Shown one piece after another: positions 1 to 42,641 of a stretch of 42,641 nt of DNA. The number at the start of each line of letters is the position of its first letter. Positions within the stretch are counted from its first letter, which is position 1. The stretch spans positions 1 to 42,641 of the forward strand of contig CACXCA010000059.1 of NCBI GenBank assembly GCA_902766045.1, in the 5' to 3' direction. The translations under genes and the position numbers were made by a program. The DNA is from an uncultured Bacteroidales bacterium (GTDB taxonomy: Bacteria; Bacteroidota; Bacteroidia; Bacteroidales; Paludibacteraceae). The notes below the pieces were generated by a model. The model was not told the DNA's origin, did no database searches, and saw only the letters and a program-made list of their open reading frames with translations.

Positions 1-147
1 ATCGGCACGAATGATCTCGTTGTTTAATACTTTTACTTCTATTATGTCCCTGTCTAACAGCGCACTGAGAAGTATCTTACAAACTTTATTATTCTGCATC
101 ATGTATTTGAATACAGAATCGTAAATAGGATTGGCAATTTGTATCAT
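1..147 (-). CDS. Rpn-type PD-(D/E)XK nuclease/transposase-like protein, 3' end outside window
   Basis: The first 49 codons of a minus-strand gene that runs off the left edge of the window. It starts at the ATG complementary to 145-147 and reads MIQIANPIYDSVFKYMMQNN, then a stretch KVCKILLSALLDRDIIEVKV. This matches the N-terminus of Bacteroidales Rpn-family proteins (PDDEXK_2, 'recombination-promoting nuclease/putative transposase'), which open with the pattern NPIYDxVFKYMMxDN. The catalytic residues of the family lie further downstream and are not in the window, so activity cannot be judged. A TAnnTTTG -7 box lies 24 bp upstream. It is transcribed in the same direction as the upstream exopolysaccharide genes but has its own promoter. 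The family call rests on recognised N-terminal motifs only. Confidence 0.7.
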   Translation of the reverse strand, partial: MIQIANPIYDSVFKYMMQNNKVCKILLSALLDRDIIEVKVLNNEIIRAD

Positions 148-170
148 AGTTGTATTTTATAAATCGATTG

Positions 171-178
171 CAAAGATA
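171..178 (-). promoter_or_regulatory. Bacteroidales -7 box for the Rpn-type gene
   Basis: On the minus strand this reads TATCTTTG, an exact TAnnTTTG match, 24 bp before the ATG. No clear TTG element sits at the expected distance, so this is a half-supported promoter. Confidence 0.4.
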
Positions 179-253
179 TAAAATAATAGGCTAATAATGA
201 TAATAATTTTTGATTTTATTACTCTATCTTTGCTTTATTAAGGTTTCCTGTTT

Positions 254-1297
254 TTATGCATTGTAAAAGGAGGCATACCATTCAGCAAATTTGCGTAAGC
301 CTTCTCGTAAGGGTGTCTGGGGTTTGAACCCGAAGTCACGCTCCAGGTCGGATGTGTCGGCATAGGTTACGGGCACATCGCCTGCCTGCATAGGCACTAA
401 CTCTTTATGGGCTTCAAAATCATAATTGGGAGAGAGCACTTTGGCTCGGATAAGCTCCTCTTGTAGGATGGAGACAAAATCTAACAAGTTCTCAGGATGC
501 TGGTTGCCAATGTTATAGAGTTTATAGGGTGGAATGGGTAACCCATCCTCTCCTGTTCTCTTCTCTGGTGCGTGCTGCATCACCCGTACAATGCCTTCTA
601 TGATATCATCGATATAGGTGAAGTCGCGCATACATTTACCATAATTGAAGATCTGTATTTTTTCTCCTTTCTTAAGACGATTGGTGAACCCAAAGTAGGC
701 CATATCTGGGCGGCCTGCTGGACCATAGACAGTAAAGAAGCGTAGTCCCGTACAAGGGATATTGTAGAGCTTACTATAGGCGTGCGCCATCAGCTCATTG
801 CTTTTCTTTGTGGCAGCATAGAGAGATACAGGGTTATCTACCTTATCATTAGTGGAGTAGGGCACCTTCTGGTTTGATCCATAGACACTGGATGAGGAAG
901 CATATACAAGATGTTTCACGTCATGGTGTCGGCAGGCTTCAAGGATATTGAAGAAGCCCACCAGATTGCTCTCGATGTATGCGTCTGGATGGGTAATGCT
1001 ATAACGCACTCCTGCCTGTGCGGCAAGGTTGACAACAATGTCAGGACAGTACGTCTCGAAGACTTGGCTGATCAGTTCTTTGTCAGCTAAGTTTCCTTTA
1101 ATGAAATGATATTTGATGGCAGGATTGGAGGATTGTAATGTGTTGATTTGTTCTAAACGATATTCTTTCAACCGAACATCGTAGTACTCATTCATGTTGT
1201 CCAATCCTATAATAGTGCTGCCTAGTTTGTCCTTTATTAACTTTAATACAAGATTCGCTCCAATAAAACCTGCGGAGCCTGTAATTAAAATTGTCAT
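254..1297 (-). CDS. NAD-dependent epimerase, UDP-glucuronate 4-epimerase type
   Basis: A 347-residue extended short-chain dehydrogenase. It has the NAD-binding glycine motif GSAGFIG (residues 7-13), the NLAAQAGVRYS block (90-100) and the catalytic Tyr160-x3-Lys164 pair in SLYAATKK. Length and the blocks LDNMNEYYDVRLKEYRL and TGLRFFTVYGPAGRPDMA are typical of UDP-glucuronate 4-epimerases, which make UDP-galacturonate for surface polysaccharides. The protein is cytoplasmic. It is the last gene of the minus-strand export group, 119 bp after the wzc-like gene, which fits a role in supplying precursor for the exported polymer. The substrate is inferred from family resemblance; another UDP-hexose or hexuronate is possible. 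Confidence 0.88.
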   Translation of the reverse strand: MTILITGSAGFIGANLVLKLIKDKLGSTIIGLDNMNEYYDVRLKEYRLEQINTLQSSNPAIKYHFIKGNLADKELISQVFETYCPDIVVNLAAQAGVRYSITHPDAYIESNLVGFFNILEACRHHDVKHLVYASSSSVYGSNQKVPYSTNDKVDNPVSLYAATKKSNELMAHAYSKLYNIPCTGLRFFTVYGPAGRPDMAYFGFTNRLKKGEKIQIFNYGKCMRDFTYIDDIIEGIVRVMQHAPEKRTGEDGLPIPPYKLYNIGNQHPENLLDFVSILQEELIRAKVLSPNYDFEAHKELVPMQAGDVPVTYADTSDLERDFGFKPQTPLREGLRKFAEWYASFYNA

Positions 1298-1416
1298 TAT
1301 CAGTGCGTTTTAATTTTTTCTTCCCTCACCCCCTTAGTTGTTGCCCACGTTATGTTTGTAAGACAATCCTCCTTCTTTGTGGAGGACGATGACAATACGG
1401 ATGATGTTGAGTATGT

Positions 1417-3804
1417 CTATTTTCCATAATATCCATAACGACTTTTGTAATAGCCGTATTTATATCCATAATGTCCTACAGCTTCTGTTCCGTTTAGGGC
1501 AATAACCATATGGTTGAAATGATTTTCTGTATAGTAGCGTTCAATATCTGGAAGGATCTCTTTTTCGAGGAGATTAGCTCTGATGACAAAGAGGGTCATG
1601 TCGGCCCATGGCTTGACGATGTCGGCATCTGCCACAATCTCGACAGGAGGACAGTCAATAAAGATATAGTCATATTCTTTCCGTAGCTCTCCAATTAGTT
1701 TTTCGAGTTGCGGAGTGGCAAGGAGCTCTGCTGGATTTGGTGGCATAACACCTGTAGGCAGTACATCCAACGTTTGATGAATCAACAACTTATGATAGTC
1801 CTTCTCTTTGCCTCTTAGATAATCTACCACGCCTTGAGAGGCTGTGTGGGAGATAAAGGTTTTGGAGAGGGTGGATTTACGAAGATCCAGATCTAACGCA
1901 ATCACCTTCTTGCCCTTGATAGCAAAAGAGGTAGCGAGGTTGCTGGCGATAAAGGTCTTACCACTGTTGACATTGGCGGATGTCACCATGATGACAGTCG
2001 ATTGGTTCTTATCCGTCTGCATAAACTCGATGTTGGTACGTACCACACGAAAGGCTTCGTTGATCACATCTCGGTTGTGTTCCTTCACAACGATATCCAC
2101 AAAAGGGGTCTCCGTCTCTTTTTGTGGGAAGAGGGAGCGAAGGAACCCGAACTTCTTCTCTTTGATGACTAACGGAATCTCTCCGACGTAAGGGGCAGAA
2201 AGAACCTCCAAGTCTTTACGTCCTCTAATCTTTGTGTTCAAGGATTCTTTCAGGAAGATAATACCTAATGGCAGTATTAATCCTAGAAGTAAAGCTGCCA
2301 GTAAGATATGAAGTTTACGTGGTGCGCTAGGAATATCTTTGCCTCCAAACTCGGGTTCCATCACCATACGGGTATTGTATGGAATAAAGGCTTGTGAGAT
2401 TTCGTTCTCCTCCTTCTTCTGCAATAGGTAGAGGTAAAGTCCTTCCTTTACCTTCTGCTGACGCTCAGCAGTAAGCAGATGACCTGCCTGACGAGGGTTA
2501 GAACTGATGCGGGAGTTCAGTTGATCACGGTTTTTCTCAGCAGAAGCGATCTGCAGGTCGATCGAGGAAACATAGTTCTCCAAGGAACTGATGATAGCAC
2601 CACGCAGCTCTTTCAACTGTTGGTCTATATCTTTCACCATCAGGTTCTCCTCGCTACTGCTCTCCACCAATCGGCCTCGTTGCAACTGCAATTGGTTGTA
2701 GGTGGCCAACTGTGTCTGTATGGAGGTTTCCTTCAGTCCGACGTTGGCAGGCAAAAGCTTGTCCTGACTGTTTTTCAGGTAGTTCAGCAAGTATTTTGAC
2801 ACCATGGACTGGTTGTTGAGTTCCACGATCTGCCGTTCATTCTCGCCTGCCAATTGCAATGTATAGGCTGCACTGGCATGGATATCAGGAACCCGTTGCG
2901 AACTCTTATAGTTTGTGATGATATTATCGACGTTGGATAGATCCTCTTCAATCATACGCAACCGCTCATTGATAAAGTCGTTGGTGCTGAAAGTGATCTC
3001 ATTCTTATCCTTCATCCAGAACTCATTATAGATGTTGATGATGGTCTTCAGTTCATCTATGGTACGTTCTGAATTTAAATCATTAAAGGTTAAATCAATA
3101 ACGGTGGAGTTTTTATCGTGCAGCGATACTGTCAGTTTTTTTCTGAATTCTTCTACCGCCGCACTGCTCCCACTGTGAGAGATTTGAATAGGAAAATCAA
3201 ACTCTCCTGTGTAGTAATCATTTTTTTGAAAGACGATTTTTCCTAAAGGAGAAGCAATCGTATCACCGAAAGTTGCTACTAATTCGCCTTCTAACTCTTC
3301 TTTGTCCAGTATAAAATTGGATACAGCCAGCTTATTCCCTTCAATCGGAGTGATTTCGAGTCCGGCGGCACTATTTTTGTCCAAGTCGCAGAACGTGATG
3401 GAGCAGGGGAGGGTGGAACCATAGAGTAAGGTGCCACGGAAGAATCCTGGACGGATGTAGGTATTATCCAGATGGAGTCGATTGATCATCGCATAAATGA
3501 TGTCGGGTGATTGAAACATGATCACCTCGTTGGCAATGTTGACATTGCTTTGCACCAGACCAATATCAGAGAGGTTGAGAGCCACGCTTCCATCGATGGA
3601 TTGCCCATTTCGGTCTTCCTTAATCATGATGGAGGCTGTTCGCTGATAGACGGGCATGGTAACCAATAGGTAAGCTCCCGCCACAAATAAGCAGACCAAT
3701 ACTGATAAGAGAACCCATCTCCATTTGGAGATATATAAACTGAATAGATCAGTAATCTGTATAAAATCGTTTTCTTTTTCGTTGTGTCCGTTTGTTAGTT
3801 CCAT
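1417..3804 (-). CDS. Wzc-like polysaccharide co-polymerase / bacterial tyrosine kinase
   Basis: A 795-residue inner-membrane protein of the Wzz/Wzc family that controls chain length and export of capsule or exopolysaccharide. An N-terminal Wzz domain has a first membrane segment at about residues 28-50 (WRWVLLSVLVCLFVAGAYLL). A long periplasmic coiled-coil region follows, with a second membrane segment near 500-520. The cytoplasmic BY-kinase domain has the Walker A motif SANVNSGKTF (about residue 605), a Walker A' motif ALDLDLRKS, and a Walker B motif IFIDCPP. The C-terminus is tyrosine-rich (GYKYGYYKSRYGYYGK), the usual autophosphorylation cluster. It lies 23 bp after the wza-like gene and is probably co-transcribed with it. 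Fusion of the Wzz and kinase domains in one chain is normal outside Firmicutes. Confidence 0.93.
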   Translation of the reverse strand: MELTNGHNEKENDFIQITDLFSLYISKWRWVLLSVLVCLFVAGAYLLVTMPVYQRTASIMIKEDRNGQSIDGSVALNLSDIGLVQSNVNIANEVIMFQSPDIIYAMINRLHLDNTYIRPGFFRGTLLYGSTLPCSITFCDLDKNSAAGLEITPIEGNKLAVSNFILDKEELEGELVATFGDTIASPLGKIVFQKNDYYTGEFDFPIQISHSGSSAAVEEFRKKLTVSLHDKNSTVIDLTFNDLNSERTIDELKTIINIYNEFWMKDKNEITFSTNDFINERLRMIEEDLSNVDNIITNYKSSQRVPDIHASAAYTLQLAGENERQIVELNNQSMVSKYLLNYLKNSQDKLLPANVGLKETSIQTQLATYNQLQLQRGRLVESSSEENLMVKDIDQQLKELRGAIISSLENYVSSIDLQIASAEKNRDQLNSRISSNPRQAGHLLTAERQQKVKEGLYLYLLQKKEENEISQAFIPYNTRMVMEPEFGGKDIPSAPRKLHILLAALLLGLILPLGIIFLKESLNTKIRGRKDLEVLSAPYVGEIPLVIKEKKFGFLRSLFPQKETETPFVDIVVKEHNRDVINEAFRVVRTNIEFMQTDKNQSTVIMVTSANVNSGKTFIASNLATSFAIKGKKVIALDLDLRKSTLSKTFISHTASQGVVDYLRGKEKDYHKLLIHQTLDVLPTGVMPPNPAELLATPQLEKLIGELRKEYDYIFIDCPPVEIVADADIVKPWADMTLFVIRANLLEKEILPDIERYYTENHFNHMVIALNGTEAVGHYGYKYGYYKSRYGYYGK

Positions 3805-3827
3805 AAAAGACTATTGCGTATTATTTT

Positions 3828-4670
3828 TTATTTCTTTTTATTGTTTGTGATAAGGACTGCCACGGAGGTCAGAAAAGAAGAGACTGACACCCAGAAAGAG
3901 GCAGATTTTACAGTGTTCCCATTCACAGAAGATTCGCTCGCCTTCTTCCTGTTTGGAGAGACGTAGATCACATCACCTTGATGTACAAAGAAGGCAGGTG
4001 AGTTATAGAGATTCTGAGCTTGCGTGAAGTCCAGCTTATAGAACTCATCGTTCTCTCCCGTGTGACGAATAAGGGTGATGTTCTTACGGTCGCCATAGAC
4101 GGTCATATCACCAGCTACGCTGATGGCGTCGAAGATGGTGAAACGTTCACGATTGATTCTGTATCGTCCAGGTGTTTTCACTTCGCCCATGATTGAGATC
4201 CCCAGATTAGTGTATTCAACGGTAACGGTGGGGTCTTTAATTTGATTGCTGGCCACCAAGACATTTTTGATATGTTCGGAGAGCTCTTCACGTTTCAGTC
4301 CTGCCACATGAATCTTGCCAATAATTGGGAAGTTGATGTCACCATTAGAATCCACGGTATAACCAGTCACTTGCTGCGTATAGGAATACGAACTACCGAT
4401 GATCGAGTTGTTCATCGCTTCGCTACCACCGATACGGTTGGTATAATAAGGTTGGTTAAACATAGCAGCCACTTGAGGATCTCTGCAGCTGACGATGATC
4501 ATCATCTGATCATCCGGTTTGATGGTAAGTGCCTGTTCGTAAGCCACCTTCATTTTGGTGGAACTGTCAATATCCTGAATATATTTTATTTTCTTCAATG
4601 AACAAGAGGAGAATGCCAAAAGAAGCATTGTCCCAAAAAGAATGCGATAAAGAAATGTCTTTCCCATCAT
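3828..4670 (-). CDS. Wza-like outer-membrane polysaccharide export lipoprotein
   Basis: A 280-residue polysaccharide biosynthesis/export protein. A lipoprotein signal peptide ends in AFSSC, with Cys23 as the probable lipidated residue. A Poly_export domain follows (YxxALTIKPDDQMMIIVS), then SLBB-type domains around GYTVDSNGDINFPIIGKIHVAG and GEVKTPGRYRINRERFTIFDAIS. A hydrophobic stretch near the C-terminus (SASFWVSVSSFLTSVAVLI) is typical of the Bacteroidetes form, which is shorter than E. coli Wza. It is the first gene of the export operon and forms the outer-membrane exit for the polymer handled by the Wzc-like protein. A promoter lies about 80 bp upstream. Confidence 0.92.
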   Translation of the reverse strand: MMGKTFLYRILFGTMLLLAFSSCSLKKIKYIQDIDSSTKMKVAYEQALTIKPDDQMMIIVSCRDPQVAAMFNQPYYTNRIGGSEAMNNSIIGSSYSYTQQVTGYTVDSNGDINFPIIGKIHVAGLKREELSEHIKNVLVASNQIKDPTVTVEYTNLGISIMGEVKTPGRYRINRERFTIFDAISVAGDMTVYGDRKNITLIRHTGENDEFYKLDFTQAQNLYNSPAFFVHQGDVIYVSPNRKKASESSVNGNTVKSASFWVSVSSFLTSVAVLITNNKKK

Positions 4671-4748
4671 GATTGTACTAACTGATTATACCTCACCTGT
4701 TTATATAGCTTCGCCCTTGTTAGTAACACTACCAACAAAAGAATGTCG

Positions 4749-4779
4749 CAAATGTAAAATAATTTCTTTTTTTTACAAT
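4749..4779 (-). promoter_or_regulatory. promoter of the exopolysaccharide export operon
   Basis: On the minus strand the sequence reads ATTG, 19 nt, TACATTTG, which fits the Bacteroidales consensus TTTG-N19-TAnnTTTG with one mismatch. The -7 box lies about 79 bp upstream of the wza-like start. Confidence 0.6.
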
Positions 4780-4821
4780 ACAGGATTGAACAATTTTTAA
4801 TTATAAATTATTGATATTTAT

Positions 4822-4877
4822 TAAAAAATCAGTCGGGGCAAGAACAAAATATAAATATTCTGACCTCGACCCCGACT
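4822..4877 (-). terminator. rho-independent terminator after flavodoxin/DUF2023
   Basis: The minus strand shows AGTCGGGG (4870-4877), a long A/T-rich loop, CCCCGACT (4831-4838), then GATTTTTTAA. The eight-pair G/C stem followed by a T-run is a standard terminator. It lies just downstream of the DUF2023 stop codon. Confidence 0.7.
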
Positions 4878-4908
4878 ATAAAGAGATAAAAGAGAAAAAC
4901 CCTGTTTC

Positions 4909-5268
4909 TCACGAAGCATTTCTTTCCCGTAGGCGTTCACAGTAGCGTGTGCATTGAGCGCATACATCATAGCCTAACAAAGAGCCCAGCATAAAATCCT
5001 TTTCAGGAGATAACTGAGATAACGAGCCATTGATTAATACCTTAATCACATCAATACACTCTTGCTTGCCAAAAAATAAATTAATAGTGTTCTTTCCTGC
5101 AGGTAGGATCCAAAAAGGGATATTTTGCTCCTGGAGACGTTTCATGACGTAGTCACGATACTTCTCGCTCATAGTGTAAAGCACCATTTGCCGTACCCCT
5201 TTCTTAAACTCATACAGATGATTGGAAAACACTTTCAGTTCCAGTATATTTTCTCTTGACAATTCCAT
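4909..5268 (-). CDS. DUF2023 family protein, flavodoxin partner
   Basis: A 119-residue protein recognised as DUF2023, a short Bacteroidetes family usually encoded next to flavodoxin. Typical blocks are LYEFKKGVRQMVLYTM, the pattern IPFWILPAGKNTINLFFG, and a C-terminal cysteine cluster CAQCTRYC. There is no signal peptide or membrane segment, so it should be cytoplasmic. It lies 38 bp after the flavodoxin gene on the same strand and shares its terminator. The function of the family is unknown. The three closely spaced cysteines could be redox-active or bind metal, but that is inference. Confidence 0.88.
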   Translation of the reverse strand: MELSRENILELKVFSNHLYEFKKGVRQMVLYTMSEKYRDYVMKRLQEQNIPFWILPAGKNTINLFFGKQECIDVIKVLINGSLSQLSPEKDFMLGSLLGYDVCAQCTRYCERLRERNAS

Positions 5269-5306
5269 GTGGGCCTCCTTCTCTTTTGTTTTGAATAATT
5301 ATAATA

Positions 5307-5810
5307 TTATGTCAGTGAGGGCTTTATTTGTTCTATCCAAGCGTTGATACGATCCTCTGTTTTGAAATCCTCGTTCACCTCATCTAGCGCCAAACCGATG
5401 AACTGATCATCGTGAACCGCTACCGACGAAGAGAAATCATAGTCGGAGGTTGACACTGAACCAATGAATTGACATCCTTTATTCTGGATAGCGTCGTAGA
5501 TTAATCCCATAGCATCGCAGAAAGTATCTGAGAAAGAACTAGAATCACCACAACCGAAGAGGGCAACAATCTTACCTGACAAATCAATGTTCTTTAATTT
5601 ATTGATTCCATCATACCAGTCGTCTTGCAACTCTCCGCTACCCCAAGTAGAAGAACCTAACAAGAGAACATCATATTCAGATGCTTTGGCATCAATCTTA
5701 TCCGGTGTATTCACATCCGCAGAAGCGACACCCAGTTTCTCTGCAATCTTTTCTGCAATTCCTTCACAGACTCCAGTAGAAGAGCCATAGAATATTCCTA
5801 TTTTTTTCAT
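5307..5810 (-). CDS. fldA: flavodoxin, long-chain type
   Basis: A 167-residue flavodoxin, a small cytoplasmic FMN protein that carries one electron at low potential in place of ferredoxin. The FMN phosphate-binding loop is GSSTGVCEG (residues 9-17). The isoalloxazine-contacting loops appear as LLGSSTWGSGELQDDW and ALFGCGDSSSFSDTFCDAMG. The length and the insertion in the last strand are those of the long-chain class. It is the first gene of a two-gene unit with DUF2023. A -7 box 37 bp upstream suggests its own promoter. No iron-responsive site is evident. Confidence 0.95.
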   Translation of the reverse strand: MKKIGIFYGSSTGVCEGIAEKIAEKLGVASADVNTPDKIDAKASEYDVLLLGSSTWGSGELQDDWYDGINKLKNIDLSGKIVALFGCGDSSSFSDTFCDAMGLIYDAIQNKGCQFIGSVSTSDYDFSSSVAVHDDQFIGLALDEVNEDFKTEDRINAWIEQIKPSLT

Positions 5811-5846
5811 ATCAATAACTATTTAAAAATTAATTTATTCACGCTA

Positions 5847-5854
5847 CAAAATTA
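5847..5854 (-). promoter_or_regulatory. -7 box of the flavodoxin operon
   Basis: The minus strand reads TAATTTTG, an exact TAnnTTTG match, 37 bp before the flavodoxin ATG. No TTG element was found at the standard spacing. Confidence 0.45.
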
Positions 5855-6350
5855 GTCGCACGATAGCAAACACACCATCCTAATTAATGGTTAAAAGAGA
5901 GGGGAATCCCTCGCAAATTGGTTAGCTAAAAATGAGGAGGGAGAGAAGGGGGGATAACTAATATTAGGGAGGAAATGGGATTTCATACGGAGTGTATTAA
6001 ATCAAGATATTTGTAGATAGATTATATATATAAAACACAGATGTGTAATGTATTATAGCAAAAAATTACATTTCTGTTTAAATATTGTTGGATTTATATT
6101 GAAAATTCTAATTATAGTTAATTTCTGAAGAATTATAGTCTAATATAAGCAATAGGACTAAGAATAATAAGACATAAATGATATATAAAGAAAGATAAAA
6201 TATGTGTATAATATTGCATAAAAATACATTTTTGTATTTAAATAATAGATATTGTTATCCAATGAATATAAAAAATAATTTAAACAAATATTGAAAATCA
6301 GTAACTTAAAATAAGTTTATTATACAAACTAAAAAAAGTAGTAAAAATTA

Positions 6351-6381
6351 TTTGGTATTAATATAAATATTTTAATCTTTG
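6351..6381 (+). promoter_or_regulatory. promoter of the DUF2589 operon
   Basis: TTTG (6351-6354), exactly 19 nt, then AATCTTTG (6374-6381), one mismatch to TAnnTTTG. The predicted start lies near 6388, leaving an AT-rich leader of about 80 nt before the ATG at 6468. This is the only clear promoter seen upstream of the nine-gene cluster. Confidence 0.6.
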
Positions 6382-6467
6382 TAATGTTTTGATTAATGCT
6401 ATTAATAGTTTTAAGAACAAACACAAAAAATTCTTTTTTATTTATAATTTATTAACTTTTATTTTTT

Positions 6468-7337
6468 ATGGGAAATATTGGTTCAGGTGTAACAAGCAGT
6501 ACAGTATCTGCTTTGAACGGACTACCATTTGAAAACATTATTGGTGGTCCTCTTAATGCGTGTGTGTTAGCTCAAAAAGAAGCTGCATTAACAACAATTG
6601 ATTTTATTCAAAGTGTGGGGTTGACAGTAGATGAAACAGGTCGAACCGAGGCAATTTATGTACACTTCACGTTTGTTCAGAATGGAAGAAAGGTGAATAT
6701 TAGTGTTCCTTTGTTGACGATTGTGCCAATTCCATACATTGCAATCAACACAATTGACATTAATTTCAAAGCATCTATCAAGGGATCAGAAGCTACATCT
6801 GATTCTATTTCTGAGGAAGAAAACTATTCAAAGACGAAAAAAACCAACAAACGATTAGGTCTCATTCTTAATCGGAAAAAAACATCTATGACTTCAACAA
6901 TCTCAACTAAGAAAGATTCAAAATCAACAGCTGATTCTTCTTATAGTATTGAAGCAACTGTAGATGTAGCTGTACATGCTTCACAAGACTCAATGCCTGC
7001 TGGTATGGCTAAGATACTTGAAATGTTAGGTAGTGCTATTGATTTGTGTAGTCCAGAAGGTGAATTGTCCGTTAGTTCTAATACTGCTAAGAAAGACGAT
7101 GTAATAACAGTTACATACAAAGGCTCTGATGGTATTTATCATCCTGATGCCATTAAAATACCAGCTCCTATTACTGATATTAAGACAACAGCTGATGGTA
7201 TAGGAAAATATTTCACATTCCCAGATAATCTAGAAAGTCTTGAAATTACGTTAATAGAAGAAAAAATTAAGGAAACAAATCCTGATTGCTCCGCAAATGA
7301 AATCGGTTTGAAACAGGAGATTAAAAAAATTGCATAA
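6468..7337 (+). CDS. DUF2589-type protein, paralogue 1 with Ig-like C-terminal region
   Basis: A 289-residue protein without signal peptide. The DUF2589 core has three blocks. An amphipathic N-terminal segment (LPFENIIGGPLNACVLAQ, residues 19-36) comes first. A strand pair follows with NGRKVNISVPLLTIVPIPY (72-90). After a charged, Lys/Ser-rich linker (110-155) comes the block VDVAVHASQDSMPAGMAKIL (165-184). Residues 198-289 form an extra region with ITVTYKGSDGIYHPDAIKI that resembles the tails of paralogues 2 and 3. The DUF2589 family is recognised but has no known function. It is the first gene of the cluster, 13 bp before paralogue 2, which shares its layout almost position by position. A structural role in a hetero-oligomer is inference. 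Confidence 0.8.
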   Translation: MGNIGSGVTSSTVSALNGLPFENIIGGPLNACVLAQKEAALTTIDFIQSVGLTVDETGRTEAIYVHFTFVQNGRKVNISVPLLTIVPIPYIAINTIDINFKASIKGSEATSDSISEEENYSKTKKTNKRLGLILNRKKTSMTSTISTKKDSKSTADSSYSIEATVDVAVHASQDSMPAGMAKILEMLGSAIDLCSPEGELSVSSNTAKKDDVITVTYKGSDGIYHPDAIKIPAPITDIKTTADGIGKYFTFPDNLESLEITLIEEKIKETNPDCSANEIGLKQEIKKIA

Positions 7338-7350
7338 TCGCTAATTATCT

Positions 7351-8223
7351 ATGGCAAGTATAGACACGACAGCATCCACAGTCGCGACGAATGCGTTGCA
7401 ATCCATACCGTTTGGTTCTATCATTGGCGGACCTTTGTCGGCCTGTATAGAAGCACAGACGAATGCAGCGAAGACCACTTTAGATTATATCAAGGAAGTT
7501 GGTCTGACGTCGGATGAGGATGGCAATTCAAGGGCGGTCTATGTCAGCTTCGAATATCGTAAGAATGGACACAAAACGGTACTTAGCATACCTTTGCTGA
7601 CAATCGTTCCAATTCCATATTTTGCGATACGAGACATTGATATAGCATTTAAGGCAAGCATTTCGGCATCATCGTCGCTTTCCACAACGAAAAGCAACAG
7701 TCTCGAAGTGAGTGCCGGTATGAAGGCGAAAGCGGGCTTTAATGTTGGCATTGCTAAAGGAAGCATGGAAATGAGTGCCAGCGTTTCAAGCAAGAAGGAC
7801 TCAACGGCAACAAGAGATTCAAAGTATAGTGTGGAATATACAATGGACGTAGCTGTCAAGGCAGGTCAAGATGATATGCCAGCAGGAATGTCTAAAGTGT
7901 TGGAGATGCTAAGTGAATCCATTGACTCAATTGTTGCAACAGGCGAATTAACTGTTTCTTCTCAAAAAATCTCGTTAGCTGATGGAGGCGTTTATATTAC
8001 ATATAAAAATGTAGATGGATATTATGATCCATCATCGATTGAGATTTATAAGATAACAATGGAAACAGGCTCAACAGAAGAAAAACAGACATTGGTTAAT
8101 GAGGATCCTGAAACATGTAAATTGGTTCTTGACGAGACAGGTGTTGTATGTTTATTAAGAAAAGCAGGAAGTTACGCCGTTAAAGCCGGAGAGAGCTCTT
8201 ACTTAGTTACCGTTACCAATTAA
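7351..8223 (+). CDS. DUF2589-type protein, paralogue 2 with Ig-like C-terminal region
   Basis: A 290-residue cytoplasmic-type protein and the closest relative of paralogue 1. The motifs fall at the same residue numbers: IPFGSIIGGPLSACIEAQ (19-36), LSIPLLTIVPIPYFAI (78-93) and VAVKAGQDDMPAGMSKVLEM (167-186). The linker (104-150) is Ser/Ala-rich and weakly repetitive rather than Lys-rich, with an SSKKDST motif that recurs in paralogue 3. The C-terminal part (200-290) reads like a beta-sandwich: VYITYKNVDGYYDPSSIEI, and KAGSYAVKAGESSYLVTV at the end. The first half of the gene looks richer in G+C than the gene before it, which may reflect a separate origin. Function unknown. It lies 13 bp after paralogue 1 and 24 bp before paralogue 3. 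Confidence 0.82.
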   Translation: MASIDTTASTVATNALQSIPFGSIIGGPLSACIEAQTNAAKTTLDYIKEVGLTSDEDGNSRAVYVSFEYRKNGHKTVLSIPLLTIVPIPYFAIRDIDIAFKASISASSSLSTTKSNSLEVSAGMKAKAGFNVGIAKGSMEMSASVSSKKDSTATRDSKYSVEYTMDVAVKAGQDDMPAGMSKVLEMLSESIDSIVATGELTVSSQKISLADGGVYITYKNVDGYYDPSSIEIYKITMETGSTEEKQTLVNEDPETCKLVLDETGVVCLLRKAGSYAVKAGESSYLVTVTN

Positions 8224-8247
8224 TTAAACGTATAAACGTATATTAGT

Positions 8248-9558
8248 ATGCTACCAGAAGACACTAACATCAATCCTTCCGAACAGGATCCTAAAAATCC
8301 TCAAGGAAGCGATGTTCCAGAAGAAAATGGGGGAGATAACAGCGGGGGAGAAAAAAACTCGCCAGACAACCCAAAAAATGGAACAAATGCGGGAAATAGT
8401 GGCACACAAGCGGGAGAAACTGAAGGAGCAGATAATGGAGGTCAAGGCGTAAAGGATCCCAGCAAAAATGGAGATTCTGAAACTGACGAGAAATCTGGGA
8501 CAACCGGGAAAACATCAGAGCCATCTGTTAAGGATATTGCTAATGATGTGATTGACGTAACCGGGAAAGCAGCCGACACATTTAATAAAATAAATGCAAC
8601 GGTAACACTTGGAAAGGTTACGGCCGATGTAGCATCAGTAAACGAGGCAGTATCTTCATGGGAAAAGGTTTCTATTGATAAGATAATCGGCGAACCCCTT
8701 AAAGCAGCAGTCAGAGCTCAAGGTGATGCGGCGAAATCTGTTTTAGATTTTATCCGTAATGTAGGAGTGACAGATGTGAGCAACAATGGTTCTGAAACCA
8801 TGACAGTTGTCTCATTTAACTTCTTCAAAAACGGGAAGATCGCTAAACTGCAGATTCCTCTGATAACGCTTGTTCCTATTCCTACGTTGGGTATTGACGA
8901 AGTAACGTATGACTTTAAGATGACTATTTCATCCTCGTCAGATGTTACGATGACCAATACGAACTCTGTCTCCACCAAATTTGATACTAGCTGGCCTCAA
9001 TCATCTGGTGGTGGCCAAGCTGAGGGAAAAAAGGAGGAAGGAAAAGAAAAATCGGAAACCGCAAAGGCAGATGCAGATGCATCCAAAGTGAAAGATGCCA
9101 CAAAGAAGTCCGTTTCATTTTCTGCAGGCTTTTCATCAAAGAAGGATTCTACAGCTACACAAACATCCAAGTATAGTGTAGAAACTACCATGGACGTACA
9201 ATTGAAGGTTGGAAAAGATGATATTCCAGCAGGTGTATCTAAGATGCTGGAAATTCTGAATGGTTCAACCGAGGTTATTGATCCAAATGGAGAGTTAACA
9301 TTATCAGCGGATAGTCTGACACTATCCTCAGATGGATATGCTATCTTATCTGTAAGTTATATCGATGGAGATGGAAATTTTGACACCACCGCCATAACAT
9401 GTACAGATGTAGATGGGAAAAAGGAACAAGGGAAGAAAGTTGCAAGTACAGACAGCTTACAAATTATATTTACCGAATCAGGTATATATAAAGTAAGTGC
9501 AGGAAAGAAATGTCATATAGTACATGTCAGCCCTGCTGTTAAGGCAACAGATTCATAA
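8248..9558 (+). CDS. DUF2589-type protein, paralogue 3 with acidic Gly/Asn-rich N-terminal extension
   Basis: A 436-residue protein. Residues 1-95 are low-complexity and disordered-looking (Asn, Gly, Glu, Asp, Ser, Pro), followed by a predicted helix (95-140). The DUF2589 core follows: VSIDKIIGEPLKAAVRAQ (141-158), LQIPLITLVPIPTLGI (201-216) and VQLKVGKDDIPAGVSKMLEI (317-336). A second low-complexity Lys/Glu/Ala insert (250-287) interrupts the linker, before the SSKKDST motif shared with paralogue 2. The C-terminal 80 residues (LSVSYIDGDGNFDTTAITC, SGIYKVSAGKK) match the Ig-like tails of paralogues 1 and 2. There is no signal peptide. The long acidic arm suggests a spacer or a binding surface on an assembly, which is inference. 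Confidence 0.8.
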   Translation: MLPEDTNINPSEQDPKNPQGSDVPEENGGDNSGGEKNSPDNPKNGTNAGNSGTQAGETEGADNGGQGVKDPSKNGDSETDEKSGTTGKTSEPSVKDIANDVIDVTGKAADTFNKINATVTLGKVTADVASVNEAVSSWEKVSIDKIIGEPLKAAVRAQGDAAKSVLDFIRNVGVTDVSNNGSETMTVVSFNFFKNGKIAKLQIPLITLVPIPTLGIDEVTYDFKMTISSSSDVTMTNTNSVSTKFDTSWPQSSGGGQAEGKKEEGKEKSETAKADADASKVKDATKKSVSFSAGFSSKKDSTATQTSKYSVETTMDVQLKVGKDDIPAGVSKMLEILNGSTEVIDPNGELTLSADSLTLSSDGYAILSVSYIDGDGNFDTTAITCTDVDGKKEQGKKVASTDSLQIIFTESGIYKVSAGKKCHIVHVSPAVKATDS

Positions 9559-9568
9559 ATTTAATAAT

Positions 9569-9602
9569 CTGGAGGGAGATCACCAAAAGGGTCTTCCTCC
9601 AG
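9569..9602 (+). terminator. intercistronic hairpin between DUF2589 paralogues 3 and 4
   Basis: CTGGAGGGAGA (9569-9579) pairs with TCTTCCTCCAG (9592-9602) through eleven base pairs, one of them a G-T wobble, around a 12-nt loop. The flanks AATC and GATT can extend the stem past a bulge. What follows is A-rich rather than T-rich, so it is a weak terminator at best. An mRNA-processing or attenuation element that sets the ratio of upstream to downstream products is more likely. Confidence 0.5.
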
Positions 9603-9630
9603 GATTAAAATCAGTTAATAATAAAGAAAT

Positions 9631-10389
9631 ATGGAAATAAATGATACTCTTTTAAATGTTCTAACAGAAGCTATGTCTTCAACGGTGGATGCAGACTACT
9701 TTGCCTCCATAAAATATTTTGAAAGATTACAAGAAATTGGAATATCTTCAAGTGGGCAAGGAAATGAATTAGAAACGGTAGAATGCGTTGTAAGAGGTAA
9801 AGACGACAAAGAGTATGTCTTAAAGATACCTAAACTTATCTTAATGCCAATGCCACTTTTACATGTAAAAGAAGCGACATTTGACATAGAAGGCGAATAT
9901 GAAATCAAAGAAAATGAAGAAAGCAGAAGGGTTGCTATTGATGAACTTGCGAATGCTATTGCAGAAGAAGAAGTGAAAGCAAATCCTAAAACAGACGTAA
10001 GTGCATTAAGAGAGCAATTCAAGGGTGAATATGCTCAATTGCCGACCATTAGATTAAGGGAGATTGCACTTCAAAGAAATATATCTGCAGTAGCACAACG
10101 TAGGGTATTAGATTCGCTAAATAGAGTTCAACCTACTATTACATTAACTCGAGCAAACACGAGCTCAACGACAGCAGCAGTCATGACTCCCGCAGCTCCC
10201 GCTGGAGATGCATCTAGAGGTTCAGCTTCAACTGGGAAAACTGCTTCTTCAGAATCTTCTAAAACTCAAGGCTTGAAGATTAAAATGTCTGTTAAAATGG
10301 AGCAATCTGACATGCCAGCTGGACTGAGTAATTTAATTCAAACAGTAACTAATTGTATCGAGGTAAAAGAACCAGTAAAAGAGAACTAA
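9631..10389 (+). CDS. divergent DUF2589-like protein, paralogue 4
   Basis: A 252-residue protein recognised as a diverged member by two preserved blocks: VLKIPKLILMPMPLLHVKEATFDI (residues 63-86), matching the PLLTIVPIPY-type strand pair, and KIKMSVKMEQSDMPAGLSNLI (216-236), matching the DMPAG block. The N-terminal block typical of the other paralogues (IGxPLxACxxAQ) is missing. In its place is LTEAMSSTVDADYFASIKYFERLQEIG. The linker (95-212) contains a predicted helical section with TDVSALREQFKGEYAQLPTI and REIALQRNISAVAQRRVLDSL, then a Ser/Thr/Ala-rich stretch. There is no Ig-like tail. It lies after the intercistronic hairpin. Assignment to the family is by motif and context. Confidence 0.72.
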   Translation: MEINDTLLNVLTEAMSSTVDADYFASIKYFERLQEIGISSSGQGNELETVECVVRGKDDKEYVLKIPKLILMPMPLLHVKEATFDIEGEYEIKENEESRRVAIDELANAIAEEEVKANPKTDVSALREQFKGEYAQLPTIRLREIALQRNISAVAQRRVLDSLNRVQPTITLTRANTSSTTAAVMTPAAPAGDASRGSASTGKTASSESSKTQGLKIKMSVKMEQSDMPAGLSNLIQTVTNCIEVKEPVKEN

Positions 10390-10403
10390 TAAAAAATAAA
10401 ATT

Positions 10404-10628
10404 ATGATAACTAATAACGGTAAAACACCGGGAATGAACTGCCCACAATGTGGCCAATTTATCCCAACCACAATTGCAGAATTACTTACATCAACAGGTT
10501 TAACATGTCCTCATTGCAGACTAAGATTAACCATTAACCGAAATGAGTCAAAGAAGGCAATGGATATTTTGAAAAAAGTACAAAGTGCATCAGAAAGATT
10601 AGAAGCAGCAAGTAATTTTAGTAGATAA
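10404..10628 (+). CDS. small double-CxxC protein, probable zinc ribbon
   Basis: A 74-residue protein. I start it at ATG 10404 rather than at the in-frame ATG 10353, because the longer form overlaps paralogue 4 by 37 bp with residues that look unrelated (MYRGKRTSKREL). The protein has CPQC and CPHC knuckles 22 residues apart, separated by GQFIPTTIAELLTSTGLT. That layout fits a treble-clef or zinc-ribbon fold with one bound zinc. A C-terminal helix follows (SKKAMDILKKVQSASERLEAA). It could be a protein-binding adaptor or regulator for the DUF2589 proteins, but nothing in the sequence settles that. It starts 14 bp after paralogue 4 and ends 2 bp before paralogue 5, so translational coupling is likely. 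Confidence 0.8.
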   Translation: MITNNGKTPGMNCPQCGQFIPTTIAELLTSTGLTCPHCRLRLTINRNESKKAMDILKKVQSASERLEAASNFSR

Positions 10629-10630
10629 GT

Positions 10631-11695
10631 ATGATAACAACAGAAGAAATAAAAACAGCTAACTCAGCATTCGATTCGGTTCCTTTTGAAAATCTAATCG
10701 GAGCTCCACTCTGCGCATGTGTGAATGCACAGAAACAAGCTTCTGAGGCAACCATAGATTATATTCAGAAATTGGGATTCGATAAGAGTGAAAATTCAGA
10801 TGACTTATCCGTAGTAATGGTAAGTTTTGAATTTATCCATAACGGAAAAACTAGAACAATGAGATTACCTTTGCTTAGCATTGTCCCCGTTCCTTATTTA
10901 CAGATTGATACAGTGGATATTAAATTTACAGCAGAGGTGGCGGCAAACTCAGATGATACATTTAATGCCCGTATAAGTAATCAACGATATGAAGGAGATG
11001 GTCAGGGCAACAATTCATTGGATTACAAAGGTTTAATGGATCTAAATATTCGTGCTACGGGTACCAATATGCCAGCTGGGTTAGCCAAAATTCTTCAGGT
11101 TTTCCAGGATTATTGTTTCGAGATTGACGACATTACCGAAAATGAAGATGACAATATCGAAGATAAGGAAGACATTGAAGATAAAGAAGATATAAAAGTT
11201 GAAAGTGATACCGATTCAAAAACTGAGAATAATTCAGCTGGAGGAAAGTATTATCTTAGAATAATTAGATATTCTGTCACAAAGAGCAAATTAAATAATC
11301 TCATCAAAAAGATCTGGAAGAAAAGACCTGAATTAACGGAAGAATCAATACGCAAGGCTTTTGAAACCAAAGGCGTTCTGTGTACGAATTTAACGTTAAA
11401 AGAGGCAGAGGAATTAAATGATATGCTCGAAGATCAAACTGTAACAATAGAGATAAAAGAAATGTCCTCAGCATATTATATACAGATTACTAGTGAAGTC
11501 TCTAATAATGATATAAGCAGATTAATCGTTATGATAAAAGGCACAAGACCAGAGTTGAAGGAAGAAGATATTATTTCCATCATTCGCTCAAAAGGTGTAT
11601 TGTGCAGTTATATCTCATATGACGAGGCAGAATTCTTGAAAAACATCATAGAAGAGGCTGGAGGAAAAGCAAAAATAGGATTAGTTGAAAATTAA
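10631..11695 (+). CDS. DUF2589-type protein, paralogue 5 with two L7/L12-like C-terminal modules
   Basis: A 354-residue protein. The DUF2589 core is compact: VPFENLIGAPLCACVNAQ (17-34), RLPLLSIVPVPYLQI (78-92) and LNIRATGTNMPAGLAKILQV (138-157), with a short linker. An acidic repeat follows (about 168-198, units like DIEDKED). Two similar modules then occupy residues 206-277 and 281-350. Each has an opening strand, a helix with RPELxEExI, a GVLC turn, a helix with EAExLxxxxE, and a final strand. This resembles the C-terminal domain of ribosomal protein L7/L12, in particular DEAEFLKNIIEEAGGKAKI. The resemblance is my own reading and needs a profile or fold comparison. No signal peptide. It overlaps the annotated start of paralogue 6 by 11 bp. 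Confidence 0.78.
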   Translation: MITTEEIKTANSAFDSVPFENLIGAPLCACVNAQKQASEATIDYIQKLGFDKSENSDDLSVVMVSFEFIHNGKTRTMRLPLLSIVPVPYLQIDTVDIKFTAEVAANSDDTFNARISNQRYEGDGQGNNSLDYKGLMDLNIRATGTNMPAGLAKILQVFQDYCFEIDDITENEDDNIEDKEDIEDKEDIKVESDTDSKTENNSAGGKYYLRIIRYSVTKSKLNNLIKKIWKKRPELTEESIRKAFETKGVLCTNLTLKEAEELNDMLEDQTVTIEIKEMSSAYYIQITSEVSNNDISRLIVMIKGTRPELKEEDIISIIRSKGVLCSYISYDEAEFLKNIIEEAGGKAKIGLVEN

Positions 11696-12770
11696 TTCAG
11701 AATTGATGGCTTCTATTCAATCAGATTCACAAAAAGACATTTCACAACAATTGATGGATGGATTACGACCAATGTCATTGGGCAAATTGGTTTCCAATCC
11801 TCTTGTCGCATGTGTAAAAGCACAATATAAATCTATAGAAGCTGCATACGATGTTATATTAAACCAATCCTTTAAAAAGGTTCAAGACAACCCCAAAGAG
11901 AGGAAAGAGAGTATAGAACCGATTTTCATAACATTTTCATATCCGTATAAGGGCAGAGTTTATCAGTTAAAGGTCCCCTTATTTACATTGATTCCAATTT
12001 CTTATTTAGAGATTCAACAAGCCAGTTTTTCGTTTGCGGCGGAACTCAAGGTTGAATCATCTGAAGGCATAAAAGGTGTTTTATGTCGGAAGCGTAATGA
12101 ATCTATAAATAGAACAGCTGCGGGTCATTGTACAATTGGTTATAATATCAATATGGGACAATGTGATATGACTGCTGGATTAGCGGCTATTCTACAATTA
12201 TGTGAAGAAAATGTTGTGGTTGATTGTGTTGATCTACCAATTAAACAGGTAGGTTCATCGGGAGGAAAGCTTTCTACGGAAGGTATCTTACATTCCATAA
12301 ATACGCCACGATATAGTAGTTACACATCATATCGTTCTTCTTATTCATCAAGGCAGTCAAGTTCATCGGGAGGAGAACTTTCTTTATCCGGTATTTTACG
12401 TTCGATAGATACACCACGATACGGAAGTTATACATCTTACGGTTCCTCTTATTCATCGAGACGAGTGGGGTCCTCAGGTGGTAATCTTTCATTAACGGGT
12501 ATCCTGCGCTCTATAGATAGAGCACGATATGGTAGCTACACTTCTTACACTTCATCATATTCTTCGAAATATGGGGGTTCTTCAAACGGAACACTATCAT
12601 TAAATGGCATCCTGCACTCCATAAACAGAAGACGATGGACACCAATAGGAAGGGTTTACATAAAGAGAATAACGTCTAGCGGCAAACCTATATACGTTTC
12701 TGCTTTATTACAATCAATTAACAAACGTAGAATTCACAACGGGAAACCCTCAAAAAGGAGAAAAAAATGA
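11685..12770 (+). CDS. DUF2589-type protein, paralogue 6 with 36-residue Ser/Tyr/Arg repeats
   Basis: A 361-residue protein. The core has SLGKLVSNPLVACVKAQY (31-48), QLKVPLFTLIPISYLEI (94-110) and INMGQCDMTAGLAAILQL (155-172), where the usual Pro of DMPAG is Thr. From about residue 190 the protein is a tandem repeat of 36 residues with units of the type SSGGxLSxxGILxSIxxxRY, followed by SYTSYxSSYSS. Three units are full, a fourth is cut short, and a fifth remnant (VSALLQSINKRRI) precedes a very basic end (KPSKRRKK). Met8 (ATG 11706) is a possible start: it would remove the overlap with paralogue 5 and give MASIQS, like the MASIDT of paralogue 2. The stop overlaps the next gene in ATGA. The tail could be a polymerising, modified or cleaved segment; its function is unknown. 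Confidence 0.78.
   Translation: MKINSELMASIQSDSQKDISQQLMDGLRPMSLGKLVSNPLVACVKAQYKSIEAAYDVILNQSFKKVQDNPKERKESIEPIFITFSYPYKGRVYQLKVPLFTLIPISYLEIQQASFSFAAELKVESSEGIKGVLCRKRNESINRTAAGHCTIGYNINMGQCDMTAGLAAILQLCEENVVVDCVDLPIKQVGSSGGKLSTEGILHSINTPRYSSYTSYRSSYSSRQSSSSGGELSLSGILRSIDTPRYGSYTSYGSSYSSRRVGSSGGNLSLTGILRSIDRARYGSYTSYTSSYSSKYGGSSNGTLSLNGILHSINRRRWTPIGRVYIKRITSSGKPIYVSALLQSINKRRIHNGKPSKRRKK
12252..12638 (+). repeat. 108-bp coding tandem repeat, 36-residue units
   Basis: Equivalent positions of the unit (start of the SSGG codons) fall at about 12255, 12363, 12471 and 12579, a spacing of exactly 108 bp each time. Units one to three are complete, and the fourth diverges after GILHSIN. The protein consensus joins a GILxSI helix-like motif to a Ser/Tyr/Arg-rich stretch. 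Confidence 0.9.
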
Positions 12771-13633
12771 AAACAGGTAAATCATGTGTACAGGCATTGC
12801 ATATCAACTGGACGAAACCGTTCCGTGCGTGCAATAATAATGCAACTTACTTTGTGGATGATTTTGAGCTGTTGACGACCATTCTTTCCTCTTTATTATG
12901 GAAACGGTACAATGGGCCCATAAAACTTTATACTGACAGTATCGGTTATGATTATTATGAAAAGTTGGGATTGTTGAATCTGTGGGATTCCGTTGATGTT
13001 GATACGTTAAATAGAATACCGGAATCTATTGATCCGGAAATCTTTTGGGCGGCGGCAAAACTCTTTGCAATAAGGAATGAAAAAGGGCCCGTAGTGATGA
13101 TGGATACGGATCTTCTTGTATGGAAAACATTAGATGAATTAAAAAAAGAGAAAATTGTGGCATTCCATCGTGAATCATTAAATATTGACTGCTATATACC
13201 CTATGAATTTTTAAAGAAAAGGGAAGGGTATCAGATAGACTCTCAATTTGATTGGAGTGTTTCACCATGTAATACCGCACTGACATATTTTAATGATGAC
13301 GCATTTAAAAATTTCTATACAGAGACAGCCATTGATTTTATGACAGACAATAAGGAACGACCCATGGAGATGGTTTCTCAGATGGTTTTTGCAGAACAAC
13401 GATTATTCTCCATGTGTGCAGAAAAATTAGGGCTTCGGCTGCACACCTTTCTCCCATTTGAATATAATGGCGAGTGTGATGATTTTACACATTTATGGGG
13501 CGCCAAGGGAATCGCACGTACAGACGAATCATTTCATAAAGAATTATGCACATCGTTAGTCAATGCCATCCATAGGGAATTTGAAGAATATATAATACCA
13601 GAACAGGTAGAACAACTTATAAATGTCTCTTAG
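12767..13633 (+). CDS. GT-A-like glycosyltransferase candidate with DxD motif
   Basis: A 288-residue cytoplasmic protein. The layout resembles GT-A nucleotide-sugar transferases of the GT8 or capsular type: an N-terminal region with LLTTILSSLLWKRYNGPIKLYTD, then PVVMMDTDLLVWKTLDEL with Asp113-Thr-Asp115 as the probable metal and nucleotide-sugar site. Conserved-looking blocks follow: FNDDAFKNFYTETAIDFM, and HLWGAKG near residue 243. There are no membrane segments. Its start overlaps the stop of paralogue 6 by 4 bp (ATGA), so the two are probably translationally coupled. That suggests, as inference, that it modifies a cluster protein, perhaps the Ser/Thr/Tyr-rich repeat of paralogue 6. I am confident of the DxD motif and less so of the family. 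Confidence 0.65.
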   Translation: MKTGKSCVQALHINWTKPFRACNNNATYFVDDFELLTTILSSLLWKRYNGPIKLYTDSIGYDYYEKLGLLNLWDSVDVDTLNRIPESIDPEIFWAAAKLFAIRNEKGPVVMMDTDLLVWKTLDELKKEKIVAFHRESLNIDCYIPYEFLKKREGYQIDSQFDWSVSPCNTALTYFNDDAFKNFYTETAIDFMTDNKERPMEMVSQMVFAEQRLFSMCAEKLGLRLHTFLPFEYNGECDDFTHLWGAKGIARTDESFHKELCTSLVNAIHREFEEYIIPEQVEQLINVS

Positions 13634-13704
13634 ATAGAATAAATTATTTTATCAAGATCATTTTTTAACAAACAACTATTATTAACAATTAAAACTTATT
13701 ACAA

Positions 13705-15192
13705 ATGGCAAAAAAGGTAACAGGAAAAGCGGCTCTTGAAGCAGTTAGGCTTTCAGCTATTAAAGAATTATCTCTCGAGAAACTTCAAAAAGTTAGTCCT
13801 GAGGACATCAATGCAATTCTAAAAAGGGATAAAGTAAAATGGAAAATTAATGTAAAAAATTATGATCCAAAGGTTTTCGATCTACATCCCAACATGGCGG
13901 CATTGAAAGATCCAGTTCTTTCAAAAATACCTCTTGAAATTTTCAGGAGAACTACTTACAACTACTTTTATATAGATGGTAATGGTAAATTAGCAAAAAA
14001 ATCATCTTCAACTAGACCTAAACGGTTTGATTGGAGAGAAATAAATAAAGTACTGACCAGTGTAAAGGATCAAGGTTCTTGTGGATCATGTGTTGCATTT
14101 GCCACTGCTGCTGCGTTAGAAGCACACTATAGAATTCAAAATTACAATCACAGTCAAAATACAGTCGATTTATCAGAAGCAAGTTTGTATTTTACAGCAC
14201 AGCGTCAGTGTAATATAAATGATAGTAGATATGGTTGGTATTGTTCAGCTGCCATGGAAGCTGCTAAAAATGAAGGGATTTGTATGGAATACAATTATCC
14301 ATATATCCCTGTCAATCAAGATGCTCACATGTCAGAAGGAAGTTGTAGAATCCTGAAAATTGAGGACTATAAGGTAACATCAAACGTAAATCAAATGAAA
14401 CGCTGGCTTATCGAAAATGGTCCGCTTGTATCTCGTTACGATTATTACACTGATTTTTCAACATTTTGGCATTATTGTCAAAACGAGACCGACGTATATA
14501 CTCATACTAGTATTGGTTCATGTACAGGAGGCCATGCAATCTGTATAGTAGGATATGATGATGATAAAAAAGCATGGATTTGTAGAAATAGTTGGGGCGG
14601 TAGTACAGCACATCCAAGTGGCTATTTCTACATGGGTTATGGAGAATGTGGTATTGATGCTAACATGTATCTTCCAGTGGGTGTTTATGATAAAATCACC
14701 TATGATGCAATATCATATAATCCAGATAATCTAAGAATCGTAAAAGAAACTAACGACTGGTTACTAACAGATGGTCGATCAAGAATGTTAATTTTTGACA
14801 CAGAGGAAGATGCTAAGAACGGTCTAAAAGTTGCCAAAAGACACACAAGACAGTGTTTTATAGGTCGCAGTAATAAGAGAAGCAACAGAAAGGATTTCAT
14901 TCTTAGTTATTGGGATGGGAATAGTGGACTTCGATCAGAACCGCTTAGCAAAGAAGATAAAATTTCCTATAATCCTCGAAATGTATCAGTTCGTTATGAT
15001 GCAGCAGCAGGATTTTGGCGAGTAGTTGAAAAACTATCTAATAATCAAGAACATTACATGTTTATTGCAGATAACATGGCAGATGCGTTGGCTATGTTAA
15101 GTGTAACAGAAAGATACTCAAAGACATGTTATATTGGTAGAGGTAATAAAAGAAGTAACAGGAAAGACTTTATCATGCATTATTATGAGTAA
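13705..15192 (+). CDS. papain-family (C1A) cysteine peptidase with duplicated C-terminal domain
   Basis: A 495-residue protein. Residues 1-105 form a helical pro-region-like segment without the ERFNIN-type inhibitor signature. The peptidase domain (about 106-325) has every catalytic element of papain: oxyanion Gln123 and nucleophile Cys129 in QGSCGSC, His277 in GGHA and Asn295 in CRNSWGG. The C-terminus holds two copies of a module of about 75 residues (333-404 and 418-495), each starting SYNPxN and ending CxIGRxNKRSNRKDFI plus aromatic residues. I do not recognise a named family for the module. There is no signal peptide, so the enzyme appears cytoplasmic, unusual for C1A peptidases. It is the last gene of the cluster and is followed by a terminator. 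Processing of the DUF2589 proteins is a plausible role but is not shown. Confidence 0.87.
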   Translation: MAKKVTGKAALEAVRLSAIKELSLEKLQKVSPEDINAILKRDKVKWKINVKNYDPKVFDLHPNMAALKDPVLSKIPLEIFRRTTYNYFYIDGNGKLAKKSSSTRPKRFDWREINKVLTSVKDQGSCGSCVAFATAAALEAHYRIQNYNHSQNTVDLSEASLYFTAQRQCNINDSRYGWYCSAAMEAAKNEGICMEYNYPYIPVNQDAHMSEGSCRILKIEDYKVTSNVNQMKRWLIENGPLVSRYDYYTDFSTFWHYCQNETDVYTHTSIGSCTGGHAICIVGYDDDKKAWICRNSWGGSTAHPSGYFYMGYGECGIDANMYLPVGVYDKITYDAISYNPDNLRIVKETNDWLLTDGRSRMLIFDTEEDAKNGLKVAKRHTRQCFIGRSNKRSNRKDFILSYWDGNSGLRSEPLSKEDKISYNPRNVSVRYDAAAGFWRVVEKLSNNQEHYMFIADNMADALAMLSVTERYSKTCYIGRGNKRSNRKDFIMHYYE

Positions 15193-15217
15193 AATTCACA
15201 TAAGTTTAATGATGAGC

Positions 15218-15249
15218 GAGGAAGTTCTGATAAAGGACTTCCTCTTTTT
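15218..15249 (+). terminator. rho-independent terminator of the DUF2589 cluster
   Basis: GAGGAAGT (15218-15225), an 11-nt loop, ACTTCCTC (15237-15244), then TTTTT. It lies 26 bp after the peptidase stop codon. The minus-strand gene that ends at 15304 does not gain a T-run from it, so it acts in the plus direction. Confidence 0.8.
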
Positions 15250-15303
15250 GTCATTTTATAGGATTCCTCTATGGACGATTATTCCACAAATTCCATGTAT
15301 CAC

Positions 15304-16800
15304 CTACTCCCCATAATAAACGAACGTTGTTTTTGTTATCGACTTAACTCCATTTGATTCTCTTGTCTCTTCGGTAATATTGCCAACCGAATCGTAGGTG
15401 TATGTTGCTATGATTTGGGTACCTTTGTCCGTCGTTTCTTTTACAGAGACGAGTTGGTCGTTGACGTATTGCCCGGTAATCTTAATGGTTTTACCATCCA
15501 GTACGGTCACCGATTGGAGATGGTTCTGTTTGTCGTATTTGTATATTATTTTGTTGTATGTCACGTTTCCTAGGGGAATATCTTCAGGAAGTTCTGTGAT
15601 ACTCTTTCCAGATTGTATGGAAAGTAGTTTCCCTCGCTTGTTGTAGGTGTATTTGATTTGGTTCACCAGCTTGGAATTCTTAAATTCGTTCTTGCTTAAG
15701 ATGTTGCCTTTGGAATCGAAGGTGGTGCGGGTGATGGTGGTATCGGGGTTAAACTTCCCATCTTTCTCTCTCCCAACAATCTCCGTGATGATCTCTTGGT
15801 TTTGCGTGCGGGTTTCCTTTGTGCTGTAGATGCCGATCAATGTGTCATGCCTATAAGTCATGTAGTCATCGGGGAGATCAATATTGTCACTCTTTTCGTA
15901 CAATGCTATATGTGCTTTTGAAATCGTACCATCCTCGTCAAAGTAATTTGTTTTGCATTCTGTTATTTTATTCTTCTCGTCATATTTCATGAAATTCTCT
16001 TCGTTAAGATTGCGAAAGTACCTGTTGTAAATCTCATTCCCTTTCGCATCGTGGCGTGTGATGCTCGATAGGACACCGTCATGGTACTCATACGTTGTTT
16101 TCACACCCGCTTCCTCGCGTTCGAAGCTTATATCGCGGTTCATCTTGCAAGAGTCGGCTATCGGTAAGCCTGCCGAATCGTATTTATAATATTCAGTCAA
16201 TGAGTCATTTTCATATACCTCCGTCAGATAACCTTTTGGATTGTAGATCTTTTTTATGCGATGGGTGGTGTTTTTTATTCTGTCGATGAGGATAATGGCT
16301 GTGTCGTTTCCTCTTTGGTCATAGTAAGTATATTGGTATTCTCTAATGAATTTATTGAAACCGTAGGTTATGCTACAGTATTCCTTTTCGTTTGAATTAT
16401 AGTAGGTTTTCCCGCCCGCAATGTTACGGCTCTCAATCAGCTTGCCATCCTCCGAATATACGTACTCCACGCTTGTATGGTCAATAACATCATTGCTCAT
16501 TTCAACAGGTCTCCATTTACCGTTGAATACACCAAACCTGTACAATATAAATCCAGTTTTATAGTTGTGACTCCATACGAGGCATTTGTGTTGTTTGTCA
16601 TAAGATCTGAAAAAACGGGATGTAGTGTCTGTCCGTTCTTTATTGTCCTGATATTCCGAAGTGTATATGACACCATCTGCCGACATGACATTCCCTTTGT
16701 ATGTGTAATCAAAAGTTCTGCGGTCGAATGCACAGTACATGCAGGCGAAAGCAGCATTGGCCATGCAGATAAGTGTTAGAAGGATGAATGTTTTTTTCAT
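15304..16800 (-). CDS. exported YD/RHS-like repeat protein, function unknown
   Basis: A 498-residue protein with an N-terminal signal peptide (MKKTFILLTLICMANAAFA). The cysteine right after it (ACMYC) leaves open a lipoprotein anchor, but the lipobox is poor. The rest is beta-rich and repetitive in the manner of RHS/YD and YwqK-type repeats: YKYDSAGLPIADS, TTFDSKGNILSKNEF, YTYNKRGKLLSIQSG, YKYDKQNHLQSVTV and YTYDSVGNITEE. The protein is far shorter than RHS toxins and lacks a core hyper-repeat and a toxin tip, so it is probably a cell-envelope protein of Bacteroidales type rather than a polymorphic toxin. It is convergent with the peptidase gene and has its own promoter. No specific function is evident. 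Confidence 0.75.
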   Translation of the reverse strand: MKKTFILLTLICMANAAFACMYCAFDRRTFDYTYKGNVMSADGVIYTSEYQDNKERTDTTSRFFRSYDKQHKCLVWSHNYKTGFILYRFGVFNGKWRPVEMSNDVIDHTSVEYVYSEDGKLIESRNIAGGKTYYNSNEKEYCSITYGFNKFIREYQYTYYDQRGNDTAIILIDRIKNTTHRIKKIYNPKGYLTEVYENDSLTEYYKYDSAGLPIADSCKMNRDISFEREEAGVKTTYEYHDGVLSSITRHDAKGNEIYNRYFRNLNEENFMKYDEKNKITECKTNYFDEDGTISKAHIALYEKSDNIDLPDDYMTYRHDTLIGIYSTKETRTQNQEIITEIVGREKDGKFNPDTTITRTTFDSKGNILSKNEFKNSKLVNQIKYTYNKRGKLLSIQSGKSITELPEDIPLGNVTYNKIIYKYDKQNHLQSVTVLDGKTIKITGQYVNDQLVSVKETTDKGTQIIATYTYDSVGNITEETRESNGVKSITKTTFVYYGE

Positions 16801-16831
16801 GGTATGAGAAAAGTTAGATAGTAATGTAGTA

Positions 16832-16864
16832 CAAATATAACAAAACTTTCAGATGCAGTCCAAA
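16832..16864 (-). promoter_or_regulatory. promoter of the YD-like protein gene
   Basis: The minus strand reads TTTG (16861-16864), 21 nt, TATATTTG (16832-16839). The -7 box is exact and lies 32 bp before the start codon. The spacer is slightly longer than usual. Confidence 0.5.
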
Positions 16865-16935
16865 TGTCAGTAGGGTATAACCATCCTCAAACGGAAGAGG
16901 TATCTACCGAATATCCGTGTAAAACATCCCGTTTT

Positions 16936-16966
16936 ATTGGCATGTCTCAGAAAATGTTTATATTTG
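16936..16966 (+). promoter_or_regulatory. promoter of the Sel1-like protein gene
   Basis: ATTG (16936-16939), 19 nt, TATATTTG (16959-16966). The predicted start of transcription is at about 16973, which falls inside the palindromic repeat at 16971-16998, so the mRNA would begin with that hairpin. Confidence 0.55.
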
Positions 16967-16970
16967 TGTG

Positions 16971-16998
16971 GTGGAGACGCACGGCCGAGCGTCTCTAC
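16971..16998. repeat. REP-like palindromic element, copy 1
   Basis: An imperfect palindrome. GTGGAGACGC faces GCGTCTCTAC around ACGGCCGA, with one mismatch in the arms. Its core is shared with the elements at 19303-19348 and 29497-29528, and all copies are intergenic. Confidence 0.8.
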
Positions 16999-17078
16999 AA
17001 TAAAATATCGTTCATTCCCACAATAAATGCCGTATGTTCTCACAATGAAAAATAGAACCCTTCATAAATAAAAACGAT

Positions 17079-18143
17079 ATGAGATACTGTTCTTTATTTA
17101 TTTTTATTCTGTGCTTCTCATTTTTATCCAAGGCGGCAGAAAACCCCGACATATACATGGAAAAGGGTAGGGACTTGCTCTATAATAATAATGGGGAAGA
17201 AGCCTACCGAAATTTCATGAAAGCGCACGAATTGCAGTCAAAAGATGCAGACTTATACTTAGGACTATCCCTTTTCTTTGGCATCGGGACAGATGAAAAT
17301 CGTCCACTAGCTATTTCCTATATGGAGAAAGCATCGGAGCATGGAGACCAAAGCATCGATATCCTGTTGGGATTTTGCTATTACTATGGACTTTACGTTG
17401 AAAGAGACGAGGCGAAAGCTTTTCATTATTGGATTGAAAAAGGGAAATCTCATAATCAAGATTTCAGAATACTAATAGGTATTTCTTTGTTTACGGAAAA
17501 GCCACGCATATCAACCGTTTCGGGACATGTTGTGGCCAAGGAAAACTTTCGACCCGTAATGGACTATATCCATTCAGCTGAACTTAGTATTAAACATTAT
17601 AATCGTATATGGATGAAAAAAGACAAATATGGGAATCTATGGGTAGATTATTCTGTCAGATGGTTGATTGGACCAACAATAGATAGGAAGGGAAAGAAGG
17701 ATAAAAAGAAGGACGAAATGGGTAGTGTATATAGTATCAGTAAAAAAGAATTAAAAGAATTAAAATTAAAAGAAGAAAACACAGTCGATATAATAAAAAA
17801 CATGAAATCCACCGAAGCCTACTGTTTCGACCAAGGAGTCTTAAACATCATCGATGGCGATTCAACCTTCTTTGAGAGTTGTAGCGACACGACCATCATC
17901 GAACGACAATGGGAGACTCCCAGCAATGTGTTCGACGCAATGCCATTGGAGGATTGTGGAGGTATCGGCATCCTGAAAGATGAACATTTTTATGTTGTTG
18001 ATAAAAAATCATGGAGTTTAGGCGTGAGTTCTTTTGACATCACATCCTCATACATGATGCCGAAAGGGCAGCCCATTCCCTCATGGTTAAAATCAAAAAT
18101 TTATGAATTCATGAGCTCATATTTGTACAGATGGAATATATAA
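17079..18143 (+). CDS. exported Sel1-like repeat protein
   Basis: A 354-residue protein with a signal peptide (MRYCSLFIFILCFSFLSKA). Residues 22-130 hold helical TPR/Sel1-type repeats: YMEKGRDLLYNNNGEEAYRNF, LYLGLSLFFGIGTDENRPLA and LLGFCYYYGLYVERDEAKAF. Sel1 repeats act as protein-protein interaction scaffolds. The remaining part (160-354) shows no known domain; it has a Lys-rich stretch near 205-235 and several Asp/Glu/Trp motifs. The likely location is the periplasm or outer membrane. It is followed after 93 bp by another exported protein of unknown function on the same strand, which has its own -7 box. The Sel1 assignment of the N-terminal part is fairly firm; the role is unknown. Confidence 0.75.
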   Translation: MRYCSLFIFILCFSFLSKAAENPDIYMEKGRDLLYNNNGEEAYRNFMKAHELQSKDADLYLGLSLFFGIGTDENRPLAISYMEKASEHGDQSIDILLGFCYYYGLYVERDEAKAFHYWIEKGKSHNQDFRILIGISLFTEKPRISTVSGHVVAKENFRPVMDYIHSAELSIKHYNRIWMKKDKYGNLWVDYSVRWLIGPTIDRKGKKDKKKDEMGSVYSISKKELKELKLKEENTVDIIKNMKSTEAYCFDQGVLNIIDGDSTFFESCSDTTIIERQWETPSNVFDAMPLEDCGGIGILKDEHFYVVDKKSWSLGVSSFDITSSYMMPKGQPIPSWLKSKIYEFMSSYLYRWNI

Positions 18144-18171
18144 TAGAGATCGAGACATTTATATAATATTG

Positions 18172-18190
18172 AATAGGTATTTCGGGAAAT
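18172..18190 (+). repeat. 19-bp inverted repeat, left copy
   Basis: AATAGGTATTTCGGGAAAT. A perfect reverse complement lies at 19384-19402, so the two copies bracket the gene at 18237-19268. This copy lies just upstream of the -7 box at 18197. Confidence 0.85.
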
Positions 18191-18196
18191 CTCATA

Positions 18197-18204
18197 TATC
18201 TTTG
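18197..18204 (+). promoter_or_regulatory. -7 box before the 343-residue exported protein
   Basis: TATCTTTG, an exact TAnnTTTG match, 32 bp before the ATG at 18237. The region that would hold the upstream element overlaps the 19-bp inverted repeat and has no clear TTG. Confidence 0.45.
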
Positions 18205-18236
18205 AAAATATAAATTGACTATAAAATATAAACAGA

Positions 18237-19268
18237 ATGAACAAAACAATTTTAACCATTTTACTCTGTGCTCTTTCTTTCCTTGAAGGATACGCAAAAA
18301 AAGTATATGATCTTAAATGGAACATCAAAGAGCATGAGGAAGTTTTATATGACTTGACATTAAAAACGTCTAGTTTTAAGTCTAATATTGATTCAACGAA
18401 ATCTGATTCTAAAGCCGATTCAAGTTCCCTTATTTCAAAAGAAATACAAGCGATTTTGACGGAATTGGCGAAATCAATAAATTCAGATCTCGAGAACTCA
18501 AAACAAAAAGTTTCTTTTGCAAGCAGCACACCAGGCATCATTGATGTGAAGGTTTTAAAGTATAAAGAAACAACAAATTCAAATTGTTTGCAGAGTTTGC
18601 TTGATATACTTAAATTGACAAAACCAGATTCTGTTTCTGCAGAAGATGAAGCACTTATGAAATATATAGAAACAAGAGATGAAAGTTTATTAAAAGATGT
18701 GAGTGAGGACGGCAAATTAAAAGTCAAGTCTCTTATACAGACATTCGAGGAAGAAGAAAAAAGTAAAGAGAATCAGAAACCAATGGTTACATTTAGAGGC
18801 TCTGTTTATGAGAATGGTGCCATTCATAGTTTTTGGACAAAACAAAATCAGAAGAATCTGTTAGCTGTATTAGCTCAACTTCCTACCGAAAAGGTGGGTG
18901 TTGGAGATAGTTGGAGCATTGACGTTAATCTTATCTCTTGTAATGAAAATGTTATTTGGAAAGATGCCTCAAAGAAGAATCGCGTTACATTGGAAAATAT
19001 AATAGTTGAAAACGGAGAGACAATAGCGGTATTGAATTATGATATCGTTGAAACCTTTCGTGGTGAATATGATTTTGATAATGTTGGTAATCAAGCAGGA
19101 TTTAATCCTTTTATGGGCAAGGATAAAGTCCTTGATTTAGAAATATATATGATTGGGAAAGGATATTTCTCCATTACAAAAGGAAAATGGAAGGAATATT
19201 CAATCAACATAATCAACAAAAATACAACAACCACATCTGTTCAGACATATTCTTTTCAAGAGAAATGA
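18237..19268 (+). CDS. exported protein of unknown function
   Basis: A 343-residue protein with a signal peptide (MNKTILTILLCALSFLEGYA). I do not recognise a named family with confidence. The layout resembles Bacteroidetes periplasmic proteins in which a beta-strand region with LPTEKVGVGDSWSIDV follows an alpha/beta half. Similar 'P.. VKVGDSW' patterns occur in DUF6263-like lipoproteins, a weak suggestion only. The Ser/Lys/Asp-rich stretch at residues 45-70 and the acidic stretch near 175-185 look disordered. The gene lies between the two arms of a 19-bp inverted repeat and has its own -7 box. An opposite-strand frame of 208 codons overlaps its start but lacks protein-like features. Confidence 0.7.
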   Translation: MNKTILTILLCALSFLEGYAKKVYDLKWNIKEHEEVLYDLTLKTSSFKSNIDSTKSDSKADSSSLISKEIQAILTELAKSINSDLENSKQKVSFASSTPGIIDVKVLKYKETTNSNCLQSLLDILKLTKPDSVSAEDEALMKYIETRDESLLKDVSEDGKLKVKSLIQTFEEEEKSKENQKPMVTFRGSVYENGAIHSFWTKQNQKNLLAVLAQLPTEKVGVGDSWSIDVNLISCNENVIWKDASKKNRVTLENIIVENGETIAVLNYDIVETFRGEYDFDNVGNQAGFNPFMGKDKVLDLEIYMIGKGYFSITKGKWKEYSINIINKNTTTTSVQTYSFQEK

Positions 19269-19302
19269 TGGGTAATATTAATTCAAATGATAAATGATTG
19301 TC

Positions 19303-19348
19303 GTAGAGACGCACGGCCGTGTAGAGACGCAATGCATTGCGTCTCTAC
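19303..19348. repeat. REP-like palindromic element, copy 2 (one and a half units)
   Basis: A half-unit GTAGAGACGCACGGCCGT (19303-19320) is followed directly by a complete palindrome (19321-19348), in which GTAGAGACGCAATG pairs with CATTGCGTCTCTAC. The shared arm GTAGAGACGC / GCGTCTCTAC identifies it with copies 1 and 3. Confidence 0.85.
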
Positions 19349-19383
19349 AATGAATAACAGACAAAACAATAGGCATATCTTAC

Positions 19384-19402
19384 ATTTCCCGAAATACCTA
19401 TT
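19384..19402 (-). repeat. 19-bp inverted repeat, right copy
   Basis: ATTTCCCGAAATACCTATT, the exact reverse complement of 18172-18190. It lies 115 bp after the stop codon of the enclosed gene. Confidence 0.85.
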
Positions 19403-19585
19403 TAACATAAGATAAATTATAAAACAAAACAGTTCAATAAAACTGGTAACTGTTCAAATATTGGGTGCAAAGTATTAATAATTAGTTGATTAAAAATTTT
19501 TAGGATTCTCTATGTGCTTTCTTTGAACGGATATATGTTCTTCAAAATTTATTTTTCAAACATAGTTATTCATAAAAATATGATA

Positions 19586-19593
19586 TATCTTTG
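19586..19593 (+). promoter_or_regulatory. -7 box upstream of the GT4 gene
   Basis: TATCTTTG, an exact TAnnTTTG match, about 170 bp before the glycosyltransferase ATG. There is no good upstream element at 19 nt. If used, it implies a long AT-rich leader. Confidence 0.3.
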
Positions 19594-19764
19594 CCGTGTC
19601 AATGATATTTTAAATGATTTCTTTAAATGATGTAAAATATTTATATACAATAAGAGTTATTTATATGAATATGCTACAACAAGACATACACAATATTACA
19701 TTATCTTTCTATATGCTATAAATCAGATATGAATGATAATAGAAAATAAAATATAGGCATAAAA

Positions 19765-20898
19765 ATGAAAATATTATTTGGAATTGATGCATTTCAATCG
19801 CATAGCAACGGTACGAGCATTTCTGCTCAACGTTACGCAGAAACATTACGTACCATGGGTCATGAAGTTCGTATTATCACCAATACTGAATCATCTTATC
19901 CTGATTATATATATCCACTGAAAGAATTAAAAAATCCCTTGGGACCTCTTCTTCATGCCAACGGATATCAGTTTGCTTCGCCAAACGAAAAAGTAATCGA
20001 TCAAGCACTGGATTGGTGTGATATTGTTCATGTATATACCCCGTTTTTCCTGGGTTGTAAGATTAAGAAAATGGCAAAAACAAAGGGTAAACCGCTTACA
20101 GCTGCTTTCCATGTACAGGCTGAGAACATCAGTTCAGCCTTTCACGTAGGTAAGGTGGAAAAGGTGAATCGTATGCTTTATCGTTTCCACTATAATACGA
20201 TGTATAAAGGAATACAACATATACATTGTCCGAGTCAGATGATGGCAGACGAATTGAAACATTATGGCTATGACAATCAGTTACACGTCATCAGCAATGG
20301 CATTTCTGACGATTTTGTATATTCTCGTCCGACCAATGAGAAACAGAGTTCCGACAAGATTGTGATTACAATGGTGGGACGTTTATCTCCTGAAAAAAGA
20401 CAGGATTTGATAATCAAGGCTGTGAAGATGAGTAAGTATGAGGATCGCATTCAACTACAGTTTGCAGGAATGGGACCAATGGAAAAGAAATATCGTCGTC
20501 TGGGCAAAGAACTAACCAATCCACCGATTTTTGGTTATTATACACGCGAGGAGTTGATTGAGTTATTGCATAACACACATATATACGTTCATGCAAGTGA
20601 TATGGAGAGTGAAGCTATCGGTTGTATTGAAGCTTTTGCTACAGGTTTAGTACCCATCATCTCGGATAGTCCGCTTTCAGCTACCAAACAATTTGCTCTA
20701 GATGAGCGATCCCTCTTCAAAGTCGGCGATGCTACAGATCTAAAGAATCGTATCGAATATTGGATTGAACATCCAAACGAACGAAAAGAGATGGAAATAA
20801 AGTATGCTCAGGAGGCCCAGAAGTATCGACTGACAAAAGTCATACGAGATTTTGAGTCAATGTTGGAAGACGCAATCACATGTCAGTCAAAAGTTTAA
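19765..20898 (+). CDS. family GT4 glycosyltransferase
   Basis: A 377-residue GT-B fold enzyme that transfers a sugar from a nucleotide-activated donor with retention. The N-terminal half has the acceptor-side loop FQSHSNGTSIS (10-20). The C-terminal half starts at the block MVGRLSPEKRQDLIIKAV (203-220). The GT4 donor-site pair is Glu281-x7-Glu289 in ESEAIGCIEAF. The closest-looking family members are glycolipid synthases such as diglucosyl-diacylglycerol synthase. No membrane segments; these enzymes usually associate peripherally with the inner membrane. The gene overlaps the next by 19 bp, so the two are co-expressed. The acceptor is unknown. Confidence 0.87.
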   Translation: MKILFGIDAFQSHSNGTSISAQRYAETLRTMGHEVRIITNTESSYPDYIYPLKELKNPLGPLLHANGYQFASPNEKVIDQALDWCDIVHVYTPFFLGCKIKKMAKTKGKPLTAAFHVQAENISSAFHVGKVEKVNRMLYRFHYNTMYKGIQHIHCPSQMMADELKHYGYDNQLHVISNGISDDFVYSRPTNEKQSSDKIVITMVGRLSPEKRQDLIIKAVKMSKYEDRIQLQFAGMGPMEKKYRRLGKELTNPPIFGYYTREELIELLHNTHIYVHASDMESEAIGCIEAFATGLVPIISDSPLSATKQFALDERSLFKVGDATDLKNRIEYWIEHPNERKEMEIKYAQEAQKYRLTKVIRDFESMLEDAITCQSKV

Positions 20899-21644
20899 CA
20901 GCATTAACGGTTGCACTGCTTATCCATGTGACGCACATGATGGCAGGAGGGAGAATAGATACAATTCGATTTGTAAATGAGAAAAATGGAGAACCACGGT
21001 ATCTAACAGTCTATACCCCACCCTTTTATCATGCTGATTCTGTCTATCCTGTTCTTTATTTATTGCACGGTATGCACGGTAATCAATATTCATGGGAGGA
21101 TGAGGCGCATATCACAACGTTGACAGATAGTTTAATTCAAGAAGGCCTAATAAAACCCTTGGTGATTGTAATGCCTCTATGTGTGGTAAACGATACAATG
21201 ACCGCCTACCAGCTGCCAACTTATGTCAAATCCATGCATGACTTCAATCATCATATAAAAAAAGGAGAATTCGAAGCATTATTCCCAGAAATAGAAGCAT
21301 TTGTAAAGAATCACTACTCAGTAGGTCGTGCTATGATAGCAGGGCTAAGCAGCGGGGCTCGTCAAGCATTAAATTTAAGCAAGCAATATCATTTTGATAT
21401 AGTGGGTTTGTTCTCCCCTGTGATATTGCAACGTCAGATACCCAAGAAGAGCATAGGAACAGAGTATTGGATACGTTGTGGCAGTCGGGATATGTTCTAT
21501 GCAAGGTCAAGAAGAATCAATCGACGGTTCAATCGTTATCAAGTATCACACAATTTTAGGAAAACAGAAGGCAGACATAACTGGCAAAGCTGGCGTGTTT
21601 ATATAGGTGAATTTCTACAATATTGCTTCCCCACAAATCGATAA
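20880..21644 (+). CDS. exported CE1/esterase-D-type serine esterase
   Basis: A 254-residue alpha/beta hydrolase with a probable signal peptide (MSVKSLTALTVALLIHVTHMMAGG). The family blocks are YPVLYLLHGMHGNQYSWED (56-74), the nucleophile elbow GLSSG with Ser157, Asp204 in CGSRDMF, and His233 in GRHNWQSW. The GxHxW arrangement is typical of CE1 feruloyl/acetyl esterases and the related esterase D/putative esterase family. It overlaps the GT4 gene by 19 bp and lies next to the xylan-degrading enzyme on the opposite strand, so removal of ester groups from plant polysaccharides is plausible. An alternative is cleavage of an endogenous envelope ester. Confidence 0.82.
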   Translation: MSVKSLTALTVALLIHVTHMMAGGRIDTIRFVNEKNGEPRYLTVYTPPFYHADSVYPVLYLLHGMHGNQYSWEDEAHITTLTDSLIQEGLIKPLVIVMPLCVVNDTMTAYQLPTYVKSMHDFNHHIKKGEFEALFPEIEAFVKNHYSVGRAMIAGLSSGARQALNLSKQYHFDIVGLFSPVILQRQIPKKSIGTEYWIRCGSRDMFYARSRRINRRFNRYQVSHNFRKTEGRHNWQSWRVYIGEFLQYCFPTNR

Positions 21645-21701
21645 TACCATACTATCATATATTACAACATCATTCTTATTGCTCATAAAATAAGAATACA
21701 T

Positions 21702-21742
21702 AAAAAAAGAGTGCCATTGCAGGAAACCCTACAATGACACTC
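21702..21742 (-). terminator. terminator of the CE6-GH11-CE15 gene
   Basis: The minus strand shows GAGTGTCATTG, a 12-nt loop, CAATGGCACTC, then TTTTTTTA. The eleven-position stem has one G-T pair. It lies 36 bp after the minus-strand stop codon. Confidence 0.85.
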
Positions 21743-21777
21743 TCCCAAAGGAATCACAATTTTCTTAACTATATCAT

Positions 21778-24700
21778 TTACTTAATTATCATTGATTTAC
21801 TGTCAACAAATCCATTTGCACTCATAACATAATAATAGAATCCTTGTGGCAGATTGCTTACAGAGAAGCTAACTTCATGAGCACCCTCATCGTAATTGTC
21901 GGATACAATACTCTTCACCTTAACACCCAAACTATTATATAGGTCGATAGTTACAAATGATTTTTCTGCCAAATTAAATAGAATGACAGTTTCATCAGAT
22001 GTTGGGTTTGGAATATTCTGTGACAAATAAGTATAACCTGTAGCCAATGCCTCTGGCACGTCAACAGAGCCACATCCATTGTTTTCTATCTTATGTCCGC
22101 CCCAATCATATTTTCCAGTACTGTAATTTGGATTGACATTACTGCTTCTGATCTTTGTGTTTTGTGAATTATCTCCGTAAAGGAATTTTCCCACAAAGGC
22201 TTTAACAGCATTATTCTGGCTATTAGATGCCTGACAGTGTTGATGACCACCATCAATCACATAACCGAAGCGATCTTCTATACCCATGGCCTTCCAAACT
22301 TCCTCTGCGGCTTTCAAAGCCATGTCACCAGAAGGAGCACCTAACCAGTTGAAGTTTGTATTACCAAATGCTAAGAAAGCACGAGGGGCACACATAGCGA
22401 TCAATTCGTGATGGTCGTAAGGCAACTTGTCGATCTGTGATTCGAAGTTAGTCTTGAAGCTGTTTAGGAACCAGTTGTATTCAGTGTTCTCAATTCCTTC
22501 TATCTTTTCACCATTAACACCACCGGATTGGTTTATCTCTTTAGAGACACGCCATGCGTTGATTCCACCACCACCAGACTCTTGAGAGATTGTCAAAGCG
22601 ATACGCTCATCGAGAGCTCCTGCAAATAATGCCATCTTACCAGCGTAAGAGCAACCGGTTACTGCTATATGGCCAAGATCTGCATTGATTTGGTCTTTTA
22701 TAATCTCCAGACCATCAATCAAACGGCTGATACCCCATGACCATGCACAATAGTCAGCTTTTGTATCAAACGTGCCAGGGTATAGTTTATAGAACGGATC
22801 GTTCTGACTTCTACCACCATCGGAACTATATCCTGCTATTTGTTTGTGAGTAAATGGAAGCTGAATACATTTAGAGAATAATGAAGCATCCAAACTACCT
22901 GTTTTTTGATCCATACCAATCACTACTGGATGAGGTCCGTTTCCTGATGGAATGGATAATTTGCTTGTTAACGTAAGTGAGTTGTTTCCATTATACACTT
23001 TAACCGTTAATGTGCCACCAGAATAAGATGCCTCCAGCTTATCGAACTTAGGTTTTTCACCAAGCTCCCAATATTCTAGCTCACGCTTGATTTCATTACG
23101 ACGGCAAGACCAATCGCAGAAGTCAGTCACCTTACCACTACCATCTGCCCATTCAAATGGGTTAGGTAAGTTTTTGCATGATTTCAGATTATTTTTGTTT
23201 AATGACGATGGGTCTTCACAATTAGCACCTGTGTTCTCTACAGCATAGCTAATCGGATATTTCCCAGCTTCAATAATCGTTTCACCACCTTCATGATGAC
23301 CTTCATGACCTTCGCCATGCGATGTCGTATCAGGCTCAGAGAACTTAATGTAATCCAAGTTGTTATTGTTACTTCCGAATTTTACTTTCAAGATATGCTT
23401 ACCAGATTTGATTTCACTAGTGGTAGCTGTTAAATCCACATATTTTTCCCACTTGTTATCATCTGTTTGTGAACCAGAAAGAGATGCTACTTTATGGTCA
23501 TCGATATACAAATCAATAGCAATGTCTCCACTACCGTTAGCTGCACTCGCTAGAACATCGTATTTGCTTGTTTTCTTTACATCAATTGTATATTCCAACC
23601 ATTCGCTGGAGGTAGTGTAACCAACAGCATTTCCAGTGCCACCTTTTTCGATATCAACACCTTCGTCTGTACGATATTTAGCATTACCTTGATTGTCATC
23701 ATCAGTATCATTATAAGCAGTTCCATTTCCACCAACATCGTAGTTTTCAGCTTCTACAGTTCCAGGAACTGAGAAAGCCTCTTTGTATGGACCTTGAGGA
23801 ACAGAAGGAGTAACTGGATCTACAGTAGAAGAAGATGATGATGCATCGCCAACCCAGATGTTACCGTATTTCATATCGAAACTACCAGAACCACCTCCTA
23901 CTTCACAAAGGAATTTACAATCGTGGAGTTCACCTAATGTGACACCTTTCTTTTCCCATTCTCTCATGTGAGCAGAGACAGAAACATGTCCACATTTACG
24001 AGCATTTTGTCTGATTGCATACACTTGAGTAAAGGTAGAGTTTCCTGAGATAGAAGAACCTGTACGTTTTCCTACCAACAAACGATATGTGTCACCATCC
24101 AATTTATATGTACCTTTGTCGCTTCCGCCATTTTCTGGTCTTGCATCCCAGTATAATCCGTCTGCTTGCTTAGTATTTCCATTGAACGTATTCTCGACAA
24201 TGTAGTATTCTGTTTCATTAGGTTTTTTTGTCCATCCGTAAACACCGATATAGTGGTATCCACCACCTGTTCCAGTATAACTGTAATTGAAATCACAGTG
24301 TATATCGCCCTTCAACTGACTTGGTTTGGGGCCGTTATCCCAGAACAGACCGATACGGCAAAGCAAATCGTCTGGATTATTCCAGTTAGCTTTAAATTGA
24401 AATTGTCCTTCTTTCGTTGTGTATTGCATTGAGGTAGAACCTTGTTGGCTTTGAGCCCACATCTCAAGGTCAAATCCGTTTCCTATAGGACGTCTACCGT
24501 TGGTAGCAGTTTGACCACTAGACATGGATGTGTTCATCTGGCATGGGTCGATAGAAGAACTTTGGCTGCCTTCGTTTTGTGAAGTCTCGCCTTCTCCCTC
24601 GTTGCTTGTGTTTGATGAAGGTTCCATCTTCAACACTTTCTGCATCTGCTCAGCATAACGCTGGCCTAATGTACGATAACTTGCAGAAGAGAAGTGAAGA

Positions 24701-25455
24701 TTATCACCTTTGTGACCTAAGCCTTGAGCAGAGATCACATAAGAATTAGGGATAGTACTTGGAACATTTGCGATAATGTTGTTCATACTTCCACATTGTC
24801 CTCCTTGATCGGAACGAACTACTTCACCGACTAATAAAGGTACATCAGCAGCATTTAAGCTTAAATCCTTTATCAAATCGTTGTATATAGCTTTCACACG
24901 ACTTGGCCAATTGTTTTGTCCTGTGTTCGTTTCTCCTTGGTGTAGAAGAATACCTTTGATGACACCGACTTTCTGAGCTTCTTTACCCATCTCCACCAAT
25001 CGTCCGTAAGGATTACCTCCGTATGATTGAATGGTGCTTTGCATATAGGATTCAGCACGATAACTTTTGTAATTCTCTTTCTCAAACAATTGGATGTCAC
25101 ATCCTGCGATAGCTACTACCACAACACCCACCTTGATGTTCTCCGGCAAATTCTTTACCAATGTACGGCCAAAGTAATCTACTGGTCCGAGGTGTTGTCC
25201 GCTACAACAAGAAAGAGGCGGTGTGGCATCATACCAGCTACCCTTTTTACGGCTACCACAGTTGTCGTAAGAGCAGAGCACCTGGAAACGACTATCGACC
25301 GTCTTGTCCTGGCTCTCAATGTTTCCCTGTCCTTCCATATTGGACTGACCGAAACACAAATAAATGTGAAAATTCGGATCTGGCGCCGCATACACATTTA
25401 CAAATCCCAACAGCATGGTTAGTGCTGCAAGAAAATTGAGTTTAATGTTTTTCAT
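21778..25455 (-). CDS. secreted multidomain xylan-degrading enzyme: CE6 - GH11 - CBM6 - CE15 - T9SS sorting domain
   Basis: A 1225-residue exported enzyme. After a signal peptide (1-23), residues 27-275 form a CE6/SASA acetyl xylan esterase (FGQSNMEG with Ser38; HQGETN at 172-177; His254 in DNLHF). Residues 325-535 are a GH11 xylanase, with nucleophile Glu416 in TEYYIVE and acid/base Glu518 in KFLCEVGGGSG. Residues 560-706 are a CBM6 module (VEAENYD, SEWLEYTIDV, LDYIKF). Residues 730-1095 are a CE15 glucuronoyl esterase with Ser936 in GCSYAGK, Glu959 in QESGGGG and a GGHQHC block (1069-1074). The end (1143-1225, SQNIPNPTSDE to the final MIIK) is a T9SS sorting domain. In the CE15 elbow the usual Arg after Ser is Tyr937. 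A His/Gly/Glu-rich linker joins CBM6 to CE15. Confidence 0.93.
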   Translation of the reverse strand: MKNIKLNFLAALTMLLGFVNVYAAPDPNFHIYLCFGQSNMEGQGNIESQDKTVDSRFQVLCSYDNCGSRKKGSWYDATPPLSCCSGQHLGPVDYFGRTLVKNLPENIKVGVVVVAIAGCDIQLFEKENYKSYRAESYMQSTIQSYGGNPYGRLVEMGKEAQKVGVIKGILLHQGETNTGQNNWPSRVKAIYNDLIKDLSLNAADVPLLVGEVVRSDQGGQCGSMNNIIANVPSTIPNSYVISAQGLGHKGDNLHFSSASYRTLGQRYAEQMQKVLKMEPSSNTSNEGEGETSQNEGSQSSSIDPCQMNTSMSSGQTATNGRRPIGNGFDLEMWAQSQQGSTSMQYTTKEGQFQFKANWNNPDDLLCRIGLFWDNGPKPSQLKGDIHCDFNYSYTGTGGGYHYIGVYGWTKKPNETEYYIVENTFNGNTKQADGLYWDARPENGGSDKGTYKLDGDTYRLLVGKRTGSSISGNSTFTQVYAIRQNARKCGHVSVSAHMREWEKKGVTLGELHDCKFLCEVGGGSGSFDMKYGNIWVGDASSSSSTVDPVTPSVPQGPYKEAFSVPGTVEAENYDVGGNGTAYNDTDDDNQGNAKYRTDEGVDIEKGGTGNAVGYTTSSEWLEYTIDVKKTSKYDVLASAANGSGDIAIDLYIDDHKVASLSGSQTDDNKWEKYVDLTATTSEIKSGKHILKVKFGSNNNNLDYIKFSEPDTTSHGEGHEGHHEGGETIIEAGKYPISYAVENTGANCEDPSSLNKNNLKSCKNLPNPFEWADGSGKVTDFCDWSCRRNEIKRELEYWELGEKPKFDKLEASYSGGTLTVKVYNGNNSLTLTSKLSIPSGNGPHPVVIGMDQKTGSLDASLFSKCIQLPFTHKQIAGYSSDGGRSQNDPFYKLYPGTFDTKADYCAWSWGISRLIDGLEIIKDQINADLGHIAVTGCSYAGKMALFAGALDERIALTISQESGGGGINAWRVSKEINQSGGVNGEKIEGIENTEYNWFLNSFKTNFESQIDKLPYDHHELIAMCAPRAFLAFGNTNFNWLGAPSGDMALKAAEEVWKAMGIEDRFGYVIDGGHQHCQASNSQNNAVKAFVGKFLYGDNSQNTKIRSSNVNPNYSTGKYDWGGHKIENNGCGSVDVPEALATGYTYLSQNIPNPTSDETVILFNLAEKSFVTIDLYNSLGVKVKSIVSDNYDEGAHEVSFSVSNLPQGFYYYVMSANGFVDSKSMIIK

Positions 25456-25748
25456 TTCTACAAATTTAAATTAATAGATGTAATACTGGTTATATAAATA
25501 TAGATATAGATATAGGTTTCCATTCAGGTTTACAAAATATCTATATATCAACTAAGAGTTCATATCAAATATGGAGAACATCAATGACTTCTTAAAAGTC
25601 ATTTTAAACCTATCACAAGATAAATCATAAAGTAATTTTTGGACATAACAATCCGTTTTGTATTTCATGATATTTAGAGTTTTTAGTGTAATATATATGG
25701 TTTTATAATACAATAAATTACCACCCCCAAGTCGTAATTTATGCGTTG

Positions 25749-25778
25749 CAAATATATATTTTCTCTTTTAATTACAAA
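25749..25778 (-). promoter_or_regulatory. promoter for the CE6-GH11-CE15 gene
   Basis: The minus strand reads TTTG (25775-25778), 18 nt, TATATTTG (25749-25756), a near-consensus Bacteroidales promoter. It lies 294 bp upstream of the start codon. Confidence 0.5.
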
Positions 25779-25828
25779 AAAAAATGTGAAAAATTTTTAA
25801 ATTCACAAAAACAGCTTTTCGGTTCGAA

Positions 25829-25859
25829 TTGGTTATGAAATTGGAAATACATACCTTTG
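25829..25859 (+). promoter_or_regulatory. promoter of the EEP-family gene
   Basis: TTGG (25829-25832), 19 nt, TACCTTTG (25852-25859), close to consensus. A TTG that could be misread as a start codon (25857) lies inside the -7 box, so translation must begin further downstream, at ATG 25884. Confidence 0.65.
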
Positions 25860-25883
25860 TGTCAATTTACGAAATTATCATTA

Positions 25884-26759
25884 ATGAAGTGTCGAAAGCG
25901 AACTAAGTTCATCCTATTATCTATATTAATCATCATCTGTTGGATATTCAATTTACAGTATAAATGGATTTCATTTCACCCTTTTAAAGGAGGAGGGAAA
26001 GCTGATTTTCGAGTATTAACATGGAATATTCATAATTCAGGGAAAGATTTTGATGCTCGTCAGCCAGGAATCACTCAACTGATTTTAGACGAAGATGCTG
26101 ATATAGTATTACTCAATGAATTTTGTCTCCGGAAATCCCCAGTAATGGACTCAACCCTTCGCCTGCGCTATCCGTATGTGGTAGATAATTGGGCAAAACC
26201 CTTCTCCGGAGATATCTTTTATAGTAAATATCCAATCAAACGATTCCATCGAATCAATAACGATACATTATGGCCTTTGGCGTATGAATTTCGGCTGGAA
26301 ATTAACGAGAGAGATATTCGCATTGTAGGGTGTCATTTGTTGAGTACCAACAACCTAAGTAAACAACGATATACATTAAAGAAATGGAAGGACCTCTCTA
26401 CCCTTCCAACCTATTATAATATATATAAAGAAGGAAAAGCGATGAGGACAGCTGAGACAGAACTGATTATGAGTCGCATACAGAAAGACACGCTTCCGAC
26501 CCTTATCATGGGAGATATGAATGACATGTCGGGTATGGCACCACTCAATCGAATAGAGGAAAACGGGTTTCAAGATGCCTGGTGGAAGGGTGGAACAGGA
26601 TGCGGCATTACATTCGTAGAAGGATGGATGCGATTCAGATTAGATCATATTATGTATAATTCATCATTTACGCTCATTGACATCAATGTGATTGACACTC
26701 CCCTATCAGATCATAGGCCTCTAATAGGCTCGTTCAAATTGAATTCGGAAGATTCTTAA
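25884..26759 (+). CDS. endonuclease/exonuclease/phosphatase-family protein, membrane-anchored
   Basis: A 291-residue protein from ATG 25884. I reject the in-frame TTG at 25857 because it lies in the promoter -7 box. A single N-terminal membrane segment (KFILLSILIIICWIFNL) is followed by an EEP (DNase I-like) domain with the usual metal and catalytic blocks: LTWNIHNSG, the DIVLLNEF block with the metal-binding Glu, the GDMND block, and the C-terminal SDHRPLIG with its conserved Asp-His. The domain is probably periplasmic. EEP enzymes cut phosphodiester or phosphomonoester bonds in nucleic acids, inositol phosphates or sphingolipids; the substrate here is unknown. It is the first of two plus-strand genes, but the next has its own -7 box. 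Confidence 0.85.
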   Translation: MKCRKRTKFILLSILIIICWIFNLQYKWISFHPFKGGGKADFRVLTWNIHNSGKDFDARQPGITQLILDEDADIVLLNEFCLRKSPVMDSTLRLRYPYVVDNWAKPFSGDIFYSKYPIKRFHRINNDTLWPLAYEFRLEINERDIRIVGCHLLSTNNLSKQRYTLKKWKDLSTLPTYYNIYKEGKAMRTAETELIMSRIQKDTLPTLIMGDMNDMSGMAPLNRIEENGFQDAWWKGGTGCGITFVEGWMRFRLDHIMYNSSFTLIDINVIDTPLSDHRPLIGSFKLNSEDS

Positions 26760-26813
26760 ACTGAATTAGAAGAAGTTAGAGGAACCACATACGGGGAAAT
26801 TTCAAAAATTTAA

Positions 26814-26821
26814 TATATTTG
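26814..26821 (+). promoter_or_regulatory. -7 box of the T9SS-sorted esterase gene
   Basis: TATATTTG, an exact TAnnTTTG match, 48 bp before the ATG. The -33 element is unclear. Confidence 0.45.
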
Positions 26822-26869
26822 CACCCAAAATGGATCTAATGATTTTGAAAAACATATAAATTATATCAT

Positions 26870-28102
26870 ATGAAACGATTATTTACACTTCTGTTCCTCC
26901 TAATGGGATTATCACTTTATGCAGTGGAGAGTGTTCGACAAACCAATGTAGATGGATACGATCGAATCTATTATGTTTTCACACCATCAAGTTTCAATGC
27001 AAATGAGCAATATTCAGCAATGATAGTATTGCATCCATTGGGCATGTCGGCTGAAACATTTATGTCTAGGTTCAATCCACAAGCGATCAGTGACAAGAAT
27101 AATACAGTGGTTGTATTCCCAGAGGCACTGGACGAGCAGGACAGCGAAATCATCAGTGCAATAAATGCGTTAAAAAAGGCGAACGCATTACCTGCTGGAG
27201 CTGGAACGGAGAAAGTTTGGGGCGCAGGTGCTCGAATAAGTTTGGATGACATAAAAGAAATGGCAGGTGCTTTGGCTCCTATGTTGAGTATGATGTATAA
27301 GGGAATTGTTGCCGCAGGTTATGCAGAACTCAATAAGAATGTTGATGATATAAAATTTTTGAATACAGTAATCAGCGAATTACAACAGAACTATTCCGTA
27401 GGGAATACCATTTATATGGCGGGTGCCTCTATGGGAGGTGCGATGACCTATAGATATGCCTACACACCGAACAATATAGTCTCTAAGATTGCAGTGATCA
27501 GCGGATTCGTCAGTGCAGGAACAGATACGACCCACGCATTAGCCAAACCATTATGCGTATTTCACAGCATCAATGATGAAGTAGTCAATTATATGGGAGG
27601 GCTCTTCAACGGACCGATAGCGCAAAGTGTTCAGTCCATAGCTACTAAAAATGGATGTAGTTCGTATGTGTCGATGCCAATACCCGACACAAAAGACGAT
27701 GGTATCACCATATTTAAAGCAGAATATACATGCAATCAAGGTCAAGAGGTATGTTTTTATCTAGCAGATAATGCCAGTCATTATGAAATTCTTAATAAAA
27801 ATGACAATGACCTAGATTATGTGGAAGAGGTGGAGAAATTTTTCTTTAATAAACAATCATCAGATAACAAGGATGTAAAACAGACAACCATCACCCTCTA
27901 TCCTAATCCAGCTACGGATGAGCTTTATTGTTCAGCAGAGAAAGGAGAATATGAGATCCTTAATTTAATAGGACAAAGATGTATGAAGGGAGAACTATCG
28001 GGAGGCTCCATATCCATCTCTCAGCTAAAAGAAGGAGAATATATCTTTGTACTTCAGACAGAGGAAGAAATCATACGGACCCATTTAGTTGTAAAGAAAT
28101 AA
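26870..28102 (+). CDS. T9SS-sorted alpha/beta-hydrolase esterase (PHB depolymerase / feruloyl esterase-like)
   Basis: A 410-residue secreted protein. After a signal peptide (1-18), residues 30-330 form an alpha/beta hydrolase of the LpqC/PHB depolymerase group, which includes feruloyl and acetyl xylan esterases. The oxyanion-side block is MIVLHPLGMSAETFM. The nucleophile elbow is GASMG with Ser187. Asp236 lies in HSINDEVVNY and His304 in NASHYE. An unusual insert of about 60 residues (95-160) precedes the elbow. Residues 338-410 (ITLYPNPATDE through THLVVKK) are a type A T9SS sorting domain, so the enzyme is exported across the outer membrane. Given the xylan-degrading enzyme nearby, ester removal from plant polysaccharide is the most likely role; the substrate is unproven. 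Confidence 0.85.
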   Translation: MKRLFTLLFLLMGLSLYAVESVRQTNVDGYDRIYYVFTPSSFNANEQYSAMIVLHPLGMSAETFMSRFNPQAISDKNNTVVVFPEALDEQDSEIISAINALKKANALPAGAGTEKVWGAGARISLDDIKEMAGALAPMLSMMYKGIVAAGYAELNKNVDDIKFLNTVISELQQNYSVGNTIYMAGASMGGAMTYRYAYTPNNIVSKIAVISGFVSAGTDTTHALAKPLCVFHSINDEVVNYMGGLFNGPIAQSVQSIATKNGCSSYVSMPIPDTKDDGITIFKAEYTCNQGQEVCFYLADNASHYEILNKNDNDLDYVEEVEKFFFNKQSSDNKDVKQTTITLYPNPATDELYCSAEKGEYEILNLIGQRCMKGELSGGSISISQLKEGEYIFVLQTEEEIIRTHLVVKK

Positions 28103-28152
28103 GTTGTTAGTAAATAAAAGGTGAAACGCATACGGAGATAGTTGAAAAAACT

Positions 28153-28160
28153 TATATTTG
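28153..28160 (+). promoter_or_regulatory. -7 box of pgk
   Basis: TATATTTG, an exact TAnnTTTG match, 57 bp before the pgk ATG. The context GTTGAAAAAACT-TATATTTGCA closely resembles that at 38046-38064. Confidence 0.5.
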
Positions 28161-28217
28161 CATCACTAAATAAAGTATATTGAGAGAATATTTTAGAATT
28201 CTAATTTAAATAGTACT

Positions 28218-29489
28218 ATGCAATTAATTGACAATTTCAATTTTGCCGGAAAGAAGGCAATCGTTCGTGTGGACTTTAATGTTCCATTGAACAAAGAGAC
28301 AGGAGAAGTAAGTGATGACACTCGTATTCGTGGTGCACTTCCAACAATTAAGAAGATCATTGCAGACGGAGGTTGTGCAATTCTTATGAGTCACATGGGT
28401 AAGCCAAAGAATGAAGACCCACACAAAGGTGATCCTAAGTTCTCTTTGAAGCAAATTGTTCCAGCAATTGAAAAATATCTTGGTAAGATTCAATTCGCAG
28501 CAGATTGCGCTGATGCAGCAGATCAAGCAAAGAACTTGAAGATGGGTGAAATCCTTTTGTTAGAGAATCTTCGTTACTATGCTGAAGAGGAAGGCAAACC
28601 ACGTGGTATAGACAAAGAAGATCCTAAGTATGATGAGGCAAAGAAAGCCATGAAGGATTCTCAAAAGAAATTTGCTAAGACATTAGCATCATACGCAGAT
28701 GTATATGTAAACGATGCATTTGGTACAGCACACCGTAAACATGCTTCTACAGCAGTTATCGCTGACTCTTTTGATGAGGCTAACAAAATGTTCGGTTTCT
28801 TGATCAACAAAGAAGTTGAAGCAATGGATAAGGTATTGAACTCTGCTCAAAAACCATTCACTGCTATTATGGGTGGAGCTAAGGTATCTGACAAGATCAT
28901 GATCATCGAAAACTTGCTCGACCGTGTTGACAACTTGATCATTGGTGGTGGTATGACTTATACATTCGTTAAGGCATTAGGTGGAAACATCGGTAACTCA
29001 CTTTGCGAGGCAGATAAGCTAGATGTTGCAATGGAAGTATTGAACAAGGCAAAAGCAAAAGGTGTTAACGTATTGTTGCCAGTAGATGCTGTAAACGCAG
29101 ATAAGTTTGATGCAAATGCTAATACAAACGTATCAAAAACAAACGAAACTCCTGACGGATGGATGGGATTGGATATCGCAGACGAAACCATCAAGACTTT
29201 CAGCGATGTTATCGCTAAATCTAAGACAGTTCTTTGGAACGGTCCTATGGGTGTATTCGAATTTGATAAGTTCGCTAAAGGAACTTCAGCTGTTGCTCAA
29301 GCAGTAGCAAAAGCAACTCAAGAAAACGGTGCCTTCACATTGATCGGTGGTGGAGACTCTGTTGCTGCTATCAACAAGAACAAGTTGGCTGACAAAGTTA
29401 GCTACGTATCTACTGGTGGTGGTGCTATGTTGGAGTATATGGAAGGAAAGGTTCTTCCAGGTATCGCAGCAATTCGCGGAGACAAATAA
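28218..29489 (+). CDS. pgk: phosphoglycerate kinase
   Basis: A 423-residue cytoplasmic glycolytic enzyme that transfers phosphate from 1,3-bisphosphoglycerate to ADP. The family signature is [11 protein letters not shown] (15-25), with the substrate-binding block [11 protein letters not shown]. Further blocks are [14 protein letters not shown], the [15 protein letters not shown] block, [25 protein letters not shown] and the nucleotide-binding GGGDSVAA (from 377). Length and all key blocks are intact. Codon use (GGT, AAG and GCT enriched) differs from its AT-rich neighbours, as expected for a highly expressed gene. It is a single-gene unit between a -7 box and a palindromic repeat. Confidence 0.98.
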
Positions 29490-29496
29490 TAAATTT

Positions 29497-29528
29497 TAGT
29501 AGAGACGCACGGTCGTGCGTCTCTACTA
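29497..29528. repeat. REP-like palindromic element, copy 3
   Basis: A perfect palindrome with 15-bp arms (TAGTAGAGACGCACG / CGTGCGTCTCTACTA) and a 2-nt centre, 7 bp after the pgk stop codon. It is the longest uninterrupted copy in the window. It could also stabilise the 3' end of the pgk mRNA. No T-run follows, so it is a poor terminator. Confidence 0.9.
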
Positions 29529-29551
29529 TTCATACATTAAAAAATTTTTTC

Positions 29552-30592
29552 ATGAGAAACATTACTAAAGTATTATTAAGCTTTGCTATAATACTCGCAA
29601 GTTTTCAATTGTCTGCACAAAACACAGTAGCAGTAAAAGCAGAAACAGACACAGTAGCAGTAGAAGCAGAAACAGACACTATTCTTTCAGAAGAAAATGA
29701 TACCACATCTTTAAGCTCATTTAGCAAAGAATTTCAAGAACTCCTTGCTTTACTTAAGGATTCTGTTCATGGCACAAAAGGAAATGTATATCTTCCAGAG
29801 TGCAATGCTACAATACATGTTCCTCAAGGATATATGTATCTTGACAAGAAACAAACACAACATTTAATGTCTGATATTTGGGATAACCTACCAGATGACG
29901 ATATATTAGGTTCTCTTGCTATCGATACAGCAAATATATTTATAGAGATTCAAACAGCCTTTATTATCTATTTCGATAATTGCGGATATGTAAAGGATGA
30001 TGATGCTAACAGCATTGATTATGATGATATGCTGGAGGATATGAAGAAATCTGCAAAGGAAGACAGCAAGACAAGAATCGAAAACGGTCTCGACGGATAT
30101 GAATTAGTTGGCTGGGCAGAACGTCCTTATTATGACAAGGATTTGAAGGTCCTTCATTGGGCTAAACAGCTGAAATTCAATAACGACTCATCTGATGTGT
30201 TGAACTATGATATTCGTGTATTAGGTAAGAATGGATACATGATTTTACAGGCTATATCAGACATGGAAGAACTTCCTAACATAAAGGCTATTTCAAACCA
30301 ACTTGTTTCAAGCGTAGAGTTTGACAATGGCTATACATACAATGACTTCGACCCTACAAAGGATAAAATCGCAGAATGGACTATCGGCGGGTTGATCGCT
30401 GGTAATATCCTTGCAAAGGCAGGTCTCTTCACAAAATTAGGACTCTTACTTGCTAAGTTCTGGAAAGTCATCTTGGTTGCTATCGTAGCTATCGGTGCTT
30501 TCTTCAAAAAGATATTTGGCAAGAAAGAAGAGGATGACGTAATGTTTGAAGAGACAAAAGAGGAAGCTACAAAAGAGGAAGGAAAAGAATAA
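29552..30592 (+). CDS. DUF2167 family membrane protein
   Basis: A 346-residue protein. A signal peptide (about 1-22, ending SAQ) is followed by a short tandem repeat, TVAVxAETD twice, and an acidic Ser/Thr linker. Residues 75-260 match DUF2167: an N-terminal block with IHVPQGYMYLDKKQT, then YVKDDDANSIDYDDMLEDMK, GWAERPYYDKDLKVLHWAKQL and YDIRVLGKNGYMILQA. The C-terminus holds two hydrophobic segments (about 275-295 and 303-318) with a lysine-rich and then acidic tail. The family is widespread in Proteobacteria and Bacteroidetes and has no proven function. The domain probably faces the periplasm. It follows the palindromic repeat after pgk and shares a bidirectional terminator with the convergent TonB-C-like gene. 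Confidence 0.88.
   Translation: MRNITKVLLSFAIILASFQLSAQNTVAVKAETDTVAVEAETDTILSEENDTTSLSSFSKEFQELLALLKDSVHGTKGNVYLPECNATIHVPQGYMYLDKKQTQHLMSDIWDNLPDDDILGSLAIDTANIFIEIQTAFIIYFDNCGYVKDDDANSIDYDDMLEDMKKSAKEDSKTRIENGLDGYELVGWAERPYYDKDLKVLHWAKQLKFNNDSSDVLNYDIRVLGKNGYMILQAISDMEELPNIKAISNQLVSSVEFDNGYTYNDFDPTKDKIAEWTIGGLIAGNILAKAGLFTKLGLLLAKFWKVILVAIVAIGAFFKKIFGKKEEDDVMFEETKEEATKEEGKE
29624..29677 (+). repeat. 27-bp tandem duplication inside the DUF2167 gene
   Basis: Two copies of a 27-bp unit differ at one base (aaa versus gaa) and encode TVAVKAETD and TVAVEAETD. It is an in-frame duplication in the linker after the signal peptide. Confidence 0.85.
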
Positions 30593-30652
30593 TGCCTTCA
30601 ATAATCTCTATCAGATTATACAATTAATTATGTAAGAGGTTGTTACACAATA

Positions 30653-30687
30653 AAGAAGCCGTCTTAGTTCAACCAAGACGGCTTCTT
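30653..30687. terminator. bidirectional terminator between convergent genes
   Basis: A perfect 13-bp stem, AAGAAGCCGTCTT (30653-30665) with AAGACGGCTTCTT (30675-30687), around a 9-nt loop. CTGTTTTAT follows on the plus strand, and CTTTATTG on the minus strand. It serves the DUF2167 gene and probably also the convergent gene ending at 30718. Confidence 0.85.
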
Positions 30688-30717
30688 CTGTTTTATAAAT
30701 TAACTAAACGGTTCCCT

Positions 30718-31149
30718 TTACTTAGATATATCAATTGGAATCAACCAATATGCGCAGACATCTACCCCATCCCGCTTGGCTGGTATTAAAAGAGGAAATT
30801 GATCAATCGCCTGCAAGGCATCTTTTGTAAATTCCTCATTAATCTCTCGAAGAACAAATTTTTTTAGAATCTCTCCTTTGGCAGAGACCAACACCTTAAC
30901 CATCATTCTTGTCGCAGTGAAAGTAGGAAGAAGATTCTTATTGTAAGTCATCTTTTTATACAAGAAATCATGCATCTCAGGTATTCCACCTGGATATGCA
31001 ACGGGAGTGTCTGTCAAGAGCCATACTGTATCACATGACAGAGAATCATTCGACAGCTCAAATGCAGGTCCTTTATCTTTTTGTGCAGATGCTGAAAAAA
31101 TAGTCATTGACAACCCTATTGTCAGCAGTAATTGTATTGCCTTTCCCAT
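30718..31149 (-). CDS. exported TonB C-terminal-domain-like protein
   Basis: A 143-residue protein with a signal peptide (MGKAIQLLLTIGLSMTIFSASAQ). The rest resembles the C-terminal domain of TonB as found in many small Bacteroidetes proteins. The block PVAYPGGIPEMHDFLYKKMTYN corresponds to 'FPGGxxxMxxFLxKNxxYP'. It is followed by MVKVLVSAKGEILKKFVLRE and FTKDALQAIDQFPLLIPAKRDGV. There is no proline-rich linker or N-terminal membrane anchor, so it is not a full energy transducer. It may be periplasmic and interact with envelope proteins. A -7 box lies 55 bp upstream and an inverted repeat lies in the leader. Confidence 0.82.
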   Translation of the reverse strand: MGKAIQLLLTIGLSMTIFSASAQKDKGPAFELSNDSLSCDTVWLLTDTPVAYPGGIPEMHDFLYKKMTYNKNLLPTFTATRMMVKVLVSAKGEILKKFVLREINEEFTKDALQAIDQFPLLIPAKRDGVDVCAYWLIPIDISK

Positions 31150-31152
31150 ATC

Positions 31153-31194
31153 TCTTCTAATTTAACTGTTTTCTATCCATTCAAAATTAGAAGA
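31153..31194. repeat. inverted repeat in the leader of the TonB-C-like gene
   Basis: TCTTCTAATTT (31153-31163) is the exact reverse complement of AAATTAGAAGA (31184-31194), with a 20-nt spacer. On the minus strand it lies between the end of the ABC ATPase gene and the start of the TonB-C-like gene. It could be an mRNA leader hairpin or an operator; it lacks a T-run. Confidence 0.6.
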
Positions 31195-31204
31195 TTCTTC
31201 AATA

Positions 31205-31212
31205 CAAATGTA
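31205..31212 (-). promoter_or_regulatory. -7 box of the TonB-C-like gene
   Basis: The minus strand reads TACATTTG, an exact TAnnTTTG match, 55 bp before the start codon and just past the stop of the ABC ATPase gene. Confidence 0.4.
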
Positions 31213-31216
31213 ACTT

Positions 31217-32674
31217 TTACAGTAGTTTTTTTAATTCAAAGAAATGATTCACACAAGAGGGAATCTCCTCCTTTCGATGGGTTACATAAATCATTGTTTT
31301 ACCAGGTTGAGTGCAGTAATGTTCTATTATCTGTCTGCAACGCTTCTTATGAACCATATCCAATCCGTGTAATGGTTCGTCAAGTATCAGTAAATCAGGA
31401 TTTTTTACCATTGTACGAGCCAACAAAACAAGACGTTGTTCTCCTCCCGAAATCTTTAGAAATGACCGGTCTTTTAGATAATCAATCTGTAACAGCCTCA
31501 TCCATTGTAAAGCCAAATCTTCTTGTTCAGGAGTACATTTTCGGAACAATCCGATGGTATCGAATAATCCAGAACCAACAATTCTTAAACAGGATTGATC
31601 CTCGCGAAAATAGAGATGCATCTCTGACGAGATATATCCTATGGGCCGTTTGATATCCCAAATACTCTCACCCGTTCCTCTCCTTTTGTCAAAAATGGTT
31701 AAGTCCAACGAATATCCTCTTGGATTATCAGCCGCCAACAAACTCAACAGTGTAGATTTACCTGAACCATTCTGACCAATCAAGGCCCATTTCTCCCCCT
31801 GACGAATCGTCCAGTTCAAATCGTCAAAAAGAGGTTTATGATTATATGAAATAGAGATATGATTCATCTTCAGCACATACTGACATGGAGGTGCAATCAT
31901 CTGATTGAATAGCGGGAAATTATCCAACGAGACCTTATCCGTCTCTTCCTTATGCATCATGCTTATCTCAATACTCTTTCTCTCAACAACCTCATAATGC
32001 AATGCATCAGCCTTCAGAATATGAGTCGTTGCTTGAGGTATCTCATTCAAGGCAGGAACCAAGAAGATCATCTGTTGAATAGCAGAAAGCTCAACTAAGA
32101 AAGCATCCAGTTCCTTTCTTGTCTCCACATCCAAACCAATAAAAGGATTGTCAAAAATGATTAATGCAGGATGCTTTGCCAAAGCCAACACAATAAGCAA
32201 ACGTCGAAGTTCGCCAGAAGAGAGCATGATGAGATGTTTCCCATATAGTGCATCCACATGCAGGCGTTGACACAACCACTTAACGTATTCATTATCAGGA
32301 ACGCGTGAAAGAAGTTCCTCAACAGTAGGCGTGAATTCATTTTCTAATGCATGGAAACGTTGCTGATAGTACATATTCTTGTAATCAGACAACAAATAAG
32401 CCGATTCAAATGACACCTTACGAAGAGAATCTAAAGGATGAGTACTATTGGTTTTCGCCTGATAATCAGTCGTACAGAAGAGATAATCGATGCTTCCCGA
32501 TTTGACAGCATATTTTCCTACCAGCAGATCTGCCAGCATGGTTTTACCTGCACCATTTGGACCAACGACACACCACTGTTCATTTTTGCAGATTGTCCAG
32601 TTGATTGGAGCGGGGAACTCCATTCCATAGATTCTAGGAAGGACATTAGAGAGTTGAATAACCTTGGGTGTCAT
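31217..32674 (-). CDS. double ABC ATPase, ModF/PhrA-like
   Basis: A 485-residue soluble protein with two ABC ATPase domains and no membrane segments. Domain 1 has Walker A GPNGAGKTM (38-46), the signature SSGELRRLLIVLAL and Walker B LIIFDNPFIGLD. Domain 2 has Walker A GQNGSGKST (about 299-307), the signature ISGGEQRLVLLAR and Walker B LLILDEPLHGLD, followed by an H-loop YVTHR. The ABC signature in domain 1 is degenerate (SSGE instead of SGGE or SGGQ). The architecture is that of ModF/PhrA (YbhF-like 'photorepair' annotation), whose role is not settled. It is the third gene of the Yip1-like, smpB, ABC unit, 6 bp after smpB. Confidence 0.9.
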   Translation of the reverse strand: MTPKVIQLSNVLPRIYGMEFPAPINWTICKNEQWCVVGPNGAGKTMLADLLVGKYAVKSGSIDYLFCTTDYQAKTNSTHPLDSLRKVSFESAYLLSDYKNMYYQQRFHALENEFTPTVEELLSRVPDNEYVKWLCQRLHVDALYGKHLIMLSSGELRRLLIVLALAKHPALIIFDNPFIGLDVETRKELDAFLVELSAIQQMIFLVPALNEIPQATTHILKADALHYEVVERKSIEISMMHKEETDKVSLDNFPLFNQMIAPPCQYVLKMNHISISYNHKPLFDDLNWTIRQGEKWALIGQNGSGKSTLLSLLAADNPRGYSLDLTIFDKRRGTGESIWDIKRPIGYISSEMHLYFREDQSCLRIVGSGLFDTIGLFRKCTPEQEDLALQWMRLLQIDYLKDRSFLKISGGEQRLVLLARTMVKNPDLLILDEPLHGLDMVHKKRCRQIIEHYCTQPGKTMIYVTHRKEEIPSCVNHFFELKKLL

Positions 32675-32680
32675 TTCCGT

Positions 32681-33139
32681 TTAGTGTTTCATCGCACGAT
32701 CCATCTGTCTGCGGTCATCCTTCTCCTTCAACGATTCACGTTTATCGTACTCTTTCTTTCCTTTTGCTACAGCAATCTCCATCTTAGCCAAGCCTTTTTC
32801 ATTAATAAATAGCTTAGTAGGCACAACTGTGAACCCTGTATCTTTCGTTTGTCTGCGAATCTTTTGTAATTCACGTTTAGAGAGCAAAAGCTTACGATCT
32901 CTGCGTGGCAGATGATTATTATATGTCCCGTAGAAATACTCAGAGATATTCATGTTCTTCACCCATAATTCACCATCATTAAAATAGCAAAACGTATCGA
33001 CTAGGCTTGCTTTCCCCAGTCGAATAGATTTTATTTCAGTACCTACCAATACAATACCAGCCTGATAGGTATCAATCAATTCATAATCAAACGTAGCACG
33101 TTTATTTCGAATCAGTACATCACTTTTTAATTTTTCCAT
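32681..33139 (-). CDS. smpB: SsrA-binding protein SmpB
   Basis: A 152-residue cytoplasmic RNA-binding protein. It binds tmRNA and guides it to stalled ribosomes for trans-translation. The family blocks are complete: [61 protein letters not shown], and the block [25 protein letters not shown], followed by the basic tail that enters the mRNA channel. Length is normal. It lies 23 bp after the Yip1-like gene and 6 bp before the ABC ATPase gene. The tmRNA gene (ssrA) itself is not in this window. Confidence 0.98.
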
Positions 33140-33162
33140 AATCTTTCAAAATTATCATCCCT

Positions 33163-33765
33163 CTACTCTATTATTCTTAGCATTACATATCCTACTGCTC
33201 TAGGAATCAAAAACATAAGAGCAAAAGCAATTAACGTAAGAAGTCCCTTGTGGTTATCCCCCAACTGACGGAAAAGAATAGGTAATCCACACCATATTAC
33301 ATAAGCCACATAAATATTCAGAACCGCCAAAAAGAAAAACGGAGGAATGAACATCTGAATCATATCCATGCACCACATAATAGAGGAGGAAAAGACAGTT
33401 AACGTAAAACACCCATAGAAATTATCCTTGTCAGAAGCCTCGCCAGCCACCCATTTGATGCGAAGGACTTCATTCAACAATAAAACAGAGAAATAAACCC
33501 CGGCAAAGAGAGAAGAGAAGCGTACCAGCGTGTCCCGTAAAAATTCAGAGAAGACGAGGTCACTCCATTTGAAAAGAGCATTTATGAATGTAAGGCTCAA
33601 GACCAGCATGATGCATGGGAAGAAAAAATTTTTCCTCACCGAACTAACATTCTGATAATCCTGAGTGATATGAACCCATTCTTCTAACGGGAGGTGTACC
33701 AATTTAACAATCCGTAAAATAATGGATTTTATCAAATTTACTATCTTAATTAAATACTCTTTCAT
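33163..33765 (-). CDS. Yip1-like integral membrane protein
   Basis: A 200-residue protein with about five hydrophobic segments (near 48-65, 83-103, 118-138, 141-162 and 175-196). The N-terminal amphipathic region (LPLEEWVHITQDY) and the general layout match the Bacteroidetes Yip1/YIPF-like domain proteins. Their role is unknown. It is the first gene of a minus-strand unit with smpB, and it has a -7 box about 20 bp upstream, back to back with the promoter of the PBP1A gene. Confidence 0.72.
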   Translation of the reverse strand: MKEYLIKIVNLIKSIILRIVKLVHLPLEEWVHITQDYQNVSSVRKNFFFPCIMLVLSLTFINALFKWSDLVFSEFLRDTLVRFSSLFAGVYFSVLLLNEVLRIKWVAGEASDKDNFYGCFTLTVFSSSIMWCMDMIQMFIPPFFFLAVLNIYVAYVIWCGLPILFRQLGDNHKGLLTLIAFALMFLIPRAVGYVMLRIIE

Positions 33766-33785
33766 TTTTTATTTCATTGAGTTCG

Positions 33786-33793
33786 CAAAAGTA
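33786..33793 (-). promoter_or_regulatory. -7 box of the Yip1-like/smpB operon
   Basis: The minus strand reads TACTTTTG, an exact TAnnTTTG match, 21 bp before the start codon. It is divergent from the PBP1A -7 box at 33806-33813. Confidence 0.45.
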
Positions 33794-33805
33794 CAATTAT
33801 TTTCT

Positions 33806-33813
33806 TATTTTTG
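33806..33813 (+). promoter_or_regulatory. -7 box of the PBP1A gene
   Basis: TATTTTTG, an exact TAnnTTTG match, 24 bp before the ATG at 33838. The two divergent boxes are 12 bp apart, so the polymerases would compete for the same DNA. Confidence 0.45.
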
Positions 33814-33837
33814 TTCAATATTTAAAATCTTTAAGAA

Positions 33838-36228
33838 ATGGCTACAAATAGTAAATTAAGTATAGGTAAAAAAATATTAATAGCTATATGGATTCTATTT
33901 ATTTTAGGGATTATAGCAATTTTCACTACATTCAAACTCATAAATGACGGAAAAATAGGCTATTTGCCACCTATTGAAGATCTTCAGAACCCAAAAAATG
34001 TATATGCATCCGAGATATACTCGTGTGACATGAAAGTATTGGGACGATACTTTAAAAGTTCAAACAATCGTGTATATACACCATACGAGGATTTATCACC
34101 TTATTTAATTGAAGCGCTTATTTCAACTGAGGATGCTCGATACTATGAACATTCAGGAATTGATGGACGAGCATTGTTCCGTGTAGGAATCAAGACCCTT
34201 TTGATGGGACAAGATAAAGGAGGCGGAAGTACCATTTCTCAACAATTAGCAAAACTGATGTTTACGGATGAACCTGCTTCAAGCAGGTTACAACGTATGA
34301 AACAAAAACTTTCGGAATGGGTAATAGCCGTCAAGCTGGAAAAACTCTACACGAAAGAAGAGATTATGACTATGTATTTCAATCTGTTTGACTGGAATAA
34401 CAATGCTGTGGGAATTAAGTCAGCCTCACAAATTTACTTCAACAAATCACCTAAAGATTTAACGAGAGAAGAAGCAGCATTACTTGTTGGAATGTTCCAA
34501 AATCCAACGAAATACAATCCTCGAAGAGAGAAATTCAAACAGGCCAGTTTGGACCGACGAAATATTGTGCTTTCTCAAATGTGCTTGAAAGGAAATATCA
34601 CAAAGGCAGAATATGATTCATTGTCTGCCTTGGATATTAAACTAAACTTCCAGAAAGTGGATCATAAGTTAGGTTTGGCGCCTTATTTCCGTGAACATTT
34701 ACGAATGGTTATGAATGCAGAAAAACCTAATCCAAACAGCGGACAATACCGATGGGCAAAAGAAAAGTATAGAGAAGACTCTCTTGCGTGGGAAACAGAC
34801 CCGCTCTATGGATGGTGTAAAAAGAATTTGAAACCCGATGGCACTCCTTATAATCTATATACGGATGGATTAAAAATCTATACCACAATAGACTCTCGTA
34901 TGCAACAATATGCAGAGGAAGCCATTAAAGAGTATTTGGGAGGCTATCTACAACCACTTTTCTTTAAAGAAAACAACTTAGCAAAAAATAAAAAAGCTCC
35001 TTTCTCAACCACTTCTACTCAAGCTCAGGTGGATACCATTCTTACAAGAGCTATGAAAGGAAGCGACCGTTATTACTGGTTGAAAAGAGCTGGAAAGAGT
35101 GAAAAAGAGATTAGAGAGATATTCAACACACCGACACAAGTTACCATATTTGACTGGGAGAATGGCAGCAAAGATACGATATTGTCTCCAATGGATTCTA
35201 TCCGCTACCAGAAAGCCTTCTTGCGCTCGGGTATGATGTCAATGAATCCGTTCAACGGACATGTGTTGGCCTACGTGGGTGGTCCCGATTTTAATTTCTT
35301 CCAATATGATATGGTATGTACAGGTCGCCGACAGGTAGGTTCCACAATCAAACCATTCCTATACACATTGGCAATGATTGACGGTATGGATCCATGTTCA
35401 GAGGTACCAAATGTACAACCACACTATGTTGATCCATTCTCTGGACAAGTATGGGAACCAAGAAATGTGCCATACGGAGAAGAAGGGAAGAAAGAAGTAG
35501 GAAAAATGATTACATTGAAGCGAGGACTCCAGACTTCAAACAACTGGATATCAGCACACTTGGTATTACAAATTGGCGCCGGACGATTTGCTAACTTCCT
35601 TAACAACTCGCTGGATCTAAAAAGTCATGTAGAGCCCGTACCTCCAATCTGTTTAGGAGCAATGGATGTTTCTATCAGTGAAATGGTATCAGCCTATACA
35701 GCCTTTGCCAACAAAGGAATTAAAGCATCACCGTTGTATGTTACACGCATTGAGGATAATCAAGGAAATGTGATTGCCACGTTTGTACCACACATGAAAG
35801 AGGTATATAATGAAGAGACAGCATCCAAGATGATTGCTTTACTTCAGGGCGTTATGAATGGTGGAACAGGATTGCGCTTGCGTACCAAACGATACAGTTA
35901 CTGTATTGGATGGGAGACACAAGTAGCAGGAAAGACAGGTACCACCCAAAACAATTCAGACGGATGGTTCATGGGCTTTGTGCCAAGTCTCGTAACAGGT
36001 GTTTGGGTTGGAGGTGAAGACCGAGACATCCACTTTGACAATATTCGTAACGGACAAGGATCAGCTACTGCTTTACCTATATGGGGAACATATATGAACA
36101 AGGTTTACAATGATTCAACAATTGGTTATTCCCGTTTAGAGCAATTTGTTACTACGCAAAAATATAATTGCACAAGTAATGAAAGTCAAACAGTTGATGA
36201 AAATGCAGAAGAGATGATTCTGTTTTAA
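33838..36228 (+). CDS. class A penicillin-binding protein, PBP1A type
   Basis: A 796-residue inner-membrane enzyme that polymerises and crosslinks peptidoglycan. A single membrane segment (about 12-34) is followed by the GT51 glycosyltransferase domain, with catalytic Glu98 in STEDARYYEH and the GGSTISQQLAK block. The transpeptidase domain has Ser502-Thr-Ile-Lys505 in GSTIKPF, Ser567-Asn-Asn569, and Lys699-Thr-Gly701 in AGKTGTT. All three transpeptidase motifs are intact. An insertion between the two domains (about 350-470) is usual in Bacteroidetes. It is the first gene of a plus-strand group with the alpha-oxoamine synthase 27 bp later. Confidence 0.96.
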   Translation: MATNSKLSIGKKILIAIWILFILGIIAIFTTFKLINDGKIGYLPPIEDLQNPKNVYASEIYSCDMKVLGRYFKSSNNRVYTPYEDLSPYLIEALISTEDARYYEHSGIDGRALFRVGIKTLLMGQDKGGGSTISQQLAKLMFTDEPASSRLQRMKQKLSEWVIAVKLEKLYTKEEIMTMYFNLFDWNNNAVGIKSASQIYFNKSPKDLTREEAALLVGMFQNPTKYNPRREKFKQASLDRRNIVLSQMCLKGNITKAEYDSLSALDIKLNFQKVDHKLGLAPYFREHLRMVMNAEKPNPNSGQYRWAKEKYREDSLAWETDPLYGWCKKNLKPDGTPYNLYTDGLKIYTTIDSRMQQYAEEAIKEYLGGYLQPLFFKENNLAKNKKAPFSTTSTQAQVDTILTRAMKGSDRYYWLKRAGKSEKEIREIFNTPTQVTIFDWENGSKDTILSPMDSIRYQKAFLRSGMMSMNPFNGHVLAYVGGPDFNFFQYDMVCTGRRQVGSTIKPFLYTLAMIDGMDPCSEVPNVQPHYVDPFSGQVWEPRNVPYGEEGKKEVGKMITLKRGLQTSNNWISAHLVLQIGAGRFANFLNNSLDLKSHVEPVPPICLGAMDVSISEMVSAYTAFANKGIKASPLYVTRIEDNQGNVIATFVPHMKEVYNEETASKMIALLQGVMNGGTGLRLRTKRYSYCIGWETQVAGKTGTTQNNSDGWFMGFVPSLVTGVWVGGEDRDIHFDNIRNGQGSATALPIWGTYMNKVYNDSTIGYSRLEQFVTTQKYNCTSNESQTVDENAEEMILF

Positions 36229-36255
36229 GGATGATTAGAAAAAACAAGAAAAAGT

Positions 36256-37503
36256 ATGGAAATTAAAGATAGAGTACTTAATAACCTGGGCGTTTTAGGT
36301 CAGTGGAGCAAGCTAGCTCACGGTTATTTTATGTTTCCAAAATTAGAAGGAGAAATTGGTCCTCACATGACATTCAGAGGAAAAGATGTATTGAATTGGA
36401 GCATAAACAATTACTATGGATTGGCAAGTAATCCTGAAATAAAAAAGAGAGAAGCTGAATTAGCAGCCCAATATGGATTCTCCACCCCTATGGGATCTCG
36501 TCTGATGACGGGTCAGACCTCCCTGCATGAGGAACTAGAAACAAAATTAGCCGAGTTTGTCCAGATGGATGATTGCTTTGTCCTTAACTCTTTTTACCAA
36601 GGAATGATATCTATCATTGACTCGTTGTGCAACAAAAACGATACCGTTGTATATAGCTATGATGTACATTCCAGTATTCAAGATGGAATACGCCTACATT
36701 CTAATCGTCGTTTTATCTATTATAAGAACGACATAGAACAGATAGAAGAGCAAGTAAAGAAAGCTTGTGAAGCAGCCAAGGAGAAAGATGGAGGTGTCTT
36801 GTTCGTAACAGAAGGTGTCATCGGTGTGACGGGTGAATTCGCACCCATCGACCAGATTGTTGCACTGAAGAATAAATATAATTTTCTGTTGATTGTAGAA
36901 GATGCGCATGGATTTGGAACAATTGGACCAAATCGAATTGGTGTTGCGGATCATTTCGGCGTACAGAAAGAGGTGGATTTGTTGGTTGGAACGTTTGGAA
37001 AAGCAATGAGCATCATTGGTGGATTCGTGGCAGGAAGTGAAGATCTAATCAATTATCTTCGCTATAATATGCGTTCACAAACTTTTTCAGAAGCCTTGCC
37101 TTCAGCCATCACTTCAAGTGCAATTAACCGATTGGATTATATCATCAACCATCCAGAACAATTAAAGAAACTGAATACCATCACAGACGCATTGCAAAAA
37201 GGCTTGCGTAAAGCAGGATTAAATATTGGGAAAACCATGTCTCCAGTTACCCCTGTTTATATGCAGATGGAAAACATACAGGAGGCTGTCCACATGATGA
37301 TGGATTTACGAGAGAACCACGGTATCTTCTGCGTGAATATCCTATACCCATATATTGATGAAGGACAGGTGATGATTCGATTAATCCCGACCCCACTCCA
37401 CACGTTGGATGATGTGGATTACACCATCAATGCCTTAAATAAGATCAAAGAGAATACCTTAGCAGGTAAATACAGAGATAACAACCCTATTGCACCAGAA
37501 TAG
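36256..37503 (+). CDS. alpha-oxoamine synthase family PLP enzyme (serine palmitoyltransferase / KBL-like)
   Basis: A 415-residue cytoplasmic enzyme of the alpha-oxoamine synthase family, which condenses an amino acid with an acyl-CoA or acyl-ACP. The blocks are WSINNYYGLASNPEI, the SRLMTGQTSLHEELETKLAEF block, EGVIGVTGEFAPIDQIVAL, VEDAHGFGTIG and the PLP-lysine block GTFGKAMS with Lys249. In Bacteroidetes such proteins include serine palmitoyltransferase, cysteate acyltransferase (sulfonolipids) and glycine C-acetyltransferase. The N-terminus is not that of the Kbl group, so a sphingolipid-type or specialised acyltransferase is my preferred guess. It lies between the PBP1A gene and guaD. Confidence 0.82.
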   Translation: MEIKDRVLNNLGVLGQWSKLAHGYFMFPKLEGEIGPHMTFRGKDVLNWSINNYYGLASNPEIKKREAELAAQYGFSTPMGSRLMTGQTSLHEELETKLAEFVQMDDCFVLNSFYQGMISIIDSLCNKNDTVVYSYDVHSSIQDGIRLHSNRRFIYYKNDIEQIEEQVKKACEAAKEKDGGVLFVTEGVIGVTGEFAPIDQIVALKNKYNFLLIVEDAHGFGTIGPNRIGVADHFGVQKEVDLLVGTFGKAMSIIGGFVAGSEDLINYLRYNMRSQTFSEALPSAITSSAINRLDYIINHPEQLKKLNTITDALQKGLRKAGLNIGKTMSPVTPVYMQMENIQEAVHMMMDLRENHGIFCVNILYPYIDEGQVMIRLIPTPLHTLDDVDYTINALNKIKENTLAGKYRDNNPIAPE

Positions 37504-37515
37504 TACAAATACTCC

Positions 37516-37986
37516 ATGGAAGAGAAAGAAAAGTTTATGAAGAAAGCCATTGAGATATCCAAGAAGAGTGTTCTCAATGGAGGAGGTCCTTTTGGCGCTG
37601 TGATTGTCAAGGATGGCAAGATAGTAGCAAGTTCCAACAATAAAGTAACCCTCAACAATGACCCCACCGCACATGCTGAGGTGATGGCCATTCGGAAGGC
37701 ATGTAAAAAGCTAAATACTTTTGACCTGTCTGGATGCGAATTGTACGCATCCTGCGAACCCTGTCCGATGTGTCTATCCGCCATGTATTGGGCTCATATC
37801 GACCGTTACTACTATGCGAATCAGAAAGAAGATGCAAAGCAGATTGGCTTTGATGATCATTTTATTTATGATGAACTTGACAAGAAACCAGAAAAAAGAA
37901 GTATGCCCAGAGAACAGCTATTACATGCAGAAGCATTAAAAGCATTTAAGATATGGGAGGAAAAAGAAGATAAGACCGAGTACTAA
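37516..37986 (+). CDS. guaD: guanine deaminase
   Basis: A 156-residue member of the CDA-fold nucleoside deaminases, closely similar in length and sequence pattern to B. subtilis GuaD. It should convert guanine to xanthine in the cytoplasm. The zinc site is complete: His53-Ala-Glu55 in PTAHAEVMAIRKAC and Cys83-x2-Cys86 in CEPCPMC. The GFDDHFIYDELDK block and the C-terminal end (KTEY) are typical of GuaD rather than of the tRNA adenosine deaminase TadA. It lies 12 bp after the alpha-oxoamine synthase stop codon, so co-transcription is likely. Confidence 0.92.
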   Translation: MEEKEKFMKKAIEISKKSVLNGGGPFGAVIVKDGKIVASSNNKVTLNNDPTAHAEVMAIRKACKKLNTFDLSGCELYASCEPCPMCLSAMYWAHIDRYYYANQKEDAKQIGFDDHFIYDELDKKPEKRSMPREQLLHAEALKAFKIWEEKEDKTEY

Positions 37987-38031
37987 AATTTTCTTAATAA
38001 ACCAAATATTTACACGAAAAGTTATCAACAA

Positions 38032-38062
38032 TTTAACCATTTACTGTTGAAAACTATATTTG
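38032..38062 (+). promoter_or_regulatory. promoter of the giant repeat protein gene
   Basis: TTTA (38032-38035), 19 nt, TATATTTG (38055-38062), an exact -7 box with a one-mismatch upstream element. The predicted leader is about 118 nt long. Confidence 0.6.
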
Positions 38063-38187
38063 CAATTCATAAGCAATACCGATGAAATGGTGTATATTTG
38101 TTTTGCTTATTATGTTAATAAAAATTAAATGAGGGGAACATTCTTAAGCGACATGATTCTCCACAGCAAATTAAAAAAACTATATAT

Positions 38188-41100
38188 ATGTCAAAGTATT
38201 CTAAATGGGGTGTTTTGATGGCATTCTGCTGTATTATTTCTTGCTTTTCGTTATCCGCTAATACAGTAACGTTAGGGTCATCAAATGCTACATATTCCGA
38301 TCTGGGCTCTGCCGTCGATGGCGTGCATTCAGGAGACACAATATTGCTCACAAGCGACATCTATTTGACAAATCCTATTTGGATCGGCAAAAACATAACA
38401 CTACTTTCAAATCAACCAGGTGGATTCTCTATAAAAAAGAGAAACTCTCAAGACCTTGCAAGTATCGGAATCAGTCGGGATACCTTTAAAGTTTTCAATG
38501 TTCATTTCGATCTGGGCAATCACACTAGTTATTATCAAACGACTAATAAGTACTATTACTTCATCACCATCACAAGTGAGGGTACACTGTATATGGACAT
38601 CAATTCATCCATTCGTAACGGAAGGGATGGTGCCGTATTGAATGTATGCGGAACAGCCATAGGTGTGACAGTATGTAATAATCAGAGTACTCAATCGGAC
38701 CTAGGTATCGTCTATCTTTTGTCAGGTGGTAAGATGATAAACTCCCGTATTTACAATAACAAACTGAGTGGAAACAATATGACAGCAGTGTTTATGAGCG
38801 GAGGCTCTCTTATCAATTCCACTGTTGCCGATAATCATTCAACTTCCAGACGATACACTACCTATGCCATTAATTCTTCTGGCGATGGTTGTATAATCGA
38901 AAACTGCATTGTCTATGGGAATGACCACTTCTATACCCAAAATTCTCCTACTGTTAAATACTCATGTATTCAGGGAGATATATCTAATGTCAGAGGCCAC
39001 GATAATATAAATGTGAACCCTGAATTCTATCCCGATTATAGTTTGCCTAAACATTCTCCTTGTGTAAACAAAGGAAACGACTCTTATATTAACTCACTGG
39101 CTAAAATAGATATAGAAGGTAATCGCAGAAAAAGAGAGTCTTCAGTGGATATGGGGGCATTCGAGTTTCAACCTGAATACTTCAAAACCATTGACTCTCA
39201 CTACTCATGTGGGAAACCGTTCACATGGATCAACGGAGAAACCTATACCGAGACCACATCCGCACCAAAGGATACCATCCTAGGCGGTGTTCACTGTGAT
39301 ACAATCGTTACACTTGATTTAACCGTTTATCCATCGGTTGACACTACCCTAATTCCGTCGTACGAGCTAACAAAAGTGGCTTGTTCTGGAGAAAATATCA
39401 CCTTCAATTACTCAGCTCAGGATTCGATTCGAACAGAATTCCAATGGATAGATGAATCAAATACTCAAGTGGGTACAGGAGTCTCTTATGAGACCACTAT
39501 TGGCAGTATAGATCAAACATACCGTTTAATTGCTTCTCTCGAAGGTGGTGTGTGTCCCGACACGATTCCCTTCCACGCTAATGTCAATCACTCATTAGCA
39601 ACCTCTTTACGTACCTCAACAATAAACGGTTATTATGCTCAGTCTTGTCTGTCTGATAGTATCGGACTAGACTCTTTGTTACCTGTCGTAAGCTACTGTT
39701 CTGCCTATACATCCATTCAATACTATTATCAGCTCAACGATGGTGAATGGACACTTTGGGATGGTACAAAACTATACGGAATAGCCAACAACGCAACACT
39801 ACGTTGGAAAGTGGAGGTAATCACGGAAGATGAGACAATTGAATCTATCGTACCAGATCCACAAACTATTACTTTAATCGATACAGTCGTACCTGTCTGG
39901 AATCTATCCGACACCAATCAATATCTTCCGGTTCTGGATTCAGTCACTGGAATTGTCAACCTCTCATTAACACCAAATGATCTATTACAATTTATCTCAG
40001 ATAATTGTCCTGAACAGACCACGATTCTATTCAGCGAGGATAGCATTTCCTTTAGTGATTTTAATGGGTATCAAACTCAGTTCAATGTCTTCAATGATAC
40101 TACCCTGACCCTTTATTGGAAAGCAGTGGATGGGGCAGGAAACTCATCTGATATTCTTCCATTACACTATAGTATCGAAAAGAATACGGAATTCAATGAC
40201 ACACTTTATGCAATTGTAAGAGACACAAGTATTTGTAATAATGATTTCCCTTTTAATTGGCACGGACACACCTTCGCAGAAAACAATGAATCTGCTGTTG
40301 TAGGAGCTGCCCACCTTACAGTTCATATTGATAGTTCATTCTATCACACGGACGTCATTGTCAACTATGCTCCTATCGTATGGCGCGACAGTATTACATA
40401 CGACAAGGATACAGTTATAACTGACTTCCATAAGATAAATGAAGGAACATGCGATAGTATCTATTCGCTCCATCTTACAATCAAAACAGAACCTATCCTA
40501 GATGACACAACAATCATTGATACGATGGTATGTATCGGCGCCCTTCCTGTGGAGATCGACGGACATTTATTCACTTTTGATGGTGAAAGAGATACACTTA
40601 ACAACACGATCACCATTGTACATATTGATAGTTCATATTATCGTACAGTTATAATTAAAAGCGAGACACCTATCGTATGGATGGATAGCATTGCGTGCGA
40701 CCATGATACGATTATCACAAATTTCCACAAATTAAACGAAAACACGTGTGACAGTATATATACACTACACTTCACATTGTTGAACGGAATCATTCAGTAC
40801 GATACAACACTATGTATCGGTGCCCTTCCAGTGGAGATCAATAATCACCTGTTCAGCTTCGATGGTGAAAAAGATACGCTAAACAACATCATCACCACAG
40901 TGCATGTTGACAGCTCCTATTATCGTGTAGATTCAATTGAAAGCGACACCCCTATCCTATGGATGGATAGCATTGTCTGCGACCATGATACGATTATCAC
41001 AGAGTTCCATAAAATAAACGAAAATGCATGTGACAGTATATATACACTATACTTCACGTTGGTGAATGACACCCTTCGGTATGATACAACACTATGTATC

Positions 41101-42641
41101 GGTGCTCTTCCTGTGGAGATCAATAATCACTTGTTCACTTTCGATGGTGAGAAAGATACACTTAACAACATCATCACTACTGTGCATATTGACAGCTCCT
41201 ATTATCGTGTAGATACCATCAAAAGTTATGAGCCAATTGTCTGGCGTGATAGTATCACGTATGCAAGAACCACCACTGTGACAGATTTCCATGTAGCAAA
41301 TGAAGGAATGTGTGATAGTATCTTCTCCCTTGTCTTCACACGACTAAGTGATACAATCATCCATGATACAATGATATGTATAGGCTCGCTGCCAATAGAG
41401 ATCAATGATCACCTTTTCACCTATGATGGTGAAAGTGATACAGTAGGTAAGACCATCACGATTGTTCACTATGACAGTTCGTATGTGAAATTTGATACTT
41501 TGGCTGTATGTGTAGGCAGCAAATATAAATGGATCAATGGCAATAGCTACAGCAGCGGATCATCGTATGACCTCATCTATAACAAAGAGAATGAGGGTAC
41601 TTGTGACTCCATCATCTACATGCATCTTACCGTACATAAAAAATTATCAAAAACTGTTGAAGACACCTCAACCATCATAGGTTGCGCTAATTATGATGAC
41701 TTACTATTAGGATTTGGCATAACTCCAAATTCATATACCGACATCAAATGGTACATCCAGGGAGAACATGCAGACGAATGGGACGGTGTGATCAAGCACA
41801 TAGAAAAAGCACCTGGATATGATAACTTCGTTTATATGTTAGTTGCACAAACACCAGACGGTGCATGTTCAGATACAACCGTATATATCACATACTCAGA
41901 TCACGATTTGGAAACTGGTGACACCATGAAAGTGATGAATCTGGATGCAGGAGAGAACTGTATGGCAAAGGCCCGAATCTTCGACTATATACCAGACTTT
42001 AATGACCGCTGTTCACTAGAACCAATTGATACAGTATGTTATTTCAGAGTAAACGAAGGCGAAATATTTGAGGCTAACAAAGGAACGTACTATAATTTCA
42101 AGGACGGTGATATCATTCGTTGGGAGGTCGGAATGCGCAGACCTGACGGTAGTCCATATACCGTAAGTTCCGACTTATTCTTCCAAACAGTAAGTGTGAT
42201 CGACCGAACGGCTCCTACAATTGACGCATTAGGACTCTCCAATGGTAATCTAATTCACCCAGTTGTTGATTCTATTGTAGGAAATGTTACTGTAAACGTA
42301 CCTCTTTCTGATATTACAGATCATATCAAAGATAACTGTGATGCTACAGAAGATCTAACCATCCTTAGTGGAACAGACTCATTATCCCTGTCACCATTCA
42401 ATGGTAACTCGTTCACTTTGAATGCATATTCTCATCCTTCACAAACAATTTATTACGCAATCTCAGATAGTAAAAATAATACACGTCTGGATTCCGTTGT
42501 ATATCAAGTAGAACGAAACACCGTGGTAGGAAACGAATCCTATGCGATTGTACGCGACACAATGGTTTGTCCAGGAGAGATGCCTTACACATGGCATAAT
42601 ACATCATTTGCATACAATGGAGCAACTGCCGTTGTTGGAGC
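38188..42641 (+). CDS. giant exported beta-helix/tandem-repeat protein, 3' end outside window
   Basis: An open frame from ATG 38188 to the window edge (1484 codons, no stop). The signal peptide is about residues 1-25 (GVLMAFCCIISCFSLSAN). Residues 30-330 look like a right-handed parallel beta-helix and close with SPCVNKGND and SSVDMGAFEF, the end typical of choice-of-anchor Q proteins. Beyond that come Ig/HYR-like regions (DRTAPTIDALG) and a set of tandem repeats from residue 782, each with DTxxCIGALPVEINNHLF, VDSSYYRVD and CDSIYTLxFT. The repeats and the last codons echo a region 2334 bp earlier, so larger modules are duplicated too. It probably ends in a T9SS domain further downstream, but this is not in the window. 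An ATG at 38129 is out of frame. Confidence 0.88.
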   Translation, partial: MSKYSKWGVLMAFCCIISCFSLSANTVTLGSSNATYSDLGSAVDGVHSGDTILLTSDIYLTNPIWIGKNITLLSNQPGGFSIKKRNSQDLASIGISRDTFKVFNVHFDLGNHTSYYQTTNKYYYFITITSEGTLYMDINSSIRNGRDGAVLNVCGTAIGVTVCNNQSTQSDLGIVYLLSGGKMINSRIYNNKLSGNNMTAVFMSGGSLINSTVADNHSTSRRYTTYAINSSGDGCIIENCIVYGNDHFYTQNSPTVKYSCIQGDISNVRGHDNINVNPEFYPDYSLPKHSPCVNKGNDSYINSLAKIDIEGNRRKRESSVDMGAFEFQPEYFKTIDSHYSCGKPFTWINGETYTETTSAPKDTILGGVHCDTIVTLDLTVYPSVDTTLIPSYELTKVACSGENITFNYSAQDSIRTEFQWIDESNTQVGTGVSYETTIGSIDQTYRLIASLEGGVCPDTIPFHANVNHSLATSLRTSTINGYYAQSCLSDSIGLDSLLPVVSYCSAYTSIQYYYQLNDGEWTLWDGTKLYGIANNATLRWKVEVITEDETIESIVPDPQTITLIDTVVPVWNLSDTNQYLPVLDSVTGIVNLSLTPNDLLQFISDNCPEQTTILFSEDSISFSDFNGYQTQFNVFNDTTLTLYWKAVDGAGNSSDILPLHYSIEKNTEFNDTLYAIVRDTSICNNDFPFNWHGHTFAENNESAVVGAAHLTVHIDSSFYHTDVIVNYAPIVWRDSITYDKDTVITDFHKINEGTCDSIYSLHLTIKTEPILDDTTIIDTMVCIGALPVEIDGHLFTFDGERDTLNNTITIVHIDSSYYRTVIIKSETPIVWMDSIACDHDTIITNFHKLNENTCDSIYTLHFTLLNGIIQYDTTLCIGALPVEINNHLFSFDGEKDTLNNIITTVHVDSSYYRVDSIESDTPILWMDSIVCDHDTIITEFHKINENACDSIYTLYFTLVNDTLRYDTTLCIGALPVEINNHLFTFDGEKDTLNNIITTVHIDSSYYRVDTIKSYEPIVWRDSITYARTTTVTDFHVANEGMCDSIFSLVFTRLSDTIIHDTMICIGSLPIEINDHLFTYDGESDTVGKTITIVHYDSSYVKFDTLAVCVGSKYKWINGNSYSSGSSYDLIYNKENEGTCDSIIYMHLTVHKKLSKTVEDTSTIIGCANYDDLLLGFGITPNSYTDIKWYIQGEHADEWDGVIKHIEKAPGYDNFVYMLVAQTPDGACSDTTVYITYSDHDLETGDTMKVMNLDAGENCMAKARIFDYIPDFNDRCSLEPIDTVCYFRVNEGEIFEANKGTYYNFKDGDIIRWEVGMRRPDGSPYTVSSDLFFQTVSVIDRTAPTIDALGLSNGNLIHPVVDSIVGNVTVNVPLSDITDHIKDNCDATEDLTILSGTDSLSLSPFNGNSFTLNAYSHPSQTIYYAISDSKNNTRLDSVVYQVERNTVVGNESYAIVRDTMVCPGEMPYTWHNTSFAYNGATAVVG
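40531..41640 (+). repeat. 282-bp coding tandem repeat, 94-residue units
   Basis: The codon for the Cys in CIG falls at 40531, 40813, 41095 and 41377, a spacing of exactly 282 bp each time. Units one to three are very similar at the DNA level. The fourth keeps its first half and diverges in its second half. A more distant unit starts near 40234 (ICNNDFPFNWHG). Confidence 0.92.

What the first reader, a model, noticed from the sequence alone, without database searches (positions are those of the whole stretch)
6468..15192. Nine-gene cluster built around six divergent DUF2589 paralogues
Six of nine consecutive genes share two motifs, the PLLTIVPIPY-type strand pair and the DMPAG block, while their tails differ completely. 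They are joined by a small double-CxxC protein, a DxD glycosyltransferase-like protein and a papain-type peptidase, with one strong promoter and one terminator. DUF2589 has no known function. Multiple paralogues with a common core and different appendages, all lacking signal peptides, look like subunits of a cytoplasmic hetero-oligomer (a shell, filament or delivery particle) with processing enzymes. I know of no described system with this composition.
Basis: partly seen in the sequence, partly recalled or inferred. Interest (0 to 1): 0.88.

Follow-up and report, generated by a model that had tools for sequence, protein, structure and literature searches.

The report
DUF2589 gene module with swappable enzymes
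A bacterium whose relatives live in animal guts carries an operon of six related proteins of unknown function plus two enzymes; relatives of this operon often sit beside a different wall- or protein-cutting enzyme, which suggests an undescribed device for carrying or releasing such enzymes.

Summary
Six genes at 6468-12770 match Pfam DUF2589. They form one tight operon with a zinc-ribbon protein, a DUF6734 glycosyltransferase-like protein and a papain-type peptidase. All or most of it is present in 5 of 16 genomes of the genus.

It is the enlarged form of a small module (DUF2589 - X2 - second DUF2589 - zinc ribbon) seen in Bacteroidota, Akkermansia, cyanobacteria and an acidobacterial genome, with partial forms in Proteobacteria and phages. 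Of 79 non-redundant loci, 39 have an enzyme from my probe set nearby, always on the same strand; 40 have none. In 23 of the 79 it is a peptidoglycan-hydrolase type, from eight Pfam families. Seven of 14 DUF6734 genes are fused to DUF2589; 45 of 46 enzymes lack a hydrophobic N-terminus.

My reading: DUF2589 paralogues form a soluble cytoplasmic carrier or release device, and the enzymes are swappable cargo, not processing enzymes. Assembly, export and target are inferred. No PDB fold matched at E<=0.001. The one held paper naming DUF2589 gives, in the passage seen, only expression.

The parts
6351..6381 (+). Possible promoter, TTTG-N18-TAATCTTTG
   Evidence: read by eye; consensus recalled; the sigma-70 scan gives no excess over shuffles
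6468..7337 (+). D1, DUF2589 paralogue (289 aa)
   Evidence: Pfam PF11655 E 1.2e-26
7351..8223 (+). D2, DUF2589 paralogue (290 aa) with an Ig-like C-terminal domain
   Evidence: PF11655 E 1.4e-26; model with blocks of pLDDT 92-97 over residues 201-290, Ig hits
8248..9558 (+). D3, DUF2589 paralogue (436 aa), Gly/Asn/Asp/Ser-rich N-terminus
   Evidence: PF11655 E 9e-20
9631..10389 (+). D4, divergent DUF2589 paralogue (252 aa)
   Evidence: PF11655 E 2e-8
10404..10628 (+). ZN, 74-aa double-CxxC zinc-ribbon-like protein
   Evidence: home-made profile finds 37 sequences, this one and redundant loci included, alignment; Pfam only weak zinc-ribbon hits below cut-off
10631..11695 (+). D5, DUF2589 paralogue (354 aa) with a two-copy C-terminal repeat
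   Evidence: PF11655 E 1.3e-20; repeat by eye
11706..12770 (+). D6, divergent DUF2589 paralogue with repeated GGxLSxxGILxSIDxxR tail (a TTG start at 11685 is also open)
   Evidence: PF11655 E 1.9e-6; repeats by eye
12767..13633 (+). DUF6734 protein, glycosyltransferase-like with a DTD motif
   Evidence: PF20508 E 5.9e-14; fused to DUF2589 elsewhere
13705..15192 (+). Papain-type (C1A) peptidase without an evident signal peptide, two C-terminal repeats
   Evidence: PF00112 E 2.7e-34; hydropathy; repeats read by eye
15218..15244 (+). Intrinsic terminator closing the operon
   Evidence: 11-pair stem followed by TTTTT

Best explanation
The cluster is the enlarged, Bacteroidales form of a widespread DUF2589 module. 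Several DUF2589 paralogues and a zinc-ribbon protein are made together in the cytoplasm and (inferred) assemble into a soluble hetero-oligomer. The oligomer takes up enzyme cargo, either through direct DUF2589-enzyme fusion (seen in sequence for DUF6734) or by docking (inferred), and (inferred) brings it out of the cytoplasm, most likely as a weapon delivered to or released towards other cells. In this genome the cargo would be the DUF6734 protein and the papain-type peptidase; elsewhere it is mostly a phage-type peptidoglycan hydrolase. Shown: gene content, conservation, enzyme swapping, fusion, lack of evident signal peptides. Inferred: assembly, cargo binding, export, target.
For: (1) Module conservation: D-X2-D'-ZN order in Bacteroidota, Akkermansia and cyanobacteria; in an acidobacterial genome D, X2 and ZN were called and a second DUF2589 match lies between; partial forms in Proteobacteria. 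(2) With 16 probe proteins on 79 non-redundant loci, all 48 hits lie on the module's strand and all but one within 3 kb; that one is at 3.1 kb, against 565 kb of farther flank and 422 kb of near flank. The probes were taken from the loci themselves, so the choice is partly circular. (3) A Pfam scan of 149 neighbour ORFs gives Muramidase 7, PG_binding_1 8, DUF6734 7, Peptidase_C1 4, Phage_lysozyme 2, GH25 2, M15_3 2 and S8 2; none of these is among the 25 families listed for 144 control ORFs, of 182 matched. (4) PF11860 muramidase occurs in 1 of 61 relatives but beside 8 of 79 modules within 3 kb and one more at 3.1 kb. (5) DUF6734 is fused to DUF2589 in 7 of 14 loci (Pfam check of one; some of the 14 are close relatives). 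In the genus it occurs in 4 of 5 DUF2589-positive and 0 of 11 DUF2589-negative genomes. (6) 45 of 46 enzymes have no hydrophobic N-terminus; the one flagged is a DUF6734 protein. (7) Proteins next to some muramidases, and in the same place in Akkermansia loci without one, have lipoprotein-, TM- or Sec-type N-termini, as an immunity protein might (by eye; others of the same place have no such N-terminus).
Against: No enzyme of the probe set was found in 40 of 79 loci; some are truncated and some may hold families I did not probe. No export channel, ATPase or membrane protein stood out as a shared part. The papain gene (G007) and DUF6734 (5 of the 10 positive genomes among 61) also occur without a DUF2589 match. 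No PDB fold match at E<=0.001 and no complex prediction. The lactate-induced DUF2589 genes of Archaeoglobus fulgidus do not obviously fit an antibacterial weapon. The immunity reading rests on a few proteins judged by eye.
Confidence: 0.38

Rival explanations
1. Programmed self-lysis module: DUF2589 proteins act like holins or pore formers that give a cytoplasmic phage-type endolysin access to the cell's own wall, lysing the producer.
For: Peptidoglycan-hydrolase types beside 23 of 79 modules, none of them with a hydrophobic N-terminus. LytTR regulators among neighbours (8 of 149 ORFs). The core carries a flexible Ser/Thr-rich hairpin whose hydrophobic alternation beats shuffles in 47 of 68 aligned sequences (many are near-identical, so not independent). 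The family also occurs in phage contigs (one checked by PHROGs).
Against: In the window no peptidoglycan hydrolase is in the operon. D1-type proteins among the rows printed show no alternation. TM-like windows occur in D1 and in 65 of 288 family proteins; in D1 the window overlaps the conserved PLLTIVPIPY strand, the others were not placed. No fold match to pore formers at E<=0.001. Papain, DUF6734 and subtilase do not fit endolysis.
Confidence: 0.24
2. Helper module of extracellular contractile injection systems (eCIS) encoded elsewhere in the genome, for release by lysis or for supply of effectors.
For: A sheath match in 6 of 10 DUF2589-positive Bacteroidota genomes (5 over the cut-off). The window's own genome has an eCIS-type locus with sheath, T4-gp19-type tube, spike, PAAR and gp25. 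eCIS were found in 1.9% of bacteria and particles are described as released following cell lysis (PMC8213781, passages seen).
Against: No matched control: DUF2589-negative genus members were not searched (cap reached). Proteins of that eCIS gave no hit in the 79 DUF2589 loci, and DUF2589 profiles none in eight fetched pieces around sheath matches of six genomes, of which I read three as eCIS. No sheath match in 4 of 10, though the profile is weak for these sheaths.
Confidence: 0.12
3. A cytoplasmic storage, stress or scaffold complex with no role outside the cell; the enzymes are coincidental mobile-element neighbours.
For: No export parts seen; patchy distribution; 40 of 79 loci have no probed enzyme; induction on lactate in an archaeon.
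Against: Same-strand, close, repeated enzyme linkage and direct DUF2589-DUF6734 fusion.
Confidence: 0.16
4. Anti-phage defence module with enzymes as abortive effectors.
For: Patchy occurrence, 5 of 16 in the genus, and variable enzymes.
Against: No PADLOC match at a meaningful level for the nine window proteins; the family is itself carried by phage contigs.
Confidence: 0.1

Closest known systems
Pfam PF11655 (DUF2589)
   Same: All six paralogues are members above the curated cut-off.
   Different: The family is of unknown function in Pfam; the passage seen in the one held paper that names it does not describe a multi-paralogue, enzyme-bearing operon.
Phage holin-endolysin lysis cassettes (recalled)
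   Same: Phage-type wall hydrolases without evident signal peptide beside a small conserved partner set.
   Different: Partners are multi-strand beta proteins in several paralogues, not small TM holins; the window form has no wall hydrolase.
eCIS / T6SS effector gene islands (PMC8213781, passages seen)
   Same: Interchangeable toxin-like enzymes, often at the 3' end of an operon, including wall hydrolases and a Tle1-like lipase (L227).
   Different: Proteins of the own-genome eCIS gave no hit in the 79 loci; no VipB match in 10 DUF2589-positive Bacteroidota genomes, a profile that may miss diverged sheaths.
Bacterial gasdermins and other beta pore formers (recalled)
   Same: A flexible amphipathic hairpin between long strands and a neighbouring protease (analogy only).
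   Different: No structural match at E<=0.001.

Membership tests
DUF2589 (PF11655) | Profile match above the curated cut-off (23 bits) | tested here: met
   28.7-94.3 bits for all six
DUF2589 (PF11655) | Known biochemical function | not testable with these tools
   none in Pfam's description; one held paper names it
eCIS | Sheath, tube, spike and baseplate genes in the same locus | tested here: not met
   own-genome eCIS proteins give no hit in the 79 DUF2589 loci; Pfam scan of the nine window genes shows none
Type VI secretion system | VipB/TssC sheath in the genome | tested here: not met
   0 of 10 DUF2589-positive Bacteroidota genomes; a diverged sheath could be missed
Holin-endolysin cassette | Phage-type wall hydrolase in the operon | tested here: inconclusive
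   near 23 of 79 loci, absent from the window operon
Holin-endolysin cassette | Small membrane protein with TM helices | tested here: inconclusive
   hydropathy only: of the nine window proteins only D1 passes 1.6 (1.74, at the PLLTIVPIPY strand), D2 is just below (1.59)
Gasdermin / beta pore-forming toxin | Fold match | tested here: inconclusive
   no PDB match at E<=0.001 with a pLDDT 64.7 model whose hairpin is below 50
Gasdermin / beta pore-forming toxin | Pore activity | not testable with these tools
   needs experiment
Known anti-phage defence | PADLOC profile match | tested here: not met
   only Cas8b at E 0.015 for the peptidase, taken as chance
Papain family C1A | Profile match and Cys/His/Asn motifs | tested here: met
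   PF00112 E 2.7e-34; QGSCGSC, GGHAI, NSWGG in the translation
Nucleotide-sugar glycosyltransferase | GT-A fold or catalytic activity | not tested
   DUF6734 match and a DTD motif only

The most novel reading that the evidence does not exclude
DUF2589 modules are a new class of enzyme-delivery machine built from several homologous beta proteins and a zinc ribbon, with no contractile sheath, that loads swappable lytic enzymes in the cytoplasm and carries them through the envelope to kill or breach other cells; phages carry a stripped-down version.
Probability: 0.22. Interest if true: 0.93.

Novelty: categorically new. Interest (0 to 1): 0.72.

Why it matters
DUF2589 is an unexplained family spread over several bacterial phyla and phage contigs. 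The linkage with eight Pfam families of wall hydrolase and with other enzymes, and the DUF2589-DUF6734 fusion, turn it from an orphan domain into a testable hypothesis: a carrier or release system with interchangeable cargo. If true it would add a simple type of enzyme delivery or lysis device, present in gut bacteria such as Segatella copri and Akkermansia (record titles).

Tried and rejected
Filament or shell: no evidence beyond paralogue number; not pursued because complexes could not be predicted here. Tail-tube homology: the D2 model's hit to lambda gpV (E 8.5e-3) comes with antibody and Ig hits and is explained by the Ig-like tail; it is not in the 50 rows shown for the core-only model. 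SecB similarity of the core (E 0.32) is not significant. L7/L12-like nature of the D5 tail: suggested by eye after a Ribosomal_L12 hit in L148, not supported by profile comparison with that protein. X2 as a divergent DUF2589: weak support (hhalign E 0.002, probability 14); treated as likely, not shown. X3 shows no relation. PHROGs has no match for the phage DUF2589 of L097 or for D2. Sequence-profile search against the PDB found nothing meaningful. NCBIfam gave no match over a cut-off. Two further paper searches were seen as listings only. A first hand-picked neighbour set (137 ORFs) was discarded for a rule-based set: 156 ORFs of 90-1000 aa, then those over 600 aa left out (7 neighbours, 149 scanned; 12 controls, 144 scanned).

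Sampling: 87 loci were entered, 79 kept after an 80%-identity filter. Left out beforehand: all but 7 of the 56 viral loci; L060-L064, which are the same places as L156, L141, L143, L142 and L153; L073; L140; L228 and L237 (same places as L184 and L185). Of the 18 other positive genomes, regions of 12 were fetched; G115, G156, G191, G229, G249 and G389 were not. Gene calls are my own ORF picks and contain spurious ORFs, above all in GC-rich loci.
Full report
Observation. The nine genes at 6468-15192 are real and co-directional, with gaps of -4 to +72 bp if D6 starts at 11706. Six match DUF2589 above the curated cut-off and are the only six in the genome. A terminator follows at 15218-15244; the sigma-70 promoter scan shows no excess over shuffles.

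Conservation. DUF2589 occurs in 8 of 101 genomes searched around the window, own genome included, and in 5 of 16 of the genus. In G003 and G014 all nine genes recur in the same order; G004 lacks the DUF6734 gene and most of the D6 tail; in G008 no papain gene was called in the cluster and I could not settle whether the zinc-ribbon gene is there. G029, in another genus, has a variant with X2, a DUF6734 gene and a GH108 lysozyme at the other end. In wider samples it is patchy: 19 of 296 in the phylum, 9 of 398, 2 of 299 and 3 of 194, each count including the starting genome. Named relatives include Prevotella multiformis, Porphyromonas sp., Segatella copri, Akkermansia muciniphila and Okeania.

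Module. Home-made profiles show a recurring order D - X2 - D' - ZN. A second form D - X2 - X3 (X3 found 14 times) is in unnamed Bacteroidota genomes, in records titled Alistipes, Thermoflexaceae, Clostridia and Ruminococcus (L186-L189), and in genomes of two other phylum samples (L229, L232, L233). The window carries the enlarged form, without a separate X2. X2 may be a far relative of DUF2589 (weak). In the viral contig L097 DUF2589 and a small partner follow genes that match phage helicase, RecE and RecT families; L106 and L123 look alike by eye.

Enzymes. On 79 non-redundant loci, 16 probe proteins gave 48 hits, all on the module's strand and all but one within 3 kb. By locus: peptidoglycan-hydrolase types in 23 of 79 (PF11860 muramidase 9, M15 types 5, GH24 2, GH25 2, GH19 2, GH108 1, CHAP 1, amidase 1); DUF6734, papain or subtilase without these in 16; no probed protein in 40. 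Pfam confirms eight of these families on at least one member each: Muramidase, GH108, M15_3, GH25, GH19, Phage_lysozyme, Amidase_3 and CHAP. The M15 types of L076, L090 and L232 are by eye; L232 had no Pfam match. GH19 is named chitinase in Pfam; that phage endolysins use it is recalled. Patatin and a Tle1-like lipase occur in loci that also have a wall hydrolase. Because the probes came from the loci, the less circular checks matter more: the Pfam scan of 149 neighbours against 144 controls and the rarity of PF11860 among relatives (1 of 61 genomes).

Fusion. In 7 of 14 DUF6734 loci the DUF6734 part is in the same frame as DUF2589, checked by Pfam for one (L145). In the genus DUF6734 is in 4 of 5 DUF2589-positive and 0 of 11 negative genomes, but elsewhere it exists without DUF2589: 5 of the 10 positive genomes among 61. 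The papain is less tightly linked: a 67% identical copy is in G007, which has no DUF2589 match.

Location. 45 of 46 enzymes have no hydrophobic N-terminal stretch, and the one exception is a DUF6734 protein. Wall hydrolases that stay in the cytoplasm have no substrate, so something must release or carry them. The hydrolase family changes while the DUF2589, X2 and zinc-ribbon genes stay; since the loci were chosen by DUF2589, that part is by construction. The step from linkage to carrier is inference. Proteins beside muramidases in L160 and L162, and in the same place in Akkermansia loci, have lipoprotein, TM or Sec-type N-termini; those of L136, L166 and L169-L171 do not. I read the former as candidate immunity proteins, by eye only.

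Structure. D2 (pLDDT 74.7) and a core-only relative (pLDDT 64.7) share a long N-terminal helix, four strands and a C-terminal helix, with a floppy hairpin of pLDDT below 50 between strands 3 and 4. No PDB match reached E 0.001; the only viral match at that level is 31% identical and unnamed. Hairpin alternation exceeds shuffles in 47 of 68 sequences, which are not independent; D1-type proteins among the rows printed do not show it.

Known work. Full-text searches for DUF2589 and for PF11655, DUF6734 and AF0414 (19 papers listed, the others judged unrelated by title) found one relevant paper, PMC3949148 (one passage seen): short DUF2589-related genes AF0414-AF0417 are up-regulated with lactate. 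PMC8213781 was seen in passages only. The library lacks most subscription papers and preprints.

Judgement. The module and its enzyme swapping are well supported. The function, a carrier or release device with cargo, is my best guess at 0.38; self-lysis is the main rival.

Noticed in passing
L259 (G000:C17:84000-103000) and L264: The window's own genome encodes an eCIS-type contractile injection locus (sheath, gp19 tube, spike, PAAR, gp25), followed by at least three proteins sharing a motif like GMPDDLKEGIESLSGFSMDDVRVHY that I recall as DUF4157-like; no DUF2589 there.
   Followed up: partly
11706-12770: The D6 tail holds about four copies of GGxLSxxGILxSIDxxRY with Ser/Tyr-rich spacers. The repeats differ in G003 and G014, and G004 lacks the tail (by eye); it could be a docking peptide array.
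   Followed up: partly
L136 (MT839761.1, 1-4044): A 4-kb 'bacteriophage' record from human faeces is just a D-X2-D'-ZN-small protein-muramidase module, closely similar by eye to one in Segatella copri (L161); it may be host DNA in a virus preparation.
   Followed up: partly
L138 (Vibrio sp. 16 plasmid): DUF2589 genes lie beside a peptidase-domain ABC transporter and HlyD adaptor, with a gene annotated as a TcdA/TcdB-type glycosyltransferase nearby on the other strand.
   Followed up: no
L225, L226, L227: A small protein (58-88 aa) with a GEHQ motif sits among or just after the DUF2589 genes; L137 and L138 have similar-looking ones (by eye).
   Followed up: no
L060:13641-14708 and L063:16498-17556: A tenth gene of 352-355 aa, propeller-like by eye, follows the papain gene in G003 and G014 but not in the window; the L060 copy has no Pfam match at E 0.01.
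   Followed up: partly
window 13705-15192: The papain protein has two C-terminal repeats, each ending in a NKRSNRKDFI-type block (by eye), outside the Pfam match.
   Followed up: no
neighbour ORFs of 79 loci: LytTR-type regulators match in 8 of 149 neighbour ORFs, hinting at common regulation.
   Followed up: no
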